Of a stretch of DNA of 64,000 nt, positions 1 to 64,000 are shown piece by piece. A program made the position numbers and the translations under genes. A model generated the notes under the pieces. The model had not been told where the DNA came from. It worked only from the letters and a program-made list of their open reading frames with translations, and did no database searches. This stretch comes from Natronomonas salina (GTDB lineage Archaea > Halobacteriota > Halobacteria > Halobacteriales > Haloarculaceae), in assembly GCF_013391105.1 (NCBI RefSeq), contig NZ_CP058335.1, positions 3,472,001 through 3,536,000 on the forward strand. Direction: 5' to 3'. How positions within the stretch are numbered: the first letter of the stretch is position 1; every line of letters starts with the position of its first letter.

Positions 1-114
1 GAGGACGATCTCTACTGGGGGTCGGGCCGGGCCGTCTGGAACAACGGCGGAGACACCATCTACGTCACCGACGACGCCGGCGAGACGGTGATCGAACACG
101 TGTACGACGGCTGA
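1..114 (+). CDS. C-terminal fragment of a lamin-tail-domain-like secreted protein (start outside window)
   Basis: This open frame runs in from the window edge and stops with TGA at 112-114, giving 37 residues. The visible part reads like the last strands of a lamin-tail (LTD) fold: an aromatic/small-residue strand, a VWNNGGD turn, then a TIYVTDDAGETV strand pair. Haloarchaea often place such domains at the C-terminus of secreted nucleases or surface proteins. The catalytic or anchoring part lies upstream, so the full function is unknown. The family call is inferred from motif shape only. Confidence 0.55.
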   Translation, partial: EDDLYWGSGRAVWNNGGDTIYVTDDAGETVIEHVYDG

Positions 115-198
115 TCGGCAGTTTCGACCCATATCGAACGCCGGCCCGGGCGCACGTCACCGAACGGTTCAAGAGCGTACCGGACGATCCGTTCCTTC

Positions 199-831
199 GT
201 GAAGTTCGGCGTCGACGAAGCCGGCAAGGGCCCCGTCCTGGGGTCGATGTTCGCCGCGGCCGTCAGGGCGCCCCTCGAGGCCCTCCCGGACGGCATCGAC
301 GACTCCAAGCGGCTCACCGACGCGACCCGCGAGGACCTCGCTGACCGGCTCCGCGCGGACGACCGCGTCGCCGTCGGCCTCGCGGAGATCACCCCCACCC
401 GCATCGACGACGGGAACATGAACGACCTCACGGTCGCCGCGCACGCGGAGGCGCTCTCGGCGGTCGTCGAGGTTGGCGACGCGGGCCTCTGTGACGCGGG
501 CGACGTCGACGCCGACCGGTTCGCCGCTCGCGTCGCCGAACGGGTGGACGCCGACGTGAATGTCGCCGCGGAACACGGTGCCGACGGTGCGGACGAACTC
601 GTCGGCGCCGCGAGCATCGTCGCCAAGAGCGCCCGGGAGCGACACGTCGTCGCGCTCAGCGAGGAGTTCGGCGACGTCGGCAGCGGCTACCCCAGCGACC
701 CGACGACCCGCGAGTTCCTCCGCGACCACGTCGAAAGGACGGGCGAACTCCCGGATTGCGCGCGGACCTCGTGGTCGACCTGCGACGACGTCCTCGCAGC
801 GGCAGAACAGTCCGCGCTCGGCGACTTCTGA
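199..831 (+). CDS. rnhB: Ribonuclease HII
   Basis: Endonuclease that cuts the RNA strand of RNA/DNA hybrids and single ribonucleotides in DNA, important in replication and repair. The 210-residue protein begins with GTG; the next residues carry the archaeal signature DEAGKGPVLG, where D6 and E7 are metal-binding acids. DSKRLT follows near residue 35, AASIVAK near 137 and GSGYPSDP near 165, all in the family order. The length fits archaeal RNase HII. There is no upstream ATG that keeps the DEAGKG motif at the N-terminus, which supports the GTG start. It stands alone, convergent with the dipeptide-epimerase-like gene. Confidence 0.95.
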   Translation: MKFGVDEAGKGPVLGSMFAAAVRAPLEALPDGIDDSKRLTDATREDLADRLRADDRVAVGLAEITPTRIDDGNMNDLTVAAHAEALSAVVEVGDAGLCDAGDVDADRFAARVAERVDADVNVAAEHGADGADELVGAASIVAKSARERHVVALSEEFGDVGSGYPSDPTTREFLRDHVERTGELPDCARTSWSTCDDVLAAAEQSALGDF

Positions 832-854
832 CGCGGTCGACCGGGAATCCTCGC

Positions 855-1889
855 CTACCGTGGTGTGGCGCCGGTCCCATGCTGGACGCTCTGTAGATCG
901 AACTGTCCTTCGGTCACCTCGATGCCGCCAAAGGAATCTGACTCGAGCAGCAGCGACCCGTCGAGGTCGGCGTAGTCGAGCAGCGGGAGCAGGTGGGCGG
1001 CACCGGCGATGGCGGCGTTCGTCTCGATCATGCAGCCGCACATCACCTCCAGCCCGTGAGCTCGCCCGGCGTGGATCAACTCCAGGGCCGGCGTGAGCCC
1101 GCCGGTCTTCATCAGCTTCAGGTTCGCGACGTCGCAGCGGTCGGCGACGGCCGGGACGTCGTCGGCGGTGAGGCAGGATTCGTCGGCGGCGATTGGCAGC
1201 GGCGAGCGCTCGTGGACGTGCCGGAGCCCCGACGGATTCTCGGCGGGCACCGGCTGCTCGACGAACTCGACGCCGTACTCGGCCAGCGCCTCGCACTTCC
1301 GGACGGCCTCCGTCGGCGTCCAGGCCTCGTTGGCGTCGACGCGCAGCGTCACGTCTGGGGCGACGGCGCGGATGGCCTCGACGATCCGCAGGTCGCGGTC
1401 GGTCCCGAGTTTCACCTTCAGAATCGGGTAGCCGGCGTCGGCGGCCTGGCGGGCCCGGCGGGTCATCGCCCGCGTGTCGTCGAGACCGACGGTGAACGAG
1501 GTCGGTGGACAGCCATCGGAATCGGCTGAGAGCCCGAGCAACCGGTAGACCGGCTGGTCGAGGAGCTTCCCGGCGAGGTCCCAGAGTGCGACGTCGACGG
1601 CGGCCTTCGCGGCCGGATTCTCCCTAGCTACCTCGTCCATCCGGTCGTGGATTTCGCGACGCGCGTGCGGGTCGCTGACGGACGCGACGACCTCGAGGAG
1701 CTCTGGCAGCAGCGCCTCGACCGTCGCCGCCGTCTCCCCGTAGTGCCGCGATGGCGCCGCCGCGCCGTAGCCGGTCTCCCCCTCGTGTTCGATCTCGACG
1801 ACGACGTTCTCGGTCGTAGTCGTCGTCCCGCGGGCGATGGTGAAGGGGACGTCCAGGGCCAGCTCGACCGTCTCGAAGCTCGGGTTCAT
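855..1889 (-). CDS. dgcA: Enolase-superfamily epimerase, likely N-acetyl-D-glutamate racemase DgcA
   Basis: The 344-residue protein has the muconate-lactonizing-enzyme/dipeptide-epimerase architecture: capping domain about 1-125, barrel after it. Visible catalytic parts are KVK at 158-160 (acid/base lysine), metal ligands in VDANEAW (D185), EQP (E211) and ADES (D236), a second lysine in NLKLMK (258-261) and CGCMIE near 284. By sequence alone it could be an L-Ala-D/L-Glu epimerase. The directly upstream DUF1611 gene, joined through a four-base ATGA overlap, matches the DgcN-DgcA pair described for D-glutamate use in marine bacteria and haloarchaea. There DgcA racemizes N-acetyl-D-Glu to N-acetyl-L-Glu. 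The substrate is inferred from context. Confidence 0.85.
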   Translation of the reverse strand: MNPSFETVELALDVPFTIARGTTTTTENVVVEIEHEGETGYGAAAPSRHYGETAATVEALLPELLEVVASVSDPHARREIHDRMDEVARENPAAKAAVDVALWDLAGKLLDQPVYRLLGLSADSDGCPPTSFTVGLDDTRAMTRRARQAADAGYPILKVKLGTDRDLRIVEAIRAVAPDVTLRVDANEAWTPTEAVRKCEALAEYGVEFVEQPVPAENPSGLRHVHERSPLPIAADESCLTADDVPAVADRCDVANLKLMKTGGLTPALELIHAGRAHGLEVMCGCMIETNAAIAGAAHLLPLLDYADLDGSLLLESDSFGGIEVTEGQFDLQSVQHGTGATPR

Positions 1890-2899
1890 AGTTGCTCGAT
1901 AAGCTCCTCGGCGCCGTCCCGGACCGGGTCGACCGCGGGGACGCCGATGGACTCCTCGTATGCCTCGATGGCCGCGTCGGCCTCGTCGTCGTCGAGTTCG
2001 TACGTGTTCAGCGCGCCGCCGAGCAGCTCCGCGGGCGCGACGTTCTCGGCGAGGTCGAGGTACCGGTCGGCCACCCGGCCGGGGTCGGGGATCGAGAAGG
2101 ACTCGTAGCCATGGATCGCCTCCCGGCCGGCCTCGTGGCAGAGGACGAGGTGGTCGGGCATCGCGCCGTGGAGGATGCCGCAGGTGACCGCGGAGTAGGC
2201 CGGGTGGAAGATGGAGCCCTGGCCCTCGACGAAGAGGTAGTCGTGCTCGTCGGCCCGCTCGACGAGCATCCGCTCGACGGCGCCGTTCGTGAAGTCGCTG
2301 ATCGTCCGGTCGATGGGGACGCCCCAGCCGGCGATCACGATGCCGGTCTGGCCGGTCGGGACGAACCCCGCGTCGAGGCCGGCCTCGCGGGCCGCCTCGA
2401 CCAGCTCCAGCGTCGTCGTCATCTTGCCGGTCGAGCAGTCCGTCCCGACCGTCAGGACGATCTCGCAGTCGAGGTCGCGAGCGACGCCGTCGGCGACGGT
2501 GAGGTCGTCCGGGGGCTTCCGGACGTCGCGCAGTTCGACGCCGTGCTCGTCGGCGAGGTTGCGGAACTCGGCGTCGTTCTCGAGGAAGTAGTGCAGCCCG
2601 GAGACGACGTCGGCGCCCTGCTCGATGGCGCCGCGGACGTCGGAACGCCAGGACTCGTCGAAGCCGCCGCCGATGGGGGCGATGCCGATGACGAGGGCGT
2701 CGAACGCGGGGGCGTCCTCGACGCCCTCGACGACGGGGACATCGTCGGCGTCGACGTCGGGCAGGTGGTCGCCGACGGTCGTGCCCGCCGAGTCGCGGTC
2801 GAGGACGGCGACGACCTCCTGGTCGCCGTACCGGAGGACACCGACCGCCGTCTTCGCGCGGTCCGGGAACTGCTCGTGGGCGAGGATCGCGATGCGCAT
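1886..2899 (-). CDS. dgcN: DUF1611 family protein, likely D-glutamate N-acetyltransferase DgcN
   Basis: 337 residues, DUF1611 family. The N-terminal part looks like a Rossmann-type domain. The C-terminal part starts with a P-loop-like GTDCSTGKMTTT near residue 155, followed by FVPTGQTGI, a DRTISDF stretch and VEGQGSIFHPAYS. The start chosen is the ATG at 2899 (MRIAILAHE), because upstream codons add a tail that does not resemble the fold. Overlap with the next gene is ATGA. Family members were formerly labelled NAD-dependent epimerase; work on DgcN shows acetyl-CoA-dependent N-acetylation of D-Glu. The pair probably forms a two-gene catabolic operon; the deacetylase that would finish the pathway is not nearby. 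Confidence 0.85.
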   Translation of the reverse strand: MRIAILAHEQFPDRAKTAVGVLRYGDQEVVAVLDRDSAGTTVGDHLPDVDADDVPVVEGVEDAPAFDALVIGIAPIGGGFDESWRSDVRGAIEQGADVVSGLHYFLENDAEFRNLADEHGVELRDVRKPPDDLTVADGVARDLDCEIVLTVGTDCSTGKMTTTLELVEAAREAGLDAGFVPTGQTGIVIAGWGVPIDRTISDFTNGAVERMLVERADEHDYLFVEGQGSIFHPAYSAVTCGILHGAMPDHLVLCHEAGREAIHGYESFSIPDPGRVADRYLDLAENVAPAELLGGALNTYELDDDEADAAIEAYEESIGVPAVDPVRDGAEELIEQL

Positions 2900-3080
2900 A
2901 CGCCCGGAGAGAGCGGCCGGCGGGATAAACACATCAGTTCGGCCCGCCGCCTTCTCTCGGTGACCGGGTTCCGGTACGTGACCGACCTGGTCGGATCGTC
3001 ACAACCAATCCCGAGTTCCCGTATCTTAATTGCAATTTCCAGGTGAACGTATTTATGGGGTGGTCGTGAGATGGTGATTG

Positions 3081-3099
3081 CTACCACATAACGTGGTAG
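3081..3099 (+). promoter_or_regulatory. Inverted repeat just upstream of the Tat-exported cyclase gene
   Basis: CTACCAC-ATAAC-GTGGTAG is a perfect 7-bp inverted repeat with a 5-nt centre, ending 6 nt before the ATG at 3106. A TATA-like stretch (GTATTTATGG, about 3049-3058) lies some 30 nt upstream. The repeat therefore sits at or just after the expected transcription start, a typical place for a repressor operator. A short RNA hairpin at the start codon is the alternative. Confidence 0.45.
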
Positions 3100-3105
3100 A
3101 CACCT

Positions 3106-4461
3106 ATGACCGACCATACCTGCGACCACGACGAGCAGCACGGAATCGACAGGCGGGGCTTCGTCCGAGGCTGTGGCGCCGCGATGGCACTCTCCGCGGC
3201 GGGCATCGGACCGGCTTCGTTCACCGCCTCGGCCCAGGCGGAGACAAACTACGGCGACGTCGGGGAGTTGCTCAATGACGCCCCCGACAACTGGGGTCGC
3301 TGGGGCGACGACGACGAACTCGGCGCGCTCAACCTGCTCGGAAGCGAGCAGGCCTTCGACGGGATGAAGGCCGCGATGCGAGGCGGGAGACGCGGCATCC
3401 AGACGTTCACGCTACAGGTCCCGCTCACGGGTGAGATAATCTTCGACCCGGCCGAAGCCGAACCCGACCCCACGTCGGAGACGGGCGATCCGGTGTTCCC
3501 GGGCCGCGCGCCGGCCCGTCGGAACAACGTTCAGGACGAGGGCTCCTATCGCGACGGCGAGGTGGAACCGCAGGCCGGGATGCGGTTCTCCGACGACCGC
3601 TTCATCAACGAGCTCTTCCTCCAGGGGACGACCCACGTCGACGCGCTCGCACACGCCTGGTACGCGGAACCCGACGACGGCGATGAGAGCCGCATCTACA
3701 ACGGGTTCGACGCCGCGACCACCGGGACGACGAAGCAGTTCGACCGGGCGGTCGAGAGCTGCGAGATCGAGGACGGCGAGCGGGTCCCCGTCGACGAGAC
3801 GCGCGGCCACGAACGCGCCGGCATCGGCGTCGCCGCCGACGAGGGCATCGTCGGACGCGCCGTCCTGCTGGACGTCGGTCGGGAACTGGGAGAGGACGGT
3901 CGACTCCCGCTCGGACACGGAATCACGTACGACGACCTCCAGGCGACGGCGGAGGCCCAGGGGACGCAGTTCCGAGAGCGGGATATCGTCTTCGTGCGGA
4001 CCGGAGCGATGGCCCGAACCCGCGACCCCGACCTCGAGTGGAGCCCGCTGACTGAGCCCGGGCTCGTCTACAGCGAGGAACTCGTCGAGTGGATCGCGGA
4101 GATGGACTTCCCCATGATCGGCGCCGACAACATCGCCGTCGAGAAGGTGATGCAGCGACACGAGGTCGACGGCGAGGAACAGACGTTCGTCATCCCGCTG
4201 CACGGCGCGCTCCTCCGGAACCTCGGCGTCTACCTCAACGAGATCCTGTGGCTCGACGACCTCGCCGAACAGTGCGCCTCGGACGGAATCTACGAGTTCC
4301 TCTACACCACCGCGCCGCTGAACGTCGAACGCTCCAGCGGCGCGCCCGTCAACCCCGTCGCCGTGAAGGCCACCGCGTCCGAATGCGAGGGTGAGACGGG
4401 CGGCCGGAGTGCCGACCGGCGTAGCCGGAGCGACGAGCCCGACGACCGAAGCGACGGGTAA
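3106..4461 (+). CDS. Tat-exported cyclase-family (kynurenine-formamidase-like) metal hydrolase
   Basis: A 451-residue protein of the PF04199 cyclase family. The N-terminus has a twin-arginine signal (DRRGFVRGCG, then a hydrophobic stretch ending near ASAQA at residue 45), so the enzyme is likely folded in the cytoplasm and exported. The family metal motif appears as GTTHVDALAHAW near residue 178, close to the usual HxGTHxDxPxH, and further conserved stretches include LPLGHGITYDDL and the near-C-terminal NVERSSGAPVNPVA. Members hydrolyse amides, esters or lactones; the substrate here is unknown. It is a single gene with its own promoter and a palindrome at the start. The last 25 residues are a charged Arg/Asp-rich tail unlike the domain. 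Confidence 0.8.
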   Translation: MTDHTCDHDEQHGIDRRGFVRGCGAAMALSAAGIGPASFTASAQAETNYGDVGELLNDAPDNWGRWGDDDELGALNLLGSEQAFDGMKAAMRGGRRGIQTFTLQVPLTGEIIFDPAEAEPDPTSETGDPVFPGRAPARRNNVQDEGSYRDGEVEPQAGMRFSDDRFINELFLQGTTHVDALAHAWYAEPDDGDESRIYNGFDAATTGTTKQFDRAVESCEIEDGERVPVDETRGHERAGIGVAADEGIVGRAVLLDVGRELGEDGRLPLGHGITYDDLQATAEAQGTQFRERDIVFVRTGAMARTRDPDLEWSPLTEPGLVYSEELVEWIAEMDFPMIGADNIAVEKVMQRHEVDGEEQTFVIPLHGALLRNLGVYLNEILWLDDLAEQCASDGIYEFLYTTAPLNVERSSGAPVNPVAVKATASECEGETGGRSADRRSRSDEPDDRSDG

Positions 4462-4504
4462 CGATCGCCGGTACGTTCTTTGGACTGGCCGCGAACGTTT
4501 CAAC

Positions 4505-5566
4505 ATGGTATCAGGTCGTGCGGGACTCGCCGTCGCGGCGGCGCTCCTGCTGGTCGGGGCCGGGGCCGCGACGCCGGCCGTCGCCGACGCGGACGACGAG
4601 TTCGCGGTCGTCCCGGCCGGCCAGCACGTCGAGGCGTCGGTCGACGACGGCGCCGCGGTCGAGTCGGCCCTCGTCGACGAACTGGACGTGGACCGGCGAG
4701 ACGTGCGGGCCGACGCCGACGCCAACACCGTCGAGGTACTCGTCGGCGACGTCTCGACGTCCGAGTTCGTCGATGCGCTCGACGCAGCTGGGATCGAGGC
4801 CAGCGAGAACGACGTCCGGGACCGACCCACCCTCGCGACAGTAGAGCGCTTCGGTTCTGTGCTCTCGACCCGTTACGAGTCCGCCGGGGTCGAAGCGAAC
4901 GTGACCGTCCGGGAGGACCGACTCGTCGTCAACCCCGGGGACGACGCCGAGACGGCGAAGGAACTGGCGTCGGTCCGCGGCGTCGAGCTGTGGGCGACGG
5001 TGCCGACCAAGGACGGCACCACTGCTGAGCTGGTGCTGACCGGCGACGACGTGGCGACGGTGGAATCGGTCCAGAAGTCCCAGGAGCGAGCGTACGTCCC
5101 CGTTGAGCTGACCGAGCCCGGCGCCGAATCGTTCCAGGCGTCGATGCAGGAGTACGGGTTTACACAGGCGGACGGCGTCGCCTGCGACTACGACGTCGAC
5201 GAACCGCTCGGCGCGAACCTCCAGGGGATGGACGCCGACGAGCGCTGCCTGCTGACCAGAGTCGGCGACGAGGTCGTCTACGCCTCCGGCGTCTCCACCG
5301 GCTTAGCCGAGAGCTTCCGGACCGGCGAGTTCGCCGCCGACCCGAAGCTACGTCTCGGGGCGCAGACGGAGGGGGACGCCGAGAAGATCGAACACCTCAC
5401 GCGGTCGGGGTCGCTGCCCGCGGAGACGACGGTGACCGCAACGGACGACGGCTCCCTCGCCGAGTCCGGTCGTGCGGTCACTAGCGACGGCGCCGGGTTC
5501 GGCCCGCTGGCGGCGCTGGCTGGCGTCGTGGGTGCGCTACTGCTGGCACGGGTCACTCGTCGATAG
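4505..5566 (+). CDS. Stand-alone SecD-ectodomain (P1)-like surface protein with signal peptide and PGF-CTERM-like anchor
   Basis: 353 residues. Residues 1-27 form a Sec-type signal peptide. The middle resembles the extracytoplasmic P1 region of archaeal SecD: YVPVELTEPGAESFQASM, an EYGF stretch, CLLTRVGDEVVYASGVSTGL, and an INLRSGALP-like HLTRSGSLPAE. The six-helix SecD membrane domain is absent. Instead the last 23 residues are GAGFGPLAALAGVVGALLLA followed by a basic end, like the PGF-CTERM signals processed by archaeosortase A. A surface protein derived from SecD is inferred; it could assist late folding or modulate Sec export. ATG 4505 was chosen because upstream codons precede the signal peptide without adding sense. 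Confidence 0.7.
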   Translation: MVSGRAGLAVAAALLLVGAGAATPAVADADDEFAVVPAGQHVEASVDDGAAVESALVDELDVDRRDVRADADANTVEVLVGDVSTSEFVDALDAAGIEASENDVRDRPTLATVERFGSVLSTRYESAGVEANVTVREDRLVVNPGDDAETAKELASVRGVELWATVPTKDGTTAELVLTGDDVATVESVQKSQERAYVPVELTEPGAESFQASMQEYGFTQADGVACDYDVDEPLGANLQGMDADERCLLTRVGDEVVYASGVSTGLAESFRTGEFAADPKLRLGAQTEGDAEKIEHLTRSGSLPAETTVTATDDGSLAESGRAVTSDGAGFGPLAALAGVVGALLLARVTRR

Positions 5567-5604
5567 TCGCCAAAGCGTACCGAGCGAGACGGTGCCGGTT
5601 CGGG

Positions 5605-6507
5605 TTACAGCCCGTAGAGCCGGACCGTCCAGAAGTCGTCGAAGGCGTCCGCGAGCGCGTCCTTCGGGTCGCCGGTCGCGTCGACGGCTGCCGTCGCGTC
5701 CGCGGTGACTCTCGCCTCCCCGTCGGCGTCGAACTCGCCGACGAGCCGGCGGTCGCCGACGACGTACAGCCGGTCTGCGTCGACGTCGGCCAGCGCGTCC
5801 TCGCACTTCTCGACGTGCGTGGCGATCTGCTCGTCGCGCAGGCGCTCGAACCGGGCCTGCGAGAACCCGCCCTTCGAGTGGTCGCTCTTGACGTCGGTCG
5901 TGAACCCCTCGTAGTCGACGCGTTCGTCGCTCTCGTAGACGCCGACGGCGAAGGTGTCCGAGCGGACCAGCGCGAACGCGAACCGCCCCGTCGGCTGGAG
6001 CCACGCGCGGTCTACACGGGGCGCGTCACCCCACTCGACGAACGGCTCCGGGTCGATGGGCGGGCGCGCGGCGACGGCCAGCAGACCGGCGTCGTCGGCC
6101 CAGACCAGACACGGCGCGGCCCGGTCGACGAGCGTGGCGCGGTCACCCAGTACGTCCGCGAGGTCCTCGGGGACGCCAGCCTCGACGTACGCCGACAGGA
6201 CGCTCTCGGGGTCGCTCTCGAATGACTCCAGCCGCGAGACGACGGATTCGAGCCGGCGGCCGCGGACCGACTCCTCGCGGCGGAACGCGAGGTCGGCGGT
6301 CTCCTCCCGCTCGGCGAGGCGGCCCTCCATCTCGGCGATGCGATCCTCCAGCCGGTTGACGCGCTCCTCGGCGTCCTGTCTGGCGCTGACGGCCTCGCTG
6401 CGCCGCTCGCTCTCGGCCTCGAGCTGGGCCGCCAGGCTGTCGCGCTCCTCCTCGAGGGCCTCGATGCGTTCCTTCAGTTCGGTCCGGCCGAGGAGGTCGT
6501 CGAGCAT
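5605..6507 (-). CDS. Vms1/Ankzf1-family (eRF1-like) peptidyl-tRNA hydrolase/release factor
   Basis: 300 residues. Residues 1-75 are a heptad-rich charged coiled coil. The rest matches the archaeal Vms1-like release-factor fold with the loop SDHSKGGFSQARF at 208-220; the GGFSQ element takes the place of the GGQ of eRF1. Eukaryotic Vms1 cleaves peptidyl-tRNA on stalled 60S subunits, so a ribosome-rescue role is likely here. No Zn finger or ankyrin part is present. The N-terminal coiled coil may bind the subunit or a partner. The start begins MLDDLLGRTEL, with only a short gap to the DUF5802 gene upstream, so both may share a transcript. Confidence 0.75.
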   Translation of the reverse strand: MLDDLLGRTELKERIEALEEERDSLAAQLEAESERRSEAVSARQDAEERVNRLEDRIAEMEGRLAEREETADLAFRREESVRGRRLESVVSRLESFESDPESVLSAYVEAGVPEDLADVLGDRATLVDRAAPCLVWADDAGLLAVAARPPIDPEPFVEWGDAPRVDRAWLQPTGRFAFALVRSDTFAVGVYESDERVDYEGFTTDVKSDHSKGGFSQARFERLRDEQIATHVEKCEDALADVDADRLYVVGDRRLVGEFDADGEARVTADATAAVDATGDPKDALADAFDDFWTVRLYGL

Positions 6508-6531
6508 CGGCGGACCGAGGGCGGGCCGGGC

Positions 6532-6888
6532 CTAAAATCCCGCGGCCCGCTCGGTGTTCGAGGGGTCGGCGTCGGTGGCCAGGCCGAGCAGCTGGCTCGC
6601 GCGGTCGGCCTTCGCGAGCAGGACCTCGCTGAGCGTCGGCGGATTGTCGACGCCGGTCGCCGACAGCGCCGCCTCCGGCAGGGCGACGGTCCCACCCGGG
6701 ACGTCGTCGGCCCCGTGGACGGGGACGTGGGCGGTGCCGATCTTCATGACTAGCGGTCCCGGGTGGTCGTCGTACAGTTCGTCGTTGACCTGCTCGTGTT
6801 GCTCGGCGTGCATCACTGCTCGGTCTCCTGCGTACGGCTCGACGTAGAGCCGCCCCAGGTAGTAGCTTCGGGAGAACGGTTCGAACAT
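6532..6888 (-). CDS. DUF5802 family protein
   Basis: A 118-residue soluble protein that begins MFEPFSRSYYLGRLYVEPY, a stretch typical of the haloarchaeal DUF5802 family. There is no signal or membrane segment, and the function is unknown. The start at 6888 was preferred over an upstream in-frame ATG (7011), because the extra 41 residues come from the neighbouring insertion-element end. It lies 24 nt upstream of the Vms1-like gene on the same strand, consistent with a two-gene operon. Confidence 0.75.
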   Translation of the reverse strand: MFEPFSRSYYLGRLYVEPYAGDRAVMHAEQHEQVNDELYDDHPGPLVMKIGTAHVPVHGADDVPGGTVALPEAALSATGVDNPPTLSEVLLAKADRASQLLGLATDADPSNTERAAGF

Positions 6889-6947
6889 GTCCGCTGGTTC
6901 CACGTTAGTGAGTAACACACATAAGGGTTGGCCGGGAATCATGAAAT

Positions 6948-6967
6948 GCCGCGCGGAAACCCGCGGC
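6948..6967 (+). repeat. Stem-loop at the upstream end of the tnpB element
   Basis: GCCGCG pairs with CGCGGC across an 8-nt loop. It is followed by CTTTTGCCGTGGGAG, which can itself fold with the preceding CGGC. Such stacked hairpins occur at the ends of IS200/IS605-family elements. This one also looks like the conserved 3' end of a TnpB guide-RNA scaffold, so it could be a remnant of another copy. Confidence 0.5.
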
Positions 6968-7055
6968 TTTTGCCGTGGGAGAAAATCCGTGGGGTTGATT
7001 CCGTTACACAAGGCGCAGCTGATGCCACAATCAACCTCCTACTGCCGAACGAATG

Positions 7056-7063
7056 TTTATAAA
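7056..7063 (+). promoter_or_regulatory. TATA box for tnpB
   Basis: TTTATAAA, the strongest TATA box in this area. Its centre lies about 26 nt before the GTG at 7086, which predicts a leaderless tnpB mRNA starting at that GTG and argues against the in-frame ATG at 7053, which would lie upstream of the promoter itself. Confidence 0.6.
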
Positions 7064-7085
7064 ACATCACCCACCCAGAGAAGGT

Positions 7086-8339
7086 GTGGCGGCCGTTCGG
7101 AACATCCAGGTCAAACTCGAAGTGCCCGAAGAAACTCATGACGTGCTCGAAGAGACGTTCGAGCAATTCCGCGGTGCCGCCCAGCACGTTGCTGACTACG
7201 GCTGGTCCGATGAACCGACCGAGATTATCAGTGACCAAGGTGATCTCAATGCCGCCACGTACGATGAGGTCCGTGAGCAGACAGACCTCCATTCGAATCA
7301 CGTCCAATCGGCGCGACGGCTCGCAGCCGACGCGCTCAAAACTTGCCAAGATCGCATTTTCGACGGAAAGAAAACGAGCAAGCCCACATTCCGTGGGTCT
7401 GTTATAGTGTACGGCAGCCGCACAATTACATACAACGACGATTACTGCACACTCGCCACCGTTGATGGACGTGTTCGCGCCCACTACGTCATCCCGGAAG
7501 ACGAAACGGGTACCCCATTCGCGGAGTACTGGGATCGCGATGAGTGGGAGCGCAAGGAAGCGACACTCCACAAGCGCGATGGTGAATTCTATCTCCACGT
7601 CGCCGTCGAGCAAGAACTGGAGACGGCTGCGTCAACGGTCGAGAACGGAGTGGTTCTCGGTGTTGATCTCAATGTGGACGGATACCTTGCGGTCACGAGT
7701 ACGGGTCGTTTTCTCGGCAACGCGGATTACCTCAACCACAAGCGTGCTGTGTACGAACGGCGGCGCGGACGCCTGCAGCAGACCGGTACGCGGTCAGCCC
7801 GTCTTACAATCCAGTCGATTGGTGACCGGTTTGCTCGATGGAGTGACGAGTATCTCCACCAAGTTTCAAAAGCCATCGTTCAGGAAGCTCGCCGACACGA
7901 CTGTGCTGCAATCGCATTCGAGGATTTAGCGAGCATCCGTACCGGAATCTCGAACCTCCCAAAGTTCCAGCAGTGGGCGTTTCGCACGATTCAACGGTTC
8001 ACTGAGTACAAAGCCGAAGCAAACGGGATTTCCGTGGAGAGGGTTTCACCGGCATATACGAGTCAGCGATGCAGTCACACGGCTTGTGGATTCACCCATG
8101 AGAAGAATAGAACGAGTAACAGGTTCGAGTGTCTAAAGTGCGGAAAGGAACTTCATGCTGACTATAACGCTGCACGGAATATCGGGTGGCAGCTTGTCCA
8201 GCACTGGCACATGTCTGGTGCTGGACGCGCAAACTGTCAGGTTGCGCTGAAGTCAGGGACGCTGAATGGGAACGGCAAGTTTAGGCCTGCCGTCATTGAC
8301 GGCCAGACCAGGAGTCCACTGACAAGCCCACCTCATTAG
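7086..8339 (+). CDS. tnpB: TnpB RNA-guided endonuclease (IS200/IS605 family OrfB)
   Basis: 417 residues from the GTG at 7086; an ATG at 7053 would add 11 residues but sits upstream of the TATA box. The RuvC triad appears intact: Asp in GVDLNVDG (about 194), Glu in AFEDLAS (about 279) and Asp in HADYNAARN (about 359). A zinc-ribbon lies between the second and third sites, with cysteines in RCSHTACG and CLKCG. TnpB is a guide-RNA-directed nuclease that helps element retention. Codon use is less GC-rich than in the neighbours, a sign of transfer. The 3' end overlaps hairpins that probably form the guide RNA scaffold. No frameshift is seen. Confidence 0.92.
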   Translation: MAAVRNIQVKLEVPEETHDVLEETFEQFRGAAQHVADYGWSDEPTEIISDQGDLNAATYDEVREQTDLHSNHVQSARRLAADALKTCQDRIFDGKKTSKPTFRGSVIVYGSRTITYNDDYCTLATVDGRVRAHYVIPEDETGTPFAEYWDRDEWERKEATLHKRDGEFYLHVAVEQELETAASTVENGVVLGVDLNVDGYLAVTSTGRFLGNADYLNHKRAVYERRRGRLQQTGTRSARLTIQSIGDRFARWSDEYLHQVSKAIVQEARRHDCAAIAFEDLASIRTGISNLPKFQQWAFRTIQRFTEYKAEANGISVERVSPAYTSQRCSHTACGFTHEKNRTSNRFECLKCGKELHADYNAARNIGWQLVQHWHMSGAGRANCQVALKSGTLNGNGKFRPAVIDGQTRSPLTSPPH

Positions 8340-8346
8340 AAGTGGG
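8289..8346 (+). ncRNA. Putative omega/re-RNA scaffold hairpins at the tnpB 3' end
   Basis: Two stem-loops overlap or abut the tnpB stop codon: GCCGTC-ATT-GACGGC (8289-8303) and CCCAC, 10-nt loop, GTGGG (8327-8346). TnpB guide RNAs come from the 3' end of tnpB and run into flanking DNA, and sense overlapping transcripts of tnpB have been reported in Halobacterium. The true RNA would start further upstream, and its guide would lie just after the right end, about 8350-8370. The extent is a guess from structure only. Confidence 0.4.
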
Positions 8347-8532
8347 TACCTGACTTATCGTAGTGCTATCAGAGAGATTTGCCAGTACAGCCCGGGGATG
8401 ACCGCTAACCCAGAATAACGCGACGAGATCCCCAGTTGAACGCTATTGGACGATCTGCGCTAGTCTCGCGAGCGGATGAACGAATCGAACGGAGGGTGGG
8501 TTTTTACGGGGAGTACGTCTGAGTATCCGGTG

Positions 8533-9552
8533 ATGAAACGCATCGCTGTGAGCGCTGGAGTGCTCGTGGCGCTCGTCGCCGTCGCCGTCATGGCGGCCGG
8601 CGGCGTCGGCGCGACGACCCAGGCCGACACCGGGAACGAGGCCAACGGCTCCTTCGGGGCCGAGATCTCCTCGTTCATGCAGGCCAGCAGCGCAGAAGCC
8701 GAAGGCGAGGTCGACGACGGCATGTTCAACGCCGCCATGAACCGGACGGAGGACCCCGATGAGCGCCGCGAGCTCGTCGAACGGCGGCAGGAACGCCTCC
8801 AGGAACGACAGGCCAGACTCGAGGAGCGCCGGTCGCAGATCTCCGCCGACGACGGGGCCGACATCCGCGACCGGGCGCTGGCCGTCCACGTCACCGTCGG
8901 CGCCTCCAACCTCGAACGGTCCGTCAACGGGACCGAGCGAGCCGCACAGGCGTCCGGCGTGGACACCGAGTCGCTGAACGAGATCCGGACGAGCGCCCGC
9001 GACCTCCGCGGCTCCGAGGTGGCCGAACTGGCGCGGAGCGTCAGTGGACGCTCAGCCGGCGAGCGCGGCCCGCCGACCGACGTGCCGGGACGGAACGGCA
9101 GTCAAGCCGACGGACCGTCCACGAACCGTTCGAACGGGTCCGGACTGCCCGTCAACATCGGTGCCGGCGAACCCGGTAACGGATCGGGCCCGAACTCGAG
9201 TGACCGGGACCGCGGCCGACCCGACGACGCCGGCCCGCCGGAGAACGAGACGGGAAACGAGAGCTCGGAAGCTAACGAGACGGGCAACGATAACTCGGAA
9301 TCAAACGAGACGGGAAATGAGAGCTCCGGAGCCAGCGATTCGGGAGCCGATGGATCGGGAACGAACGAGTCGAGAAACGAGAGCTCGGCGAGTGACGACT
9401 CGGGAAATGAAAGTTCGACGGATAACGACTCGGGAAATGACGACCGGGCCGACGGTGGCCAGGGCTCCGACCAGTCGGGAAGTGACGGTTCCCCGAACGA
9501 CGAGCGCGGAAACGGCCAGGGCGGCCCGCAGGCCGACAGCGACGACCGATAA
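8533..9552 (+). CDS. Secreted Asn/Ser-rich repeat protein, probably heavily N-glycosylated
   Basis: 339 residues. A signal peptide covers residues 1-28 (MKRIAVSAG then an Ala/Val-rich core). Residues 35-180 contain a helical Arg/Glu-rich stretch (RQERLQERQARLEERR). The C-terminal half is low-complexity, Asp/Asn/Ser/Gly-rich, with a decapeptide repeat and many NxS/NxT sequons (NET, NES, NGS, NRS). These are possible AglB N-glycosylation sites. No C-terminal membrane anchor is visible, so the protein is either released or held by other means. The start was moved to ATG 8533 so that the signal peptide is N-terminal. Function unknown; a surface or matrix role is likely. Confidence 0.8.
   Translation: MKRIAVSAGVLVALVAVAVMAAGGVGATTQADTGNEANGSFGAEISSFMQASSAEAEGEVDDGMFNAAMNRTEDPDERRELVERRQERLQERQARLEERRSQISADDGADIRDRALAVHVTVGASNLERSVNGTERAAQASGVDTESLNEIRTSARDLRGSEVAELARSVSGRSAGERGPPTDVPGRNGSQADGPSTNRSNGSGLPVNIGAGEPGNGSGPNSSDRDRGRPDDAGPPENETGNESSEANETGNDNSESNETGNESSGASDSGADGSGTNESRNESSASDDSGNESSTDNDSGNDDRADGGQGSDQSGSDGSPNDERGNGQGGPQADSDDR
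9247..9456 (+). repeat. Seven tandem 30-nt units coding a degenerate decapeptide
   Basis: Seven consecutive 10-residue units fit the pattern [E/D][T/S]GN[E/D]xSxxN, for example ETGNESSEAN and ETGNDNSESN, decaying to DSGNDDRADG. The unit length is constant at 30 nt, so expansion and contraction by slippage or recombination would keep the frame. Confidence 0.8.
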
Positions 9553-9606
9553 CCGGCGCGACGCCTCGCGTCACCCTTTTTCGTCCACGTCCCCAAGGGG
9601 GGGCTG

Positions 9607-10428
9607 ATGGATTCGGCGGCACTTCTGGACCTGCTGGGCAACGAGAACCGGAGGCGCATCCTGCGGTTGCTCGCCCGGAAACCCTGTTACGTCACCGAAA
9701 TCAGCGAGTACCTCGGGGTGAGTCCGAAGGCCGTCATCGACCACCTGCGGAAGCTCGAGGAGGCGGGCCTCGTCGAGTCCCACGTCGACGACGGCCGTCG
9801 GAAGTACTTCTCGATCGCGCGCAACCTCCGCCTGGAGGTGAACGTCTCGCCGTACGACTTCGGGACGAAAAGCGCCTACTCCGCCTCGCCCGACCTCGAC
9901 ATCACCTCGTGGCGGTACGTCTCGCTGGACGTCAAGCGCGTCGCGGGCGACGACGAGGACGACGCCCCCGACGACGCTACCGAGCCGCCGACAGACGCCG
10001 ACGAGATCGAGACGATGCCGGATACGGAGGGTCCGGAGCCCGCGGGCGACGTCGACACTACCGGGGACGACGATCCAATCAAGGATGGCGATTCCACCGG
10101 GGCCGACGCCGAAGAGGGCCCGGAGAACCTCTCCGCGCTGGCGGCCGACCTCCAGCGGCTCGAACGCCTCGAGAACGAGCTATCGATGGCCCAGCGGTGG
10201 GTCCAGGGGCGGCTCATCGACACGCTCGACCGGATCAGCGCCCACTTCGAGGGCGTCGACGGCCGCTTCTACGCCGAGTTGATCCGCGGGCTGGCGACCG
10301 GGCCGGCCACCCCCGAGGAGCTCAGCCACCGGGTCGACGCGCCGCCGGACGTGGTCGCCGACGCCCTGGAGGGGCTGTCGGCCCACGGCGTCGTCGAGGC
10401 CGACGGCGACGAGTGGCACCTCGCGTAG
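9607..10428 (+). CDS. ArsR-type winged-helix transcriptional regulator with C-terminal second wHTH
   Basis: 273 residues. The N-terminal winged helix (residues 5-65: LLGNENRRRILRLLARKPCYVTEISEYL, then VIDHLRKLEEAGLV) is ArsR-like without visible metal-sensing cysteines. Residues 100-165 form an acidic low-complexity linker. The C-terminal part (about 215-273: LIRGLATGPATPEELSHRV, ending GDEWHLA) looks like a second wHTH. A poly-T/TATA-like stretch at about 9576-9582 lies 26 nt before the ATG, so the transcript may be leaderless. The target is unknown; the neighbours give no clue beyond the convergent small membrane protein. Confidence 0.75.
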   Translation: MDSAALLDLLGNENRRRILRLLARKPCYVTEISEYLGVSPKAVIDHLRKLEEAGLVESHVDDGRRKYFSIARNLRLEVNVSPYDFGTKSAYSASPDLDITSWRYVSLDVKRVAGDDEDDAPDDATEPPTDADEIETMPDTEGPEPAGDVDTTGDDDPIKDGDSTGADAEEGPENLSALAADLQRLERLENELSMAQRWVQGRLIDTLDRISAHFEGVDGRFYAELIRGLATGPATPEELSHRVDAPPDVVADALEGLSAHGVVEADGDEWHLA

Positions 10429-10429
10429 C

Positions 10430-10729
10430 TCAGTCGTCGCCGGCCGTCCGGACCGCCTCGGCGTCGCGGTCGGAGTAGCCCGGGTGCAGGTCCTCGCCCG
10501 CCTCGCGCTCCGCCGCGTTCACCGCCTTCAGCGCGTAGTAGGTGAGCACCAGCAGGATGGCCGCCGGGATCGCGACGAGCGATAGCTGGACCGTCGTGTA
10601 CACCGGGTCCTTCGCGTACGGGCTCGCGAGGAGGAACATCGCGACGAAACCCGCGAGCACGCCGAGGGGCACCAGGTTGACGAGCACGTCGCCGAGCGTC
10701 TCCCGCGTGAACAGGGAACTGTCGGACAT
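10430..10729 (-). CDS. Small two-helix membrane protein (haloarchaeal, DUF6684-like)
   Basis: 99 residues with two transmembrane helices (about 15-37 and 47-69) and a charged C-terminal tail containing HPGYSDRD. The N-terminal FTRETLGDVLVNLVPLGVL is typical of a short haloarchaeal family seen near respiratory or regulatory genes. Its stop lies 1 nt from the end of the convergent ArsR gene. Function unknown; the family label is tentative. Confidence 0.65.
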   Translation of the reverse strand: MSDSSLFTRETLGDVLVNLVPLGVLAGFVAMFLLASPYAKDPVYTTVQLSLVAIPAAILLVLTYYALKAVNAAEREAGEDLHPGYSDRDAEAVRTAGDD

Positions 10730-10822
10730 GCGCGGAGGGTACGGCTCGTCGGGAGAACGGCCTTCTGCCGAACATGTTCTTCGTCGGCGCTCGGGCGGCG
10801 TCGCCGACCGTTCCCGGTCGAT

Positions 10823-11332
10823 TCAGGGGATATCCTGCGTCAACCCGTGCCTGAGGTCCCGCCCGAAGTACGTGCCTGCGAGGCCGACGACGCCCCCGAG
10901 CGCGACGCCGACCAGCGCCAGCGACGGGCCGATGCTGCCGAGGAACGCGACGACGGCGTAGTCGAGGAGGAAACTCGCGCCCACGGTGACGGCGCCGGCA
11001 GCGGCCGCCTCCGCGTAGCGGCGCTCCTCGAGGAGCAACCCGAACAGGAACGTCGCGAGGAAGACGCCGAGCAGCCCCGACCCGGGGAGCGGGACCACGG
11101 CGTTGGCGCCGAGCAACCCGACGACGGAGAGGGCGAGCGCCAGGAGGAACCGCCGGGGAGCGAACAGCGACGTCGCGCGGCTCGCCGCGCGGCCCCGGAG
11201 GCCGCTCTGCGCGCGGCTCCGGTCGTCGCTCGCGCCGACCTCCTCGTCGAGTCCGATGTCGAAGTCGGTCACGGGGTCGCCGTCGGTGGAACTCCCCGAA
11301 CGGTCGGTCGTCCGGGTCCGGTCGCGGCTCAT
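10823..11332 (-). CDS. Haloarchaeal membrane protein of unknown function
   Basis: 169 residues. The first 55 are hydrophilic, rich in Arg, Ser and Asp; then come about four predicted membrane helices (60-80, 84-101, 108-127, 131-160), rich in Gly/Ala/Val. No catalytic motif is seen. The promoter region is shared with the divergent gatD. I do not recognise a named family. Confidence 0.65.
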   Translation of the reverse strand: MSRDRTRTTDRSGSSTDGDPVTDFDIGLDEEVGASDDRSRAQSGLRGRAASRATSLFAPRRFLLALALSVVGLLGANAVVPLPGSGLLGVFLATFLFGLLLEERRYAEAAAAGAVTVGASFLLDYAVVAFLGSIGPSLALVGVALGGVVGLAGTYFGRDLRHGLTQDIP

Positions 11333-11414
11333 GTCGGAGTGCTACGGTCCCAGCGATATCCGTCTTTCCCAGGAAATGACGTAATTGAAGTCACCGCGGC
11401 CGGTAGGCGCTGCC

Positions 11415-12659
11415 ATGAACCCAGGGGACCGCGTGCGCGTCGACCGCGGCGCCGCCACCTACGAGGGCGTGCTCATGCCCTCGACGAGCGCCGACCACCT
11501 CGTCGTCAAGCTCGAGGGCGGCTACAACGTCGGCGTCGACCGGGCGGACGCCGAGGTCGAGGTACTGGAGACCGACACCTACGACGTCGAGGGCGCCCAG
11601 GACGCCGAGGGCACCTCCGAGATCACCTTCGAGGACGACCTGCCGACCGTCGCGCTCATCTCGACGGGCGGGACCATCGCCTCGACGGTCGACTACCGGA
11701 CGGGCGCCGTCACGGCGCAGTTCGACGCCGAGGACGTCCTCCGGGCGGTCCCGGAGCTGGCCGGCCGGGCGAACTACCGCGGCCGCGTCGTCGCCAACAT
11801 CCTCTCGGAGAACATGACGCCCGAGGTCTGGGTCGACCTCGCGGAGGCCGTCCACGAGGAGATCGAGCGCGGCGCCGACGGCGTCGTCGTCATGCACGGC
11901 ACCGACACGATGCAGTACACCGCCTCGGCGCTGTCGTTCCTGCTCGACACGCCGGTGCCGGTCGTCTTCACCGGCAGCCAGCGCTCCGCCGACCGCCCCT
12001 CCTCGGACAACGTGATGAACGCGGTCTGCGCCGTCGAGGCCGCGACGGCCGACCACTCCGAGGTGCTCGTCTGCATGCACGCCACCGAGTCCGACGACGT
12101 CTGCGCGCTCCACCGCGGCACGCGCGTCCGGAAGAACCACACCTCCCGGCGGGACGCCTTCGAGACCGTCGGCGCGGAGCCGGTCGGGGAGGTCGAGTGG
12201 GAGAGCGGCGCGGTGTCGTTCCGCCGGCCGGTCGCCGACCGCGGCGCCGCCGACCTCGATTTGACGACTGACCTCGCGACCGACGTCGAACTCGTGAAGT
12301 TCGTCCCCGGGACCTCGCCGGACTACCTCGACGTCGCCGAGGACGCCTCGGGCGTCGTCCTCGAAGGGACCGGCCTCGGCCACGTCAACACCGAGTGGAT
12401 CGACCGCATCGACGAACTCACCGACGAGGGGACGACCGTCGTGATGACGAGCCAGTGTCTCGAGGGTCGCGTCTGCGACCGCGTCTACGACACCGGTCGG
12501 GACCTCCTGGAGGCCGGCGTCGTCGAGGCCGGCGACACGCTGCCCGGGACGGCGTACGTCAAGCTGATGTGGGCGCTCGCGAACGTCGAGAGCGTCGCCG
12601 AGACGATGCGCCGGCCCGTCGCCGGCGAACTGCAGGAGCGGTCGGTCCCCTGGACCTGA
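11415..12659 (+). CDS. gatD: Glutamyl-tRNA(Gln) amidotransferase subunit D
   Basis: 414 residues. GatD releases ammonia from Gln for GatE, which amidates Glu-tRNA(Gln); the pair is archaeal-specific. The N-terminal barrel (residues 1-70, GDRVRVDRGAATYEGVLMP) precedes an asparaginase-like domain with STGGTIAS (near 83), VMHGTDTMQYTA (near 160), GSQRSADRPSSDN and the lysine in YVKLMWAL. All expected active-site motifs are present. ATG 11415 directly precedes the barrel. GatE is not in the window. The following GNAT starts 6 nt after the stop, suggesting co-transcription. Confidence 0.95.
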   Translation: MNPGDRVRVDRGAATYEGVLMPSTSADHLVVKLEGGYNVGVDRADAEVEVLETDTYDVEGAQDAEGTSEITFEDDLPTVALISTGGTIASTVDYRTGAVTAQFDAEDVLRAVPELAGRANYRGRVVANILSENMTPEVWVDLAEAVHEEIERGADGVVVMHGTDTMQYTASALSFLLDTPVPVVFTGSQRSADRPSSDNVMNAVCAVEAATADHSEVLVCMHATESDDVCALHRGTRVRKNHTSRRDAFETVGAEPVGEVEWESGAVSFRRPVADRGAADLDLTTDLATDVELVKFVPGTSPDYLDVAEDASGVVLEGTGLGHVNTEWIDRIDELTDEGTTVVMTSQCLEGRVCDRVYDTGRDLLEAGVVEAGDTLPGTAYVKLMWALANVESVAETMRRPVAGELQERSVPWT

Positions 12660-12665
12660 CCGGCG

Positions 12666-13598
12666 ATGGCCGGAACCTCCGACAGCGCCGACGCTGTCGA
12701 CGTCCGCCAGGCCCGCCTCGACGACCGCGAGGCCGTCGTCGCGTTCACCAGCGACACCTGGCCGCAACTCGGCGGCGACTACATCCCGCGGGTCTTCGAC
12801 GACTGGGTCGAATCCGACGGGCCGACACAGCGGACCTTCGTCGCCACGCTCGACGGCGACCCGGTCGGCATCTGCCAGGGCGCGCTGCTCTCCGACGACG
12901 AGGGGTGGGCACAGGGGATGCGCGTCCACCCGGAATACCGCGGCGCCGACGTCAGCGAGGCGCTCAGCGAGGCGGTCTTCGCGTGGGCGGCCGACCAGGG
13001 CGCGACCGTCTGCCGAAACATGGTGTTCTCGTGGAACGCCGCGGGCCTGGGACAGTCCCGCGCGGTCGGGTTCGAACCGCTCTGTGAGTTCCGCTGGGTC
13101 GAACCCGAGCCGGACCCGGCGGCCGCCCCCGACCTCGACGTCCGCTCCGACCCCGCGCTCGCCTGGCGCGTCTTCCACGGCAGCGACGCCTACCGCGAAC
13201 TCGTCGGCCTTGGACTCGACCTCGAGGAGTCGTGGGCGCTCGCCGAGGTGACCAGGGAGCGACTCGAGGCGGCCGAGGAGACCCTCGTCGTCGCGGACGA
13301 CGACCGGGCCCGCGGGATGACCTACCGGACGCGGACGTTCGAACGCGAGGTCGACGACGAGGACGGCGGCGGTGAGACAGAGACGTGGGCCGAGTACGGC
13401 GTCGGCGCGTGGGACGACCACGAGACGCTGCGCTCGCTGGCCGCGGCGGTCGCCCGCGACGCCGCCGAGCAGGGCGCCGAGCAGTGCCGGATGGTCGTCC
13501 CCGAGACGCCGCGGCACGTCTCCGACGCCGCCTACGCCCGCGTCGACGTCTCCGAAGAGCCAGATTTCGTCCTCGAGCGGGACCTGACCCGCTACTGA
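12666..13598 (+). CDS. GNAT-family N-acetyltransferase (two-domain)
   Basis: 310 residues. The N-terminal half is a GNAT domain: [16 protein letters not shown], then the acetyl-CoA-binding region [16 protein letters not shown] and an Asn-containing segment [21 protein letters not shown]. The second half (from about 150) is a degenerate repeat of the fold that also ends in a strand-helix-strand pattern, as in double-GNAT proteins. The substrate is unknown. It begins 6 nt after gatD and is probably in the same transcript. Confidence 0.8.
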
Positions 13599-13656
13599 GG
13601 CCCTCGTTCACCACGTCGGGGCCCACGTGGCCGACGATCAGCGAACAGCGCCGGCC

Positions 13657-13941
13657 CTACCGGGCGCCGCCGCTGACCGGCGGGAACAGCGCCAGCTCGT
13701 CGCCGTCCTCGAGGACGGTGTCGAACCCGTCGTCCTTCACGAACGGGTTGTGGTCGTTCCGGAGGACGCGGATGTGGTCGCGGAGGTCGCCCTCGTCGTC
13801 CAGCACCTCGTCTTCGAGTTCGGGGTGGGCCTCCAGGAGCTGCTCGAAGGCGTCGCCGAACGTGTCGCCGGCCTCGGCGGGGACGTTGACGCGCTTGGCG
13901 CCGACCGTCTCCGCGAGGTTGGCGAACAGTCGCCACTGCAT
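13657..13941 (-). CDS. samp1: Ubiquitin-like small archaeal modifier, SAMP1-like, with GGAR end
   Basis: 94 residues with a beta-grasp MoaD/ThiS-type fold: [16 protein letters not shown] at the start, HIRVLRND in the centre and [11 protein letters not shown] near the end. It closely follows the layout of Haloferax SAMP1, which is conjugated to lysines through its terminal diglycine. Here the diglycine is followed by Ala-Arg and then TAG, so the Gly-Gly is not terminal. Activation by the E1-like UbaA would first need removal of two residues, for instance by a JAMM protease. It is single, divergent from tgtA and convergent with the GNAT gene. Confidence 0.85.
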
Positions 13942-14055
13942 GCCCGTTGCTCGGCCGCCGTCCCCCTTCAGGCTGTCGACGGCGGCCGTCCTCGTCGTCC
14001 AGCACCTCGTCGCCGCCTCGTAACCCTTACCGCCGTCCCCCCGGAACGACGGGTC

Positions 14056-15588
14056 ATGCGCGACATCTTCGAGCTCCGGGACGTCGACGGCGCCGGCCGC
14101 ATCGGCGACCTCGAGGTCCCCCGCGCGGGCGTCACCGTCGAGACGCCGGCGCTGCTGCCGGTCATCAACCCCCACATCCGGACGGTGGAGCCGGCGACCC
14201 TGGAGGCGGACTTCGGCGCCCGGATCCTCATCACCAACGGCTACATCTTCTTCAAGAGCGACGACTACCGCGAGCGCGCCCTCGAGGAGGGCCTCCACGA
14301 CCTGCTGGACTTCTCGGGCGCCATCATGACCGACTCCGGCTCCTTCCAGCTCTCGGAGTACGGCGAGATCACCGTGACGAACGAGGAGATCCTCCGGTTC
14401 CAGCACGAGATCGGCTCGGACATCGGCACGCCCATCGACGTCCCGACGCCGTCGGACGTCGGCCGCGAGCGGGCCGAGACCGAACTCGAGACCACCCAGG
14501 GGCGCCTCGAGGCCGCCGAGTCCGTCGACGTCGGCGAGATGCTCGTCAACGCGCCCGTCCAGGGGTCGACCTACGCCGACCTCCGGGAGTCGGCCGCCGA
14601 GCACGCCTACGGGACGAGCCTCGACGTCTTCCCGGTCGGCGCGGTCGTCCCGCTGATGAACGACTACCGGTACGCCGAGATGGTCGACGTGGTCATGGCC
14701 GCCAAGCGCGGGCTGGGCGCCGACGCCCCGGTCCACCTCTTCGGCGCCGGCCACCCCATGATGTTCGCCCTCGCGGTCGCCGCCGGCTGCGACCTCTTCG
14801 ACTCCGCCGCCTACGCCCTGTACGCCCGCGACGACCGCTACCTCACCGTCTCCGGCACCGAGCACCTCGAGGACCTCGACTACCTCCCCTGCTCGTGTCC
14901 GATCTGCGCCGAGCACTCGGCGACGGACCTCCGGGCGGCCGGCGAGGACCGCCGGGAGGAGCTGCTCGCCCGCCACAACCTCCACGTCAGCTATCAGGAG
15001 CTCCGGACCGTCAAGCAGGCCATCCGGAAGGGCAACCTCCTCGAACTCGTCGAGCGCCGCGCGCGCGGCCACCCGGCGATGCTCGACGGCTACCGGGCGC
15101 TGCTGGACCACGCCGACCAACTCGAGCGGTCCGACCCCGTCTCGAAGGGGTCGTTCTTCTACCTCTCGAACGAGTCGGCACGCCGCCCCGAGATCCGCCG
15201 GCACCACGACCGCCTCGGGCGCCTCGCCGTCGACGGCGACCGCGTTTTGCTGTCGGAGGGCGGCAACAACAGCCGGTACGACGAGACCTGGCGGCTCCGG
15301 CCGCCGTTCGGCCCCGTCCCGCCGGCGCTGTCGGACAGCTACCCCCTGACCGCGGAACTGCCGGAGCGGCCGGACCGCGACGCCCGCGAGGCGGCCGCCG
15401 ACGGCGTCCGCCGGCTGGTCGAGGCCAACCCCGACGTCGAGTTCAGCGTCGCCCACTGGCGGTGGCCCGACCGCACGCTCGCGGCGCTGCCCGAGTCGGT
15501 CGAGACGCTCGAACTCGGCGAGGACAGCGCGCCGCCGCGCGACGAACCGAAGGAGGATTACCCGGCGGACGACGAGCAGGACGCATGA
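14056..15588 (+). CDS. tgtA: Archaeal tRNA-guanine(15) transglycosylase
   Basis: 510 residues. Swaps guanine-15 of tRNA for preQ0 in archaeosine synthesis. Diagnostic motifs: [25 protein letters not shown] (nucleophile Asp), [18 protein letters not shown] and the zinc site [10 protein letters not shown] with a downstream His. The PUA-like C-terminal domain is largely missing; the PUA part lies in the partner ArcS. ATG 14056 was chosen because it begins the conserved MRDIFELRD. It overlaps arcS by ATGA, so the two are translationally coupled. Confidence 0.95.
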
Positions 15589-17339
15589 CCGAGTATTTCG
15601 AGGTCCACGCCCGCGACGCCGCCGCCCGCCGCGGCGAGTTGCGCCTCGCGGAGCCCTGCGACACGCCCGCGCTCGTCGACGGCGTCGTCGAGGACGCCGG
15701 CAGCCTGTGGCACGAAGCGCAGGACGCGCCGGCGGGCGACGAGTCGACGCTGACGGTGCTGCCCCACCGGTCGCTGCCGCCGGGGACGGAGCCGCCCGTC
15801 GAGGAGGCCTTCGGCGTCGACTACCCCGACGTCGACTATCCGAGCGCCGTCGTCGTCTCGCCGGGGACCGCCGCCGACTACGGCGCCGACGCGTACGTCC
15901 TCGCCGGCGCGTCAGGCTACGCCGGCCACGCCGAGGCGTTCGTCGACGCCCTCCTGGGAGTGAAGGACGCCATCCCCGACGACACCGCACTCTACCTCTC
16001 GGGGGTCGCAACCCCCGCCAACGCCGCCACGCTCGTCTACGCCGGCGTCGACCTGCTCGACGAGAAGCGCGCCCGGGCGCGCGGCCTTGAGGGGTTCTAC
16101 CTCGCCACCGACGGCGAGGAGTTCCTCGAGGACCTCGAGGAGCTGCCCTGCGCCTGCGAGGCCTGCCGCACGCCCGTCGAGGAGTTCACGCGGGCCGACT
16201 GCGCCGACCACAACGCCAACGCCCTCCGCGCGGAACTCGCTCGCGTCCGCCACCGCATCGCCGAGGGGAGCCTCCGCGACTACGTCGAGGGGCAGGCCCG
16301 CCACGAGGCGTGGCTGACCGCGACGTTCCGCCGCCTCGACCAGCAGTACGGCTACCTCGAGGAGCGGACGCCCGTCTTCCGTCGCAACGAGCTGCTGGCC
16401 GCGACCGACGACGCGCTCCGCCGCGTCGAGATCCAGCGGTTCGCCGACCGCGTGACGAGCCGCTACCGCCGGCGGCTGGACGCACCGCTCGTGCTCCTGC
16501 CCTGCTCGGCGACGAAACCCTACAGCGAGTCCCAGAGCCACGAGCAGTTCATGCGAGCCGTCCAGTTCCGCGGCCACGTCGTCTCGATGACCTCGCCCAT
16601 CGGCGTCGTGCCGAGCGAACTGGAGACGACCTACCCGGCCCAGCACTACGACAGCGTCGTCACGGGCAACTGGACGGCCTCGGAGATCGAGTTCGTCGCC
16701 GCCGTCCTCGAGCGGTACCTCGAGCGCGCCGACTACGACCGGCACATCGCCCACGTCCCCGGGGAGGGCTACCGGGAGATCTGCGAGCGGGTCGAGGAGT
16801 CGCTGGGGATCGACTTCGAGTACACCGTCGAGGAGCACCCGACGACCGAGGCCTCGCTGGCGAACCTCGAGGCCGCTCTCGACGGCGTGGACAGCTACTA
16901 CAAGAGCGAGCGGGAGTCGTCGATCGTCCGGGCCATCGCGGACTTCCAGTTCGGCGACGGCGCCGGCGACGAGGTGTTCGGCCCGGACTCCCAGACCGAG
17001 GGCCGATACCCGAAGCTCCGCGTGAAAGATCCGGACGGCGAGCAACTGGCGACGATGGTCCCGCAGTACGGGACCCTCTCGCTGACCCGCGCCGGCGCCC
17101 GCGCCTGGATCGACAGCGACGCGCCGACGAAGCGCGTCGAGATCGACGCCTTCGTCCCCAGCGGGAGCGTCCTCGCGCCAGGAATCGTCGACGCCGACGA
17201 GTCCATCCGGCCCGGCGACGAGGTCGTCGTCGAGGGGCCGAAGGCCTTCGCCGTCGGCCGCGCGGCGGCCCACGGTCGGGCGATGGTCGAGTCGACGCGC
17301 GGCGTCGCGGTCGACGTCAGGCACTCCGAAGCAAAATAA
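15585..17339 (+). CDS. arcS: Archaeosine synthase subunit alpha
   Basis: 584 residues. ArcS attaches lysine to preQ0-tRNA; the radical-SAM partner RaSEA then yields archaeosine. The first 260 residues are a TGT-like domain that has lost the transglycosylase catalytic set but keeps a C-A-C-x2-C site ([10 protein letters not shown]). The core motif [17 protein letters not shown] (about 305) carries the family lysine. The C-terminus (about 505-584) is a PUA domain ([18 protein letters not shown], ending VAVDVRHSE). The start overlaps the tgtA stop. RaSEA is not in the window. Confidence 0.95.
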
Positions 17340-17354
17340 TCGGGCGCGGCTGTG

Positions 17355-17999
17355 CTACGAGTCGTCCGGCGCTGAGTACACCAGCGACGACAGCATCTCT
17401 TCGACGTTGTCGCGTTCGATCTCCTCGGCCTGCACCGGGTACATCGCGTAGGCCAGCACCGCGTCGTCGCTCCCCGACGGCGAGTCGCGCAGGAGGTGGA
17501 CGTAGGCGTCCGGCTGGTCGCCGTCGGAGGTCGCGCGGTAGACGGTGACGTTCGCCTCGCCGCCGAGCGTCCGGACGGTGTACCGTTCCTGCCGCTCGAA
17601 CTCCAGGGAGCCGCCCGTGTCGCCGGCGAACTGCTGGAGCAGCTCGGTCTCGTTCATGCTGGCGACCGGGTTGAGGTTCCGGCCCGCGACGGAGGCGTCG
17701 GGCATCGTCACGACGCCGACGCTCGCGGCGGCCATCCCCTCGGGCCCGCCGGTCTTCTCGTAGACGGCGACGTGGTTCCGGACGACGATCTGCATCTCCC
17801 GGCCGGCCGGCGAGACCGTCTCGTTCAGCTCCTCGGTGCGCGATTCCTGCAGTTCGTAGCCCGCGTCGGCCGCGGCGGCCTCGTCGACGACCGTCTGGCC
17901 GGCGTCGAACTCGATGCGATCCCCGCTGACCGAGATCCCCGAACACCCGGCGGTCAGCACGAGTCCCGCGACCAGCAAGAGCGCCGTCAACCTTCTCAT
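17355..17999 (-). CDS. DUF6517-like haloarchaeal lipoprotein
   Basis: 214 residues with a lipoprotein signal: MRRLTALLLVAGLVLTAGCSG, the Cys following LTAG as in a lipobox. The mature part has VDEAAAADAGYELQESRTEELNETV and several short strands (MQIVVRNHVAVYEK, YTVRTLGGEANVTVYRA) typical of DUF6517. It is likely anchored on the outer face of the membrane; the function is unknown. ATG 17999 places the signal at the N-terminus. Convergent with arcS. Confidence 0.8.
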   Translation of the reverse strand: MRRLTALLLVAGLVLTAGCSGISVSGDRIEFDAGQTVVDEAAAADAGYELQESRTEELNETVSPAGREMQIVVRNHVAVYEKTGGPEGMAAASVGVVTMPDASVAGRNLNPVASMNETELLQQFAGDTGGSLEFERQERYTVRTLGGEANVTVYRATSDGDQPDAYVHLLRDSPSGSDDAVLAYAMYPVQAEEIERDNVEEMLSSLVYSAPDDS

Positions 18000-18136
18000 A
18001 CGCGGCCAGTAGCCGGAAGTCGGCATAAGGCTCCCGACCGGGTCACCGGATGACCGACCGACGGCGGCCCCTCCGGCCGGCGCCACCCCGGCGGGACTGC
18101 GCCCACCTTTTTGGTCGCGTAGCGCCACCACGTCCC

Positions 18137-18523
18137 ATGGACGAGATCACGCTCGGCGTCCCGGAACCCCTCCTCGACTCGCTGCCGGAGGACGACTCCG
18201 GCGCGGCCCGGGACATGCGGCGGGCCGTCGAGGGGTACGAACAGCGCGTCAACGACCTCGTCGCCGACGTCGACGACGACGCGGAGGCGGCGGGGAAGGT
18301 CCTCGACGTCATCGAGCACTTCGAGGCCCGCGGCGAGCGCTTCGACGAGTTCGTCCCGGAACTCCGGGCGTGGGGGCAGTCGCCCATCTTCGCCATCGCC
18401 TGGCGGAACCTCTACGCCGACCTGATCGCCCAGCTGTACGAACACGACTGGCTGGCCGCACAGCTCGACCGCGAGCGGAACGCCCGCCTCGTCGAGGACG
18501 GCGTCCGGCTCTCGGACCTATGA
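18137..18523 (+). CDS. Conserved hypothetical protein, first gene of the ubiquitin-like operon
   Basis: 128 residues, mostly helical and acidic, no signal or membrane segment: MDEITLGVPEPLLDSLPEDD at the start, then AVEGYEQRVNDLVADVDDD and a C-terminal AWGQSPIFAIAWRNLYADLIAQLYEH. A T-rich TATA-like run (about 18109-18115) lies some 25 nt before the ATG, so this is probably the leaderless first gene of a four-gene operon. Its stop overlaps an ATG at 18520 through ATGA. I do not recognise the family. Confidence 0.7.
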   Translation: MDEITLGVPEPLLDSLPEDDSGAARDMRRAVEGYEQRVNDLVADVDDDAEAAGKVLDVIEHFEARGERFDEFVPELRAWGQSPIFAIAWRNLYADLIAQLYEHDWLAAQLDRERNARLVEDGVRLSDL

Positions 18524-18546
18524 GCGGGGCCGGCCAGGAGGGGACG

Positions 18547-18828
18547 ATGGAGCTGGAACTGCGGTTCTTCGCGACGTTCCGGGAGGCCGTCGGCCAGAAG
18601 GTCGTCGACCGCGAGTTCGACGAGGGCGCGACCGTCGGCGACGTCCTCGCGGCCATCGAGGCGGAGTACCCGGAGCTGGTCGGCGAGATCCTCGACCACG
18701 ACGGCGACATCCGGCCGCAGCTGTCCATCCTGAAGAACGGCCGCGAGGTGGTCCACATCGACGGCACCGAGACCGCCCTGGCGGACGGCGACCGGCTGAG
18801 CGTCTTCCCGCCGGTCGCGGGTGGGTAG
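18547..18828 (+). CDS. Ubiquitin-like MoaD/SAMP-family protein with terminal Gly-Gly
   Basis: 93 residues: MELELRFFATFREAVGQK, central LSILKNGREVVHIDG and the end LSVFPPVAGG. The diglycine is the last coded pair, as required for adenylation by UbaA. It could act as a SAMP modifier, a sulfur carrier for molybdopterin (MoaD), or both, as in Haloferax. An in-frame ATG at 18520, overlapping the upstream stop, would add nine residues (MSGAGQEGT) and may be the coupled start; the conserved domain begins at 18547. The next gene starts directly after the TAG. Confidence 0.88.
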   Translation: MELELRFFATFREAVGQKVVDREFDEGATVGDVLAAIEAEYPELVGEILDHDGDIRPQLSILKNGREVVHIDGTETALADGDRLSVFPPVAGG

Positions 18829-19110
18829 ATGCGGGAGACCCGGCAGTTCCGCGGCATCTCGCGGCGGCTGGCCGTCCAGTACCTCGAGAACCTCGGCGGC
18901 GAGCGCGCCGGGTCGGACGACGTCGCCGACGGGACCGACGAGTACCGCGTCGAGGGCGACGGGTGGACCGCGACGCTCTCCCAGGAGACGGTCCCCGTCG
19001 CCGGGTCCATCGAGCTCACGGAGGTGACCGTCGACTTCGAGGGGGACGGCGAGACGCTGGAACCGCTCGTCGAGGCCTTCGCCCGGAAGGCGATGCGGGC
19101 GGGTGGCTGA
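18829..19110 (+). CDS. Hypothetical protein in the MoaD/SAMP operon
   Basis: 93 residues, soluble, alpha/beta: MRETRQFRGISRRLAVQYLENLGG, then WTATLSQETVPVAGSIELTEV, VTVDFEGDGETLEPLVEAFARKAMRAGG. It starts on the base after the stop of the ubiquitin-like gene, so translation is coupled. The length and helix-then-sheet pattern are reminiscent of the small domain fused or linked to MoaD-related proteins in some prokaryotes, but this is a guess. It also ends in Gly-Gly (RAGG). Confidence 0.75.
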   Translation: MRETRQFRGISRRLAVQYLENLGGERAGSDDVADGTDEYRVEGDGWTATLSQETVPVAGSIELTEVTVDFEGDGETLEPLVEAFARKAMRAGG

Positions 19111-19475
19111 TGGCGGGCGGCCCCATCGACGGGAACGCGCTGGTCCTCGCCGCCGCGAAGGCGTCGGTCTCCGGCGAGCGCCTGCCCGACCTCGTCGACC
19201 GCGTGCAGGCGCACCTCGGCGCGCGGCTGCCCGAGTACGGCCGGCGCTACGAGTGCATCCACGAGGACGACGACCAGACGGTCTTCTTCGTCGAGGAGGG
19301 CCACTGGGCCGACCTCGGCGAGGACCTCGGCCTCGACGACCGGGAGTGGCGCGGCGTCCGCCGCGCCCACGAGGAGCACCTCTCCCGCCTGGGGACCGAC
19401 ATCGACCGCCGTCAGGAGTTCGAGACCGCACTCGACCTCCGCGAGGTCGTCGTCATCGGGCGAGGAACGACCTGA
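19110..19475 (+). CDS. Hypothetical protein, last gene of the MoaD/SAMP operon
   Basis: 121 residues, soluble: GNALVLAAAKASVSGERLPDL, then QAHLGARLPEYGRRYECIHED and VFFVEEGHWADLGEDLGLDDREW. The ATG shares its A with the preceding TGA (TGATG), so it is translationally coupled. Its 3' end overlaps that of the convergent alpha/beta hydrolase by 23 nt. No named family is recognised. Confidence 0.7.
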   Translation: MAGGPIDGNALVLAAAKASVSGERLPDLVDRVQAHLGARLPEYGRRYECIHEDDDQTVFFVEEGHWADLGEDLGLDDREWRGVRRAHEEHLSRLGTDIDRRQEFETALDLREVVVIGRGTT

Positions 19476-20364
19476 CGTCCACGGTCGTCCGCTCCGGGTA
19501 CTCCGCGTGAATCCAGTGGCTCGCCTCGGGGTAGTACTCGACCGTCGCGGACCCGAGTTCGTCCTCGACGACGGACGGGATGTGTCGGCCGAGCGCGCGG
19601 TCGTTCTCGCCCCACAGCAGCAGCGTCTCCGCCCGGACGCGACGGCCCGCACGCCAGCGGCCGCGCCACAGTTCCCGGACGTGCTCGCGGGCGAACGCCC
19701 GGTAGTAGTCGACCATCGACCGGACGGCCCGGTCGCGCCGCCAGGCCCGCTTGTACCGTCGGACGTCGTCGTCCGTGTAGGCGCCCTCGACGGTGGGCGT
19801 CTCGCGGAACAGCCGCTCCAGCAGCGCGAAGTCCCGCGCCGACAGCACCCGCTCGGGGACCGCCGGCAGCTGGAAGAAGCCGGCGTACCACGACCGCATC
19901 GCCTGCCGGACGGTGAGCTGGTCCTCGAAGGCGCCCGGGTACGGCGCGTTCATCACGACCAGTCGGTCGAGGCGCTCGGGGCGGCGGAGCGCGGTCGCGA
20001 AGCCGACGACGCCGCCCCAGTCGTGGCCGACGACGTGGGCGCTGTCGTGCCCCTCCGCGGCGATCAGCCCGGCGACGTCGTCGACCAGTCGCTCGAGGCG
20101 GTACTGCTCGACCTCGAAGGGCTTCTCCGAGCGGTTGTACCCCCGCATGTCGGGGACGACGACCCTGTAGTCCTCGGCCAGTGGGTCGACGTGGCGGCGC
20201 CACGCCCACCAGCACTCCGGGAAGCCGTGCAGCAGGACGATAGGGTCGGCATCCTCCGGGCCGGCCGTGACGTAGTGGAGGTCGACGCCGCCGACCTTCC
20301 GGACCTGGTGGGTCCAGTCGCGGTCGTCCGTCCACGTCTCGGCGGGCGCGGTGCCGTGGCTCAT
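19453..20364 (-). CDS. Alpha/beta hydrolase, epoxide-hydrolase/dehalogenase type
   Basis: 303 residues. The oxyanion motif HGFPECWWAWR (near 46), the nucleophile elbow GHDWGGVVGF (near 114) with Asp as nucleophile, an acid in the LLLWGENDRAL segment and the His in ASHWIHAE (near 283) form a complete triad. An Asp nucleophile and a GHDWGG elbow point to epoxide hydrolase or haloalkane dehalogenase chemistry rather than an esterase. A Tyr-containing cap region follows residue 135. The substrate is unknown. Confidence 0.85.
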   Translation of the reverse strand: MSHGTAPAETWTDDRDWTHQVRKVGGVDLHYVTAGPEDADPIVLLHGFPECWWAWRRHVDPLAEDYRVVVPDMRGYNRSEKPFEVEQYRLERLVDDVAGLIAAEGHDSAHVVGHDWGGVVGFATALRRPERLDRLVVMNAPYPGAFEDQLTVRQAMRSWYAGFFQLPAVPERVLSARDFALLERLFRETPTVEGAYTDDDVRRYKRAWRRDRAVRSMVDYYRAFAREHVRELWRGRWRAGRRVRAETLLLWGENDRALGRHIPSVVEDELGSATVEYYPEASHWIHAEYPERTTVDVRSFLAR

Positions 20365-20413
20365 ACCGTACTGTTGGAGACCGACTTACAAGAGGGTCCG
20401 GCTCCCGCGTGGC

Positions 20414-20536
20414 CTACGGTCGGTCGGGAACGTCGTCGTCGGGCACGAGGTCCTCGATGCGGCGCTCGTGGGCCGGCTTCGACAGGTAGTTCTCGATGCG
20501 GTCCCGGTCGTCCGTCGTCAGCCAGTTCGACCCCAT
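20414..20536 (-). CDS. Small 40-residue protein
   Basis: A short frame with ATG at 20536 and TAG at 20414-20416, giving 40 residues: MGSNWLTTDDRDRIENYLSK at the start, then PAHERRIEDLVPDDDVP. It is acidic, haloarchaeal in composition, and has a helical centre followed by a flexible end. It fills the gap between the hydrolase and the DUF1405 gene on the same strand. No function is known. Protein-like amino-acid use supports it, but length limits confidence. Confidence 0.5.
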   Translation of the reverse strand: MGSNWLTTDDRDRIENYLSKPAHERRIEDLVPDDDVPDRP

Positions 20537-20672
20537 AGCGGCGGGTACGGCTTTCCGGTGGTTAAATCGGTGTTTTTACGCCGATAGTTACACCACCGGA
20601 ATCAGGTCGCCGAGCCCTGGCTCGTCTCCTGTCGTCGGATTCACTCGAGCCGGTCGTGACTGCGGGTGACTG

Positions 20673-21377
20673 TCAGCCCGGACGTTCGAGGCGTCCGGCG
20701 CGCCGTTTCTCGACGTGGGTGAGCATCGCGAGGTAGATGGCGACGACCAGCAGCACGACGGCGCCGGTCGTCGCGACGCCGAGGGCGGTCGCCCCCAGGT
20801 ACATCTCCTCGCCCCGCACGATGGGGAGGGTGGTGTGGTGGAGGTCGCCGCGGACGGGGACGAAGTAGTCGACGACGGTGTCGACGGTGTACCACAGCGT
20901 GGCGACGCCGACGGCCGCCGGCGAGAAGTCGGCGATCCGGTGGAGGAGGAACGCCTGGACGACCATCGCGGCGTGGCTCCAGATGAGGAACTGCCGCATC
21001 AGCGGGTGGAGGTAGCCGAACGAGTCCCAGAAGGCGAGGTGGACGTAGACCGTCCAGCCGCCGAGGATCACGTTCCCGAAGAACGCCAAGGCGACGAGCC
21101 ACTCCTGGGTGCGACCGAGCTTCCAGGCGGCCAGCGCGAGCGCGATGAGCAGCGTCGCCATCGGGCTGTCGGGGACGAACGGCCACATCTCGACGGGCGT
21201 CTCGAGGAACTGGAGAGAGTAGTAGTAGAAGCCGAAGGCGGTGCCGCCGAGGTTGACGGCGACGACGAGCCACGCGAGGTTCAGCCCGAGGTTCTCCAGC
21301 GGCGCCGGCAGCGGGGCGACGTACCACGGGAGGTCCTCGCGCGGGACGTCCGACTCGAAGAGCCCGCGGATGTCCAT
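20673..21377 (-). CDS. DUF1405 family integral membrane protein
   Basis: 234 residues with about six or seven transmembrane helices ([90 protein letters not shown]). The N-terminal [16 protein letters not shown] and central [16 protein letters not shown] are typical DUF1405 stretches. Function unknown. ATG 21377 is preferred over a GTG three codons upstream. Confidence 0.8.
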
Positions 21378-21517
21378 GTCGACCACCTCCGCGGCCGACT
21401 ACAAAAACGCCCCGGGGTCCCGCTCGCCGACGGCCAACGCGTCGGCTGCCGCCGTCCGGGCCGCACCCGGCCCCGAGAAACAAGCGCATTAAGTACGTCC
21501 GTTTCCAAAGCCGGGGT

Positions 21518-22423
21518 ATGACCGAAACGGACCTCGAGGACCTCCGTCGCGGGACGGACCTCGTCAAGCGCGGTTTCGCCAAGATGCAGAAGGGCGGCGT
21601 CATCATGGACGTCGTCACCCGCGAGCAGGCCCGCGTCGCCGAGGACGCCGGCGCCGTCGCCGTGATGTCCCTGGAGGCCGTCCCCGCGGACATCCGCAAG
21701 CGCGGCGGCGTCGCCCGGATGGCCGACCCCGGGGCGCTCGAGGAGATCATCGACGAGGTCTCCATCCCCGTGATGGGCAAGTGCCGCATCGGCCACACCG
21801 CCGAGGCCCAGATCCTGGAGGCCACCGGCGCCGACATGATCGACGAGTCCGAGGTGCTGACGCCCGCCGACGACCGCTACCACATCGACAAGCGCGGCTT
21901 CACCGCGCCGTTCGTCTGCGGCGCCCGGAACCTCGGCGAGGCGCTGCGCCGCATCGACGAGGGCGCGGCGATGATCCGCACCAAGGGCGAGGCCGGCACC
22001 GGCGACGTCAACCAGGCGGTCACTCACCAGCGGGCCATCAAGCGGGCCATCCGCACGCTCGAGGGCATGGCCCACGAGGAGCGCGAGGAGTGGGCCCGGA
22101 AGAACGAAGCTCCGGCCGACCTCGTCCACGAGACCGCCGAGATGGGCCGGCTACCCGTCGTCAACTTCGCGGCCGGCGGCATCGCGACGCCCGCCGACGC
22201 CGCGCTGATGATGCAGCTGGGGTGTGACGGCATCTTCGTCGGCTCCGGCATCTTCGGCGCCGAGGACCCCGAGGCGATGGGCACCGCCATCGTCGAGGCC
22301 GTCAACAACTACGACGACCCCGAGACGCTGCGCGACATCGCGAAGGGCATCGGCCGCGGCATGAAGGGCCAGGCCAACGAGACGATGCCCGAGGAGGAGC
22401 GCCTCCAGGGCCGCGGCGTCTGA
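21518..22423 (+). CDS. pdxS: Pyridoxal 5'-phosphate synthase subunit PdxS
   Basis: 301 residues. Makes PLP from ribulose-5-P (or ribose-5-P), glyceraldehyde-3-P and ammonia delivered by PdxT. Highly conserved: [38 protein letters not shown] (active lysine region), [38 protein letters not shown] and [13 protein letters not shown]. The length equals the family norm. A TATA-like stretch (CATTAAGTA, about 21487-21495) is 25-30 nt upstream. PdxT is not seen here. Confidence 0.95.
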
Positions 22424-22536
22424 GCCGGGCCAACCGAATCTTCTCTTTCGATTCCGCGTCACCGCTTTCGCCGTGTCTCACTCGCTGGGACGCTGCGTAG
22501 GGGGGTTTACGTCCGTCTCTCCTACCACCGACTGTA

Positions 22537-23676
22537 ATGAGCCCCAACATCGGCGCCCCCGGTACGGATCTCTCGCGTCGCGACTTCGCCAAGGCGACCG
22601 GTACGGTCGGCATCGCCAGCCTCGCCGGCTGTGCGACCGGATACCAGGGAACGGCCAACCGACAGCCCGCCAGCCAGTCCACCGCGAACGACCTCCCGCT
22701 GGCCGGCGCCCCGGAGGTCGTCGACGTCACCGAACAGGACAACCAGGTGACCCTCCGGTCTGTCACCTCCAAGCTTCCCGTCCACCCCGGCGAGAAGATG
22801 GGCGGCCCCGTCGAACTCCCGCAGGTGTGGGCGTTCCAGGCCGACGATCGCACCCCGAGCGTCCCCGGTCCCATAATCCGGACGACCGAGGGCGAGGACA
22901 TCGAGGTGACGCTGGACAACACCGACGCCAGCATGCCGCACACGCTGCACTTCCACGGCGTCCGGAAGACCTGGGAGAACGACGGCGTCCCCACCACGAC
23001 CGGCATCACCGTGATGCCCGGCGAGGAGCACACCTACCAGATCCCCGCGAACGTGCCCGGCACCCACCTCTACCACTGCCACTACCAGACCCACCGGCAC
23101 ATCGACATGGGGATGTACGGTATCTTCCGGGTCGACCCGGAGGGGTACGAGCCGGCCGACACCGAGGTGTTCATGACGCTGAAGGACTGGGACTCCCGGC
23201 TCAACCGCCAGATCGCCGGCGAGGACGTCTCCTACAGCCCCCGGCAGCGCAACCCCGACGTCTTCACGATCAACGGCCGCTCGGCGCCGCGGACGCTCCA
23301 CCCCGAGGACGGCTCCCCGGTCATCGTCTCGCAGGGCGACACGGTGCGCATCCACCTCGCCAACAACGGCTACATGAACCACCCGATGCACACCCACAAC
23401 CACCGGTTCCGGGTCGTCGAGAAGGACGGCGCGCCGGTCCCCGACGCCGCCCAGCACGAGCAGGACATCGTCGACGTCGCGCCGGCCCAGCGGCGGACCA
23501 TCGAGTTCGAGGCCGACGCCGACCCGGGCATCTACCTGATGCACTGCCACAAGGTCAGCCACGCGATGAACGGCAACAGCTACCCCGGCGGGATGGTCGG
23601 CGCCATCGTCTACGAGGAGGTCATGGACTCCGCCATCTTCGCGGACCTGATGAACTACGCCGGCTACGAGGGCTGA
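22537..23676 (+). CDS. Two-domain multicopper oxidase, Tat-exported lipoprotein
   Basis: 379 residues. The N-terminus has a Tat motif (SRRDFAK) and a lipobox-like LAGCA, so it is probably exported folded and anchored. There are two cupredoxin domains. Domain 1 (about 65-205) has LHFHG and the segment YHCHYQTHRHIDMGM; domain 2 (about 230-375) has HPMHTHNH and MHCHKVSHAMNGNSYPGGM. HCH with downstream His/Met occurs in both domains, so both may hold type 1 copper, and HxH pairs from both could build the trinuclear site. This suggests a small laccase-like or metal oxidase of the two-domain class rather than a nitrite reductase. Confidence 0.85.
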   Translation: MSPNIGAPGTDLSRRDFAKATGTVGIASLAGCATGYQGTANRQPASQSTANDLPLAGAPEVVDVTEQDNQVTLRSVTSKLPVHPGEKMGGPVELPQVWAFQADDRTPSVPGPIIRTTEGEDIEVTLDNTDASMPHTLHFHGVRKTWENDGVPTTTGITVMPGEEHTYQIPANVPGTHLYHCHYQTHRHIDMGMYGIFRVDPEGYEPADTEVFMTLKDWDSRLNRQIAGEDVSYSPRQRNPDVFTINGRSAPRTLHPEDGSPVIVSQGDTVRIHLANNGYMNHPMHTHNHRFRVVEKDGAPVPDAAQHEQDIVDVAPAQRRTIEFEADADPGIYLMHCHKVSHAMNGNSYPGGMVGAIVYEEVMDSAIFADLMNYAGYEG

Positions 23677-23762
23677 CCGCGCGGCCCTCGCCGGCGGGAG
23701 CCGACGCGGCTCACAGCAAACTGGTATCAGCGATTATTGGGCGCGCGTTCGAAGGTGTTCGC

Positions 23763-24053
23763 ATGAGTTCTCGAACCCCCCAGGAGTGCGTCGACCTCGC
23801 CGTGGACAGTTCGGCCAGCAAGGCGGACCGCGAGGACGCCATCGACGAACTGAAGACGGCCAACGAGTGCGACGAACTCGCCGACATCGCCGCGAACGAC
23901 GACCTGGGCTCCGACATCCGGCAGCGCGCGCTCCGGGCGCTCGCCACGCCGCAGTGCGACTCGATGCTCGAGAACCTCGTCGAGGGGGACCGCCTCGACG
24001 GGTCGTTACAGCAGCGAGCGGAAGACCTGCTCGACGATACGGACGAGGGCTGA
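23763..24053 (+). CDS. Small HEAT-like helical protein
   Basis: 96 residues, acidic and almost all helical. Stretches such as SKADREDAIDELKTANECDELADIAAND and DIRQRALRALATPQCDSMLENL look like two or three HEAT-type repeats. There is no signal or membrane segment. Three of four cysteines sit in similar positions in the repeats (EC-D, QC-D). ATG 23763 follows an AT-rich GATTATT promoter-like stretch near 23733. Function unknown. Confidence 0.7.
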   Translation: MSSRTPQECVDLAVDSSASKADREDAIDELKTANECDELADIAANDDLGSDIRQRALRALATPQCDSMLENLVEGDRLDGSLQQRAEDLLDDTDEG

Positions 24054-24082
24054 CTGGCCGCGCTCCGACGGCCGCCGAACGG

Positions 24083-25147
24083 TCAGAACTCCCGCAGCGC
24101 CTCGAGTCGTTCCTCGGCAGCGCCGCTCTCCAGCGCCTCGCGAGCCTGCTCGAGACCGCCCTCGATGTCGTCGGCGCCCTCGCCGGCGTAGATGCGGAGC
24201 GCGGCGTTGACGGCGACGGCGTCGGCGAACTCGTCGTCGCGGGCGCCGGTCAGCACCTCCTCGGTGATCTGGGCCGACTGGGCGGCCACCTCGTTGACGT
24301 GGAGGTCCTCCGCTTCGAAGTCCATGCCGTACTCGGGGGTCTCGATGTCGAAGTCCTCCATCTCCGACCCCTGGTTCCAGACGGCGACCTTCGTCGACCC
24401 GGGCCGGACGTCGTCGTACCCCTCCATCCCCTGGAACATGACGACGCGCTCCACGTCGGCCGTCTCGCTGGCCTGGAAGGTGTCGATGATGCGCTTCGCG
24501 TAGGGGAGGTGGTAGAACGAGCCGAGGTGTGTCGACGCCTCGGCGGGGTTGGCGAGCGTCTCGATGGTGTTGACGAAGGTCCGGACGCCCATCTGGTCGC
24601 GGCGGTCCGCGAGCGCGTCGACCCCCGGGGCGAAGTTCGGCTGGTAGTAGAAGCCGAAGCCGACCTCGTCGGTCATCGCGGCCGACTCGTCGGGGGCGAG
24701 GTCGGTCCGGACGCCGAGGTCGTCGAGGACGTGCTTGTAGGCGTCCTGCTTCTGGGTGGGGACGCGGTCGCCGGAGTGGACGACGACGGGCGTGCCCGCG
24801 GCCGCGGCGACGAGCCCCGCGGCGACGCCGAAGATGGCGCTGCGGCCCTTGCCGTCGTAGTTGGCGCCGCAGTCGACGGGGTCGCAGTCCGGCGCGGCCG
24901 ACTCGACGCCCTCGTCCATGACGTCGACGTAGGCGGCGAGCTCCTCGGGGGTGTTCCGCTTCCAGCGGTTCGCCAGCCAGAAGGCGCCGAGCGTCGTCGG
25001 GTCCGGCTGGTCGTCGAGGATGCGGCGGAACGCCTCTCTGGCCTGCTCGCGGGTCATGTCGTCGGCGGACTTGTGCCCCGAGCCCACCACCTCGGTCATG
25101 AGCCGCTTGAGGGGCCACTCGCCGTACGTCTCGGTGGTCTGTGACAT
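24083..25147 (-). CDS. TrpD2-like (anthranilate phosphoribosyltransferase family) protein
   Basis: 354 residues, phosphoribosyltransferase/nucleoside-phosphorylase class III fold: N-terminal helical domain (LKRLMTEVVGSGHKSADDMTREQAREAF), then a phosphate-binding loop region where TrpD has GTGGD but here reads DCGANYDGKGRSAIFG, followed by PVVVHSGDRVPTQK and DLGVRTDL. The altered GTGGD loop suggests it is a TrpD2/YbiB-type paralogue, not the tryptophan enzyme; YbiB-like proteins bind nucleic acids. No other trp gene is near. ATG 25147 was chosen; an upstream GTG adds an unrelated tail. Confidence 0.75.
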   Translation of the reverse strand: MSQTTETYGEWPLKRLMTEVVGSGHKSADDMTREQAREAFRRILDDQPDPTTLGAFWLANRWKRNTPEELAAYVDVMDEGVESAAPDCDPVDCGANYDGKGRSAIFGVAAGLVAAAAGTPVVVHSGDRVPTQKQDAYKHVLDDLGVRTDLAPDESAAMTDEVGFGFYYQPNFAPGVDALADRRDQMGVRTFVNTIETLANPAEASTHLGSFYHLPYAKRIIDTFQASETADVERVVMFQGMEGYDDVRPGSTKVAVWNQGSEMEDFDIETPEYGMDFEAEDLHVNEVAAQSAQITEEVLTGARDDEFADAVAVNAALRIYAGEGADDIEGGLEQAREALESGAAEERLEALREF

Positions 25148-25337
25148 GTCCGTGCGTTCAGTCGCCTCGCACAAGAACGGTTCGCTGTCGGCCCGCCCGA
25201 ATCCGCGAGCCGGAAGTAGACGTCCGTACGGGGCCGGACGGGTCGAGGCCACTGTGAATCGCTTCCTCGGAGCGAGGCGAGGGACGACCCGAACGGAGAG
25301 CGAAAGCGATACCCTTCCCTGGCCTATATCGGGGGTA

Positions 25338-26375
25338 ATGACCGTGACGGGCGACTGGCGGGCCGGGCTCGACGAGGTGGACGCGGCGCTTATCGACGGC
25401 TACCAGTCCGGGTTCCCGATCGAGGAGCGCCCGTTCCGCCGGGTGGCCGAGGACCTCGGCGTCGACGAAGCCGACGCCCTGGCCCGCGTCCAGCGGCTCC
25501 GCGACGACGGGCTCTTCCGGCGGTTCGGCCCCGTCCTCAACCCGCCGGTGATCGGCGCGTCGACGCTCGCGGCCGTCCAGGCTCCCGAGGGCCGGTTCGA
25601 CGAGGTCGCCGAGGTGGTCAACTCCTACCGGCAGGTCAACCACAACTACCGCCGGGACCACGAGTGGAACATGTGGTTCGTCGTCACCGCCGGGTCGCTG
25701 GCGACACGCGACGAGATCCTCGCCGACATCGAGGCGCGGACCGGCTGCGAGGTGCTGAACCTTCCGATGCTGACGGACTTCTACATCGACCTGGAGTTCC
25801 CCGTGGTCAACGGGGACCGTTTTGCGAGAGAATCCGTCGACCAGACGACGGTGACCGCCACGCGCATCGCCGAGACGGCGGCCGCCGACCTCTCGGCCCT
25901 CGACCGGCGGCTCCTGCTGGAGATCCAGGGCGGCTTCCCGCTGTCGGAGACGCCGTACCGCGACGTCGCCGAAGCGGTCGAGGCGCCGGTCGACGACGTC
26001 CTTGCAGCCGTCGAGCGGCTCCGCGAGCAGGGCTGCATCAAGCGTATCGGCTGCGTCGTCAACCACGTCGTCACCGGCTTCGACGCCAACTGCATGGTCG
26101 TCTGGGACGTCCCGGACGACGAACTCGACGCCCGCGGCGAGGGCGCGGGCGAACTCCCGTTCGTGACGCTCTGCTATCACCGGCCGCGCCGCCCCGAGCA
26201 GGGGTGGCCGTACAACCTCTTTACGATGATCCACGGCCGCGACCCGGCGGCCGTCGACGAGAAGATCGACGAACTCGCGTCCGACCACCTCCCGTTCGAC
26301 CACGAGCGGCTCTACTCGACGGGGACGTTGAAGCAGACGGGCGCGCGCTACGAGGACATCGTCGGCGGGGAGTAG
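25338..26375 (+). CDS. ahbB: Fused siroheme decarboxylase AhbA-AhbB
   Basis: 345 residues made of two homologous halves, each an Lrp/AsnC-like HTH plus a ligand domain. Half 1: DAALIDGYQSGFPIEERPFR, LFRRFGPVLNPPVIGAS, QVNHNYRRDHEWNMWFVVT. Half 2: DRRLLLEIQGGFPLSETPYR, CIKRIGCVVNHVVTGFD, LCYHRPRRPEQGWPYNLFTM. The repeated GFP-PYR/PFR pattern and the conserved His/Arg loops match AhbA and AhbB/NirDLGH rather than DNA-binding Lrp. The enzyme decarboxylates siroheme to 12,18-didecarboxysiroheme in the alternative heme pathway. Such fusions are often mislabelled as transcription factors. Confidence 0.82.
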   Translation: MTVTGDWRAGLDEVDAALIDGYQSGFPIEERPFRRVAEDLGVDEADALARVQRLRDDGLFRRFGPVLNPPVIGASTLAAVQAPEGRFDEVAEVVNSYRQVNHNYRRDHEWNMWFVVTAGSLATRDEILADIEARTGCEVLNLPMLTDFYIDLEFPVVNGDRFARESVDQTTVTATRIAETAAADLSALDRRLLLEIQGGFPLSETPYRDVAEAVEAPVDDVLAAVERLREQGCIKRIGCVVNHVVTGFDANCMVVWDVPDDELDARGEGAGELPFVTLCYHRPRRPEQGWPYNLFTMIHGRDPAAVDEKIDELASDHLPFDHERLYSTGTLKQTGARYEDIVGGE

Positions 26376-26493
26376 CTCGTCGGCGGGAGAGTACCGAAGG
26401 AACGGAATCGCGACGGGTGGAACGGAAGAGAAGTACGCTGCGGAGTAGAGAGGGGTTCGACCAGCCGGGAGTGGCGGCGGACCGGACGCGCCG

Positions 26494-26754
26494 TCAGTCC
26501 TCGGCGGCGACGAAGACGACCGGCCCGACGACAGCGAGCCCGACGCCCAAGTACAGCATCCAGACGGGCATCGTGGTGCTGGGCGTGAGGACGAAGAGCA
26601 CACCGAACAGCGACAGCTGGAGACCGAGCACCTTCATCGAGCGGTTGACGGCGAACCCGCCGACGACCGCCAGCAGGAAGACGAGAAGGAGCGCGTGGCC
26701 CACGGTGTAACTCCTCAGGAAGTCGTCGATGATTTGCAACGGGATCTCGAACAT
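26494..26754 (-). CDS. Small three-helix membrane protein
   Basis: 86 residues with three predicted membrane helices (about 18-36, 42-58, 63-83): HALLLVFLLAVVGGFAVN, LQLSLFGVLFVL, PVWMLYLGVGLAVVGPVVF. A short amphipathic N-terminus (MFEIPLQIIDDFLRSY) precedes them. It lies 40 nt downstream of another small membrane protein gene on the same strand and may share its transcript. Function unknown. Confidence 0.65.
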   Translation of the reverse strand: MFEIPLQIIDDFLRSYTVGHALLLVFLLAVVGGFAVNRSMKVLGLQLSLFGVLFVLTPSTTMPVWMLYLGVGLAVVGPVVFVAAED

Positions 26755-26794
26755 CCTTGTGGGCTATCGCGGTGTTTCGGTCTTAATGGTTCCG

Positions 26795-27019
26795 TTAGGA
26801 GTCCGCTGCCCCCGTGAAGTCGATGTGGCGAAGCCAGACGAGCCAGACCACCACCATCGCGGTGGCGTAGCAGACGACCCAGAAGAACGCTCCGAGCGCC
26901 GGGTACCCGGCGTTGTTCAGCACTCCGTCGCCGATGCCGGCGAGGGAGACGGTGCCCGCGACGAGCAGGACCCCCGCTACCCACTGGGGGAGCTTCGAGT
27001 CGGTCACGGTCGAGGACAT
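26795..27019 (-). CDS. Small two-helix membrane protein
   Basis: 74 residues with two helices (PQWVAGVLLVAGTVSLAGI and AFFWVVCYATAMVVVWLVWL), ending in RHIDFTGAADS. It precedes the 86-residue membrane protein on the same strand. Function unknown; the pair could be subunits or regulators of a membrane complex. Confidence 0.65.
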   Translation of the reverse strand: MSSTVTDSKLPQWVAGVLLVAGTVSLAGIGDGVLNNAGYPALGAFFWVVCYATAMVVVWLVWLRHIDFTGAADS

Positions 27020-27089
27020 ATCCGCTGGTACGGTTTGGACGGTTTCGAGTGTTCCGGTTCGGGCGTCGACGGGGCCCCTCGCACGGCCG

Positions 27090-27380
27090 CTAGCCGTCGA
27101 GGTCCTTCAGCGACTCCATCTGGTCGATCAGGTCGTCGAGCCCGTCGTTGATCTCCCGGACCCGCTCTTCGACGTCGTCCGTCGCGACGGCGCCGTCCGG
27201 CGTCGGCTCGATCAGCCCGTCGTTCTCCAGCATCCGGAGGGAGTACCGAGCCTTGTGCTCGTCGATGTCCGTCTCCCGGGCGATGCGGGTGATGCCGATC
27301 GGCTGGTGCTCCAGGACGGCCTCCAACACCTGGAGGTCCCGTTCCTCCTTCCCCAACTGTCTCGCCAGCCGCGCTATCAT
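27090..27380 (-). CDS. Small winged-helix regulator
   Basis: 96 residues. A wHTH (QVLEAVLEHQPIGITRIARE, then HKARYSLRMLENDGLIEPT) is followed by a C-terminal coiled helix (EERVREINDGLDDLIDQMES) likely for dimerization. This is a common haloarchaeal regulator layout. It sits upstream of the two small membrane protein genes on the same strand and may control them. Ligand and targets unknown. Confidence 0.75.
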   Translation of the reverse strand: MIARLARQLGKEERDLQVLEAVLEHQPIGITRIARETDIDEHKARYSLRMLENDGLIEPTPDGAVATDDVEERVREINDGLDDLIDQMESLKDLDG

Positions 27381-27450
27381 TCGTCAGCAGGTTCCCGCGC
27401 CACGTGCAAAACCCTACCGGAGTCACGGCCGACTGCCGGAATCCCGTCGG

Positions 27451-28056
27451 TTATCCGGCGGAATCCGCGCCGTCCGCGACCGACGAGAGGACGTCCCGGA
27501 GCCACGGCGCCTCGCGGCACTCCCCGAACGGCGTCGGGTCGTCGGGGTCGTCGCTCCGTTCGCCGAGGGCGTGCTCGTACCAGGCGACGTCGTGCCACTC
27601 GCCGAGTTTGTACCCGACTTCCGGGAACAGCGCGACCCGCTCGAAGCCGAACGACTCGTGGAAGCCCACGCTCTCGGGGTTCGGCACCGTGACGACGCCG
27701 TAGGCGCTCTCGAAGCCCTGTTGCTCGAGGGTCGCCAGGAGCGCGCGGTACAGCGCCGAGCCGACGCCCGAGCCGCGGTCCTCGCCGTCGACGTACACCG
27801 ATAGCTCGGCGCTCCAGCGGTAGGCGGGCCGGTCGCGGAGCTTGCTCGCGTACGCGTAGCCAACGACCCGGCCGTCGCGTTCGGCGACGAACCAGGGGAA
27901 CGTCTCGAGCTTCGTCTCGATGCGGTCCGACACGTCCGCCGCGTCCGGCGGCGCCTCCTCGAAGGTGACCGCCGTCTCCTCGACGTACGGGCGGTAGATG
28001 TCGGCGACCGCCGCCGCGTCGTCGGGCGCGGCCACGCGGAGTCGAAGGTCGCTCAT
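27451..28056 (-). CDS. GNAT acetyltransferase, phosphinothricin/YncA type
   Basis: 201 residues. Motifs of the Pat/YncA family: AAAVADIYRPYVEETAVTFE at the N-terminus, WFVAERDGRVVGYAYAS, SVYVDGEDRGSGVGSALYRAL (acetyl-CoA loop), and a C-terminal GFHESFGFERVALFPEVGYK. These enzymes acetylate small amines or amino-acid analogues such as methionine sulfoximine. The last 40 residues (GERSDDPDDPTPFGE onward) are an extension. Real substrate unknown. Confidence 0.85.
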   Translation of the reverse strand: MSDLRLRVAAPDDAAAVADIYRPYVEETAVTFEEAPPDAADVSDRIETKLETFPWFVAERDGRVVGYAYASKLRDRPAYRWSAELSVYVDGEDRGSGVGSALYRALLATLEQQGFESAYGVVTVPNPESVGFHESFGFERVALFPEVGYKLGEWHDVAWYEHALGERSDDPDDPTPFGECREAPWLRDVLSSVADGADSAG

Positions 28057-28182
28057 ACCGGGTGGGCAGGCCCGGAAGGCAAAGCGGTGACGGAGTCACG
28101 ACGACCGGGCGACGACCGCCCCCGCGGCTCGGTCGCCGTCCCGCGGCCAATCCTTTAAGCGGGGGAGCGACCCAGACCAACC

Positions 28183-29427
28183 ATGACCCTCGACCCGGTG
28201 CACTTCGACGGCATCGCCCAGATGGCGGGCCGCATCAGCCAGCGCGTCGACGCCACCGACCATGAGGCCTTCGCCGACACGGTGTTCGAGGAGTTCCTGG
28301 ACCCGCTGTGGTACGACGGCCGCCGCGTCGTCGAGCCCCTCGGCGAACTGCGGCGCCGCCGAGTCGACCTCGAGGACGCGGCGCTGCAGGAGGCGCCGTT
28401 CCCCACCCAGCACGGCCTGGACTCCGGGACCATCAACCCGACGACGTTCACGAACGGCCTCGTCCTCGACGTGGCACAGGCGGCGATGGCCGCCGTCCCC
28501 TCGGACCTGGACCTCCACCGCGGGCGGACCGTCGTCGCCACCGTCCACTCCAACGACGCGACCGTCGACTGCGAAGAGGAGGACTGGACCGTCTTCGACG
28601 GGGGCTACTCCCGCGGCCGGATCCTCCAGGCGCCGCACGTCAACCGCTACGAGGAGGCCGTCGTCCACGCGCTCTCCCTCTATCTCGCGGAGGTCGAACA
28701 CGCCCGGACCAACGCCGACGTGGTCGACGACCTGCTGATCCTCGACGGGCCCATCTACCCGAAGGGCCTGCTCGCGTGGTCGGACCGCCACCCGGAGCTG
28801 GCGGACCTGCTCGTCGAGGAGGAGCGCCCGCGGGACGTGGTCGCCGGCTACATCGACCTCGTGGAGACCTTCGCCGACCGCGGCGTCCCGCTCGTCGGCT
28901 TCGTGAAGAACAGCGCCTCGAAGGCCATCACCCGCGCCGTCCGGAACAAGGAGCGGGCGCCCTGGGTGAACGACGCCGCGTTCTTCCGGCGCGTCCTCGA
29001 GCGGACCGACGACGAGGACGAGCGGCTGACCGACCACCTGACGTTCACCAACTGGTTCGTCTCCCGGTGCGGCGTCGACGAGCCGCTGTCGATCGACGGC
29101 GACGCGCTCGGCATCGACCGCGAGCGCGACCCCGAGGACTACGAGGTGACGTTCTGCTGTATCTACGACCCCCGCGACGACCTGGTGTTCCGCGTCGAGG
29201 CGCCGGCGGTGTTCACCCGCGACGCGGAGCTGCGGGAGGCCCTGACGATGCAGCTGCTCCGGGACGTCGCCCACGAGCGCGGCCCGCCGCTGGCCGTCGA
29301 GAAGGCCGACGAGCTGGCGCGCATCAGCCGCGAGGAGAAGGCGGCGCTGGGGCGGGCCATCGAGGACCGCTTCGACGCCGAGCGCGACCGCAGCTACGAC
29401 GACGAGCGCTGGGGGCTCGTCGCCTGA
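28183..29427 (+). CDS. nurA: DNA double-strand-break nuclease NurA
   Basis: 414 residues. NurA is the 5'-3' nuclease that works with HerA helicase in archaeal end resection. Visible NurA-domain elements: GLDSGT (Asp ligand, near 79), TVVATVHS, LLILDGPIYPKGLL (Asp, near 186), VGFVKNSASKA (Lys) and the C-terminal helix set. HerA, Rad50 and Mre11 are not adjacent. CTTTAA about 30 nt upstream of the ATG may be a TATA box. Confidence 0.88.
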   Translation: MTLDPVHFDGIAQMAGRISQRVDATDHEAFADTVFEEFLDPLWYDGRRVVEPLGELRRRRVDLEDAALQEAPFPTQHGLDSGTINPTTFTNGLVLDVAQAAMAAVPSDLDLHRGRTVVATVHSNDATVDCEEEDWTVFDGGYSRGRILQAPHVNRYEEAVVHALSLYLAEVEHARTNADVVDDLLILDGPIYPKGLLAWSDRHPELADLLVEEERPRDVVAGYIDLVETFADRGVPLVGFVKNSASKAITRAVRNKERAPWVNDAAFFRRVLERTDDEDERLTDHLTFTNWFVSRCGVDEPLSIDGDALGIDRERDPEDYEVTFCCIYDPRDDLVFRVEAPAVFTRDAELREALTMQLLRDVAHERGPPLAVEKADELARISREEKAALGRAIEDRFDAERDRSYDDERWGLVA

Positions 29428-29428
29428 C

Positions 29429-29782
29429 TCAGGCGTCGGTCCCGGAGGCCCCCTCCGCCACCTCGGCGACCTCGACGGTCACCTCCTCGCCGGGGACGCC
29501 GACGCGGACGAACTGGGTGCGGACGTGGTCCGTCGCCGCCTCGACGGCGGCCTCGCGGGTCTCGAAGCCCCGCGGCATGGGCGACTCGAAGGCGACCTGG
29601 ACCTCGCGGTCGCCGAGCCGCTGGGTCTGCCCGCCGCTCTCGACCTCGTAGAAGGCGTCGCAGACCCAGACGTAGGGGGCGTCGTCGTCGGGCGCGCCGC
29701 GGAACGCCGGCGGGTCCTCGCCGGGTTCGAACAGCGTCCCCGTCAGCTCGGTGCCGCGAGCGGACCCCCGGATGTGGAGCAT
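29429..29782 (-). CDS. DUF7110-like haloarchaeal hypothetical protein
   Basis: 117 residues, soluble and acidic. The sequence alternates strands and turns (ELTGTLFEPGEDPPAFRG, YVWVCDAFYEVESGGQTQRL, EVQVAFESPMPRGFETREAA). The end is convergent with nurA, 1 nt apart. No motif allows a function; the family label is tentative. Confidence 0.65.
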   Translation of the reverse strand: MLHIRGSARGTELTGTLFEPGEDPPAFRGAPDDDAPYVWVCDAFYEVESGGQTQRLGDREVQVAFESPMPRGFETREAAVEAATDHVRTQFVRVGVPGEEVTVEVAEVAEGASGTDA

Positions 29783-29824
29783 ACGCCGCCTAGGGCGCAG
29801 TCGGGAAAAAGCGTGTCGCGGCGG

Positions 29825-30052
29825 CTACCCCATCGCGATGTACGTCTGGGTGTTCTCGACGCCGTCGAGGTCGCGGATGGACTTGGCGATGTCCTTGACG
29901 TCGGCCGGGGAGTCGACGTCGACCTTCGCGATGATGTCGACGTCGCCGGCGACGATGTGCGCCGAGACGACGCCGTCGACGGTCTCGGTCTCGTCCCGCA
30001 GGCGGTCGGCGTCGCCGGTGTGGGCCTTCACCATGATGTAGGCGACGACCAT
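29825..30052 (-). CDS. Stand-alone RAM (Lrp ligand-binding) domain protein downstream of trkA
   Basis: 75 residues consisting only of the RAM domain of Lrp/AsnC regulators: VVAYIMVKAHTGDADRL, VVSAHIVAGDVDIIAKV and NTQTYIAMG. No DNA-binding domain is present. Its ATG lies 2 nt after the trkA stop, so the two are co-translated. It may be a small-molecule sensor subunit, or form mixed oligomers with full-length Lrp proteins or TrkA. Confidence 0.88.
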   Translation of the reverse strand: MVVAYIMVKAHTGDADRLRDETETVDGVVSAHIVAGDVDIIAKVDVDSPADVKDIAKSIRDLDGVENTQTYIAMG

Positions 30053-30054
30053 CC

Positions 30055-30741
30055 TCAGACACCTCCCCTCGCGACGGCCTGGCCTGATTCACCCACGATG
30101 ATCTGTTCGACGTCCTGGAGGACGCTGAAGTCCGCGATGACGACGAGGCGGTCGCCGGCGGCCAGCGAGACGTCCGCGTCCGGGAGCCGCAGCGGCCCGT
30201 CGTCCTTGCCGAACGCGAGGACCCGCGAGTCAGCGGGGAGCTCCAGCTCCGAGAGGGTGTACCCGCGCATCGGCGAGTCCGGGGTGACCGTCAGCTCGAC
30301 GAGCTGGAGGTTGTAGGCGATGTCGGCGACGGCGCGGACGTTCCCGCCGACGAGGGCGTTCTTCGCGGCGATGGCGCCCAGCCGCTCGGGATAGATGACC
30401 TCGTCGACGTCGGAGGCGTACTTCCGGACGACGTACTCGCGGTAGTCGTCGTCGACCCGGAGGACGGTCCGGCAGTCGTGGGCCTTCGCGATCATGCAGG
30501 CGACGAAGTTGGTGACGAGGTCCCCGGAGACCGCGGCGAGGCCGTCGGCGTCGTCGAGACCCAGGTCTAGCAGCGTCTCCTCGTCGCCGCCGTCGCCGTG
30601 GACGACCTCGAAGCCCTCCTCCTCGAGCCGTTCGACCTTCGGTTCGTCCGGTTCCACCAGGACGACGTCGTGGCCCTCGTCGCGGAGCACCCGCGCCGTC
30701 CGCATCCCGACCCGGCCGGCACCGACGATAACGAATCTCAT
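30055..30741 (-). CDS. trkA: TrkA-family potassium uptake regulatory subunit
   Basis: 228 residues. A Rossmann RCK-N domain (MRFVIVGAGRVGMRTARVL, EPDEPKVERL, GDGGDEETLLDLGLDDADG) binds NAD(H) or nucleotides; a TrkA-C domain follows after about residue 140 (LVELTVTPDSPMRGYTLSEL, ADVSLAAGDRLVVIADF). It gates a TrkH-type K+ channel, which is not in the window. ATG 30741 begins the Rossmann strand. It forms an operon with the RAM-domain gene. Confidence 0.9.
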   Translation of the reverse strand: MRFVIVGAGRVGMRTARVLRDEGHDVVLVEPDEPKVERLEEEGFEVVHGDGGDEETLLDLGLDDADGLAAVSGDLVTNFVACMIAKAHDCRTVLRVDDDYREYVVRKYASDVDEVIYPERLGAIAAKNALVGGNVRAVADIAYNLQLVELTVTPDSPMRGYTLSELELPADSRVLAFGKDDGPLRLPDADVSLAAGDRLVVIADFSVLQDVEQIIVGESGQAVARGGV

Positions 30742-30874
30742 GCAGTGCCCTACGACGACCGGCCCCAATAATGTTACTCCGTAGCACAATCCGGTCCCGG
30801 GCAGACCGCCGACGGCCCGGCGGGGGTCGTCCGCGTCGCGGCGTCGGCACCGGGTCCCGTCCCGGGAAAGTTTT

Positions 30875-30892
30875 TTCGCAGGTCTCTGCGAA
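30875..30892 (+). promoter_or_regulatory. Palindrome in the core promoter of the second RAM-domain gene
   Basis: TTCGCAG-GTCT-CTGCGAA is a perfect 7-bp inverted repeat, 8 nt before the ATG at 30901 and directly after a T-rich TATA-like run (30870-30876). It sits where polymerase binds and is a likely operator. Confidence 0.5.
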
Positions 30893-30900
30893 GTGCTACC

Positions 30901-31131
30901 ATGGTTCGTGCGTTCATCATGGTCAAGGCGGACACGGGACACGCCGAGGAGTTGCTGGAGCGGATCCGCGGCCTGGAGCAGGTCGTCGAGGCCAACGTCG
31001 TCGCCGGCGACTTCGACGTCATCGTCGAGGCCGCCGACGAGGAGGTCTACGACGTCATCAACGCCGTGGCGACGCGGATCCGGAGCTTCGACGAGGTGAG
31101 CGACACGAAGACGTACGTCTGTCTGGAGTGA
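30901..31131 (+). CDS. Stand-alone RAM (Lrp ligand-binding) domain protein, divergent from trkA
   Basis: 76 residues, RAM domain only: VRAFIMVKADTGHAEELLER, VVEANVVAGDFDVIVEA and DTKTYVCLE. It is a clear paralogue of the RAM protein downstream of trkA, sharing the FIMVKA-TG, VAGD-D and TKTY blocks. The pair encloses trkA in a divergent arrangement. A palindrome overlaps its promoter. The ligand is unknown; amino acids are usual for RAM domains. Confidence 0.88.
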   Translation: MVRAFIMVKADTGHAEELLERIRGLEQVVEANVVAGDFDVIVEAADEEVYDVINAVATRIRSFDEVSDTKTYVCLE

Positions 31132-31197
31132 CTACTCGTAGCGGTCGCACCGGCCTGGAACGACGGAGCAAAGGGCCCGGGCGACCAACCGGTCGAC

Positions 31198-31509
31198 ATG
31201 GTCACCCTGTTCGAAGCCGCGGGGCTGCTCGTCCTCGTCGGCCTCAACACGGGCATCGCGGCGGTCTGCACCCGGGTGTTCCGGGTCCGGCTGGAGACGC
31301 GGTGGGGCGGGGCGCTGTACACGCTGCTGCTCACCCCGGTCGTGCTGACGGTCGTGACGCTGGTGCTGGGGCAGGTCTTCGGGCCGAACCTCGGCAGCCC
31401 CGCCACGGTCGTCGGCGTCACCATCCTGCTGCCGCTGACGCTCGGCATCGCCTTCGACTACTTCTGGATGCCCCACCCGGACGAGGTCGAGGTCCCGGAC
31501 ACGCTCTGA
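31198..31509 (+). CDS. Small membrane protein of unknown function
   Basis: 103 residues with three predicted helices (FEAAGLLVLVGLNTGIAAV, LYTLLLTPVVLTVVTLVL, PATVVGVTILLPLTLGIAF). The C-terminus FDYFWMPHPDEVEVPDTL is cytoplasmic-looking. No family motif is recognised. It ends next to the convergent R15P isomerase gene. Confidence 0.65.
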   Translation: MVTLFEAAGLLVLVGLNTGIAAVCTRVFRVRLETRWGGALYTLLLTPVVLTVVTLVLGQVFGPNLGSPATVVGVTILLPLTLGIAFDYFWMPHPDEVEVPDTL

Positions 31510-32466
31510 CTACTCCGTCCAGGGCTCCTCGACGCTCTCGCCGAAGAGCTCCCGCATCAGCACGACGACGCTCTCCGGCGGGAACTGCCCGCGTTCGGTG
31601 ACGATGGCGTCGACGTGCCGCGGCGGCGTCACGTCGAAGGCCGGGTTGGCGACCTCGATCTCGCCGATGTCGGCGCGATCGTCCTCGGTGATGACCTCCA
31701 CGTCGTCGCGCTCCTCGATCTCGACGGCGCCGCCGGTCAGCGTCTTCGGGTGGAGCTTGATCGACTGGGCGGCGACCATCACCGGGACGCCGCGGTCGCG
31801 CGCCGAGACGGCCAGGCCGGCGGTGCCGATCTTGTTGACGACCGACCCGTCGGCGGCGATGCTGTCGGCGCCGACCAGCAGGTGGTCGACGTCGTCCATG
31901 TAGCGGTGGGCCGCGTTGTCGACGATCAGGGTGACCGGCACGCCGAGTTCGCGGAGCCGCTTGGCGGTGATGTGGCCCTGATTCCTGGGTCGGGTCTCCT
32001 TGACGACCGCCTCGACCTCGGTCCCGCGCTCGACGGCGGCCTCGACGCAGGCCAGCGCGTCCGTGGAGTGGCAGTGCGTCATCACCACGTCCCCGTCGCG
32101 GAGCCGCCCGGCCCCGATACGGCCCAGTTGCTCCTGGGCGTCCTCGAGGTCCGCACGGAACTCGTCGACCCGTCGTTCGACGGACCGTTTGAGGGCGGCC
32201 ACGGACTCGCCCTCCATGCCGGTCAGGACGTACCGGAGGGCGTTCGGAAGGCTGACCGCCGTCGGGCGGGTGTCGTGTAGTTCGCGCGCGGCGGTGCGCA
32301 TCTCGGTCCTGAACGCTTCGGGATCGTCCGCATCGGATTCGGCGGCCTGGGCGCCCAGCGCGGCCGCCGCCTCGTCGGCGATCGTCGCCGCGCCCCGGGT
32401 CTCCATCTCCGCGATCTGCCGCGCCGTCTCCCGGACCTCGGGGTGTACCGCCGGCGATTGAACCAT
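31510..32466 (-). CDS. Ribose-1,5-bisphosphate isomerase (eIF2B-alpha-like)
   Basis: 318 residues. Converts ribose-1,5-bisphosphate to ribulose-1,5-bisphosphate for form III Rubisco in the archaeal AMP/pentose-bisphosphate route. The fold is eIF2B-alpha/MtnA-like: TAVSLPNALRYVLTGM, VVMTHCHSTDAL (catalytic-region Cys), VKETRPRNQGHITAKRL, DHLLVGADSIAADGSVVNKIGT and the Asp in that loop. The cap region with PTAVSLPNALR separates it from translation-factor subunits. ATG 32466 was preferred over an ATG five codons upstream. Rubisco is not in the window. Confidence 0.85.
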   Translation of the reverse strand: MVQSPAVHPEVRETARQIAEMETRGAATIADEAAAALGAQAAESDADDPEAFRTEMRTAARELHDTRPTAVSLPNALRYVLTGMEGESVAALKRSVERRVDEFRADLEDAQEQLGRIGAGRLRDGDVVMTHCHSTDALACVEAAVERGTEVEAVVKETRPRNQGHITAKRLRELGVPVTLIVDNAAHRYMDDVDHLLVGADSIAADGSVVNKIGTAGLAVSARDRGVPVMVAAQSIKLHPKTLTGGAVEIEERDDVEVITEDDRADIGEIEVANPAFDVTPPRHVDAIVTERGQFPPESVVVLMRELFGESVEEPWTE

Positions 32467-32542
32467 GCCGGTGGTTGGCACGGCGACCCTAAAAGCGTCG
32501 CGCCGCGGTCGTCGACCGAAAGCGCCGGCCTGCCGAGCCGCG

Positions 32543-33076
32543 TCAGCCCTTCAGCGTCTCGTAGGCCTCGTTGACCTTCCGGAACGCCTCCTCGTCGCCG
32601 CCGCGGTCCGGGTGGACCTCCTTGACCTTCTCGCGGTAGGCGCGCTGGACCTCGGCCTCGTCGGCGGTCCGGTCGAGGCCGAGCCGGCGGTACGCCTCAG
32701 CCGGGCTCATCGCGCTGGCGGGCTCGGCGCCGGGCCCTCGCCGGCCGCCCCGCTGCTGTCGCTGCCGCGCCTGCTGCCGTCGCTCCCACCGTTCTCGGGC
32801 CTGCTGTCCCCTGGCCCCCTCGAACCCCTCACGCGGCGCGGCGCCGAACCCGCCGCGCTGGCGCCGCTCGCCCGGGTTCGAACGGCGCTGGGTCCGCCGG
32901 ATGCGCTCCTTCAGGGCACCGGAGGATTGGTACCAGAAGGCGTAGGTCGCGGCGCCGAGCGGGAGCGCGACGACGAACAGCACCGGCTCGCGGAAGGCGA
33001 CGCTCACCAGGAGGACGACGGCCGTCATCCCGGCGAAGACGCCGGTGAGCCCCAGGACCAGGCGGTCTCGCTGCAC
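32543..33076 (-). CDS. Membrane-anchored J-domain protein
   Basis: 177 residues. Two N-terminal membrane helices (about 8-25 and 30-48) are followed by a basic Arg/Gln/Gly-rich linker (55-120) and a C-terminal J domain (AEAYRRLGLDRTADEAEVQ, VKEVHPDRGGDEEAFRKVNEA) with the HPD loop intact. The J domain would stimulate DnaK ATPase at the membrane. There is no zinc-binding or substrate domain as in full DnaJ. This layout is common in haloarchaea. Confidence 0.85.
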   Translation of the reverse strand: MQRDRLVLGLTGVFAGMTAVVLLVSVAFREPVLFVVALPLGAATYAFWYQSSGALKERIRRTQRRSNPGERRQRGGFGAAPREGFEGARGQQARERWERRQQARQRQQRGGRRGPGAEPASAMSPAEAYRRLGLDRTADEAEVQRAYREKVKEVHPDRGGDEEAFRKVNEAYETLKG

Positions 33077-33144
33077 ACCCCGGCGTAGGGGGCGAGAGCA
33101 CGTAAGGCTCCGGGATTTATCCGGCTCGCGACCGAAGTGTGCGT

Positions 33145-33348
33145 ATGAGTGTCGAGGGCCTCTGTGCGATCTGTGAGAACAGCACCGCCGACCACGGCTG
33201 CGACCTCTGCGGGCGGATGGTCTGTGAGACCCACTACGAGACCCCCGCCGGCGTCTGCGTCGAGTGCGGGTCCGGCAGCGGCGGCCAGCCTACGGGTGGC
33301 GGCGAGAAGCAGGACCGCCCCGACGGCGTCGACGAGCACCAGTTCTGA
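33145..33348 (+). CDS. Small zinc-finger protein
   Basis: 67 residues with three CxxC pairs: CAIC near the start, CDLC in HGCDLCGRMVC and CVEC before a Gly-rich, disordered tail. The Cys/His set (also CETHYE) could bind two zinc ions, like a B-box or double zinc-ribbon module. Small zinc-finger proteins are frequent in haloarchaea and affect biofilm and motility in some cases. A GTG two codons upstream is possible. Confidence 0.8.
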   Translation: MSVEGLCAICENSTADHGCDLCGRMVCETHYETPAGVCVECGSGSGGQPTGGGEKQDRPDGVDEHQF

Positions 33349-33411
33349 TCCCGGGTTCCCGCCCGACGCTCTCGTCGCTTCGCCGGCTTCCGGTCGGACC
33401 CCCGCCAGCTA

Positions 33412-34086
33412 TCACGCCGGCTCCGTCTCGTGCCGCTCGACGGCGACGGGGTCCTCGCCCGGTATCTCGATCTCGATCCGGGTGGGCACCGCCGCGAACG
33501 TCTCGTAGTGGTCGCCGCCGGGGTCGATCGCAATCTGTGAGGCGATCAGGTCGGCCTGCCGGAGCGCGTTGAGCCGACGGTAGACGGTCGGCAGCGAGTA
33601 TCCCGTCGCGTCGGCCAGTTCGCGTGCGCTGTGGGACTCCCTCGCGAGGACGTACCAGCAGTGGCGGGTCTTCGGGTCGCCCAGCACGTCGAGGACGCCG
33701 TCGTCGACGTCGAGGCCGGCGGGCGACCGCGCCTGCAGCCGCTCGACGACCGCCCGGAGGTCGTCCGCCTCGACGGGCTTGACGAGGTACTCGTCGAAGC
33801 CCATCTCGACCACGTCGGCGTCCGGCTCTACGCCCGTCAGCATCACGACCCGGCAGCCGTACCCCCGTTCGCCGATGGCCTCCAGGACCGCCTCGCCGGG
33901 ACGGCCCGGCATCCGGCGGTCGAGGAAGACGACGTCGACCTCCCCGTCTTCGTCGTCGAGCACCTCGAGGGCGGCCTCGCCGTCGTAGGCCGTCCGGGTG
34001 TCGTACTCGTCAGCTAGCTGTGCGGCGCGGCCGTCGACGAGGGCCGGTTCGTCGTCGACGAACAGGACCGTCGGTCTCTCTCCCAT
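33412..34086 (-). CDS. Response regulator with receiver domain and winged-helix output
   Basis: 224 residues. Receiver domain 1-118: VLFVDDEPALVDG (acidic pocket), VVFLDRRMPGRPGE (phospho-acceptor Asp near 53), VVMLTG and the Lys in DEYLVKPVEADDL. After a linker, residues 125-185 form a wHTH (LGDPKTRHCWYVLARESHSARELADATG, YRRLNALRQADLI). The C-terminal strand-rich tail resembles the region seen in DUF7344-like haloarchaeal regulators. No cognate kinase is adjacent. Confidence 0.85.
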   Translation of the reverse strand: MGERPTVLFVDDEPALVDGRAAQLADEYDTRTAYDGEAALEVLDDEDGEVDVVFLDRRMPGRPGEAVLEAIGERGYGCRVVMLTGVEPDADVVEMGFDEYLVKPVEADDLRAVVERLQARSPAGLDVDDGVLDVLGDPKTRHCWYVLARESHSARELADATGYSLPTVYRRLNALRQADLIASQIAIDPGGDHYETFAAVPTRIEIEIPGEDPVAVERHETEPA

Positions 34087-34203
34087 GTTAGTTCCTCCCA
34101 CCCGAGGGCTGGTTGACTCCCGTCTCCCTGGTAGAAAGGCGTTACGCCGATGTCTGACGCGGGCGTGACGGCTCTCCGGGTCCCCGACCGGTGCGTCTCT
34201 CGG

Positions 34204-35025
34204 CTACCGGTACTGGTTCAGCCGCTGCTTCAGTCGCTTCGCGGACTGGCCGACGGCGCCGAAGTACGCCGACTCCGTGTCGGCGCCCTCGCCGGCGAAG
34301 ATGATGCCGCGCGAGGAGTTGACGAGGCCGACGTCGGTGCCGTCGCGGTCGGCGAGGCCGTACTCGACGGCCGCCTCCGCGTCGCCGCCCTGGGCGCCGA
34401 CGCCCGGGACGAGGAACGGCAGGTCGACGAGGTCGCGGACCGCCTCCAGTTCGTCGGGCGTCGTCGCGCCGACGACGAGGCCGACGTTCCCGTGCTCGTT
34501 CCACTCCTCGCAGCGCTGGGCGACGTACTCGTAGAGCCGCTTGCCGTTGCCGACCTCGAGGTTCTGGAAGTCCGCGCCGCCGGAGTTCGACGTCCGGCAG
34601 AGCACGACGACGCCCTTCTCCTCGCGGGAGAGGTACGGCTCGAGGGTGTCCCGGCCCATGAAGGGGTTGACCGTGATGGCGTCGACGCCGAGGCCGTCGT
34701 CGTCCAGCAGCCGTGCGTACTGCCGGGCGGTGTTCCCGATGTCGCCGCGCTTGGCGTCCAGCAGGACGGGGACGCCCTTGCCGTGGGCGTAGGCGACGGT
34801 CTCCTGGAGGGCGCGCCAGCCGTCGGCGTCCTCGTAGAAGGCCGCGTTCGGCTTGTAGCAGGCGGCGTGCTCGTGTGTCGCGTCGATCACCCGGCGGTTG
34901 AACGCCCAGCGCGGGAGCTCCGAGTCGAGGAAGTCGGGCAGCCGCGAGGGGTCCGGGTCCAGGCCGACCGAGACGACGCTGTCTGTCGCCTCGATGCGGG
35001 CCGCGAGGTCGTCGAAGAAGCTCAT
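34204..35025 (-). CDS. pyrF: Orotidine 5'-phosphate decarboxylase
   Basis: 273 residues, type 2 OMP decarboxylase. Last step of UMP synthesis. The active-site motif LLDAKRGDIGNTARQYA (Asp-x-Lys-x2-Asp, near 90) is present; VSVGLDPDPSRLPDF, AITVNPFMGRDTLEPY and VPGVGAQGGD follow in family order. ATG 35025 precedes the first conserved block; longer upstream frames lack support. It is a single gene. Confidence 0.95.
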   Translation of the reverse strand: MSFFDDLAARIEATDSVVSVGLDPDPSRLPDFLDSELPRWAFNRRVIDATHEHAACYKPNAAFYEDADGWRALQETVAYAHGKGVPVLLDAKRGDIGNTARQYARLLDDDGLGVDAITVNPFMGRDTLEPYLSREEKGVVVLCRTSNSGGADFQNLEVGNGKRLYEYVAQRCEEWNEHGNVGLVVGATTPDELEAVRDLVDLPFLVPGVGAQGGDAEAAVEYGLADRDGTDVGLVNSSRGIIFAGEGADTESAYFGAVGQSAKRLKQRLNQYR

Positions 35026-35120
35026 CGTGGGGTGCCTGGCGGCGGGCGAGCAAAAACGCTCCCGTTCGCGGCGCCGGCCCGACGGGCGACCGATTTCGGG
35101 GTCGGACGCTGACGGTGGAG

Positions 35121-35127
35121 CTATAGG
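35121..35127 (+). promoter_or_regulatory. TATA-like box for the HAD hydrolase
   Basis: CTATAGG lies about 26 nt before the GTG at 35150, so a leaderless transcript starting at that GTG is predicted. Confidence 0.4.
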
Positions 35128-35149
35128 GGTGGCCTCACAAGCGGCGAGC

Positions 35150-35815
35150 GTGCTACGAGCGGTGGCCTTCGACCTCGACGAGACGCTCGCGCTCACGGCG
35201 AGCGACCGCGAGGCGCTCCTCCGGACCGCGGCAAAGGAGGCGGACGTCCCCTTCACCTTCGACCGCCAGGACTACCGCGACGCCCACCGCGAACACAGCG
35301 GCACGGAGAGCCGGCGGCCCGTCTTCGACGCGCTCGTCGACGGCGACGCCGACGCCATCACCCACGCCTACCGCGAGGCCATCGGCGGGGCCCTGGAGCC
35401 CGCGGCGGACGCCGTCGAGACGGTCGCCGACCTCCGCGAGCGGTACCACATCGGCCTGCTCACCGACGGTCCGGACGAGACCCAACGGGACAAGCTCCGG
35501 CGGCTCGGCTGGACGGACCACTTCGACGCGGTCGTCGTCACCGGCGCCATCGGCGCGCCCAAACCCGACCGCGACGCCTTCGCGACGCTGTGTGAGAAGC
35601 TGGGCACGGAACCGGGCGAGACCGCCTACGTCGGCGACGACCCCGAGCGCGACGTCGCCGGCGCCGCCGCGGCCGGCCTCCTCCCGATCCAGGTCCTCTA
35701 CGACGGCGGCCCCGACGTCCACCCCGCGGCCGCCGGGACGATACGCAGGACCGAACTCGCGACGCTACCCGCCGTCCTCGAGGAGGTCGGCGGCGACGGC
35801 GCGGACGACGCGTAA
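35150..35815 (+). CDS. HAD-superfamily hydrolase
   Basis: 221 residues. HAD motif I is VAFDLDETLAL (nucleophile and acid Asp), motif II is LLTDGPD, motif III/IV are KLRRLGW and YVGDDPERDVAGAAAAGL. The cap (about 25-90) is helical, type C1, so a small phosphate ester is the likely substrate. The GTG start is supported by the TATA box; another GTG at 35129 would add seven residues. The 3' end overlaps the convergent DUF7108-like gene by 51 nt. Confidence 0.82.
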   Translation: MLRAVAFDLDETLALTASDREALLRTAAKEADVPFTFDRQDYRDAHREHSGTESRRPVFDALVDGDADAITHAYREAIGGALEPAADAVETVADLRERYHIGLLTDGPDETQRDKLRRLGWTDHFDAVVVTGAIGAPKPDRDAFATLCEKLGTEPGETAYVGDDPERDVAGAAAAGLLPIQVLYDGGPDVHPAAAGTIRRTELATLPAVLEEVGGDGADDA

Positions 35816-36244
35816 CGCCGCCTTCACCTCGGCGCCATTCTCGACGAACACGAGCGTCCGCGGCGGCTCGACCGCCTTCGGCCGGACGCGCAGCCCCTCG
35901 CGCTCGGCGGTCTCCACGGCGCGGTCGATTCCCGCCCGGAACTCCACGTGCGCGCGGTCGGGGTGGACGTAGACCTCGGCGATCCGCCGACCGTCGTCAG
36001 TCTCGCCTTCTTCGTCGTCTTCGGTACCGTTCTCGTTGTCTTCGGTACCTCCCTCGTCCCCTTCCTCGCCTCGGTCGGGGTCGAACGCGACGGCGTACGC
36101 GAAGGCCCCGGCCTCCGTCGGCTCGACGTCGGTGTCGGCGTCGACCACGGCGAGGCGGCCGAGGCTCCCGCGTTCGTGGCCGTGGATCTCCGAGGAGAGC
36201 AACTGTCCGATTCGCTCGCCGTCTGCGATCTCGTCGTGGACCAT
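35765..36244 (-). CDS. DUF7108-like hypothetical protein
   Basis: 159 residues. MVHDEIADGERIGQLLSSEI starts an alpha/beta domain; residues 58-85 are an acidic low-complexity insert (EEGDEGGTEDNENGTED); the end (RRIAEVYVHPDRAHVEFRAG, EPPRTLVFVENGAEVKAALR) completes it. The ATG overlaps the stop of the DUF2240 gene (TAATG), so they are coupled. Function unknown. Confidence 0.7.
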   Translation of the reverse strand: MVHDEIADGERIGQLLSSEIHGHERGSLGRLAVVDADTDVEPTEAGAFAYAVAFDPDRGEEGDEGGTEDNENGTEDDEEGETDDGRRIAEVYVHPDRAHVEFRAGIDRAVETAEREGLRVRPKAVEPPRTLVFVENGAEVKAALRVVRAVAADLLEDGG

Positions 36245-36684
36245 TACAGTTCGGCGCGCGCTGCGGCGGCCTGTTCCCGGACGTCGATGCCCTGCCGGTG
36301 CGCGTAGAGGACGGCGGCGGTCTCGATGGTGACTCCCAGGTCTGACTGGAGGCCGTTGACCGCCGCGACGGCGTCCTGCTTCTCGTGGCCCGCCTCGACG
36401 AGCGCCCCCAGCAGCCGCTCGAACGTCGAGCGCTCCTGGAGGATGGACTCGTCGGGGACGAACTCCTCGGGGACCTGGACCTCCTGGGGGTCGAACTGCG
36501 CGGTCAGCTGGCCGTCGTCGCGGGCGACCAGCCCCTCGCTGGCCGCGACGTCGACGAGGCGCTTGGCCTGGTCGGGGGAGAACCAGTCGCGGTCCAGCGA
36601 CAGCGCGACGACGAAGGCGCTCTCGCCCATCTCGCGGGCGCCCTCCTGGCGGAACGGCGCGGCGACGGCTGTCCGGAGACTCAT
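36244..36684 (-). CDS. DUF2240 family protein
   Basis: 146 residues, soluble, helical. MSLRTAVAAPFRQEGAREMG, then FVVALSLDRDWFSPDQAKRLVDVAASEGLV, LLGALVEAGHEKQDAVAAVNGLQ and VLYAHRQGIDV. The middle looks like a wHTH, which suggests nucleic-acid binding; family function is unknown. The downstream DUF7108-like gene is translationally coupled. Confidence 0.8.
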   Translation of the reverse strand: MSLRTAVAAPFRQEGAREMGESAFVVALSLDRDWFSPDQAKRLVDVAASEGLVARDDGQLTAQFDPQEVQVPEEFVPDESILQERSTFERLLGALVEAGHEKQDAVAAVNGLQSDLGVTIETAAVLYAHRQGIDVREQAAAARAEL

Positions 36685-36753
36685 CGTCCGGACCTGTTCC
36701 GGCGGCGAGAAATACCCGTCGGTCTCGCGGTCGATAGAAAGGGGAGAAGCGTC

Positions 36754-37857
36754 CTATTCGTCCGCCGGGTCGGGGTCGTAGACCTCGGGCTTCGCGTCGC
36801 CCCGGACGTCGATGTCCGCGAGGGCGCCGCGGCGGCCGGCCCGCGACAGCGCGTGGTCGACGACCTTGACGTGGCCGGGGACGGGCAGTTCCATCTCGGC
36901 CATCGTCGCGGTCCCGGGGGCGACCGGCGTCGTCTCGACGTACCGCGCGGGCTCGGACAGGACGTCGCCGTCGCGGTAGAGCCGCGACCAGACGTTGCCG
37001 ATCGGGTGCCACGCACTGGTGAGGTTCGGCCCGCCGTTGACGAAGTACACCCGGACGGTCTCGTCGACGGCGGCCTCCATCGGGCCGCGGCCGTCGGCCG
37101 TGAAGCCGTAGGCCTCGCCGTTGAAGACGACGTAGGTCGGGTCCTCCTCGCGCATCGCGGCGAAGTCGAACTCGTGGTGGCCCTCCTCGCCGACCGAGCC
37201 CTTGGTGTAGAGCTCGTGCTGGCCGAGGTACAGCTCCCGGTCGACGGCCGGCAGCCCCTCCTCGGGCTCGACGAGGATCGCACCGAACATCCCCGAGCTG
37301 ATGTGCTGGTCCATGTTCGGGACCGCGCAGTGGTAGATGAACAGGCCGGGGTAGGAGGCCTTGAACCGGATGCGGGCGGGGCCATCCCCGGGCGCGAGCG
37401 TCGTCGCCTCGGCGCCGCCGCCGGGCCCGTAGATCGCGTGGGAGTCGACGTTGTGCGCCGCGACGTTGTGGTCCTCCGGCACCTCGAACGTGAGGTTGAC
37501 CGTGTCGCCGACGCGGACGCGGAGCATCGGGCCGGGGACCTGCCCGTTGTAGGTCATGTAGCTGAACGTGACCCCGGGCTCGATCTCCGCGACGTGCTCC
37601 TCGGTCCGGAGCGTCAGGTCGTGGGTCCGGGGCTCGGTCCAGTCGACCGGCGCGGGGACGTCGGTGGGGTCGGCCGCGATGCGGTCGACGTCGACGGCCT
37701 TCGCGGCCGGCAGGACGTCCTCGACGGGGGTCGTCGTCTGGCCGGTGTTGCCGGTCGGCGGATGCTGGTTGCCGACTACACAGCCGGCGAGGGCGGTGGC
37801 GCCCGTGAGACCGGCCGCCTGGACGAATCGACGGCGGGAGATGTGGTTTGGTTGCAT
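36754..37857 (-). CDS. nirK: Copper-containing nitrite reductase NirK, Tat-exported
   Basis: 367 residues. Reduces nitrite to NO outside the membrane. N-terminal Tat motif SRRRFVQ and lipobox-like LAGCV. Cupredoxin domain 1 carries HNVDSHAIYGPGGGAE (catalytic Asp, T2 His) and FIYHCAVPNMDQHISSGMFG (T2 His, T1 Cys, His, Met); domain 2 has SAWHPIGNVWSRLY (T2 His). These fit NirK and separate it from the laccase-like oxidase at 22.5-23.7 kb. No nor, nar or maturation gene is adjacent. A palindrome and TATA-like stretch lie upstream. Confidence 0.93.
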   Translation of the reverse strand: MQPNHISRRRFVQAAGLTGATALAGCVVGNQHPPTGNTGQTTTPVEDVLPAAKAVDVDRIAADPTDVPAPVDWTEPRTHDLTLRTEEHVAEIEPGVTFSYMTYNGQVPGPMLRVRVGDTVNLTFEVPEDHNVAAHNVDSHAIYGPGGGAEATTLAPGDGPARIRFKASYPGLFIYHCAVPNMDQHISSGMFGAILVEPEEGLPAVDRELYLGQHELYTKGSVGEEGHHEFDFAAMREEDPTYVVFNGEAYGFTADGRGPMEAAVDETVRVYFVNGGPNLTSAWHPIGNVWSRLYRDGDVLSEPARYVETTPVAPGTATMAEMELPVPGHVKVVDHALSRAGRRGALADIDVRGDAKPEVYDPDPADE

Positions 37858-37899
37858 GGTCCTTTCACAGTTACAGCTACTACCTGTGATACATTAAAC

Positions 37900-37916
37900 C
37901 GGGAACAGGATTCCCG
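37900..37916 (-). promoter_or_regulatory. Inverted repeat upstream of the nirK TATA-like box
   Basis: CGGGAA-CAGGA-TTCCCG (read on +) is a perfect 6-bp inverted repeat whose centre is about 15 nt upstream of TTTAATGTAT on the minus strand (37888-37897). The half-sites resemble, without matching, the CGAA-N4-TTCG motif reported upstream of Haloferax denitrification genes controlled by NarO. Confidence 0.45.
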
Positions 37917-38112
37917 AAACCTGGGAAACGGTTGGCTGAACGGCCGATCGGGGATCTCAGACGGGATAGATCGGCTGCTATCGTGGGGTACCTATCGGAC
38001 ACCCCACCAGAGGACTGCCCTTCGGAAGCGGTCGTCCTACCGGGCGGATGGCCGATCGGAATCCGCCGTCGGGTCAACAACCCTTTTCACCGGAACCGCG
38101 TGTGTGTCCCGT

Positions 38113-39045
38113 ATGGAGAGTCTCAACCGGATGGCCGTCGAGCTTGTCGACGAGGCTATCGACTTCGCCGACGAGCTCGCCGTCGAGATCCACGAACTCG
38201 ACAACGGCGCGACCGTCCTGGACTTCGGCGTCGAGGCGGTCGGCGGCGTCGAGGCCGGGCTGCTGCTCGCCGAGATCCAGACCGGCGGCCTCGCGACCGT
38301 CCAGATCGGCGTCGACGAGGTCGGCGACGCCCCCTTCACGCACGTCGAACTGTCGACCGACCACCCGGCGATGGCGTTGCTCTGCGCGCAGAAGGCCGGC
38401 TGGGAGCTGTCGGTCGACGACTTCGAGGGCCTCGGCAGCGGCCCCGCGCGCGCGCTCGTCGCCGAGGAGGAGGAGTTCCAGCGCGTCGGCTACCGCGACG
38501 CCGCCGACTTCGCGGTGCTGGCAGTCGAGAGCGAGGAGCTGCCGACCGAGGCCGCCGCCGAGCACGTCGCCGACATGACCGGCGTCCCGGTCTCCAGCGT
38601 CTTCCTGCCGACGTTCTCGACGGCGAGCGTCACCGGCAGCGTCAACGTCGCCTCGCGGGCCGCCGAGCTCGCCGCCTTCCGGCTCTCGGAGCTCGGCTAC
38701 GACCCGCTGGACGTCCTGACCGCGACCTGCAAGGCGCCCGTCGCGCCCGTCGCCGAGGACGACGAGGCGGCGCTGGCCCGGACCAACGACGCGCTGGCCT
38801 ACGGCGGCCAGGTCCACCTCACCGTCGACGCGCCGTTCGACCGCTTCGACGAGATCGTCTCCACGGCGGCCGACGAGTACGGCCGCCCGTTCGCCGACGT
38901 CTTCGACGAGCACGAGTGGGACTTCTACGACGTCCCGGTGGAGCTGTTCGCCCCCGCGCAGGCGACCGTCGACGTCGTCGGCGAGGGCGTCGAGGCGTAC
39001 GGCCGGACCGACGAGGCGCTGCTGGCGGAGTCCTTCGGGCTCTGA
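38113..39045 (+). CDS. mch: Methenyltetrahydromethanopterin cyclohydrolase
   Basis: 310 residues. Hydrolyses methenyl-H4MPT (or methenyl-folate in haloarchaea) to the formyl form in C1 metabolism. Family blocks: NRMAVELVDEAIDFADEL, NGATVLDFGV, LSTDHPAMALLCAQKAGWEL, ALGSGPARAL-like GLGSGPARALV, ATCKAPVAPVAEDD and the end DVFDEHEWDFYDVPVELFAPA. Length is normal. The next gene begins 6 nt after the stop and is probably co-transcribed. Confidence 0.93.
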   Translation: MESLNRMAVELVDEAIDFADELAVEIHELDNGATVLDFGVEAVGGVEAGLLLAEIQTGGLATVQIGVDEVGDAPFTHVELSTDHPAMALLCAQKAGWELSVDDFEGLGSGPARALVAEEEEFQRVGYRDAADFAVLAVESEELPTEAAAEHVADMTGVPVSSVFLPTFSTASVTGSVNVASRAAELAAFRLSELGYDPLDVLTATCKAPVAPVAEDDEAALARTNDALAYGGQVHLTVDAPFDRFDEIVSTAADEYGRPFADVFDEHEWDFYDVPVELFAPAQATVDVVGEGVEAYGRTDEALLAESFGL

Positions 39046-39051
39046 CGGCCG

Positions 39052-39564
39052 ATGAAGTTCAAGGTCCTCCCGGAGCCGGCGGCGGACGTCGAGCGGGTCG
39101 CCGAGATGCAGGCGGCGGTGCCGCTGGTCCCCGACGAGGAGACCTCCTGCTGCGCCCGGCTGATGAAACGCCGGGGCGTCCCCTCCCAGGACCGCGCCAA
39201 GGAGTGGCTGACCTTCCTCCGGGCGCTCCGGCTGGTCGAGGAGGACGGCGGGCAGTACCGGCGGCTCCCGCACGCCGCCGACCCCGAGGAGCTCCGCGAG
39301 GCCTTCCGCGAGCGCGTCTACCTCGCCGAGGACGTCCTGGCGCTGCTGGCCGACGCGGACGGACCGCAGTCCAGCGAAGCGGTCTTCGAGCGAGTGCGCG
39401 ACCGGTTGCCCCAGTGGGAGCAGCACCGCCACACCGACGCCGACGAGGTGTGGCGGGAGCGCGTCGACCGGCTCCTGGAGTGGGCGGTCACCTTCGGACT
39501 GGCGAGTCGGACCGACGACGGCGCCTACGTGGAGGCGGCCGACGACGGCCGCGTGCCGGACTGA
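39052..39564 (+). CDS. Conserved haloarchaeal protein, wHTH-like
   Basis: 170 residues, soluble. ETSCCARLMKRRGVPSQDRAKEWLTFLRALRLVEEDGG resembles a winged-helix unit; a second helical region ends with VDRLLEWAVTFGLASRTDDGAYV, also wHTH-like. It follows mch by 6 nt. Possibly a nucleic-acid-binding protein; not recognised by name. Confidence 0.7.
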   Translation: MKFKVLPEPAADVERVAEMQAAVPLVPDEETSCCARLMKRRGVPSQDRAKEWLTFLRALRLVEEDGGQYRRLPHAADPEELREAFRERVYLAEDVLALLADADGPQSSEAVFERVRDRLPQWEQHRHTDADEVWRERVDRLLEWAVTFGLASRTDDGAYVEAADDGRVPD

Positions 39565-39588
39565 CGGCGCCCGAGCGGTTCCAAACCG

Positions 39589-39594
39589 TTTATA
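39589..39594 (+). promoter_or_regulatory. TATA box for eIF5A
   Basis: TTTATA, centred about 27 nt before the ATG at 39619, predicting a leaderless transcript for eIF5A and agmatinase. Confidence 0.6.
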
Positions 39595-39618
39595 CTGCAC
39601 CGACGGAAAGCCGTGGGT

Positions 39619-39993
39619 ATGCCGAAAGAGCAGACCGAGGTCCGTGACCTCCAGGAAGGCAACTACGTGATGATCGACGACGTGCCGTCGAAGATCACCT
39701 CCTACAGCACGTCCAAGCCCGGCAAGCACGGCAGCGCGAAGGCTCGCGTCGAGGGCACCGGCGTCTTCGACGCCCAGAAGCGGAACTTCACCCAGCCGGT
39801 CGACGCGAAGGTCTGGGTGCCCATCATCAACCGGAAGCAGGGCCAGGTCGTCTCCGTCTCCGGCGACGACATGCAGGTGATGGACCTCGAGACGTACGAC
39901 ACGATCACGATGCGCATCCCCGACGAGATCGACCCCTCGCCGGACGACGAGATCGAGTACCTCGAGTACGAGGGCCAGCGCAAGGTCGTCTGA
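39619..39993 (+). CDS. eif5A: Translation initiation factor 5A
   Basis: 124 residues. aIF5A helps ribosomes through poly-Pro and in termination. The hypusine loop [17 protein letters not shown] contains the modifiable Lys (K36). The SH3-like first and OB-type second domain ([18 protein letters not shown] onward) are complete. ATG 39619 is preferred over a GTG two codons upstream because of the TATA spacing. The adjacent agmatinase gene is relevant to the modification. Confidence 0.96.
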
Positions 39994-40001
39994 GGTCCGG
40001 C

Positions 40002-40808
40002 ATGGGCGAGTTCCCGGGCGCCAGGGCCGACGCCGACGACGCCGCCTACGCGGTCGTCGGCGCGCCGCTGGACGTTTCTACCACCTTCCGCCCCGGCGCC
40101 CGCTTCGGGCCCGACCGGGTCCGGCGCTTCGCCCGCCCGTTCGACGAGTACGACCAGCGCACCGACCGCGACCTCTCGGACCTCTGTACCGACGCCGGCG
40201 ACGTCGACCCCTGGAGCGACGTCCCGGCGTACCTCGATTTCCTCGAAGGCGAACTCTCCGACCACCACGCGGCGGACCGGCTCCCGCTGCTCGTCGGCGG
40301 CGAGCACACCGTCACCGTCGCCGGCGTCCGCGCCGCCGACCCGGACGTCTACGTCTGCCTCGACGCCCACCTCGACCTGTACGAGTCCTACGCCGGCGAC
40401 GAGTACTCCCACGCGACGGTCACCCGTCACGCCCTCGACGTCGCCGACGAGGCCGTCCTGCTCGGCGCCCGAACCGGCAGCGAGGCCGAGTGGGACCGCG
40501 CCGCGGAAGCCGACGTCACCGTCGTCGGCCCCGAAGACGTCCCCGACTGGGAACCCGACTTCGGGAACGAGGACGTCTACCTGAGCGTGGACGTCGACGC
40601 CGCCGACCCGGGATTCGCGCCCGGGACGGGGACGCCGGAGCCGTTCGGCCTCGAGCCGCGGGAGCTGCGCGACGCGGTTCGATGGGTCGCGCCGCGGGCC
40701 GTCGGGTTCGACCTCGTCGAGGTCAACGACCGCGACGACGGCCAGGCGGCGTCGCTCGGCGCCGGCCTGCTCCGGGAGTTCGTCTTCGCGCACGCCGACG
40801 CCGACTGA
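40002..40808 (+). CDS. speB: Agmatinase-family ureohydrolase
   Basis: 268 residues, arginase/agmatinase fold. Metal motifs: VGGEHTVTVAG, VCLDAHLDLYES, DEYSHATV, YLSVDVDAADPGFAPGTGTPEP and FDLVEVND. All Mn ligands seem to be present, although the protein is shorter than bacterial SpeB. The start is 8 nt after the eIF5A stop. In Haloferax, an agmatinase-like enzyme next to eIF5A acts on agmatinyl-eIF5A to give deoxyhypusine; context suggests the same role, not only polyamine synthesis. Confidence 0.88.
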   Translation: MGEFPGARADADDAAYAVVGAPLDVSTTFRPGARFGPDRVRRFARPFDEYDQRTDRDLSDLCTDAGDVDPWSDVPAYLDFLEGELSDHHAADRLPLLVGGEHTVTVAGVRAADPDVYVCLDAHLDLYESYAGDEYSHATVTRHALDVADEAVLLGARTGSEAEWDRAAEADVTVVGPEDVPDWEPDFGNEDVYLSVDVDAADPGFAPGTGTPEPFGLEPRELRDAVRWVAPRAVGFDLVEVNDRDDGQAASLGAGLLREFVFAHADAD

Positions 40809-40872
40809 TTCGTTCTGCGGCCGCCGCGAGTCTCCCGACCCATACAAGACGCTCCCCTGCGACGGCTCACGC

Positions 40873-41643
40873 ATGCACCTCTCGGAGTTCCGCGACCGGT
40901 TGAACGAGCGACTCGATCACGACGCGTACGCGGGCGTCGACGCGAGCGCGAACGGACTGCAGGTTGGGAGCGCCGAGTCCGTCGGCGAGGTCGCACACGC
41001 CGCGTTCGCGGTCGACGGCGTCGAGACGACGTTCGACGCCGCGGCCGAGGCGAGGGCGGACGTCCTCGTCGTCCACCACGGCATGGTCTGGGGCGGGCTG
41101 GACCGCGTCGCCGGCCGCGATTACGAGCGGGTCGCCGCGCTCGTCGAGAACGACGTCGCGCTGTACGTCTCCCACCTCCCGCTGGACGGCCACGACGACC
41201 TGGGGAACGCGGCAGGCCTCGCGTCGTTCCTGGACTGCGAACCCGTCGAGCCGTTCGGCGACTACGGCGGCGTCACCATCGGCCAGCGGGCCGCGGCCGA
41301 CGACCCGTACTCGGTCGACGGGCTTCGGGAACGACTCGCAGAACTCGATACGGGCGGCCAGCCGGTACAGGTCCTCGACTTCGGCCCGGAGGCGATCGAG
41401 GAGATCGCCATCGTCACCGGCTCGGGGACCGACTGGATCCGGGAGGCGGCCGACGCGGGCGTCGACGCCCTCGTCACGGGCGAGGGCAAGCAGAAGGCCT
41501 ACCACGAGGCGCGGGAGGCGGGACTGAACGTCTTCCTCGCGGGCCACTACGCGACCGAGACCTTCGGCGTCCGGGCCTTACAGGGGCTCGTCGAGGAGTG
41601 GGGCGTCGAGACGACCTACGTCGACCACCCGACCGGGCTGTAA
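40873..41643 (+). CDS. Nif3-like dinuclear metal centre protein
   Basis: 256 residues. GIXE/Nif3 fold: AGVDASANGLQVGS near the start, VLVVHHGMVWGGLDRV (two His ligands near 65), LYVSHLPLDGHDDLGNA (His), and C-terminal VDALVTGEGKQKAYHEARE and LAGHYATETFGVRALQ (His/Glu ligands). Family members bind two metals; a GTP cyclohydrolase-like activity was proposed, the biological role is unclear. Single gene. Confidence 0.9.
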   Translation: MHLSEFRDRLNERLDHDAYAGVDASANGLQVGSAESVGEVAHAAFAVDGVETTFDAAAEARADVLVVHHGMVWGGLDRVAGRDYERVAALVENDVALYVSHLPLDGHDDLGNAAGLASFLDCEPVEPFGDYGGVTIGQRAAADDPYSVDGLRERLAELDTGGQPVQVLDFGPEAIEEIAIVTGSGTDWIREAADAGVDALVTGEGKQKAYHEAREAGLNVFLAGHYATETFGVRALQGLVEEWGVETTYVDHPTGL

Positions 41644-41709
41644 ACGGACGGCGTTGCCCATCCACCCCGACGCCAGACGTAAGTGACAGCCGAGAGACGT
41701 TCGAACCGT

Positions 41710-43122
41710 ATGAGCCAGGCGCCGGGCGGCAGCAACGTCGCGGGGGAGGAACCGGTCGCCGAGACGGTCGTCGAGACGGAGGAGGCGACCGTCACCGAGA
41801 ACGCCGAACTGGAGCGGACCATCGGCCTCTCCGGCGGTCTCGCCATCGGCGTCGGGACGATGATCGGCGCCGGCATCTTCGTCTTCCCGGGGCTGGCGGC
41901 GGGCAACGCCGGCCCCGCGGCCGCCGCGTCGTTCGGCATCGGCATGGTCGTCGCGCTGCTGGTCGCGCTGCCGGCCTCCGAGCTGGCGACCGCGATGCCG
42001 AAGTCCGGCGGGGGCTACTACTTCATCTCGCGGGGGCTGGGGACGCTCGCCGGCGCGGTCGTCGGCCTGTCGCTGTGGTTCGGCCTCGTCTTCGCGACCG
42101 CCTTCTACCTCGTCGGCTTCGGCTACTACGCCGTCGACGCCCTGGCGCTGGTCGGCCTCGCGGTCGGACAGGGGTGGGTCATCCCGGTCGCCCTGCTGTT
42201 CGGCGCCGGTTTCACCGTGCTGAACGTTACCGGCACCGAGAACGCCGCGAAGCTCCAGAACGGCGTCGTCGCGCTGCTGCTCTCCATCCTCGTCGTCTTC
42301 CTCGGTTTCGGCGTCCTCGACGCGCTGGGCGTCGTCGGCCAGTCGTCGGCCCCCGAGCAGTTCGCGCCGAACGGCTACTTCCCGGTGCTCACCACCGCCG
42401 CGCTGGTGTTCACCTCCTACCTCGGCTTCGCGCAGGTGGCGACCGTCGCCGGCGAGATGAAGGACCCCGGTCGGAACCTCCCGCTGGCGATGGTCGGCTC
42501 CGTCCTGCTGGTGGGCGTCCTCTACGTGGCGACCATCTTCGTCGCGACCAGCGCCTTCGGCGCCGAGCGCCTCGCGACGGAGGGCGAGACCGCGATGGTC
42601 GCCGTCGGCCGGGACCTGCTCGGCCCCGCCGGCGCCTTCGCCATCGTCTTCGTCGGGCTGCTGGCGACCATGTCGAGCGCCAACGCCTCCATCCTCTCGA
42701 CGTCCCGGGCCATCTACGCCGTCTCGAAGGACGCCCTCCTGCCGAAGCGGGCCAGTCGGATCAACCTGAAGTACGGCACGCCGCACGTCGCCCTCGGGAT
42801 GGCCGGCGGCCCGATCCTCGCCCTCGCGGCGACCGGGCGCGTCGAGATCCTCGCGGAGGTCGCCTCGTTCCTCCACCTCGTCATGTACGGGCTCATCTGC
42901 ATCGCCCTCGTCGCGCTGCGCCGCGACGAACCCGAGTGGTACGACCCGGACTTCCGGGTGCCCGGCTACCCCGTCGTGCCGATTCTCGGCGCCCTCGCGA
43001 GCTTCGCGCTACTGGTGTTCATGCAGCCGCTGTCGCGGTACGTCGGCGCCGCGATCATGGTCGCCTCCGCCGGGTGGTACTTCTATTACGCTCGGGACGT
43101 GACACTCAAGGGGGCCCTGTAG
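41710..43122 (+). CDS. APC-superfamily amino acid permease
   Basis: 470 residues with about 12 membrane helices. The signature [23 protein letters not shown] is in helix 1 (near 55); then [22 protein letters not shown] and [21 protein letters not shown] 38-residue acidic N-terminus precedes it. The Usp-like gene starts on the base after its stop, a pairing known for haloarchaeal permeases. Substrate unknown, probably amino acids or amines. Confidence 0.88.
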
Positions 43123-43827
43123 ATGACGCGCGTGCTCGTTCCGGTCGCGGTGCTCGAGGGCGAATCGGTAGCGGCGGGACTGATGGACCTCCTCGGGACG
43201 ATGGACGTGACGGTCCTCGGCTACCACGTCCTCCCGGAGCAGACGCCGCCGGACCAGGCCCGCGAGCAGTACGAGGAGCGGGCCGTCTCGGCGCTCGACG
43301 ACCTCGCCGAGGAGTTCCGCGCGGCGGGCGGCGACGCCGACTCCCGGCTCGTCTTCACGCAGGACCGCGAGAAATCCATCGACCGCGTCGCCGACGAGGT
43401 CGACGCCAGCGCCTACGCCATCACCGGTGCGACCGGCGACGTCGACAGCCTGCTCGTCCCGGTCTCCGGCGACGTCGCCGTCGAGCGCGTCGTCGACTTC
43501 GTCGCCGAACTCGTGGGCGACCGGGCGATCGACGTGACGCTGTTCCTCGCCAGCGAGGCCGACGACGCCGGCGACCGCCTCGCGGCCGCGGCCGACCGAC
43601 TCCGGACGGACGGCGTGGCGGTCGCGACCGAACTGGTCGCCTCCGACAGGCCCTTCGACGCCCTCGTCGATGCCGTCCCCGGGCACGACGCCATCGTGAT
43701 GGGCGAGGCGGCGCCGTCGCTGTCGTCGTTCCTCCTCGGCGACGAGGCCGAGCGGCTCGCCTCGGCCACCGTCGGACCGGTGCTGGTCGTCCGGAACGAG
43801 CGCGACGAAGAAGGCGACGGGGACTGA
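43123..43827 (+). CDS. Universal stress protein-like partner of the permease
   Basis: 234 residues. The N-terminal part (RVLVPVAVLEGESVAAGLMDLL, VTVLGYHVLPEQ) and C-terminal part (AIVMGEAAPSLSSFLLGDEAERLASATVGPVLVVR) form a UspA-like alpha/beta domain with a degenerate second copy in the middle (ITGATGDVDSLLVPVSGDVAVERVVDFVAEL). The ATP-binding G-x2-G-x9-G pattern is only partly visible. Co-translated with the permease, it may regulate transport. Confidence 0.82.
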   Translation: MTRVLVPVAVLEGESVAAGLMDLLGTMDVTVLGYHVLPEQTPPDQAREQYEERAVSALDDLAEEFRAAGGDADSRLVFTQDREKSIDRVADEVDASAYAITGATGDVDSLLVPVSGDVAVERVVDFVAELVGDRAIDVTLFLASEADDAGDRLAAAADRLRTDGVAVATELVASDRPFDALVDAVPGHDAIVMGEAAPSLSSFLLGDEAERLASATVGPVLVVRNERDEEGDGD

Positions 43828-43831
43828 CCGC

Positions 43832-44491
43832 TCACATTTCTCCAGACCGCCGGGCCTCGAAGCGTCCGGCGGCGACGAAGAGCAGCGACGTCGCCGCGAA
43901 CGCGACCAGCAGCCCGAGGCCGAACGCGAACACCCCTGCGTAGCCGAGCGCCTCGGCGTCGAGGAAGGGGTACGGGTAGTCGCCGCTGGCCGCCCCGCGG
44001 AGGAGGACGTAGACGAAGTACGCGGCCGGATAGCCGCACCACCAGCCGACGTCCCGCCACTCGAGAGATCCCTTCGGGACCGCGTACCACCAGAAGGCGA
44101 CGAAGAGCGCGGGCGTGGCGTAGTGGACGCCGGCGTCGGCGAGGACGGCGAGGCTCGGCGACTCCCACGGCCGCCGCAGCAGCAGGTGGTAGACCGCGCC
44201 GACGTAGGCGATGCTCGCCGCGATGCCGGTCTGCGTCCCGGCGCGCCGGAGGAACCGCCCGACGACCGACTCTGGTGCGACCAGCGGCACGGTCGTCGCC
44301 AGCGCCACCCCGAGGTTCGTCAGCACCGTGAAGTAGTAGAGGAGGTCGACGACGCCGGCCAGGACGCCACCGACGCCGCCCCCGGCGTCCTGCATCGAGA
44401 GGTACAGCAGCGCCGCCAGGGAGGCCCAGGCGACGGCGCCGACGAGGGCGGCGGCGGTTCGGGTCCGCTCGGTGTGGTCGACGTGGAACAT
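43832..44491 (-). CDS. Pr6Pr family membrane protein
   Basis: 219 residues with about six membrane helices. DLLYYFTVLTNLGVALATTV, VYHLLLRRPWES, HYATPALFVAFWWYAVPKGSLEW and YPAAYFVYVLLRG with YPYPFLDAEALGYAG are typical Pr6Pr stretches. Function unknown. The end is convergent with the Usp-like gene. Confidence 0.8.
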   Translation of the reverse strand: MFHVDHTERTRTAAALVGAVAWASLAALLYLSMQDAGGGVGGVLAGVVDLLYYFTVLTNLGVALATTVPLVAPESVVGRFLRRAGTQTGIAASIAYVGAVYHLLLRRPWESPSLAVLADAGVHYATPALFVAFWWYAVPKGSLEWRDVGWWCGYPAAYFVYVLLRGAASGDYPYPFLDAEALGYAGVFAFGLGLLVAFAATSLLFVAAGRFEARRSGEM

Positions 44492-44510
44492 CGCTTTCTG
44501 GACCGGAGGC

Positions 44511-45206
44511 TCAGTCGGTCGTCGGCTGTCGGTCGGCAGCGTCGACGATCTGACCGTCGACCGTCTCCGCGTCGGCCTCCGCCGCGGCCCACCAGAACAG
44601 CGGCGCGACGTCAGCCGGGGTCCGGTCGCCTTCCCCGTCGGTCAGTTCCGTCGCGACCCGTCCGGGGTCGACGATGCCGACGACGTACTCGAGTTCGGCC
44701 GCGAACTGCCGGGCCACGGCTTCCGATGCGGCCTTCGAGACCGCGTAGGCGCCGTAGCCGGCGGTCGCCGCCTCCGCGACGCGGCCCGAGGGGACGAGCA
44801 CCCGCGCGCCGTCGGTCAGGTGGGGGACCGCCTCGCGGACGGTGGCGAAGACGCCGCGGGCGTTGACCCGGATGGTGTCGTCGAGCGCGGCGTAGGGCTC
44901 GTCTGCCAGCGGCGTCTCGCCCGGGTCGCCGTGGTAGACGCCGGCGTTCGCCACGACGCAGTCGACGCCAGCGGCGTCGCCGGCGCGGGCGGCGGTCTCC
45001 ATGAGGCGCTCCACGTCGAACTCGTCGCGGACGTCGGCGCGCATCGCCGTCGCCGCGCCGCCCGCCGCCTCGATGTCCTCGGCGACCCCTTCGACGGCGT
45101 CGGCCTCGCGCGAGCAGAGCACGACGTGGGCGCCCGCCTCGGCGAACCGCTCGGCGACGGCTCGCCCGATGCCGCGGGAGGCGCCGGTGACGACTGCGGT
45201 GTCCAT
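44511..45206 (-). CDS. Short-chain dehydrogenase/reductase
   Basis: 231 residues, classical SDR. TGASRGIGRAVAERFAEAG is the cofactor loop; VVANAGVYHGD, VPSGRVAEAATAGYGAYAVSK (Ser/Tyr/Lys triad), and VDPGRVATELTDGEGD follow. Ser-Arg after the Gly loop and CSRE at strand 2 suggest NADP(H). It lies upstream of the Pr6Pr gene on the same strand. Substrate unknown. Confidence 0.88.
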   Translation of the reverse strand: MDTAVVTGASRGIGRAVAERFAEAGAHVVLCSREADAVEGVAEDIEAAGGAATAMRADVRDEFDVERLMETAARAGDAAGVDCVVANAGVYHGDPGETPLADEPYAALDDTIRVNARGVFATVREAVPHLTDGARVLVPSGRVAEAATAGYGAYAVSKAASEAVARQFAAELEYVVGIVDPGRVATELTDGEGDRTPADVAPLFWWAAAEADAETVDGQIVDAADRQPTTD

Positions 45207-45316
45207 ACCGGCTCTCGGGCCGGCGCCGACAAGGCCGTTTCCCCGACCGTCCCGCGCCGGTATCGGAACCTTCCGGGTCACCGTCGTTTATGGGCGGGGC
45301 GGTCGTACGTCGGCGT

Positions 45317-46792
45317 ATGCCTGCCCGTTCGGTGGTTGTCGTCGGCTCAGGGTTCGGCGGGCTCTCGACCGCCTGCTACCTCGCCGACGCCGGGTTCGAC
45401 GTGACCGTCCTGGAGAAGAACGAGCAGCTCGGCGGCCGCGCCTCCGTGCTGGAGGCCGAGGGGTTCCGCTTCGACATGGGGCCCTCCTGGTACCTGATGC
45501 CGGACGTCTTCGAACGGTTCTTCTCGCACTTCGACCGCCGGCCGGCGGACTACTACGACCTCGAGCAGCTGGACCCCCACTACCGCGTCTTCTTCAAGGA
45601 CGGCGACCGCATCGACGTCACCTCCGACCGCGAGGCGATGTACGACGTCTTCGAGTCCCACGAGGCCGGCGCCGGCGACGCCCTCCGGGAGTACCTCGAG
45701 ACCTCCCAGGAGCACTACGAGGTCGCGATGGAGCACTTCGTCTACACCGACCGGCCGCGGCTCCGCGACTGGGTCGACCCCGCGGTGATGAAGGCCGCCC
45801 CCATCGGACTCCAGCTGCTCGGGACGATGGACGACTACGTCGCCGACTACTTCGAGAACCAGAAGCTCCGGCAGATCATGCAGTACTCGCTGGTGTTCCT
45901 CGGCGGCGCGCCGCACAACACGCCGGCCCTCTACAACATGATGAGCCACGTCGACTTCAACCTCGGCGTCCACTATCCGGAAGACGGGATGCGGTCGGTC
46001 GTCGACGCCTGCGTCGACCTCGGCGCGGAACTGGGCGTCGACTACGAGACCGACGCCGAGGTCTCGGAGATCGTCAACCGCAAGGACGGGTTCACCGTCG
46101 AGACGGCCGCCGGCGACTACGCGACCGACTACGTCGTCAGCGACGCCGACTACGCCTACACCGAGCAGGAGCTCCTCCCCGAGCACGAGCGGCAGTACGA
46201 CGCCGACTACTGGGACGACCGGACCTACGCGCCCAGCGCGTTCCTGCTCTACCTCGGCGTCGAGGGCGACGTCGAGCCGCTCGAGCACCACACCCTCGTC
46301 CTGCCGGAGGACTGGGACCCCCACTTCGCACAGATCTTCGACGAGCCGTCGTGGCCCGACGACCCGGCCTACTACCTCTGTGTCACCTCGAAGACCGACG
46401 ACGACGTCGCCCCCGAGGGACACTCGGCCCTCTTCGCGCTCGTCCCGGTCGCCCCCGGCCTCGACGACGGCGAGGAGGTGCGGACGTGGTACCGCGACCT
46501 CCTCCTCGACGACATCGCCCGGAACACCGGCGTCGAACTGCAAGACCGCATCGTCTTCGAGGAGGCATTCTCTGTCTCGGAGTTCGCCGACCGCTACAAC
46601 AGCTGGAACGGGACGGCGCTGGGGCTGGCCCACACCCTCCGGCAGACGGCCATCCTCCGGCCCGGCCACCGCTCGGACGCCTGCCCGGGGCTGTACTTCA
46701 CCGGCTCCTACACGACGCCCGGTATCGGCGTCCCGATGTGCCTCATCAGCGGCGAGCACACCGCGAACGCCCTCGTCGAGGACGTCGGATAG
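45317..46792 (+). CDS. crtD: Carotenoid 3,4-desaturase / phytoene-desaturase family (CrtD)
   Basis: 491 residues. FAD-binding VVVGSGFGGLSTACYLADAG at the N-terminus, EKNEQLGGRAS, FDMGPSWYLMPDVF, and the C-terminal LYFTGSYTTPGIGVPMCLISG. Followed by lyeJ and cruF in the order known from Haloarcula, where CrtD introduces the 3,4 double bonds on the path from lycopene to bacterioruberin. CrtI for phytoene desaturation may be elsewhere, or this enzyme could do both. ATG 45317 precedes the FAD loop. Confidence 0.9.
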   Translation: MPARSVVVVGSGFGGLSTACYLADAGFDVTVLEKNEQLGGRASVLEAEGFRFDMGPSWYLMPDVFERFFSHFDRRPADYYDLEQLDPHYRVFFKDGDRIDVTSDREAMYDVFESHEAGAGDALREYLETSQEHYEVAMEHFVYTDRPRLRDWVDPAVMKAAPIGLQLLGTMDDYVADYFENQKLRQIMQYSLVFLGGAPHNTPALYNMMSHVDFNLGVHYPEDGMRSVVDACVDLGAELGVDYETDAEVSEIVNRKDGFTVETAAGDYATDYVVSDADYAYTEQELLPEHERQYDADYWDDRTYAPSAFLLYLGVEGDVEPLEHHTLVLPEDWDPHFAQIFDEPSWPDDPAYYLCVTSKTDDDVAPEGHSALFALVPVAPGLDDGEEVRTWYRDLLLDDIARNTGVELQDRIVFEEAFSVSEFADRYNSWNGTALGLAHTLRQTAILRPGHRSDACPGLYFTGSYTTPGIGVPMCLISGEHTANALVEDVG

Positions 46793-46820
46793 CGATGACC
46801 GACGCCGACTCCACCCACCC

Positions 46821-47705
46821 ATGACCGACGGCACCACCGACGCGGTACTCGACCGCGCCCTCCCCGGCGAGGAGACGCTCGCGGGCTACCTCCTGCGGAC
46901 CTCCCGGCCGCGCTTCTGGCTCTACCTCGCCGGGCCGGTCATCGTCGGGGTCGCCTACGCCGCCTCCACGATAACCGAACTGTTCGCGCCGGTCGCGGTC
47001 GCGCTCTTCGCGTACTTCCTCCTGCCGGCGAACGTCTTCCTCTACGGGGTCAACGACGTCTTCGACGCCGACGTCGACGCCGAGAACCCCAAGAAGGCCG
47101 ACCGGGAGGTCCGCTACCGCGGCGACCGACTGGTCCCGCTCCTCGTCGCCGGCGCCGGACTGCTCGGCCTGGCGTTCCTCCCGGTCCTCCCGGCGGTCGG
47201 CGCCGCCGCGATGATCGCGTTCCTCCTGCTCGGCGTCGAGTACAGCGCCCCGCCGCTGCGGTTCAAGACGACGCCGTTCCTCGACTCGGTGTCGAACGGC
47301 CTCTACGTCCTGCCGGGCGTCGTCGCCTACGCCGCCGTCGCGGGGGAGGCGCCGCCCGCCGCGGCGGTCGCCGCCGGCTGGCTGTGGGCGATGGGGATGC
47401 ACACGTTCTCGGCGATCCCCGACATCGAACCGGATCGAGCGGCCGGCATCGAGACGACCGCGACCCTGCTGGGAGAGGGGCGGACCTACGTCTACTGCGG
47501 GGGCTGTTGGCTCGCCGCGGCCGCGATCTTCGGGCTCGTCCACCCGTTCTTCGGGGCCGTCCTCGCCGTCTACCCCCTGTTCGTCGCCGGCGTCGCCCTC
47601 ACCGACGTCGACGTCGACCGCGCCTACTGGTGGTTCCCCGCGATCAACACCCTCGCCGGGATGGTCCTCACGATGGGCGCCCTGTGGGTGATGCTGCTTG
47701 GCTGA
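46821..47705 (+). CDS. lyeJ: Lycopene elongase/1,2-hydratase (UbiA family)
   Basis: 294 residues, UbiA prenyltransferase with about eight helices. Mg/PP motifs: GVNDVFDADVDAENPKKADRE and SAIPDIEPDRAAGIETTAT. It adds C5 units to lycopene in C50 carotenoid synthesis. It lies between crtD and cruF; the start is 28 nt after crtD. The cruF start overlaps its last codons. Confidence 0.92.
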   Translation: MTDGTTDAVLDRALPGEETLAGYLLRTSRPRFWLYLAGPVIVGVAYAASTITELFAPVAVALFAYFLLPANVFLYGVNDVFDADVDAENPKKADREVRYRGDRLVPLLVAGAGLLGLAFLPVLPAVGAAAMIAFLLLGVEYSAPPLRFKTTPFLDSVSNGLYVLPGVVAYAAVAGEAPPAAAVAAGWLWAMGMHTFSAIPDIEPDRAAGIETTATLLGEGRTYVYCGGCWLAAAAIFGLVHPFFGAVLAVYPLFVAGVALTDVDVDRAYWWFPAINTLAGMVLTMGALWVMLLG

Positions 47706-48522
47706 GGCGACGCTGCCCGCCCGCGGCCCCGTCCAGCGCCGGCTGGACGAACTCGTCGCCGAGAACCGGTTCGTCATCGCGGTCGTCTTCCCGGCGGTCG
47801 GCGCGGTCACGCTGCTGGCGTCCGCCGAGGGACTGCTGCCCGAGCCGCTGGCCTTCAACCCCTACTTCCTGCTCGTCGGCATCGCGGTGATGCGGCTGCC
47901 GCTCGTCGCGGGCGTCGCGCCGCTGGTGACGCGGCGGGTCGCGGCCGGCGTCGCGGTGCTCTGTGCGTACACCTACGCGATCGAGGCGGTCGGCGTCCGG
48001 ACCGGCTGGCCCTACGGGCGCTTCGAGTACGGCGTCGACCTCGGGCCGATGGTCGCCGACATCCCGGCGGCGCTGCCGCTGTTCTTCCTGCCGCTGGTGG
48101 GCAACGCCTACCTGCTGGGCCTCCTGCTGCTCGGCGACGCGGCGGACCGCGCCGCCGTCAGGCTCCCGGCGGTCGTCCTCGCGGTCGTCGGGATGGACCT
48201 CGTCCTCGACCCGGCGGCCGTCTCGCTGGGCTTCTGGACGTACGCGGCCGGCGGCGCCTACTACGGCGTCCCGCTGTCGAACTACGCCGGGTGGCTGCTC
48301 TCGGCGACCGTCGCGGTGGTCATCCTCGACGCGGCCTTCGACCGCGCCGCGCTCCTCGCGCGACTCGAGACCTGCCGGTTCGCGCTCGACGACCTGGTCA
48401 GCTTCGTCCTGCTGTGGGGCGGCGTCAACGCGTACTTCGGGAACTGGGCGGCGACGGCGCTGGCGCTCGCCTACGGCTACGGGCTCTGGCGCGCCGACCG
48501 CTTCGACTTCCCGTCCCGCTAG
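47698..48522 (+). CDS. cruF: Bisanhydrobacterioruberin hydratase CruF
   Basis: 274 residues with about seven helices. Family stretches: YTYAIEAVGVRTGWPYGRFEY, GNAYLLGLLLLG, VVGMDLVLDPAAVSLGFW and YYGVPLSNYAGWLL. Adds water to the psi ends in the final bacterioruberin step. There is no in-frame ATG or GTG near the start; TTG at 47698, overlapping the lyeJ stop by 8 nt, is the most likely initiator. The end overlaps that of crtB by 4 nt. Confidence 0.88.
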   Translation: MAEATLPARGPVQRRLDELVAENRFVIAVVFPAVGAVTLLASAEGLLPEPLAFNPYFLLVGIAVMRLPLVAGVAPLVTRRVAAGVAVLCAYTYAIEAVGVRTGWPYGRFEYGVDLGPMVADIPAALPLFFLPLVGNAYLLGLLLLGDAADRAAVRLPAVVLAVVGMDLVLDPAAVSLGFWTYAAGGAYYGVPLSNYAGWLLSATVAVVILDAAFDRAALLARLETCRFALDDLVSFVLLWGGVNAYFGNWAATALALAYGYGLWRADRFDFPSR

Positions 48523-49469
48523 TGCGTCGGCAGGGGGTCGTCCGGCCGCGCCGGCGTCGGCTCGTCGCCCGCGACCCCCTCGCTGACCGTCCGGAAGACG
48601 GCCTCGGGGTCCTCGACGAACTGCCAGTGCCACCGGGTGCGCGCGACGAGCACTAGCTTCCGGAGCGTGCCCAGCGACGGCGTCCGGGTGAGCGTGTCGT
48701 AACCGCCCTCGCGGATCAGCCGGTGGTGGTCGGCGTAGAGGACGGCCGCCGTCAGCACCGGTAGCTGGCAGTCCGCCGGGAGGTACTGGATGCCGGCGAC
48801 GCCCTCGAGGTACAGCTGCTCGGTCCGCTGGAGCTCCCGCTCGACCGCCATCGCGAACTCGCCGGTGAACCGGCGCTCCTCGACGTCCCGGACGTCAACG
48901 TCGTAGCGGTCGAGCGTCTCCTGGGGCAGGTAGATCCGGTCGCGCTCGGCGACGTCCTCGCCGACGTCCCGCAGGAAGTTCGTCATCTGGAACGCCTCCC
49001 CCAGCGTCCGGGCGTGCGGCAGCGCCGCCTCTAGGTCGTCGGGCTCCATGACGTACGTCATCATCGCCCCGACGGCGGCCGCCGACCCGCGCATGTAGGC
49101 CTCCAGCTCCTCGTAGGTCTCGTACCGCGACGTCTCGACGTCGCTGGCCATCGCGTCGATGAACTCATCGACCTCCTCGGCGGGGATGTCGTACTCCGCC
49201 CGGAGCTCGGCGAACGCCGAGACGACGGGGTCGTCCGTCAACCGCCGTCCGAGGGCCGCCTCGCGGAACTCCTCCAGTCGTCGCCGCTGTGCGGCCGGCG
49301 ACGCCTCGCCGGGGTCGTCGACCACCTCGTCGGCCACCCGGAAGAAGGCGTACAGGACGTACGTGGCGCGGCGGACCCGCTTCGGTAACAGTCGCGTCGC
49401 GAAGTAGAACGTCCGACCGGTCCGCCGGTGGATCGACTTGCTGCGCGAGAGCTGGGCAGAATCGACCAT
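48519..49469 (-). CDS. crtB: Phytoene synthase
   Basis: 316 residues, squalene/phytoene synthase family. Joins two GGPP to phytoene, the first C40 step. Motifs: YVLYAFFRVADEVVDDPG (first Asp-rich), AYMRGSAAAVGAMM, AFQMTNFLRDVGEDVAERDRIYLP (second Asp-rich). It is convergent with crtD-lyeJ-cruF and has its own promoter. Confidence 0.93.
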   Translation of the reverse strand: MVDSAQLSRSKSIHRRTGRTFYFATRLLPKRVRRATYVLYAFFRVADEVVDDPGEASPAAQRRRLEEFREAALGRRLTDDPVVSAFAELRAEYDIPAEEVDEFIDAMASDVETSRYETYEELEAYMRGSAAAVGAMMTYVMEPDDLEAALPHARTLGEAFQMTNFLRDVGEDVAERDRIYLPQETLDRYDVDVRDVEERRFTGEFAMAVERELQRTEQLYLEGVAGIQYLPADCQLPVLTAAVLYADHHRLIREGGYDTLTRTPSLGTLRKLVLVARTRWHWQFVEDPEAVFRTVSEGVAGDEPTPARPDDPLPTH

Positions 49470-49498
49470 CTCGTGGTTACACGTACGGCTCGGATTCG

Positions 49499-49504
49499 CT
49501 TATA
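49499..49504 (-). promoter_or_regulatory. TATA-like box for crtB
   Basis: TATAAG on the minus strand (within AATGTATAAGCG), about 32 nt before the ATG at 49469, leaving a very short 5' leader. Confidence 0.45.
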
Positions 49505-49600
49505 CATTGTTGCGGCTCTGCGACCGCGTCAGCAAACTCCCCCGCGGCGCCAGCGTCGCTCCCGTCTGAACCCCGGACGGTCGCTCGGTCCGTCGACCGC

Positions 49601-49984
49601 TCAGGCGATCTGGTCCTCGTACTCGGCGGGCGAGAGCAGGTCGTCGAGTTCACCCTCGTCGTCGAGTTCGACGTCGATCATCCAGCCGTCGCCGAAGGGG
49701 TCCTCGTTGACGAGCTCCGGCTCGTCGAACAGCGCCTCGTTGACGGCCGTCACCTCGCCGGAGACGGGCGCGTAGAGGTCAGAGACGGCCTTGATGGACT
49801 CGACGACGCCGAACTCCGCCTCCCGCTCGACGCTGTCGCCGACCTCGGGCAGCTCCACGAACACCACGTCGCCGAGCTCGTCCTGCGCGAAGTCGGTGAT
49901 GCCGACGCGGACCGCGTCGCCGTCGCGGCGCGCCCACTCGTGGCTCTCCAGGTACCGGCAGTCCTCGGGTACGTCGAAGCTCAT
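49601..49984 (-). CDS. gcvH: Glycine cleavage system H protein
   Basis: 127 residues. Carries the lipoyl arm between GcvP, GcvT and the dehydrogenase. The lipoylation site is in [20 protein letters not shown] (Lys near 67); [22 protein letters not shown] and [10 protein letters not shown] are usual. gcvT lies on the same strand but 2.5 kb upstream, with a histidine kinase between them. Confidence 0.95.
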
Positions 49985-50042
49985 GGTTCGAGTATCTGCA
50001 GTGGGGCACGTAGTGCTTTCCCACTTCCCGCCGGTGTGCCGC

Positions 50043-52514
50043 TCAGGAGTCGATACCGTCTGTCGCTGGGAGCGTGAAGGAGAACGTCGTGCCCTCGCCG
50101 GGGTCGGAGTCGACCCAGATGTCGCCGCCGTGGCGCTCGACGATGCGCTCGCAGAGCGCCAGCCCGATGCCCGTCCCCTCGTGTTCGTCGCGGGAGTGGA
50201 GTCGCTGGAACACCTCGAAGACGCGCTCGTGCTGGTCCGGCTCGATGCCGATCCCTTCGTCGCTGACCGAGACGACCCACTCCTCGCCGGATCGTTCGGC
50301 GTCGACGTGGACCTGGAGCGGCGCCTCGCCGCTGTACTCGATGGCGTTGTCCAGCAGGTTCTGGAACACCTGCCGGAGCTGGCTGGCGTCGCCCGAGACG
50401 GTCGGGAGCCGGCCGACCGTGACGTCGGCGTCGCTCTCCTCGATCTGCAGGTGGAGGTTCTCGCGGGCCTCCGACAGGACGGCCTCGAGGTCGGCGGGCT
50501 CGAAGGCGTCGCCCTGCGTCTCCACCCGCGAGTACTGCAGCAGCGCCTCGATCATCTCGCGCATCCGGTCGGCGCCGTCGACCGCGTACTCGATGAAGTC
50601 GGCCCCGTCCGCGTCGAGTTCGTCGGCGTACCGCCGCTCGATGAGCTGCAGGTAGCTGGAGACCATCCGCAGGGGTTCCTGGAGGTCGTGGGAGGCGGCG
50701 TAGGCGAACTGCTCGAGGCGCTCGTTGGACTCCTCGAGCTTGCGCTCGTACTCCTTCCGCTCGGTGATGTCCTGGAGGTAGACGGAGAGGCCGCTCTCGG
50801 AGGGGTAGAGGTTGAACTCCAGCCAGGCATCGAGGTTGTCGACGAACACCTCGAAGTCGGCGGGCGCCTGCGTCTCCATCGCCCATTGGAACTGCTCGTG
50901 GTAGATGCTGTCGGTCGCCTGCGGGAACACCGACCAGATGGTCCGGTCGAGGAGCTCCTCGCGGGGTTGGCCCAGGAGCTCGACGGCCTGGTCGTTGAGG
51001 TGCGTGAACCGCCACTCGTCGTCGAGCGCGTAGAAGGCGTCGGAGACCCGATCGAGGATCTCGCTGAGCTCCGTCTCGAGCTCCGCCTTCCGCCGCTCGA
51101 GCTGTCGCTCCCGGTGTTTCAGCTCCGTTATGTCCTTCCCGGCCGTGATGACGCGCTCGAGGTCCCCGTCCGGTCCGAAAAGGGGCGCCGAGTTGATCGT
51201 GAAGTGGATGCGGTCGCCGCTCGGTCGCTCGATGACGACCTCCTCGTCGAACACCGCCTCGCCCGTGGCGACGGCGCGGGCGGTCGGCAGCCGCTCGTCG
51301 GGGATCTCCTCGCCGTCCGCGTCGTAGACGGTCCACTCGTCGGGGTTCTCGGGTTCCTCCACGATCTCCTCCTCCGTGAGGCCGAGCGACTCGCCGGCCC
51401 GCCGGTTCGCCATGATCGTCTCGCCGTCGGCGTCGTGGACGGCGATGGCGACGGGGGCCGTCCGGAGCAGCTGTTCGGTCTGGTCGCGCTCGCGGCGGAG
51501 CTGGCGCTCCCGGGCCTTCTGGTCGGAGACGTCCTCGATGGCGGCGACGACGCGGTCGCCGTCCTGCTGGCCGTCCTCGAGCGGCGCGGCGTTGATCGAG
51601 ACCCACTGCCGGTCGCCGCCCGGGAACTCGACCTGGCACTGGAAGCCGCGGACCGGCTCGCCCGTCTCGACGACCCTGGTGAGGGGCCACTCCGACGTCG
51701 GGATCGGGTCGCCGTCACCGTCGTACACGTCGAGTGAATCGATGCCGTAGCCGGGGAGGTCCGAGTCGTCGATGCCGTGCCGATCGAGCATCTGCTGGTT
51801 CGCGCGGACGAAGCCCCCCTCGTCGGTGAGCACGCCGATGCTGACCGGAACCGTCTCGAGGACCTGCCGGTTGAGGTCCCGCTCTTGGCGGAGCCGCTCT
51901 TCGTACTCCCGCTGTTCCGTCATGTCGCGGGTGACCTTCGTGAACCCCCTGAGCGCCCCGTCGTCGCCGCGGACGGCCGTGATCGTGACGTTCGCCCAGA
52001 ACCGCGTGCCGTCCCGCCGGACGCGCCAGCCCTCGTCCACGACGCGCCCCTTCGCGGCCGCGGTCTCGAGGTTGGTCTCGGGGACGTCGGCGGCGCGGTC
52101 GTCGTCGGTGTAGAACGTCGAGAAGTGCTCGCCGACGATCTCGGCCTCCTCGTAGCCCTTGATCCGTCGGGCGCCCGCGTTCCAGCTGGCGACCCGGCCG
52201 TCGGGATCGAGCTTGAAGATGGCGTAGTCCTGGACGGCGCTGACGAAGGCGTCGAACTCCTCGCGCTCCGCCGTCGCTCCGGTCGTCGCATCAGCCGGCT
52301 GCCACCAGACCCGGGTCCCCGCCGCGACCTCCTTCGACCGCAGGGCACCGCGTTCGGCGAGATCCGTCAGAGAGTCCTGCGCGACGTCGAGCGAGCACCC
52401 GAGGTCCGCCGCGACCTCGGCGGCCGTCCGCGGCGCCGACGGATCGTCGGACCGGGCGAAGTGGCGCCGGACCTCCTCGGTGGCCCCGTCCGGCGCCGTT
52501 CCTGGTGACCCCAT
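50043..52514 (-). CDS. Multi-PAS sensor histidine kinase
   Basis: 823 residues, soluble. An N-terminal wHTH-like region (residues 1-75: [27 protein letters not shown], ending RVWWQPA) precedes four PAS/PAC units (about 85-205, 215-335, 340-465, 475-590), each ending in a D-I/M/V-[TS]-E/D-x-K/R type linker ([36 protein letters not shown]). HisKA has [16 protein letters not shown] (phospho-His); the ATPase has [19 protein letters not shown] and [16 protein letters not shown] 1 ([21 protein letters not shown]) is of a kind common in light/redox sensors. It lies between gcvT and gcvH. No response regulator is adjacent. Confidence 0.9.
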
Positions 52515-52556
52515 GGAGGCGAGAAAAGGTGTGGGTCCATAAACACTTCGCGTGGT

Positions 52557-53645
52557 TCACGCCCGCTCGTAGAACGGTAGCGACGCCACCTCGGCGTGTT
52601 TCGGTTCGCCGCGGACCTCGACGGACAGTTCCGTCCCCGGGCCGGCGTACTCGACGGGGACGTAACCGAGGCCGATGGCCTCGCCGAGCGTCGGGCTCAT
52701 CGTCCCGCTGGTGACGGTACCGATCGTCTCGCCGTCGTCGACGATGTCGTAGCCGTGGCGCGCGATGCCGCGCTTCTGGAGCCGGAAGCCGACCAGCTTC
52801 TCCTCGACGCCCTCCGCCTCCACCCGCTCGAGGGCGTCGCGGCCGACGAACTCGGTGCCGGTCTCCACGACGAAGCCGATGCCGGCCTCGAAGGGGTTGC
52901 GGGGGTTCTCGTCGATGTGGAAGTCCTGTCCGGAGAGCAGGAAGCCGGCCTCCAGCCGGAGCGTGTCGCGGGCCCCGAGCCCGCAGGGCTGGCAGTCCAG
53001 CTCCGACCAGACCGCCTCTGACTCGTCGGCGTCGAAGAGCAACTCGACGCCGTCCTCGCCGGTGTAGCCGGTCCGCGCGACGAGGCAGTCGACCCCCGCG
53101 ACCGTCCGGCGTTCGACGGTGAACCGCGATATCGACTCCGGCGACTCGCAGTGGTCGCCCAACAGCCCGAGGGCGTCGGGGCCCTGGAGGGCGATCATCC
53201 CGTAGTCGCCGGTGGCGTTCTCGACGTCGACCTCGAGGTCCCACTCGGCGGCGTGGTCGACCCAGCGCTCGTGGGCGTCCCCGTCGTGGCCCGCGTTCGG
53301 GACGAACAGGTAGTCGGGGTCGTCGTCCGCGGGGAGGCGGTAGACGACGGTGTCGTCGACGATGTCGCCGCGCTCGTCGGTGATGGTGGAGTACTGGGCG
53401 TCGCCTGGGCCGAGGGCCGTCACGTCGTTCGTGGTCAGCCGGTTCGTCAGCTCGGCGGCGTCGGGGCCCGACACCTCGATCTCGCCCATGTGCGAGACGT
53501 CGAACTTTCCGGCGGCCTCCCGGACGGCCTCGTGCTCGGTCCGGATGGAGTCGAACTCGACGGGCATCTCCCAGCCGCCGAACTCGGTTGTCTTCGCGCC
53601 CGCGTCGGCGTGGACGCCGCCCAGCGGCGGCTCTCGGAGCGTCAT
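52557..53645 (-). CDS. gcvT: Glycine cleavage system T protein (aminomethyltransferase)
   Basis: 362 residues. Transfers the methylene group from the H-protein lipoyl arm to folate. Motifs: TEFGGWEMPVEF, FDVSHMGEIEVSG, RLTTNDV, RTGYTGEDGVEL, LGARDTLRLEAG (Asp-Arg) and SGTMSPTLGEAIGLGYV. Full length. The kinase gene starts 42 nt downstream on the same strand. Confidence 0.95.
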   Translation of the reverse strand: MTLREPPLGGVHADAGAKTTEFGGWEMPVEFDSIRTEHEAVREAAGKFDVSHMGEIEVSGPDAAELTNRLTTNDVTALGPGDAQYSTITDERGDIVDDTVVYRLPADDDPDYLFVPNAGHDGDAHERWVDHAAEWDLEVDVENATGDYGMIALQGPDALGLLGDHCESPESISRFTVERRTVAGVDCLVARTGYTGEDGVELLFDADESEAVWSELDCQPCGLGARDTLRLEAGFLLSGQDFHIDENPRNPFEAGIGFVVETGTEFVGRDALERVEAEGVEEKLVGFRLQKRGIARHGYDIVDDGETIGTVTSGTMSPTLGEAIGLGYVPVEYAGPGTELSVEVRGEPKHAEVASLPFYERA

Positions 53646-53753
53646 ACCCGGACCGTCGGCGGCGAGGGAGTAAGTAGTTCGGTTCCCGGGGTCGCGGTGG
53701 GCCGGGTCGGCGGGGCGACCCGCCGCCGAGCGCCGGCGGGGACGAACGCTCGA

Positions 53754-53763
53754 TTTTTATAAA
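53754..53763 (+). promoter_or_regulatory. Strong TATA box upstream of the cation-exchanger gene
   Basis: TTTTTATAAA. Transcription would start near 53785-53790, some 75 nt before the exchanger ATG but only about 5-10 nt before the GTG of a short upstream frame. Confidence 0.6.
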
Positions 53764-53794
53764 CCAGGCGCGCGTCTCTCCGCACATCCTGTAC

Positions 53795-53866
53795 GTGGAC
53801 GCGGTCAGTCGGACGCCGTCGGCCGAGCGGCCGGCGGTCGCCTCGACGACGGAGTGCTACGCATGA
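53795..53866 (+). CDS. Candidate 23-residue leader peptide overlapping the exchanger start
   Basis: GTG at 53795, 23 codons (VDAVSRTPSAERPAVASTTE plus three more residues), TGA at 53864-53866, sharing ATGA with the exchanger start at 53863. It begins close to the predicted transcription start, so ribosomes entering a leaderless mRNA would read it first and could reinitiate on the exchanger. The composition is ordinary. Whether it is translated is not known. Confidence 0.4.
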   Translation: MDAVSRTPSAERPAVASTTECYA

Positions 53867-55203
53867 CAAACCGGAACGTCAAAGCGATCATGATCGTGGT
53901 TGCGGTGACGGTTCCGTGGGTCGCGGTCTGGCTCACGAGCAGCGTCCTCCCGAGTCTCGGCGTCGGGGTCCCCCACCTCGAGGAACAGCTATCGACGGTC
54001 GGCGAGGTCGCCGTCAGCGGTCTCTCCATCCTGGGGGCGTCGTTCCTGCTGGCGTGGGCGGCCGAGACCGCAGAGAAGGACGTCCCCCGGGCGTTCGCCA
54101 TCGCAGTGCTGGCGGTGCTGGCCGTCGCCCCCGAGTACGCCGTCGACGCCCTCTACGCCTGGAACGCCGGCGTCAACTTCGGCACCACCCGCGGCGCCGA
54201 GGCCGGCAACCTCGCGGTCGCGAACATGACCGGCGCCAACCGCATCCTCATCGGCATCGGGTGGGCCGGCATCGCGCTGTTCACCGTTATCCGGGCCCGG
54301 ACGAACGTCGACACCGCCGTCGATAAGGGATCCGGCTTCCTCGACTCCGCCGTCACCCTCGACCGCGACATCGGCCTCGAGATCGTCTTCCTGCTGGCCG
54401 CGACGACGTGGGCGTTCCTCATCCCGCTGAACGGCGGCATCGACATCCTGGACATGGCGGTCCTCGTCGGCATCTACGTCACCTACATCGCCATCGTCCT
54501 GAAGGGCGACGTCGACCCCGACCTCGACCACGTCGGGGTCCCGGCGTACCTCCAGGGGTTCCGCAAGCCCCGCCGGATCGCGACCGTGATCGCGCTGTTC
54601 GCGTACTCCGGGCTGGTCATCTTCGTCGCCGTCGAGCCGTTCGCCCACGGCCTCGAGGAGATCGGGACGAGCGTCGGCATCCCGCCGTTCTTCATGATCC
54701 AGTGGATCGCGCCGCTGGCCTCCGAGTCCCCGGAGCTCATCGTCGTCGTCTACCTCGTGAACAAGGCCCGCTCGACGGCGGGCTTCAACGCGCTCATCTC
54801 CTCGAAGCTCAACCAGTGGACGCTGCTCATCGGGACGCTCGTCGTCGTCTACTCCGTCGCGCTCGGCCGCTACGGCGCCCTGCCGTTCGACGACAAGCAG
54901 AGCGCGGAGATCTGGCTCACCGCCGCCCAGTCGTTCTTCGCCATCGCCATCCTCGTCAACTTCGAGATCTCGGTGAAGGAGGCCATCACGCTGCTGGTCC
55001 TCTTCTGCTCGCAGGTGTTCATCGAGTTCCTCATCATCCGCGACCTCGTCGCGTTCCCCCTCACCGACTACGAATTCCTGCTGGCGTTCAGCGGGATCTA
55101 CCTCGTCCTCGGCTCCGTCCTGTTCGTCCGCCGCCGAAAGGCCCTCGCCGCGCTCTTCCGGCGGACCGCCGGCACGGTCCGCACCGCCTTCTCCGGCGGC
55201 TGA
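53863..55203 (+). CDS. Cation/Ca2+:H+ or Na+/Ca2+ exchanger family (CaCA) membrane protein
   Basis: 446 residues with about ten or eleven membrane helices. Two alpha-repeat-like acidic motifs are visible: LAVAPEYAVDALYAWNAG (near 90) with GNLAVANMTGANRILIGIG, and PLASESPELIVVVYLVNKARS (near 290) with NALISSKLNQWTLLIG. These E/Asn pairs coordinate the ion in CaCA exchangers. ATG 53863 is preferred; a GTG three codons upstream is possible. A short ORF overlaps the start. The ion is not certain. Confidence 0.85.
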   Translation: MTNRNVKAIMIVVAVTVPWVAVWLTSSVLPSLGVGVPHLEEQLSTVGEVAVSGLSILGASFLLAWAAETAEKDVPRAFAIAVLAVLAVAPEYAVDALYAWNAGVNFGTTRGAEAGNLAVANMTGANRILIGIGWAGIALFTVIRARTNVDTAVDKGSGFLDSAVTLDRDIGLEIVFLLAATTWAFLIPLNGGIDILDMAVLVGIYVTYIAIVLKGDVDPDLDHVGVPAYLQGFRKPRRIATVIALFAYSGLVIFVAVEPFAHGLEEIGTSVGIPPFFMIQWIAPLASESPELIVVVYLVNKARSTAGFNALISSKLNQWTLLIGTLVVVYSVALGRYGALPFDDKQSAEIWLTAAQSFFAIAILVNFEISVKEAITLLVLFCSQVFIEFLIIRDLVAFPLTDYEFLLAFSGIYLVLGSVLFVRRRKALAALFRRTAGTVRTAFSGG

Positions 55204-55257
55204 CCCCCGGCGCCCGCCGACCGTCACCGATTTGACGGGGCCGGGCAGAGTCGACGT

Positions 55258-55710
55258 ATGGGACTGCTGGACCGGCTCCGCGGCGGGTCGCGCCGCGGCG
55301 CGCCGCGGGTCGGCATCTTCGTCGACGGCCCGAACGTCTTCCGCAGCGAGTTCGACGTCGACCTCGACGAGCTCCGGGAGCTGGCCCGCGAGGAGGGCAC
55401 CGTGGCGCTCGCCCGCGTGTACGTCGACGAGAACGCCAGCGGCGGGCTCATCCAGGCCGCCGAGGCCCGCGGCTTCGAGGTCGTCACCACGAGCGGCGAC
55501 GTCGACGTGAAGCTCGGCATCGACGCCGTCGAGGCCGCCGTCGCCGACCGCATCGACACCGTCGTCGTCGTCTCCCGCGACACCGACTTCAAGCCGGTCC
55601 TGGAGCTGGCGGCCAAGCGCGGGCTGCGCACCGTCGCGGTGGCTCCGGGGACGCACGGCCGCTCGGACGCCCTCCGGAACGCCGCCCACCACGAGATCAC
55701 GCTGGAGTAG
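55258..55710 (+). CDS. NYN-domain (PIN-like) putative ribonuclease
   Basis: 150 residues. VGIFVDGPNVFRSEFDVDL (Asp), VTTSGDVDVKLGIDAVEAAV (Asp), TVVVVSRDTDFKPVLELAAKRG (Ser-x-Asp-x-Asp) form the NYN acidic set, and VAVAPGTHGRSDALRNAAHH ends it. NYN proteins act on RNA. The first 15 residues (LLDRLRGGSRRGAP) are basic. It follows the exchanger by 54 nt. Confidence 0.85.
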   Translation: MGLLDRLRGGSRRGAPRVGIFVDGPNVFRSEFDVDLDELRELAREEGTVALARVYVDENASGGLIQAAEARGFEVVTTSGDVDVKLGIDAVEAAVADRIDTVVVVSRDTDFKPVLELAAKRGLRTVAVAPGTHGRSDALRNAAHHEITLE

Positions 55711-55796
55711 CTGCGCCCGGTCGGCCCCGTCCGATCGCGGGGTCGGCGTCGGGCGCGAACACACGGCTTTTCCACGCGCCGCGAGTACACGCGTCC

Positions 55797-56633
55797 ATGT
55801 ACGACGGACCAGTCCTGGACAACCACCTCCACCTGGACCCGGTCAACGGTCGGGGCGTCGAGGCGGCCGAGGAGTTCGCCGGCGCCGGCGGCACGCACCT
55901 CAACGTCCTCAACAAGCCGTCCTGGCACCTCGTCGGCGAGGTCGACGGCGCCGACGGGTTCCGCGAGACATTCGAGATCACCGTCGAGGTGACCGAGGCG
56001 GCCGACGAGATCCTCCCCGGCGAGGCGTGGCCCGTCCTGGGCGTCCACCCGGCGCTGATCTCCCAGCTGGTCGACCGCGGCTACGACGCCGACGAGGCGG
56101 CCGACCTGATGAAGACCGGCATCGACGTGGCCGCGGAGTTCGTCGCGGAGGGGCCGGCGCTGGCGATCAAGTCCGGCCGGCCGCACTACGACGTCGACGA
56201 CGCGGTGTGGGACGCCTCCAACGAGGTGATGCGGCACGCCTTCGCCCGCGGCGCGGAGGTGGGCTGTGCCGTCCAACTGCACACCGAGGGCGGCGAGGAC
56301 TTCGAGGAGGTCGCCCAGTGGGCCGAGGCCGAGGGCCTGCCGCGCGAGCAGGTGGTCAAGCACTACTCGAACGGCCACGTCGAGGGGCCGATTCCCAGCG
56401 TCATCTGCGACAAGGACGAACTGGAGCGGGCCTGCGGCGGCGACTGGCCGTTCTTCATGGAGACGGACTTCATCGACGACCCGGACCGGCCGGGCGCCGT
56501 GATGGGGCCGAAGACGGTCCCGCGGCGGACGACGTGGCTCGCCGAGGAGGGGTACGAGGCGGCGCTGCGTCGGGCGCACGTCGAGACGCCCGCGCGGGTC
56601 TACGGCGTCGACACCGAGGCGGCGCTGGATTAA
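55797..56633 (+). CDS. TatD-related metal-dependent hydrolase
   Basis: 278 residues, TIM-barrel amidohydrolase type. VLDNHLHLDPVNGRG (HxH at strand 1), VLGVHPALIS, AIKSGRPHYDVDDAVW, VQLHTEGGEDFEE (His), VVKHYSNGHVEGPI (His) and METDFIDDPDRPG (Asp at strand 8). TatD proteins are nucleases; archaeal relatives are uncharacterised. Starts 86 nt after the NYN gene. Confidence 0.82.
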   Translation: MYDGPVLDNHLHLDPVNGRGVEAAEEFAGAGGTHLNVLNKPSWHLVGEVDGADGFRETFEITVEVTEAADEILPGEAWPVLGVHPALISQLVDRGYDADEAADLMKTGIDVAAEFVAEGPALAIKSGRPHYDVDDAVWDASNEVMRHAFARGAEVGCAVQLHTEGGEDFEEVAQWAEAEGLPREQVVKHYSNGHVEGPIPSVICDKDELERACGGDWPFFMETDFIDDPDRPGAVMGPKTVPRRTTWLAEEGYEAALRRAHVETPARVYGVDTEAALD

Positions 56634-56655
56634 TACGCCGGCCATACACCGCAAC

Positions 56656-56666
56656 TTATATTTAAA
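56656..56666 (+). promoter_or_regulatory. TATA box for the 56.7-kb membrane protein
   Basis: TTATATTTAAA, centred about 29 nt before the ATG at 56690; a leaderless transcript is likely. Confidence 0.55.
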
Positions 56667-56689
56667 GGGCCGACAACGGTCGAGTCCGT

Positions 56690-57283
56690 ATGTCCGCCAA
56701 TTTCGACGTCAACGACCTGCCGATCGTCCCCGGGGCCGTGGCCGGCCTCCTCTCGTGGATCGTCGGGTACGTGCTCACGTACCTGCTCGTCGCCTCCGAC
56801 ATCCGCGAGTCCGGGCTCAACCAGTTCGCCCAGGCGTTCGGCGACGGCGACGCGACCTACGAGCTCGTCGGCTGGGTGTTCTTCAACTCCCACCTCGTCG
56901 ACGCGGTCATCGACGCCCCGTTCGTCGGCTCGCGGACGGCGAACTTCGTCGGCGGCGAGGACGGCTTCAGCGTCCTCCTCTTCGTGATCCCGGCGGTGCT
57001 CCTGCTCGCCGCCGGCCTCGCCGTCGGTCGCTCGCAGGGCGTCACCCGCGCCAACGACGGCGCCGTCGCCGGCGCCCTGGTCGTCCCCGGCTACCTGGTG
57101 CTGTGCATCGTCGGCGCCATCCTGTTCCGCGTCGAGGTCGGCGGCGCCAGCGGCGAACCCGACCTACTGCCGGCGATCCTGCTGGCCGGCATCGTCTACC
57201 CGCTCGTCTTCGGCGCCATCGGCGGCGTCGCCGCGGCGGTCACCACCGACGATGAACCGGCTCGCCGGCGCAGCACGTCATAA
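56690..57283 (+). CDS. Haloarchaeal membrane protein (DUF7978-like)
   Basis: 197 residues with about five helices (VAGLLSWIVGYVLTYLLVAS, VLLFVIPAVLLLAAGLAVG, AGALVVPGYLVLCIVGAILF, LLPAILLAGIVYPLVFGAIGG). The external loop between the first two has WVFFNSHLVDAV. No known function. The end overlaps the convergent GNAT by 6 nt. Confidence 0.7.
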   Translation: MSANFDVNDLPIVPGAVAGLLSWIVGYVLTYLLVASDIRESGLNQFAQAFGDGDATYELVGWVFFNSHLVDAVIDAPFVGSRTANFVGGEDGFSVLLFVIPAVLLLAAGLAVGRSQGVTRANDGAVAGALVVPGYLVLCIVGAILFRVEVGGASGEPDLLPAILLAGIVYPLVFGAIGGVAAAVTTDDEPARRRSTS

Positions 57284-57814
57284 CTCGCGGGCGACGATCT
57301 CACCCCACGGCTCGAAGCCGAACCGCTCGTAGAAGGCGTACGCGCGCTCGTTCTCCGGGTCCACGTCGAGCAGGAGCCTGTCGAGCGGCAGGTCCTGGTC
57401 GCGGGCGAGGTCCACGGCCGACTCCAGCAGGGCGTCGGCGACGCCGGCGCCGCGATGCTCCGGGACCACGTACAGTTCGTTGACGACGGCGGCGTCCCAG
57501 ACGAACGACAGCCGCTCGGGGAGCACGAAGACGTAGCCGACCGCGTCGTCGGGATCGCCAGCGGTGCCGTACTCGGCGTCCCCGCCCTCGTGGGCGACCG
57601 TCACGCACCGCCGGTCGTCGGCGACGCAGCGGTCGACCCACGCCAGCCACCGCCGCCGGTAGTCGTCGGTCAGCTTCGCGTCGTACCTGGCGGCCTTCTC
57701 CTCGCCGCCCGTGCCGTCCGCGAGGTCGGTCTCGAACGCCGTCTTCAGCGCCCAGAGCGCGCTGCGGTCGGCCTCGTCGTCGGGGTCGTAGGGGCGGAGC
57801 GTCGCGTCAGTCAT
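57278..57814 (-). CDS. GNAT-family N-acetyltransferase
   Basis: 178 residues. MTDATLRPYDPDDEADRSAL, AVGYVFVLPERLSFV, NELYVVPEHRGAGVADALLES (acetyl-CoA site) and DPENERAYAFYERFGFEPWG complete the fold. Substrate unknown. The start overlaps the end of the metal-dependent hydrolase upstream by 8 nt. Confidence 0.85.
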   Translation of the reverse strand: MTDATLRPYDPDDEADRSALWALKTAFETDLADGTGGEEKAARYDAKLTDDYRRRWLAWVDRCVADDRRCVTVAHEGGDAEYGTAGDPDDAVGYVFVLPERLSFVWDAAVVNELYVVPEHRGAGVADALLESAVDLARDQDLPLDRLLLDVDPENERAYAFYERFGFEPWGEIVAREL

Positions 57815-58481
57815 CGTTCCGGCCGGAGGGGACGGGTGATTGTAGGCGCTTCGCGACGAGGGTGAAGGCGCCGAGGCCGATCAGGTAGAGCTGCCACCCC
57901 TGGACGGCGATGGGGAACCGGCGGTCGACCGGGCCCGGGTCCGGCTCCTTCGTCGGCTGGGCGGGGCTGGCGACGTGGGTGTCGTCGGTCGTCCCGCCCT
58001 GGCCGGCGTCGACGCTGGTCCGGCCCGTCTCCGGGTCGGGGGCGACCTCCACGAACGTCTGGACGAACCCCTCGGCGGGCGCGAGGTACGCCTCCCCGGA
58101 GAGCTGGAAGAACCGGTCGTGTAGCGGGAAGAGGACGTTGATGCCCTCGAGGTGCGCCCAGTCGAAGGCCATGTGCGCGAACGCGTGGACGAACAGCGCG
58201 ACCCACGCCAGCCGGACGCCGCGGGCCCCGTAGCGGCCCCGGAGCCGCGACGACTCGCGGGCGGTCTCCCAGTACAGTAGGCCGCCCGCCGATGCGGTGA
58301 ACACGAGGTTGTGCAGCAGCGCCCGGTGGGCGCCGTCCATCAGGTAGCCGGCGAAGGTGTCCGTCTCCGGGATCAGCAGCGCGACGAGGACGACGGCCAG
58401 CGCCCGCCGGTCGTAGTACGTTCCCAGGAGGCCGACGGCGACGGTGAACCCGACGGCGGCGTGGACGACCGTCGACGGCAT
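57807..58481 (-). CDS. YdjM-like membrane-bound metal-dependent hydrolase, copy 2
   Basis: 224 residues. MPSTVVHAAVGFTVAVGLLG, VALLIPETDTFAGYLMDGAHRALLHNL (Asp/His metal site), VHAFAHMAFDWAHLEGINVLFPLHDRFF (His/Asp) and a C-terminal helix. Four or five membrane segments. Residues 150-190 are a Gly/Thr/Asp-rich external loop. Homologous to the gene just upstream, with TGATG coupling. The family was once called LexA-binding inner-membrane hydrolase; activity not established. Confidence 0.8.
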   Translation of the reverse strand: MPSTVVHAAVGFTVAVGLLGTYYDRRALAVVLVALLIPETDTFAGYLMDGAHRALLHNLVFTASAGGLLYWETARESSRLRGRYGARGVRLAWVALFVHAFAHMAFDWAHLEGINVLFPLHDRFFQLSGEAYLAPAEGFVQTFVEVAPDPETGRTSVDAGQGGTTDDTHVASPAQPTKEPDPGPVDRRFPIAVQGWQLYLIGLGAFTLVAKRLQSPVPSGRNDD

Positions 58482-59152
58482 CAGCGGTCCCCTCCCTCGC
58501 CCCGACCGGTCCGGGCGGTCCGCCCGTTCGCTTCGGCGCGCCGGGCGAGGAACTTCGCGGGGACCGCCGCGGCGGCCGTCGCGACGAGGGCGGCCTGCCA
58601 GCCCGAGTCGGCGAGGCGGAGCCGGCGCTGCCCGTCGCCGGGGTCGAGCCAGCTTTCGACGTGGTGGTCGCCGACGGTCCCGGGGGAGGCCACCTCCAGC
58701 CAGCCGTCGCCGAGCGAGACGTAGGTCTGGACGACGCCCTCCTGCGTCGAGAGGACGAGTTTGCCGATGATCGCGTAGTAGCGGTCCGACAGCGGGTAGA
58801 GGACGGCGGCGCTGTCGACGTTGAAGAGGTCGAGGCCGATGCCGGCGACGGCGTAGGCGGCCACGGCGACCCAGGCGACCCGGACGCCGTACCGGCCGTA
58901 CCGCGAGCGGAGCCAGGAGGCCGCCCGGAGCTCGGTGTCGTAGTAGAGGGCGACGGCGGCCGCGAGCGGGACGAACAGCGTGTGCAGGAGGGCGTTCGCG
59001 GCGCCCGGGACCACGAGCGCGAGGGCGGCGTCGAGGTCGGGGAGGGCGGCGGCCACGACGACGAGGGTGAGCGAGCGGCGGTCGAACGCCGACCCGAGCA
59101 GCGCCACTCCGAGCAGGGCGCCGACGGCGACGGCGACGAGGGTCGGCGGCAT
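58481..59152 (-). CDS. YdjM-like membrane-bound metal-dependent hydrolase, copy 1
   Basis: 223 residues, same layout as copy 2: MPPTLVAVAVGALLGVALLG, AAALPDLDAALALVVPGAANALLHTLFV, AGIGLDLFNVDSAAVLYPLSDRYYA. In this copy the His after MP(S/P)T is replaced (LVAVA instead of VVHAA) and VHAFAHMAFD becomes AYAVAGIGLD, so several metal ligands are lost. It may be a non-catalytic paralogue. Translationally coupled to copy 2. Confidence 0.78.
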   Translation of the reverse strand: MPPTLVAVAVGALLGVALLGSAFDRRSLTLVVVAAALPDLDAALALVVPGAANALLHTLFVPLAAAVALYYDTELRAASWLRSRYGRYGVRVAWVAVAAYAVAGIGLDLFNVDSAAVLYPLSDRYYAIIGKLVLSTQEGVVQTYVSLGDGWLEVASPGTVGDHHVESWLDPGDGQRRLRLADSGWQAALVATAAAAVPAKFLARRAEANGRTARTGRGEGGDR

Positions 59153-59234
59153 CTACCCCGTTCCTGCGCGGCCTGGGACTTAACTTCGCTGGCAGGTGGC
59201 CTCGCACCGCAACTCCGGAGTGCGGACCCGGCGG

Positions 59235-59441
59235 CTACTCGCTGCCGTCCGCGCCGGGGGAGAAGATGTCCTCGATGGCGCAGTCGTAGTGGTCGGCCAG
59301 TTCGAACGCGAGTTCCAGCGACGGGTCGTAGCGGTCGCGCTCGATGGCGTTGATGGTCTGGCGGGTGACGTCGACGGCCGCCGCGAGGTCGGCCTGGCTC
59401 TCGCCCGCGCCGGCGCGCCGGTCCTTCAGGTCGTTCTTCAT
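59235..59441 (-). CDS. Small XRE-type HTH repressor
   Basis: 68 residues: LKDRRAGAGESQADLAAAVD and VTRQTINAIERDRYDPSLEL form a Cro/CI-like HTH; LADHYDCAIEDIFSPGADG is the usual end of this short family. The ATG overlaps the upstream DUF2178 stop (ATGA). The operon begins behind palindromic sites, so autoregulation is likely. Confidence 0.9.
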   Translation of the reverse strand: MKNDLKDRRAGAGESQADLAAAVDVTRQTINAIERDRYDPSLELAFELADHYDCAIEDIFSPGADGSE

Positions 59442-59839
59442 CGGGTCCGGTAGTAGCCCATCGCGAGGAGGTAGACGCTGTACACGACCGTCGTCGTCCA
59501 CGCGACCGCCGCGCTGGCCGGCCCCCACGAGAAGTGCTCGGTCCCGGCGGGGACGACGAGCGAGGGGTACACCAGCGCGGAGAGCCAGCCGAACAGCGCC
59601 AGCGTGAGGCCGCTGGCCCGCCGGTGGATGCGGTCGTCCCGTTCGTCGAACAGCCGGACGTCCACCGCGTACGGGAGCGCGGCGGCGACGGCCATCCCGA
59701 CGGCGTACAGTCCGACCCCGAGTAGGGGCCGCTCGATCATCGCGCCGACGGCGAGACAGAGCCCCGCGGCGAGCCCGAAGGCGAGTGTCGATCGTCGATA
59801 CGTCGCGGGTTCGAATCGTGTCGTTGTCATGGTCATCAT
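59438..59839 (-). CDS. DUF2178-like membrane protein, copy 2
   Basis: 133 residues with four helices: STLAFGLAAGLCLAVGAM, LLGVGLYAVGMAVAAAL, LTLALFGWLSALVYPSLV and AAVAWTTTVVYSVYLLAMGYY. The cytoplasmic loop DERDDRIHRRASG matches the D-E-R-x5-R/K-A loop of DUF2178. Three in-frame ATGs (59839, 59836, 59830) could start it. Coupled to the XRE gene by ATGA. Confidence 0.78.
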   Translation of the reverse strand: MMTMTTTRFEPATYRRSTLAFGLAAGLCLAVGAMIERPLLGVGLYAVGMAVAAALPYAVDVRLFDERDDRIHRRASGLTLALFGWLSALVYPSLVVPAGTEHFSWGPASAAVAWTTTVVYSVYLLAMGYYRTR

Positions 59840-59869
59840 GTCGGTCGTTCGGTCTGTCGTTCACGCGGG

Positions 59870-60283
59870 TCACTTCCAGCAGCGCATCCCGATGCAGAAC
59901 GCTCCCAGGAGGAAGAACATGGCAGCGTAGCCGTACAGCGCCCCGAGCACGAGCGTGGGCGGTTCGTACCCGGCGGCGGAGAGGGCCGGAAGCGCCGGGC
60001 CGACGAGTATCAGTACCGCACCGACGACTCCGATGGTCCGTTTCGCCGCCTTCCGCTCCAGGGCGTGGTGCCGTTCGTCGTAGATGGTCACGGAACTCCC
60101 TCTCTGGATCCCGAGGAAGCCGAGGAACGCCGCCCAGTAGACGGCGAGGGCGGCGAGCGGCATCTCCACCTGGAGGCCGAGCAGGTATCCCGCGATCCCC
60201 ACCGCGAGACAGCCGTACATCGCGTATCTGTACTTGCGTCGCTTGGAGGGCAGGTTCGTCCCCTGCGCCGCGTTGGTCGTCAT
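59870..60283 (-). CDS. DUF2178-like membrane protein, copy 1
   Basis: 137 residues with four helices: YAMYGCLAVGIAGYLLGL, PLAALAVYWAAFLGFLG, IGVVGAVLILVGPALPAL and LVLGALYGYAAMFFLLGA. The loop YDERHHALERKAAKRTI is equivalent to that of copy 2. It is the first gene after the palindrome cluster. ATG 60283 is used; an upstream ATG at 60349 would lie inside the palindromes. The pair plus XRE resembles membrane-sensor/repressor units of bacteria. Confidence 0.8.
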   Translation of the reverse strand: MTTNAAQGTNLPSKRRKYRYAMYGCLAVGIAGYLLGLQVEMPLAALAVYWAAFLGFLGIQRGSSVTIYDERHHALERKAAKRTIGVVGAVLILVGPALPALSAAGYEPPTLVLGALYGYAAMFFLLGAFCIGMRCWK

Positions 60284-60298
60284 GATCGGATCACCTGG

Positions 60299-60345
60299 AA
60301 AGGACGCTTGTCGTAAAGCGTCCTTTACAGTAAAGCGTACTTTAC
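60299..60345 (-). promoter_or_regulatory. Cluster of palindromic operator-like sites
   Basis: Two palindromes, GTAAAGCGTCCTTTAC (60313-60328) and GTAAAGCGTACTTTAC (60330-60345), are spaced 17 bp apart. A further half-site AAAGGACGCTT (60299-60309) pairs with AAGCGTCCTTT (60316-60326) as an 11-bp inverted repeat. They lie between the DUF2178/XRE operon and the divergent regulator gene. Confidence 0.7.
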
Positions 60346-60388
60346 ACACTTACTTATTCTTTTCGCCGGTTCGTGGCCGTGAAGGTAC

Positions 60389-60397
60389 GCTTATACC
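60389..60397 (+). promoter_or_regulatory. TATA box for the COG1709-type regulator
   Basis: GCTTATACC, centred 26 nt before the ATG at 60419; a leaderless transcript is expected. Confidence 0.5.
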
Positions 60398-60418
60398 GGG
60401 GGCTGCCCATCTCGGCGT

Positions 60419-61123
60419 ATGCGCGACCCTCGCGAGGAGCTCGCCGAGCGCATCGCCGGCGAGGTCGCCCTCTCGGAGGACCCCGGGGCGACCCTCCGGA
60501 AGTGGCGCGAGGAGTTCGACGTCGCCCAGACGACGCTGGCCGACGAACTCGACGTCTCCGCGTCGGTGGTCTCCGACTACGAGAGCGGCCGCCGCGAGAA
60601 CCCCGGCATCCGCGTCGTCCGGCGGGTCGTCGAGGGACTGCTCGCCGTCGACGAGCGGCGCGGCGGCGACCGCGTCCGCCAGCACGCCCGCGTCCTCTCG
60701 GCCGGCTTCGACCAGGACGTCGTCTACGACCTCCGGGAGTACGCCGCGACCGTCCCGCTGACCCGGTTCTACCGGACCATCGACGCCGAGGAGATCACCG
60801 CCGGCACCGCCGACACCGTCGCCGGCCACACCGTCATCAACAGCGTCGAGGCGATCAAGCGGCTCTCCAGCGAGGAGTTCTACCGCCTCTACGGACAGTC
60901 GACGAACCGCGCGCTGGTCTTCACCGACGTAACTCGGGGGGAGTCGCCGCTCGTCGCCCTGCGCGTCGTGACGCCGACCCCGTCGGCGGTCGTCCTGCAC
61001 GGCATCGAGCCGGAGGGCCTCTGGGAGCACGCCCCCGCGCTGGCGCGGGCCGACGGCGTCTCGCTGGCGACCACGACCCGGCCGCTCGAGGAGTTGCTGG
61101 AGGCTCTCCGGGAGCTTCCCTGA
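60419..61123 (+). CDS. Archaeal XRE-type HTH regulator (COG1709-like)
   Basis: 234 residues. HTH at 25-80 (LRKWREEFDVAQTTLADELD, VSASVVSDYESGRRENPGIRVVRRVV). The C-terminal domain (about 100-230: VYDLREYAATVPLTRFYRTI, VAGHTVINSVEAIKRLSSEEFYRLYGQS, ATPTPSAVVLHG-like stretch) is a ligand-type domain conserved in archaea. Divergent from the DUF2178 operon. Targets unknown. Confidence 0.85.
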   Translation: MRDPREELAERIAGEVALSEDPGATLRKWREEFDVAQTTLADELDVSASVVSDYESGRRENPGIRVVRRVVEGLLAVDERRGGDRVRQHARVLSAGFDQDVVYDLREYAATVPLTRFYRTIDAEEITAGTADTVAGHTVINSVEAIKRLSSEEFYRLYGQSTNRALVFTDVTRGESPLVALRVVTPTPSAVVLHGIEPEGLWEHAPALARADGVSLATTTRPLEELLEALRELP

Positions 61124-61168
61124 CCGACGGCGTCGCTGGACGGCGGAAGAGAACTGAGAACTGGCGGG

Positions 61169-61543
61169 TTACTCGTCGTCGACGAGGACGGCGTTGACCT
61201 GGCCGTCCTGGCCGGGTCGGGAGGTGACGCGGGCCCTGCCCTCGGAGGTCTCGATGATGGCGCCCTTCGTGATGATGTTCCGGCGGACGTAGTTCGGGTT
61301 CGAGGGGTTCTCGACGACGTCCTCGATGTCGGCCTGGACGACGCCGCCGTCGGAGGCGACGCTGGCGACGCTCCGGGCGATGGCGCGGACCTTGTCCGTG
61401 TTGCCGTGGGCGTCGACGACCTTCAGCTGCTCGTCGCCGAGGCGGGTCTCCGTCGGCGCCGAGCCGAGCTCGTGCTTTCGCTTCTTTCGAACCGGACGAC
61501 GTCGCCCACCGGTGCGCTTCTTGGTGGACCGAGCGTGATTCAT
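61169..61543 (-). CDS. rps8e: 30S ribosomal protein S8e
   Basis: 124 residues. STKKRTGGRRRPVRKKRKHELG is the basic N-terminal block; SAPTETRLGDEQLKVVDAHG, VVENPSNPNYVRRNIITKGAIIET and RVTSRPGQDGQVNAVLV complete the S8e fold. Start at ATG 61543 (MNHARS); the longer upstream frame is not S8e-like. Confidence 0.96.
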   Translation of the reverse strand: MNHARSTKKRTGGRRRPVRKKRKHELGSAPTETRLGDEQLKVVDAHGNTDKVRAIARSVASVASDGGVVQADIEDVVENPSNPNYVRRNIITKGAIIETSEGRARVTSRPGQDGQVNAVLVDDE

Positions 61544-61651
61544 ATGGGTAGCAAGTCCGGGCGCGTACTTCAATGCCTCGGGTTGGACTCGCCCCGATCC
61601 GGGTCGCCAGCGCCGGAACGTTGAGGGGGACGGCCCCACCCACTACACACC

Positions 61652-61966
61652 ATGACGCTGAACGAACTCCCGGACATCGACCCGGCCGAGGGCGAGGTCG
61701 AGACCGCCGAACTGGTCGTCGAGGACGACGTCCTCGTGAAGCTGTTCGCGCTCGGGCCGGGCGGCGCCTTCGACCCGCACGTCCACGACGCGAGCACGAA
61801 CGTCTTCCACCTGCTCGAGGGGGAGGTCGTCGTCACGCGCGGCGACGAGACGGAGACGCTGACCGCGCCGACGGTGGTCCACAATCCCCGCGGCGTCGAA
61901 CACGGTGCACGGAACGAGAGCGACGACCGGGCCCTGCTGACGGCGAGTCTCTGTCCGCTCCCCTGA
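61652..61966 (+). CDS. Small cupin-domain protein
   Basis: 104 residues, one cupin barrel: GGAFDPHVHDASTNVFHLLEGEVVV (two His and the place of Glu) and PTVVHNPRGVEHGARNES (third His). Single-domain cupins bind metals and sugars or act as sensors. Function unknown. It has 107 nt upstream to rps8e, divergent. Confidence 0.85.
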   Translation: MTLNELPDIDPAEGEVETAELVVEDDVLVKLFALGPGGAFDPHVHDASTNVFHLLEGEVVVTRGDETETLTAPTVVHNPRGVEHGARNESDDRALLTASLCPLP

Positions 61967-62043
61967 CTCGCCCGCCGAGTGGACTCCCCGAAACCCGTCC
62001 TGAGTAGACAGGTCTATCATCGGGCCGCTGTCGAGTACCTGGT

Positions 62044-62571
62044 ATGAACCGTCGGCGCGTCGGGACGAGCCTCTACGCGGGGTTCCTGTTCACGGTGCTG
62101 GGGACCGTCGCGTGGGCGAGCGGCCAGCCGTTCATCTTCCCGAGCCTCGGGCCGTCGGCGTTCATCCTGGCGTTCGACCGCCAGGGCGAGCGCACCCGCG
62201 TCTACCGCGTCGTCGGCAGCCACCTGATCGGCGCCGTCGCCGGCTTCCTGGCGTACTCGCTGCTGGCGTCGGGCGTCACCCTGACGACGACGGCGGGGGC
62301 GTTCTCCGCCGACGGGCTCCGGTTGGCCGCCAGCGGGATGCTCTCCATCGTCGCGACCAGCTGGGGGATGATCGCGACCGACGCCAATCACGCGCCGGCC
62401 TGCGCGACGACGCTCATCGTCTCGCTCGGCCTGCTCTCGACGGCGTTCCAGGTGGTCACCATCGTCGTCAGCGTCGTCGTGCTCGTGGCGGTCCACGCCG
62501 CGGTCCTGGAGTGCTTCAAGCGGGTCGTCGGCGAGTCCTACCCGCTCTACACGGGCGAGGAGACGGAGTAA
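62044..62571 (+). CDS. HPP family membrane protein
   Basis: 175 residues with four helices. The family signature PFIFPSLGPSAFILAFD (near 29) and the ANHAPACATTLIVSLG block (near 116) are present. HPP proteins transport nitrite in chloroplasts and cyanobacteria (NITR2;1); a nitrite role is possible here as nirK is in the window, though 24 kb away. The context gives no proof. Confidence 0.85.
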   Translation: MNRRRVGTSLYAGFLFTVLGTVAWASGQPFIFPSLGPSAFILAFDRQGERTRVYRVVGSHLIGAVAGFLAYSLLASGVTLTTTAGAFSADGLRLAASGMLSIVATSWGMIATDANHAPACATTLIVSLGLLSTAFQVVTIVVSVVVLVAVHAAVLECFKRVVGESYPLYTGEETE

Positions 62572-62576
62572 CCTGC

Positions 62577-63575
62577 CTAGTCGCCGGGGACGAACGGCCC
62601 GAAGTCGGCGGTGCGGGCGGCGATGGTCGCGATCCGAAGCGAGTAGCTCAACAGCACGATGAACGGCAGAAAGACGAGCGTGACGCCGACCGCGGCGACG
62701 ACGACCAGCGTCCCGATGGCGACGTCCCCCGCGAGCGTCGGATAGACCATGACGAGGAGGCCGCCGCCGACGAGCGTCGGGAAGCCGACGTAGAGCAGCA
62801 GCCGCGAGAGGACCGCCAGCTCGTGCTGGACGTAGAGGGTCTTGAACGTCTGGCGGGCGACCGCCAGCGCCTCCAGCAGGTCGATGAGCTCGTCCAGCGG
62901 CCCGGTGTCCGCGAAGGCGTCGGTCCGCTCCAGCCGGTGGACCCGCGCGGTGTGGAGGTGGTCGCCCTGGTGGTGGCCGAGGACGGCCGTCAGGGCGTCG
63001 AAGGTCCCGAACTCCGCGTCGTCGAGCGCGTCGATCACCGGCCGTCCCTCCGCGACGAGCGCGTCGCCGAACCGCTCGACGTCGGCGACGTCGTCCTCGT
63101 CGGCGTCGTCGGCCAGCGAGCCGGGCAGCCGCCGTCCCGTCTCCACGGTCGCCAGGACGACGTGCTTCAGGAAGTCGGCGGGCGACGCCGGGCTGACGGT
63201 CTCTCCGGTGAGCTCCTCGACGTCGCGGCGGAACGAGACCATGCCCTGGAACCGGTCGGCGAGTTCGTCCGTCCAGCCCAGCTCCTGGGAGAGCACGAGC
63301 TGGTTGATCGCGAGGACGATGGTGATGAACGGGAGCGTCCCGCCGACAAGCCCCGACAGGAGCGTCACCACCGCCTGGTCGTTCCGGACGCGCAGGACGC
63401 CGCCGAGGTGGAGGGCGACGACCGCCGTGAAGACGCCCGCCGCGAGCACCGCGGAGATGACCAGCCGGTCGCCGTCGAGGAGCAGCCACCGCTTGACCGG
63501 CGACTCGGAGACGGGGTCGTAGGTGAGTTCGCTGTCCTCGTCCTCGAACGGGTCGGGCCCGTCGTCGGGGGCCAT
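62577..63575 (-). CDS. Haloarchaeal four-helix membrane protein with large soluble centre
   Basis: 332 residues. Two helices near 40-60 and 72-95, an acidic soluble region (100-240), and two helices near 247-305. VARQTFKTLYVQHELAVLSRLLLY and LSYSLRIATIAARTADFGPF are shared with the next gene. Function not known. The end is 6 nt from HPP, convergent. Confidence 0.75.
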   Translation of the reverse strand: MAPDDGPDPFEDEDSELTYDPVSESPVKRWLLLDGDRLVISAVLAAGVFTAVVALHLGGVLRVRNDQAVVTLLSGLVGGTLPFITIVLAINQLVLSQELGWTDELADRFQGMVSFRRDVEELTGETVSPASPADFLKHVVLATVETGRRLPGSLADDADEDDVADVERFGDALVAEGRPVIDALDDAEFGTFDALTAVLGHHQGDHLHTARVHRLERTDAFADTGPLDELIDLLEALAVARQTFKTLYVQHELAVLSRLLLYVGFPTLVGGGLLVMVYPTLAGDVAIGTLVVVAAVGVTLVFLPFIVLLSYSLRIATIAARTADFGPFVPGD

Positions 63576-63630
63576 GGGGACGCTTCGACCGGGGGCTCCG
63601 TAAAACGGCCGCCACCGCGGCGGGGCTCCG

Positions 63631-64000
63631 TCAGTCGTCGGACCGGGCGGAGCCGCCGAAGGGCTTGGCGTCGGGGTCGGAGTTGGCGAGGAACGGGCCG
63701 ATGGTGACCGTCCGCCGCGTCACGGTCGCGGTCCGGAGCGTGTAGGTGACGAGGAGCGCGGCGGGGAACGCCGCGATCGAGACGAGCGCGCTGGCGGCGT
63801 ACGGGAGGTAGGTGGGCCGCAGGGTGGGGCCGCGGAGGTCGCCGTAGAGGAGCCCGAGCATCGCCGCGGCGACGAGACCGACGGCGCCGGCGACGACGAT
63901 CAGCCGGGAGAACCGGGTGAGCTCCCGCTGCATGTAGGTGGTCTTGAAGTGCTCCCGCGCGACGCTGAAGAACTCCAGGACCTCCTGCAGGTCCGCCAGG
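63631..64000 (-). CDS. Paralogue of the preceding membrane protein (N-terminus outside window)
   Basis: The frame is open to the window edge, and codons 63934-63999 (FFSVAREHFKTTY and residues before) continue the homology with LLEALAVARQTFKTLYVQHE of the neighbour, so the true start lies outside. Two C-terminal helices and the end TLRTATVTRRTVTIGPFLAN parallel SLRIATIAARTADFGPF. Tandem duplication is evident. Confidence 0.72.
   Translation of the reverse strand, partial: LADLQEVLEFFSVAREHFKTTYMQRELTRFSRLIVVAGAVGLVAAAMLGLLYGDLRGPTLRPTYLPYAASALVSIAAFPAALLVTYTLRTATVTRRTVTIGPFLANSDPDAKPFGGSARSDD

Follow-up and report, generated by a model that had tools for sequence, protein, structure and literature searches.

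The window, as we call the whole stretch of DNA analysed here (64,000 nucleotides of the Natronomonas salina genome), carries close to its start a gene for a detached P1 domain of SecD. The gene, its parts and its neighbours are:

855..1889, minus strand: dipeptide epimerase / enolase-superfamily gene, which we take to be dgcA-like, the usual neighbour of dgcN
1886..2932, minus strand: DUF1611 gene, presumably dgcN-like, left flank of an insertion slot
3106..4461, plus strand: gene that ends 43 bp upstream of the window gene; its product carries a Tat-type signal (RRGFVRG) and presumably belongs to the cyclase family
4505..5566, plus strand: coding sequence of the detached SecD P1 protein (ATG start, 353 aa, stop codon included)
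4505..4585, plus strand: Sec-type signal peptide, residues 1-27 (hydrophobic peak at residues 4-27; cleavage probably around AVA/D)
4622..4975, plus strand: base part of P1, residues 40-157 (NCBIfam match, alignment and AlphaFold2 model)
4976..5404, plus strand: head subdomain of P1, residues 158-300 (AlphaFold2 model and PDB matches)
5183..5248, plus strand: pair Cys227 to Cys248 (alignment; putative disulfide)
5480..5563, plus strand: PGF-CTERM-like sorting tail, residues 326-353, consisting of GAGFG, a hydrophobic stretch and RVTRR (profile scans)
5605..6507, minus strand: convergent neighbour, presumably vms1-like, right flank of the insertion slot

The open reading frame at 4505-5566 looks like a real gene, as its GC content at codon positions 1/2/3 (0.77/0.49/0.87) resembles that of the neighbour genes and the other five frames have 3-7 stops each. 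The archaeal SecD family NF006215 (NCBIfam) matches residues 40-319 of the protein (E 1.5e-47); the score of 162 bits is far under the full-length cut-off of 666 bits, as expected with the membrane core missing. A six-helix RND-type membrane core was not found in the protein, and hydrophobic stretches are confined to residues 1-27 and 330-351. The Pfam P1 head stays sub-threshold (E 0.026), Pfam being too insensitive for detached P1 forms. In the AlphaFold2 model, residues 31-310 form one confident unit (mean pLDDT >90) and residues 313-329 a low-confidence linker. The best PDB matches of this model are all SecDF and the top one is the isolated P1 domain 3aqo (3aqo_A: E 3.8e-9, probability 1.00; 3aqo_B: Z 13.1 over 183 residues). 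The original prediction, a SecD P1 domain without the six-helix core, is thus borne out by the profile match, the hydrophobicity and the fold recovered in the structure comparison that it had proposed; the P1 match is real, but the range given for it (residues about 95-325) is too short, as it starts near residue 40. Cys227 and Cys248, which are invariant across 13 aligned detached forms and nearly so in SecD, probably form a disulfide, and the SecD motif GVTxxT reads RPTLAT (residues 107-112).

As it misses the core, the protein falls outside the equivalog definition of SecD and represents a domain derived from SecD that now stands in a new context. A frameshifted or split SecD is ruled out: as had been noted before, no frameshifted SecD core follows directly downstream, where the next gene (39 bp on, opposite strand) is the vms1-like one, and the window genome has an intact secF-secD pair about 0.4 Mb from the window gene, with a secD of 546 aa. 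The window gene itself has no adjacent secF. The genome's own secD is convergent with a gene for a PGF-CTERM surface protein (L210, G000:C1:3072972).

Surface proteins of haloarchaea are anchored by archaeosortase and by lipobox (PMC12186497). The window protein had been credited with its own signal peptide and a PGF-CTERM-like end, and both hold up: residues 1-27 are hydrophobic, with the twin arginine absent, and the tail, at 20.9 bits against PGF_CTERM in the whole-protein scan (cut-off 24.5), reaches 26.5 bits against TIGR04126 in the genome scan, above the cut-off of 24.5. The genome has 24 PGF-CTERM-like tails and several of them read AGFG, so that GAGFG is a usual variant there; it also has two archaeosortase A genes (325 and 306 bits). 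From these features we infer that the protein would be exported and then anchored outside by archaeosortase. The two archaeosortase A genes lie close together (G000:C1:578898-582776), next to the gene of a PGF-CTERM protein whose motif reads AGFG; it is unusual for a genome to have two.

A similar architecture in other haloarchaeal genomes, for which a search had been suggested, does exist. SecD itself is present in nearly all sampled genomes of the order, and about 54 of 392 have a second match to a profile that was built from 13 detached heads without their tails, and carry a detached P1, two of these matches being partial (G120, G290) and only part of the 54 having been read individually; the tail-free profile was chosen because the second matches of a tail-containing profile included other PGF-CTERM proteins. 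In a phylum-level sample of 148 genomes, those from outside the order gave only weak matches, which fell within SecD-sized frames. Four forms can be distinguished: full P1 with a PGF-CTERM-like tail (the window protein, L130-L137 and genus g90), full P1 with a lipobox (L138 in G352, L242 in G429), a PGF-CTERM form reduced to the head (L140-L149), and mini heads that combine a twin arginine with a lipobox (L110-L129). In the mini forms, the Cys pair and a large part of the head sequence are gone, and all 16 aligned ones keep the twin arginine and the lipobox GC; they are remote by sequence, yet the one that was modelled significantly matches SecDF P1 only. The original prediction concerned one protein; these results point to a family that recurs, is patchily distributed and uses two anchor types. 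The genes around the head-only and mini forms offered no clue to function, and a plasmid search and a further alignment scan found nothing. Our search of the open literature, which does not include most subscription papers, turned up no earlier account of an archaeal SecD P1 in detached form; since the SecDF P1 head is already named as a Pfam domain, isolated heads may sit unnamed in databases. One detached form (L133, 9555-11021, G215) has a start and signal peptide that look frameshifted.

For several detached forms, the best SecD match is the SecD of the own genome or genus, and phylogenetic trees show that detached P1 was born from resident SecD at least three separate times: L059 and L138 each group with their own genome's SecD (100/100 and 98/97, respectively) and the forms of g6 make up a clade (92/93) nested in the g6 SecDs (100/98). 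With at least three births, detached P1 is a recurrent architecture and not one clade, and a single common ancestor of these proteins failed the tree test. The repeated separate births suggest that the detached copies have a job of their own outside the cell. The window copy is likely a fourth birth: its best matches are among own-genus SecDs, it has in common with them local features such as RCLLT for YCLLT, and a clade of the two is compatible with the tree test (p 0.40). A grouping with the lipoprotein L138 in the first tree (80/93) was gone once L138's own SecD had been added. A gene-conversion scan of the window copy gave no clear mosaic.

The position of the gene has its parallels in other genera. 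In 14 inspected family genomes with no detached form there, the vms1-like, dgcN and dgcA genes are consecutive with gaps of about 25-110 bp, and vms1 and dgcN flank a detached form in the window, in genera g6 and g90 and in one genome of g13 (G238); in another g13 genome (G406) it adjoins vms1, on a fetched piece that did not reach dgcN. One ancestral detached-P1 gene in the vms1/dgcN gap, common to g1, g6, g13 and g90, was considered, and a clade of the window copy with the others was rejected (p-AU 0.0003; the branches are long). The gap extends over 2933-5604 in the window, and in two genomes of the window genus it contains unrelated genes instead (1783-6006 in L181 and 1549-3041 in L187). 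Given these unrelated genes and the cyclase gene of the window, the gap seems to accept insertions, which makes the common position weak evidence of orthology, and an insertion-prone gap may explain this position better than a single ancestral gene. The cyclase-family gene was not found beside other detached forms at the loci inspected. At 7053-8339 the window has a TnpB-type transposase gene, presumably of the IS200/IS605 kind.

Head and base of the detached forms differ in their conservation. Identity to the SecD of the same genome is 67% in the head and 33% in the base for L013, 57% and 28% for L059 and 46% and 33% for L138; L057, which misses most of the base, has 61% in the head and 34% in the middle part. 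Pairs of SecDs show no such gap between head and base (average identities of 40.5 for base, 45.8 for middle and 42.3 for head). The head similarity of L013, L057, L059 and L138 could reflect either constraint shared with the SecD head or copying by gene conversion. The pattern of head over base is absent from the g6 forms L131b, L132 and L133 (head 38-43%, base 31-40%). The window copy is fast-evolving, with an end branch of 1.2-1.3, and compared with L064, a SecD of its own genus, it has 51% identity in the base (residues 40-108) and 36% in the head; as its head shares no more than 36% identity with the nearest SecDs of the genus, the argument from head conservation does not apply to it. Among three genomes of genus g90, dN/dS is 0.36-0.41 at dS 0.30-0.57, indicating purifying selection on the detached forms of that genus.

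A direct neighbourhood with the export machinery is found in G429. Here, a lipobox-anchored full P1 gene, secF and secD follow each other in a row on one strand (L242, 6259-9965) with the detached P1 gene 13 bp upstream of secF, and the cluster is operon-like. It is the only one of 22 inspected secF-secD loci that a detached form adjoins; most of the inspected loci of detached forms have no export genes nearby. Among the proteins compared, the closest relative of this lipobox form is the PGF-anchored L013 (51%; head 63%): the type of anchor has changed while the tether stayed.

The explanation that we prefer, tentatively but with nearly even prospects of being right, is that the window protein is an archaeosortase-tethered SecD P1 that assists passively in late protein export. 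The cell exterior offers no ATP. The signal peptide would direct export, and archaeosortase would tether P1 to the outer face of the membrane; like the P1 head of SecDF, the detached head would there bind unfolded segments that come out of SecY, and it would hold them against backsliding or misfolding. Ion-driven pulling would be left to the resident SecDF, as a detached P1 without the core would use no ion flow. We infer both the substrate binding and the cooperation with SecDF. The P1 head of SecD contains the substrate-binding cavity, and binding of unfolded exported polypeptide is stated for it (PMC11470409); euryarchaeal SecDF is thought to enhance export, its exact role being open (PMC2910488). 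A role as export accessory is favoured by the smallest forms, which keep only the head, the part with this cavity, and further by the P1 fold, the archaeosortase genes with the AGFG tails, the recurrence, the exchange of anchors and the selection in g90. Indirect support comes from the G429 cluster and from several lineages in which the base drifts but the head remains close to that of the resident SecD. The same role is weakened by the window copy being fast-evolving with GVTxxT lost, by the single case of a detached form among 22 inspected secF-secD loci, by the 19 other genomes of the genus that were searched and do not have the detached form, and by gene conversion, which could explain the head similarity in place of selection.

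Some of these weaknesses would fit a surface binding domain repurposed for sensing, adhesion or ligand binding and unlinked to export. Mini forms that lack the Cys pair and a large part of the head sequence, loci mostly without export genes, the patchy distribution and the fast evolution of the window copy all agree with such a domain, which we nevertheless regard as unlikely: in several genomes the heads are similar to that of the resident SecD, and the operon-like cluster of G429 includes secF-secD. That cluster, with the detached gene co-directional and 13 bp from secF-secD, could also suit a decoy or regulator, which would damp SecDF by docking on it or would take substrates away from the SecD head in competition, the fold being identical and the side of the membrane the same. 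However, the base, which P1-like docking would need, is the very part that drifts or is lost, and there is no positive sign of inhibition; we consider this role improbable.

A truncated secD duplicate in decay, a relic without function at least in the window genome, has an equally low probability in our view. It would account for the lost GVTxxT and the long branch of the window copy, for the fact that only one of 20 genomes in the genus carries the gene, and for L133 in G215, which seems to be without an intact start. The window gene is nevertheless an intact frame of 353 codons with a genome-like codon bias and a confidently predicted complete fold; a signal peptide and a sorting tail would not arise by mere truncation, and neither the purifying selection in g90 nor the repeated independent occurrence is expected of a relic.

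Returning to the tethered export accessory, its generalisation is possible but rather doubtful: haloarchaea may time and again have converted the head of SecD P1 into a free, membrane-tethered holdase at the translocon exit that works without ion-driven motion. If true, this would be a recurrent class of extracytoplasmic export chaperones born from a translocon motor, and it would name a candidate chaperone for the haloarchaeal outer face. The SecDF head has so far been studied inside an ion-driven machine; naturally detached heads would separate binding from pulling, and their occurrence with and without the base makes a role of the head alone testable.

In comparison with known systems, the window protein resembles SecD of SecDF (NF006215; 3aqo, 5xam, 5yhf) in its complete, extracytoplasmic P1 with base and head and in the Cys pair of haloarchaeal SecD; it differs by its own signal peptide and sorting tail, and by having neither the six-helix core nor a demonstrated SecF partner and hence no ion-driven cycle. 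It shares the signal peptide, the tripartite tail and an archaeosortase in the genome with PGF-CTERM / archaeosortase A substrates (TIGR04126), such as the S-layer glycoprotein, but its body is a translocon-motor domain and not a surface-layer or solute-binding protein. PpiD/YfgM and SurA would be similar, should our explanation be correct, as passive holders at the translocon exit; their folds are unrelated and detached P1 claims no membership. The mini forms and the full-length L138 and L242 put the same P1 cargo on a lipobox, like haloarchaeal Tat lipoproteins, while the window protein is anchored C-terminally. Among the lipoproteins, one mini form (L124, 5905-6948, G327) has an additional N-terminal domain ahead of the head, and a lipoprotein of the window genus (L191, 2694-3659, G043) combines an extra N-terminal domain with a weakly P1-head-like end (E 2.6e-7).

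Follow-up and report, generated by a model that had tools for sequence, protein, structure and literature searches.

Eukaryotic ubiquitin is made as precursors whose residues after the diglycine are removed before activation, and in the QbsE/QbsD system of Pseudomonas the residues behind the diglycine of a sulfur carrier are taken off by a JAMM protease. By the chemistry established for MoeB/UbaA, an untrimmed form of such a protein should not be adenylatable by the E1 enzyme. The SAMP1 of Haloferax volcanii (HVO_2619) ends at the diglycine. PMC4443979 describes HvJAMM1 as severing linear SAMP1 fusions precisely behind VSGG. It also describes a SAMP1 whose C-terminus was artificially blocked (SAMP1-MoaE) and which, in H. 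volcanii, allows DMSO respiration only in the presence of jamm1. Processing of archaeal ubiquitin-like protein (Ubl) precursors is described for Caldiarchaeum subterraneum, whose SAMP precursors are cleaved by CsJAMM, in PMC6043591, which also states the precursor form of eukaryotic ubiquitin. Archaeal Ubl precursors and their trimming by JAMM proteases are, in short, already known.

A SAMP1 gene with codons behind the diglycine

The window analyzed here is the whole 64,000-nucleotide stretch of the Natronomonas salina genome, which is a single contig of 3.75 Mb. The earlier note had described positions 13657-13941 as a SAMP1-like modifier with a GGAR end, and this is borne out by direct reading of the minus strand, which holds 94 codons and a TAG stop, ending in FPPVSGGAR*. 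The relevant features of the window are:

12666-13598, plus strand: GNAT acetyltransferase gene, convergent (ORF neighbour)
13657-13659, minus strand: TAG stop codon (read directly)
13660-13665, minus strand: tail codons GCC CGG (Ala-Arg) behind Gly-Gly (read directly)
13666-13941, minus strand: predicted mature part of a SAMP1/MoaD-type Ubl, 92 aa, ending VSGG (NF041918, 121 bits; Pfam ThiS; PDB 3po0/2l83/4hro)
14056-15588, plus strand: TGT-family gene (Pfam tRNA-ribosyltransferase), divergent, upstream neighbour
18547-18828, plus strand: second Ubl, ending exactly VAGG, stop at 18826-18828, start chosen at MELEL (NF041918, 108.5 bits)

The match to the NCBIfam SAMP1 equivalog NF041918 (121.3 bits against a curated cut-off of 60 bits) covers the entire profile (1-91 of 91) and residues 1-92 of the protein; hence, the family model does not extend to A93 and R94. 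A Pfam ThiS match, sequence-search matches to the solved SAMP1 structures (2l83, 3po0 and 4hro; E ~1e-21) and the VSGG motif identify the protein as a beta-grasp Ubl of the ThiS/MoaD type. The diglycine is followed by extra residues, as in JAMM-processed precursors, and does not form the end of the gene product, as it would in a canonical SAMP1. The comparison with orthologues and proteases presented below indicates that the gene probably encodes a pro-SAMP1, which would be trimmed to GG by JAMM1 before activation by UbaA.

The SAMP1 gene and the convergent GNAT gene, which ends at 13598, are separated by 58 bases and the tail codons do not overlap it; this rules out, for the window, a tail imposed by such an overlap. 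The 3' ends of SAMP1 and the convergent gene look adjacent or overlapping in some relatives (loci L009 and L177-L182). Table 1 of PMC2948915 includes a neighbourhood of Ubl-family and GNAT genes (arCOG00535/arCOG04721) for Halobacteria.

Orthologues in Natronomonas

The SAMP1 protein was found in all 20 Natronomonas genomes searched, with a tail in 16 of them and a stop right at GG in the remaining four. The tails comprise AR (three genomes: G000, G005 and G019), GR and RR (two each), and SRK, SSVAQRPV, SGVSQTLV, DGGVAQRPV, RRR, CGAG, CEAG, CRR and KVQ. VSGG is invariant in 20/20 orthologues, with or without a tail, and conservation is good throughout the body of the protein. To judge from the three genomes that share it, the 16 with some tail and the invariant motif, the GGAR end is more than chance.

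These orthologues bear on two doubts raised in the earlier note. The first, a sequencing error that affects the stop codon (an assembly error there may be added), has a practically negligible probability: it is refuted by independent tails in 16/20 Natronomonas genomes and in further genera. The second, that every orthologue might carry the extension, did not hold, given the four that end in GG. A tailed SAMP1 might also never be activated, having only a non-covalent role or decaying while other Ubls took over. The genome does possess other MoaD-type Ubls, including the second copy in the window that ends in GG; however, we regard this as very improbable because a non-activated protein is not expected to keep VSGG invariant in 20/20 orthologues along with a well-conserved body.

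Processing machinery in the genome

Two genes elsewhere on the contig could supply the enzymes for the processing and activation of a pro-SAMP1:

C1:1940160-1940555: desampylase (JAMM1, HvJAMM1 type; NF041370, 165.2 bits against a cut-off of 130 bits; HSHP...S..D motif intact)
C1:1947575-1948285: E1-like ThiF/MoeB protein, the only one in the genome (281.7 bits)

Thus, the cognate JAMM desampylase that accompanies JAMM-processed Ubl precursors is present (NF041370, 165.2 bits), and the E1-like gene lies ~7 kb from it. Under the favored explanation, the ribosome would make ...VSGG-AR, a pro-SAMP1; JAMM1, the HvJAMM1 orthologue, would cut behind the second glycine; the exposed glycine carboxylate would be adenylated by the single E1-like enzyme (UbaA); and the activated SAMP1 would serve sulfur transfer to MoaE (molybdopterin) and/or protein sampylation. 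The observed elements of this scheme are the tail, its recurrence, the invariant VSGG, the JAMM1 and E1 genes themselves and the confinement of tails to genomes that carry JAMM1 (see below). From these we infer that JAMM1 trims the natural tail and that SAMP1 is inactive as long as the tail is on.

The locus shares with H. volcanii the family (NF041918; PDB 3po0/2l83/4hro), the VSGG end and the presence of the desampylase family in the genome, but the published SAMP1 fusion is artificial, whereas the Natronomonas tail is encoded by the gene itself. With the SAMP precursors/CsJAMM and CsUb-pre/CsRpn11 of Caldiarchaeum (PMC6043591) it shares the residues behind GG and JAMM trimming, the latter being predicted for the haloarchaeon. 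That lineage is different, and one of its SAMPs looks adjacent to CsJAMM by locus tags (Csub_C0702/C0703), whereas here JAMM1 is far from SAMP1; moreover, unlike in Caldiarchaeum, the haloarchaeal tails are gained and lost from species to species. In eukaryotic ubiquitin precursors, too, residues follow GG, but the proteases differ and the protein here is not ubiquitin but a beta-grasp protein of the MoaD/SAMP type; QbsE/QbsD differs in belonging to a bacterial siderophore pathway.

In the genomes surveyed, tails occur only with a desampylase

Among 80 named loci, tails were found in Halorubrum, Halalkalicoccus, Halorientalis marina and one MAG (a 47-residue tail), with most others ending in GG. 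In Halorubrum, where 44 SAMP1 genes were read from 50 genomes searched, 33 are tailed and 11 end in GG; the tails are mostly of four residues, of the type [SAGT][VAG]GR. The genus of Halalkalicoccus paucihalophilus has six tailed genes out of seven, the other ending in GG; five of its tails are SAPR, SGQR, SGRQ, SDRR and SGRR, and the sixth lacks that stop and runs on for >100 residues.

We then surveyed 391 genomes of the order that were at least 90% complete, using the SAMP1 model, the desampylase family NF041370, a DNA pattern for ...FPPV(S)GG followed by a stop, and the same pattern without the stop. The pattern with the stop was found in 280/391 genomes and that without it in 345/391. Reading of the 65 genomes that differ showed 64 to be tailed and one (G117) not to be SAMP1. 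Of the 46 seen by neither pattern, six are tailed (G071, G229, G244, G299, G325 and G422), 35 end in GG (34 of them read and one assigned by the stop position in the model match) and five are without a usable SAMP1. In total, 385 genomes were classified, 70 of them as tailed, showing that a terminal GG is no fixed feature of the SAMP1 orthologous group. Four genomes (G092, G117, G187 and G194) were matched neither by the SAMP1 model A1 nor, strongly, by the desampylase family.

A strong match to NF041370 was recovered in 286/391 genomes, and 17 genomes with weak matches alone were counted as JAMM1-negative. Tails are present in 70/284 JAMM1-positive versus 0/101 JAMM1-negative classified genomes (Fisher 6e-11). 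At the level of the 85 genera, 22 have a tail and 19 are wholly JAMM1-negative, with zero overlap (p 0.002); when JAMM1 was permuted among genera as blocks, the probability of zero tails was 0.00025. The contrast is also seen within genera: in g51, G258 is tailed and JAMM1-positive and G217 ends in GG and is JAMM1-negative; in g80, G395 is tailed and JAMM1-positive and four genomes ending in GG are JAMM1-negative. Since 214/284 JAMM1-positive genomes are tailless, JAMM1 is at most permissive for the tail. The earlier note's proposal of a precursor needing processing is well supported by these comparisons, i.e., an invariant VSGG with a variable tail, tails only alongside the desampylase, and published JAMM cleavage after GG. 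A second, distant JAMM-domain protein accompanies the one desampylase in the window's genome and could be taken to favor trimming by another protease, with the presence of JAMM1 coincidental; however, this is quite improbable given the absence of tails from all 101 genomes that are negative in the protease survey, which was conducted with the desampylase family NF041370.

To assess the phylogenetic weight of this association, we computed a FastTree phylogeny of 176 SAMP1 rows, 73 tailed and 40 from JAMM1-negative genomes. It requires 24 or more changes of the tail state and 13 or more of JAMM1, and none of the 176 rows is both tailed and JAMM1-negative. A strict pair test on supported branches, with ~2 pairs in the predicted direction and 0 against (p 0.5), is devoid of statistical power. 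When tail evolution blind to JAMM1 was simulated with fitted rates, zero was reached in 0/6033 accepted runs, in a sample enriched in tailed genomes; once the tail frequency was fixed at 18-25%, the probability of zero tails in JAMM1-negative rows was 0.005-0.025 for the fitted total rate and spanned 0.0002-0.11 when the assumed rates were varied over a fourfold range. As judged from these genome comparisons, the association between tail and JAMM1 is likely, though not proven.

Length and composition of the tails

The frequent changes of state, together with widely differing tail sequences and the many tailless JAMM1-positive genomes, also accord with neutral drift, in which stop shifts adding a few residues would be harmless wherever JAMM1 serves desampylation; the residues would be trimmed anyway and the tail would have no role. 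Such drift would still involve trimming and is compatible with the favored explanation; we consider it a serious possibility at slightly under even chances. Its predictions were compared with 224 distinct SAMP1 genes, 88 tailed and 136 ending in GG. The tails have a median length of 4, with 85/88 at 12 residues or fewer and 84/88 at 10 or fewer, far shorter than plain stop loss predicts, for only 15/136 GG-enders would meet another in-frame stop within ten codons. Likewise, outside Halorubrum, Arg ends 28/54 tails versus 24/134 in a translated non-coding control (p 9e-6), and the first residue is S/A/G/C/T in 38/54 versus 49/134 (p 4e-5); these p values are too small because the rows are related within a genus and not independent. 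Plain stop loss into the 3' DNA as the sole cause of the tails is ruled out by their length. For CsRpn11, a related enzyme of Caldiarchaeum, bulky residues right behind the cut (Cys79Glu, Gly80Trp) blocked processing and Cys79Gly sped it up (PMC6043591), a preference that fits the small first tail residues, with the caveat that CsRpn11 is not JAMM1.

In the 29 four-residue tails of Halorubrum, a clean codon-position signature of protein-level selection was not found, which again favors drift: codon 2 varies at positions 1-2 and never at 3, and only the last Arg (CGA/CGG in 28/29) looks kept. Ordinary protein-level purifying selection on these residues is unsupported, the codon-position pattern being inconsistent over the four codons and the DNA behind the stop being itself conserved. 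In most species of the Halorubrum loci L147-L176, conserved DNA ATCGGTCGTTTCAAACG lies just behind the SAMP1 stop.

Other ubiquitin-like proteins of the genome

The second Ubl of the window, which we take to be SAMP3-like, was said in the earlier note to end exactly in GG, and VAGG is indeed read at 18547-18828. NF041918 is unable to separate SAMP1 from this copy, since the latter matches too (108.5 bits). The same search of the genome recovered two further MoaD-type Ubls, both tailed: C1:12645-12914 (VSGG-STEVDR) and C1:3001236-3001481 (MEGG-CTETHTSGE), bringing the tailed ones to three of four; some SAMP3-type copies in relatives are tailed as well. The suggestion that the two Ubls of the window are under different control thus has the GG end of the second in its favor, but the additional tailed Ubls and tailed SAMP3-type relatives against it; it is only consistent with the data.

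The three tailed Ubls also touch on whether the tail acts as a regulatory lock, keeping SAMP1 inactive until JAMM1 is available and thereby coupling sulfur transfer and sampylation to the level of the desampylase. The dependence of blocked SAMP1-MoaE on jamm1 for DMSO respiration (PMC4443979) and the three tailed Ubls out of four point in this direction; however, tails are gained and lost freely and the present data show no sign of a regulated JAMM1, making a lock rather unlikely.

Directly behind the second Ubl (its TAG stop, then ATG), window positions 18829-19110 on the plus strand encode a 93-aa protein with AGG at its end. Going by the description in PMC2948915, it looks like the TBP-like GG protein (arCOG06308), which is placed there beside a MoaD-like Ubl. 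A Natronomonas MAG (G019; L023:1234-1956, minus strand) has the SAMP3-like Ubl and the downstream GG protein joined in one reading frame (...FPPVAGG-ARTAETREFRGISKRL...KAMRAGG*); this is a linear Ubl fusion like those of ubiquitin-fusion genes, though in a MAG it may also result from misassembly. The SAMP3-like Ubl of two g71 genomes (L257 and L258; g71 is a genus) terminates in GG-A, at the sequence GCATGA, and its stop codon may overlap the start of the next gene; the GG-A tail may come from translational coupling.

Implications

What appears to be undescribed is the recurrence of short, commonly Arg-ended SAMP1 tails in haloarchaea, limited to desampylase-bearing genomes. No prior description of such tails was found by title or abstract in the open-licence literature, where absence is no proof, and they are not mentioned in the available parts of PMC4443979, PMC6043591, PMC2948915, PMC3403918 and PMC8305020. 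The tail may function in its own right, either as a lock or by offering a preferred cut site, or may be neutral baggage tolerated thanks to JAMM1. A bolder proposal, which we consider possible but doubtful, is that haloarchaea repeatedly made SAMP1 into a short-tailed, commonly Arg-ended proprotein tolerated only with a desampylase; JAMM1 would then have an obligatory second job as maturase, its level gating molybdenum-cofactor sulfur transfer and sampylation.

If trimming holds true, precursor processing, a hallmark of eukaryotic ubiquitin, would be widespread among haloarchaea, some of them culturable and related to the best genetic model. Tagging or modelling the SAMP1 of tailed species as a GG-ended protein would then be wrong, and deletion of JAMM1 in such species should act like deletion of SAMP1. 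Moreover, the many gains and losses would provide natural pairs with and without tails for asking why Ubl genes carry them.
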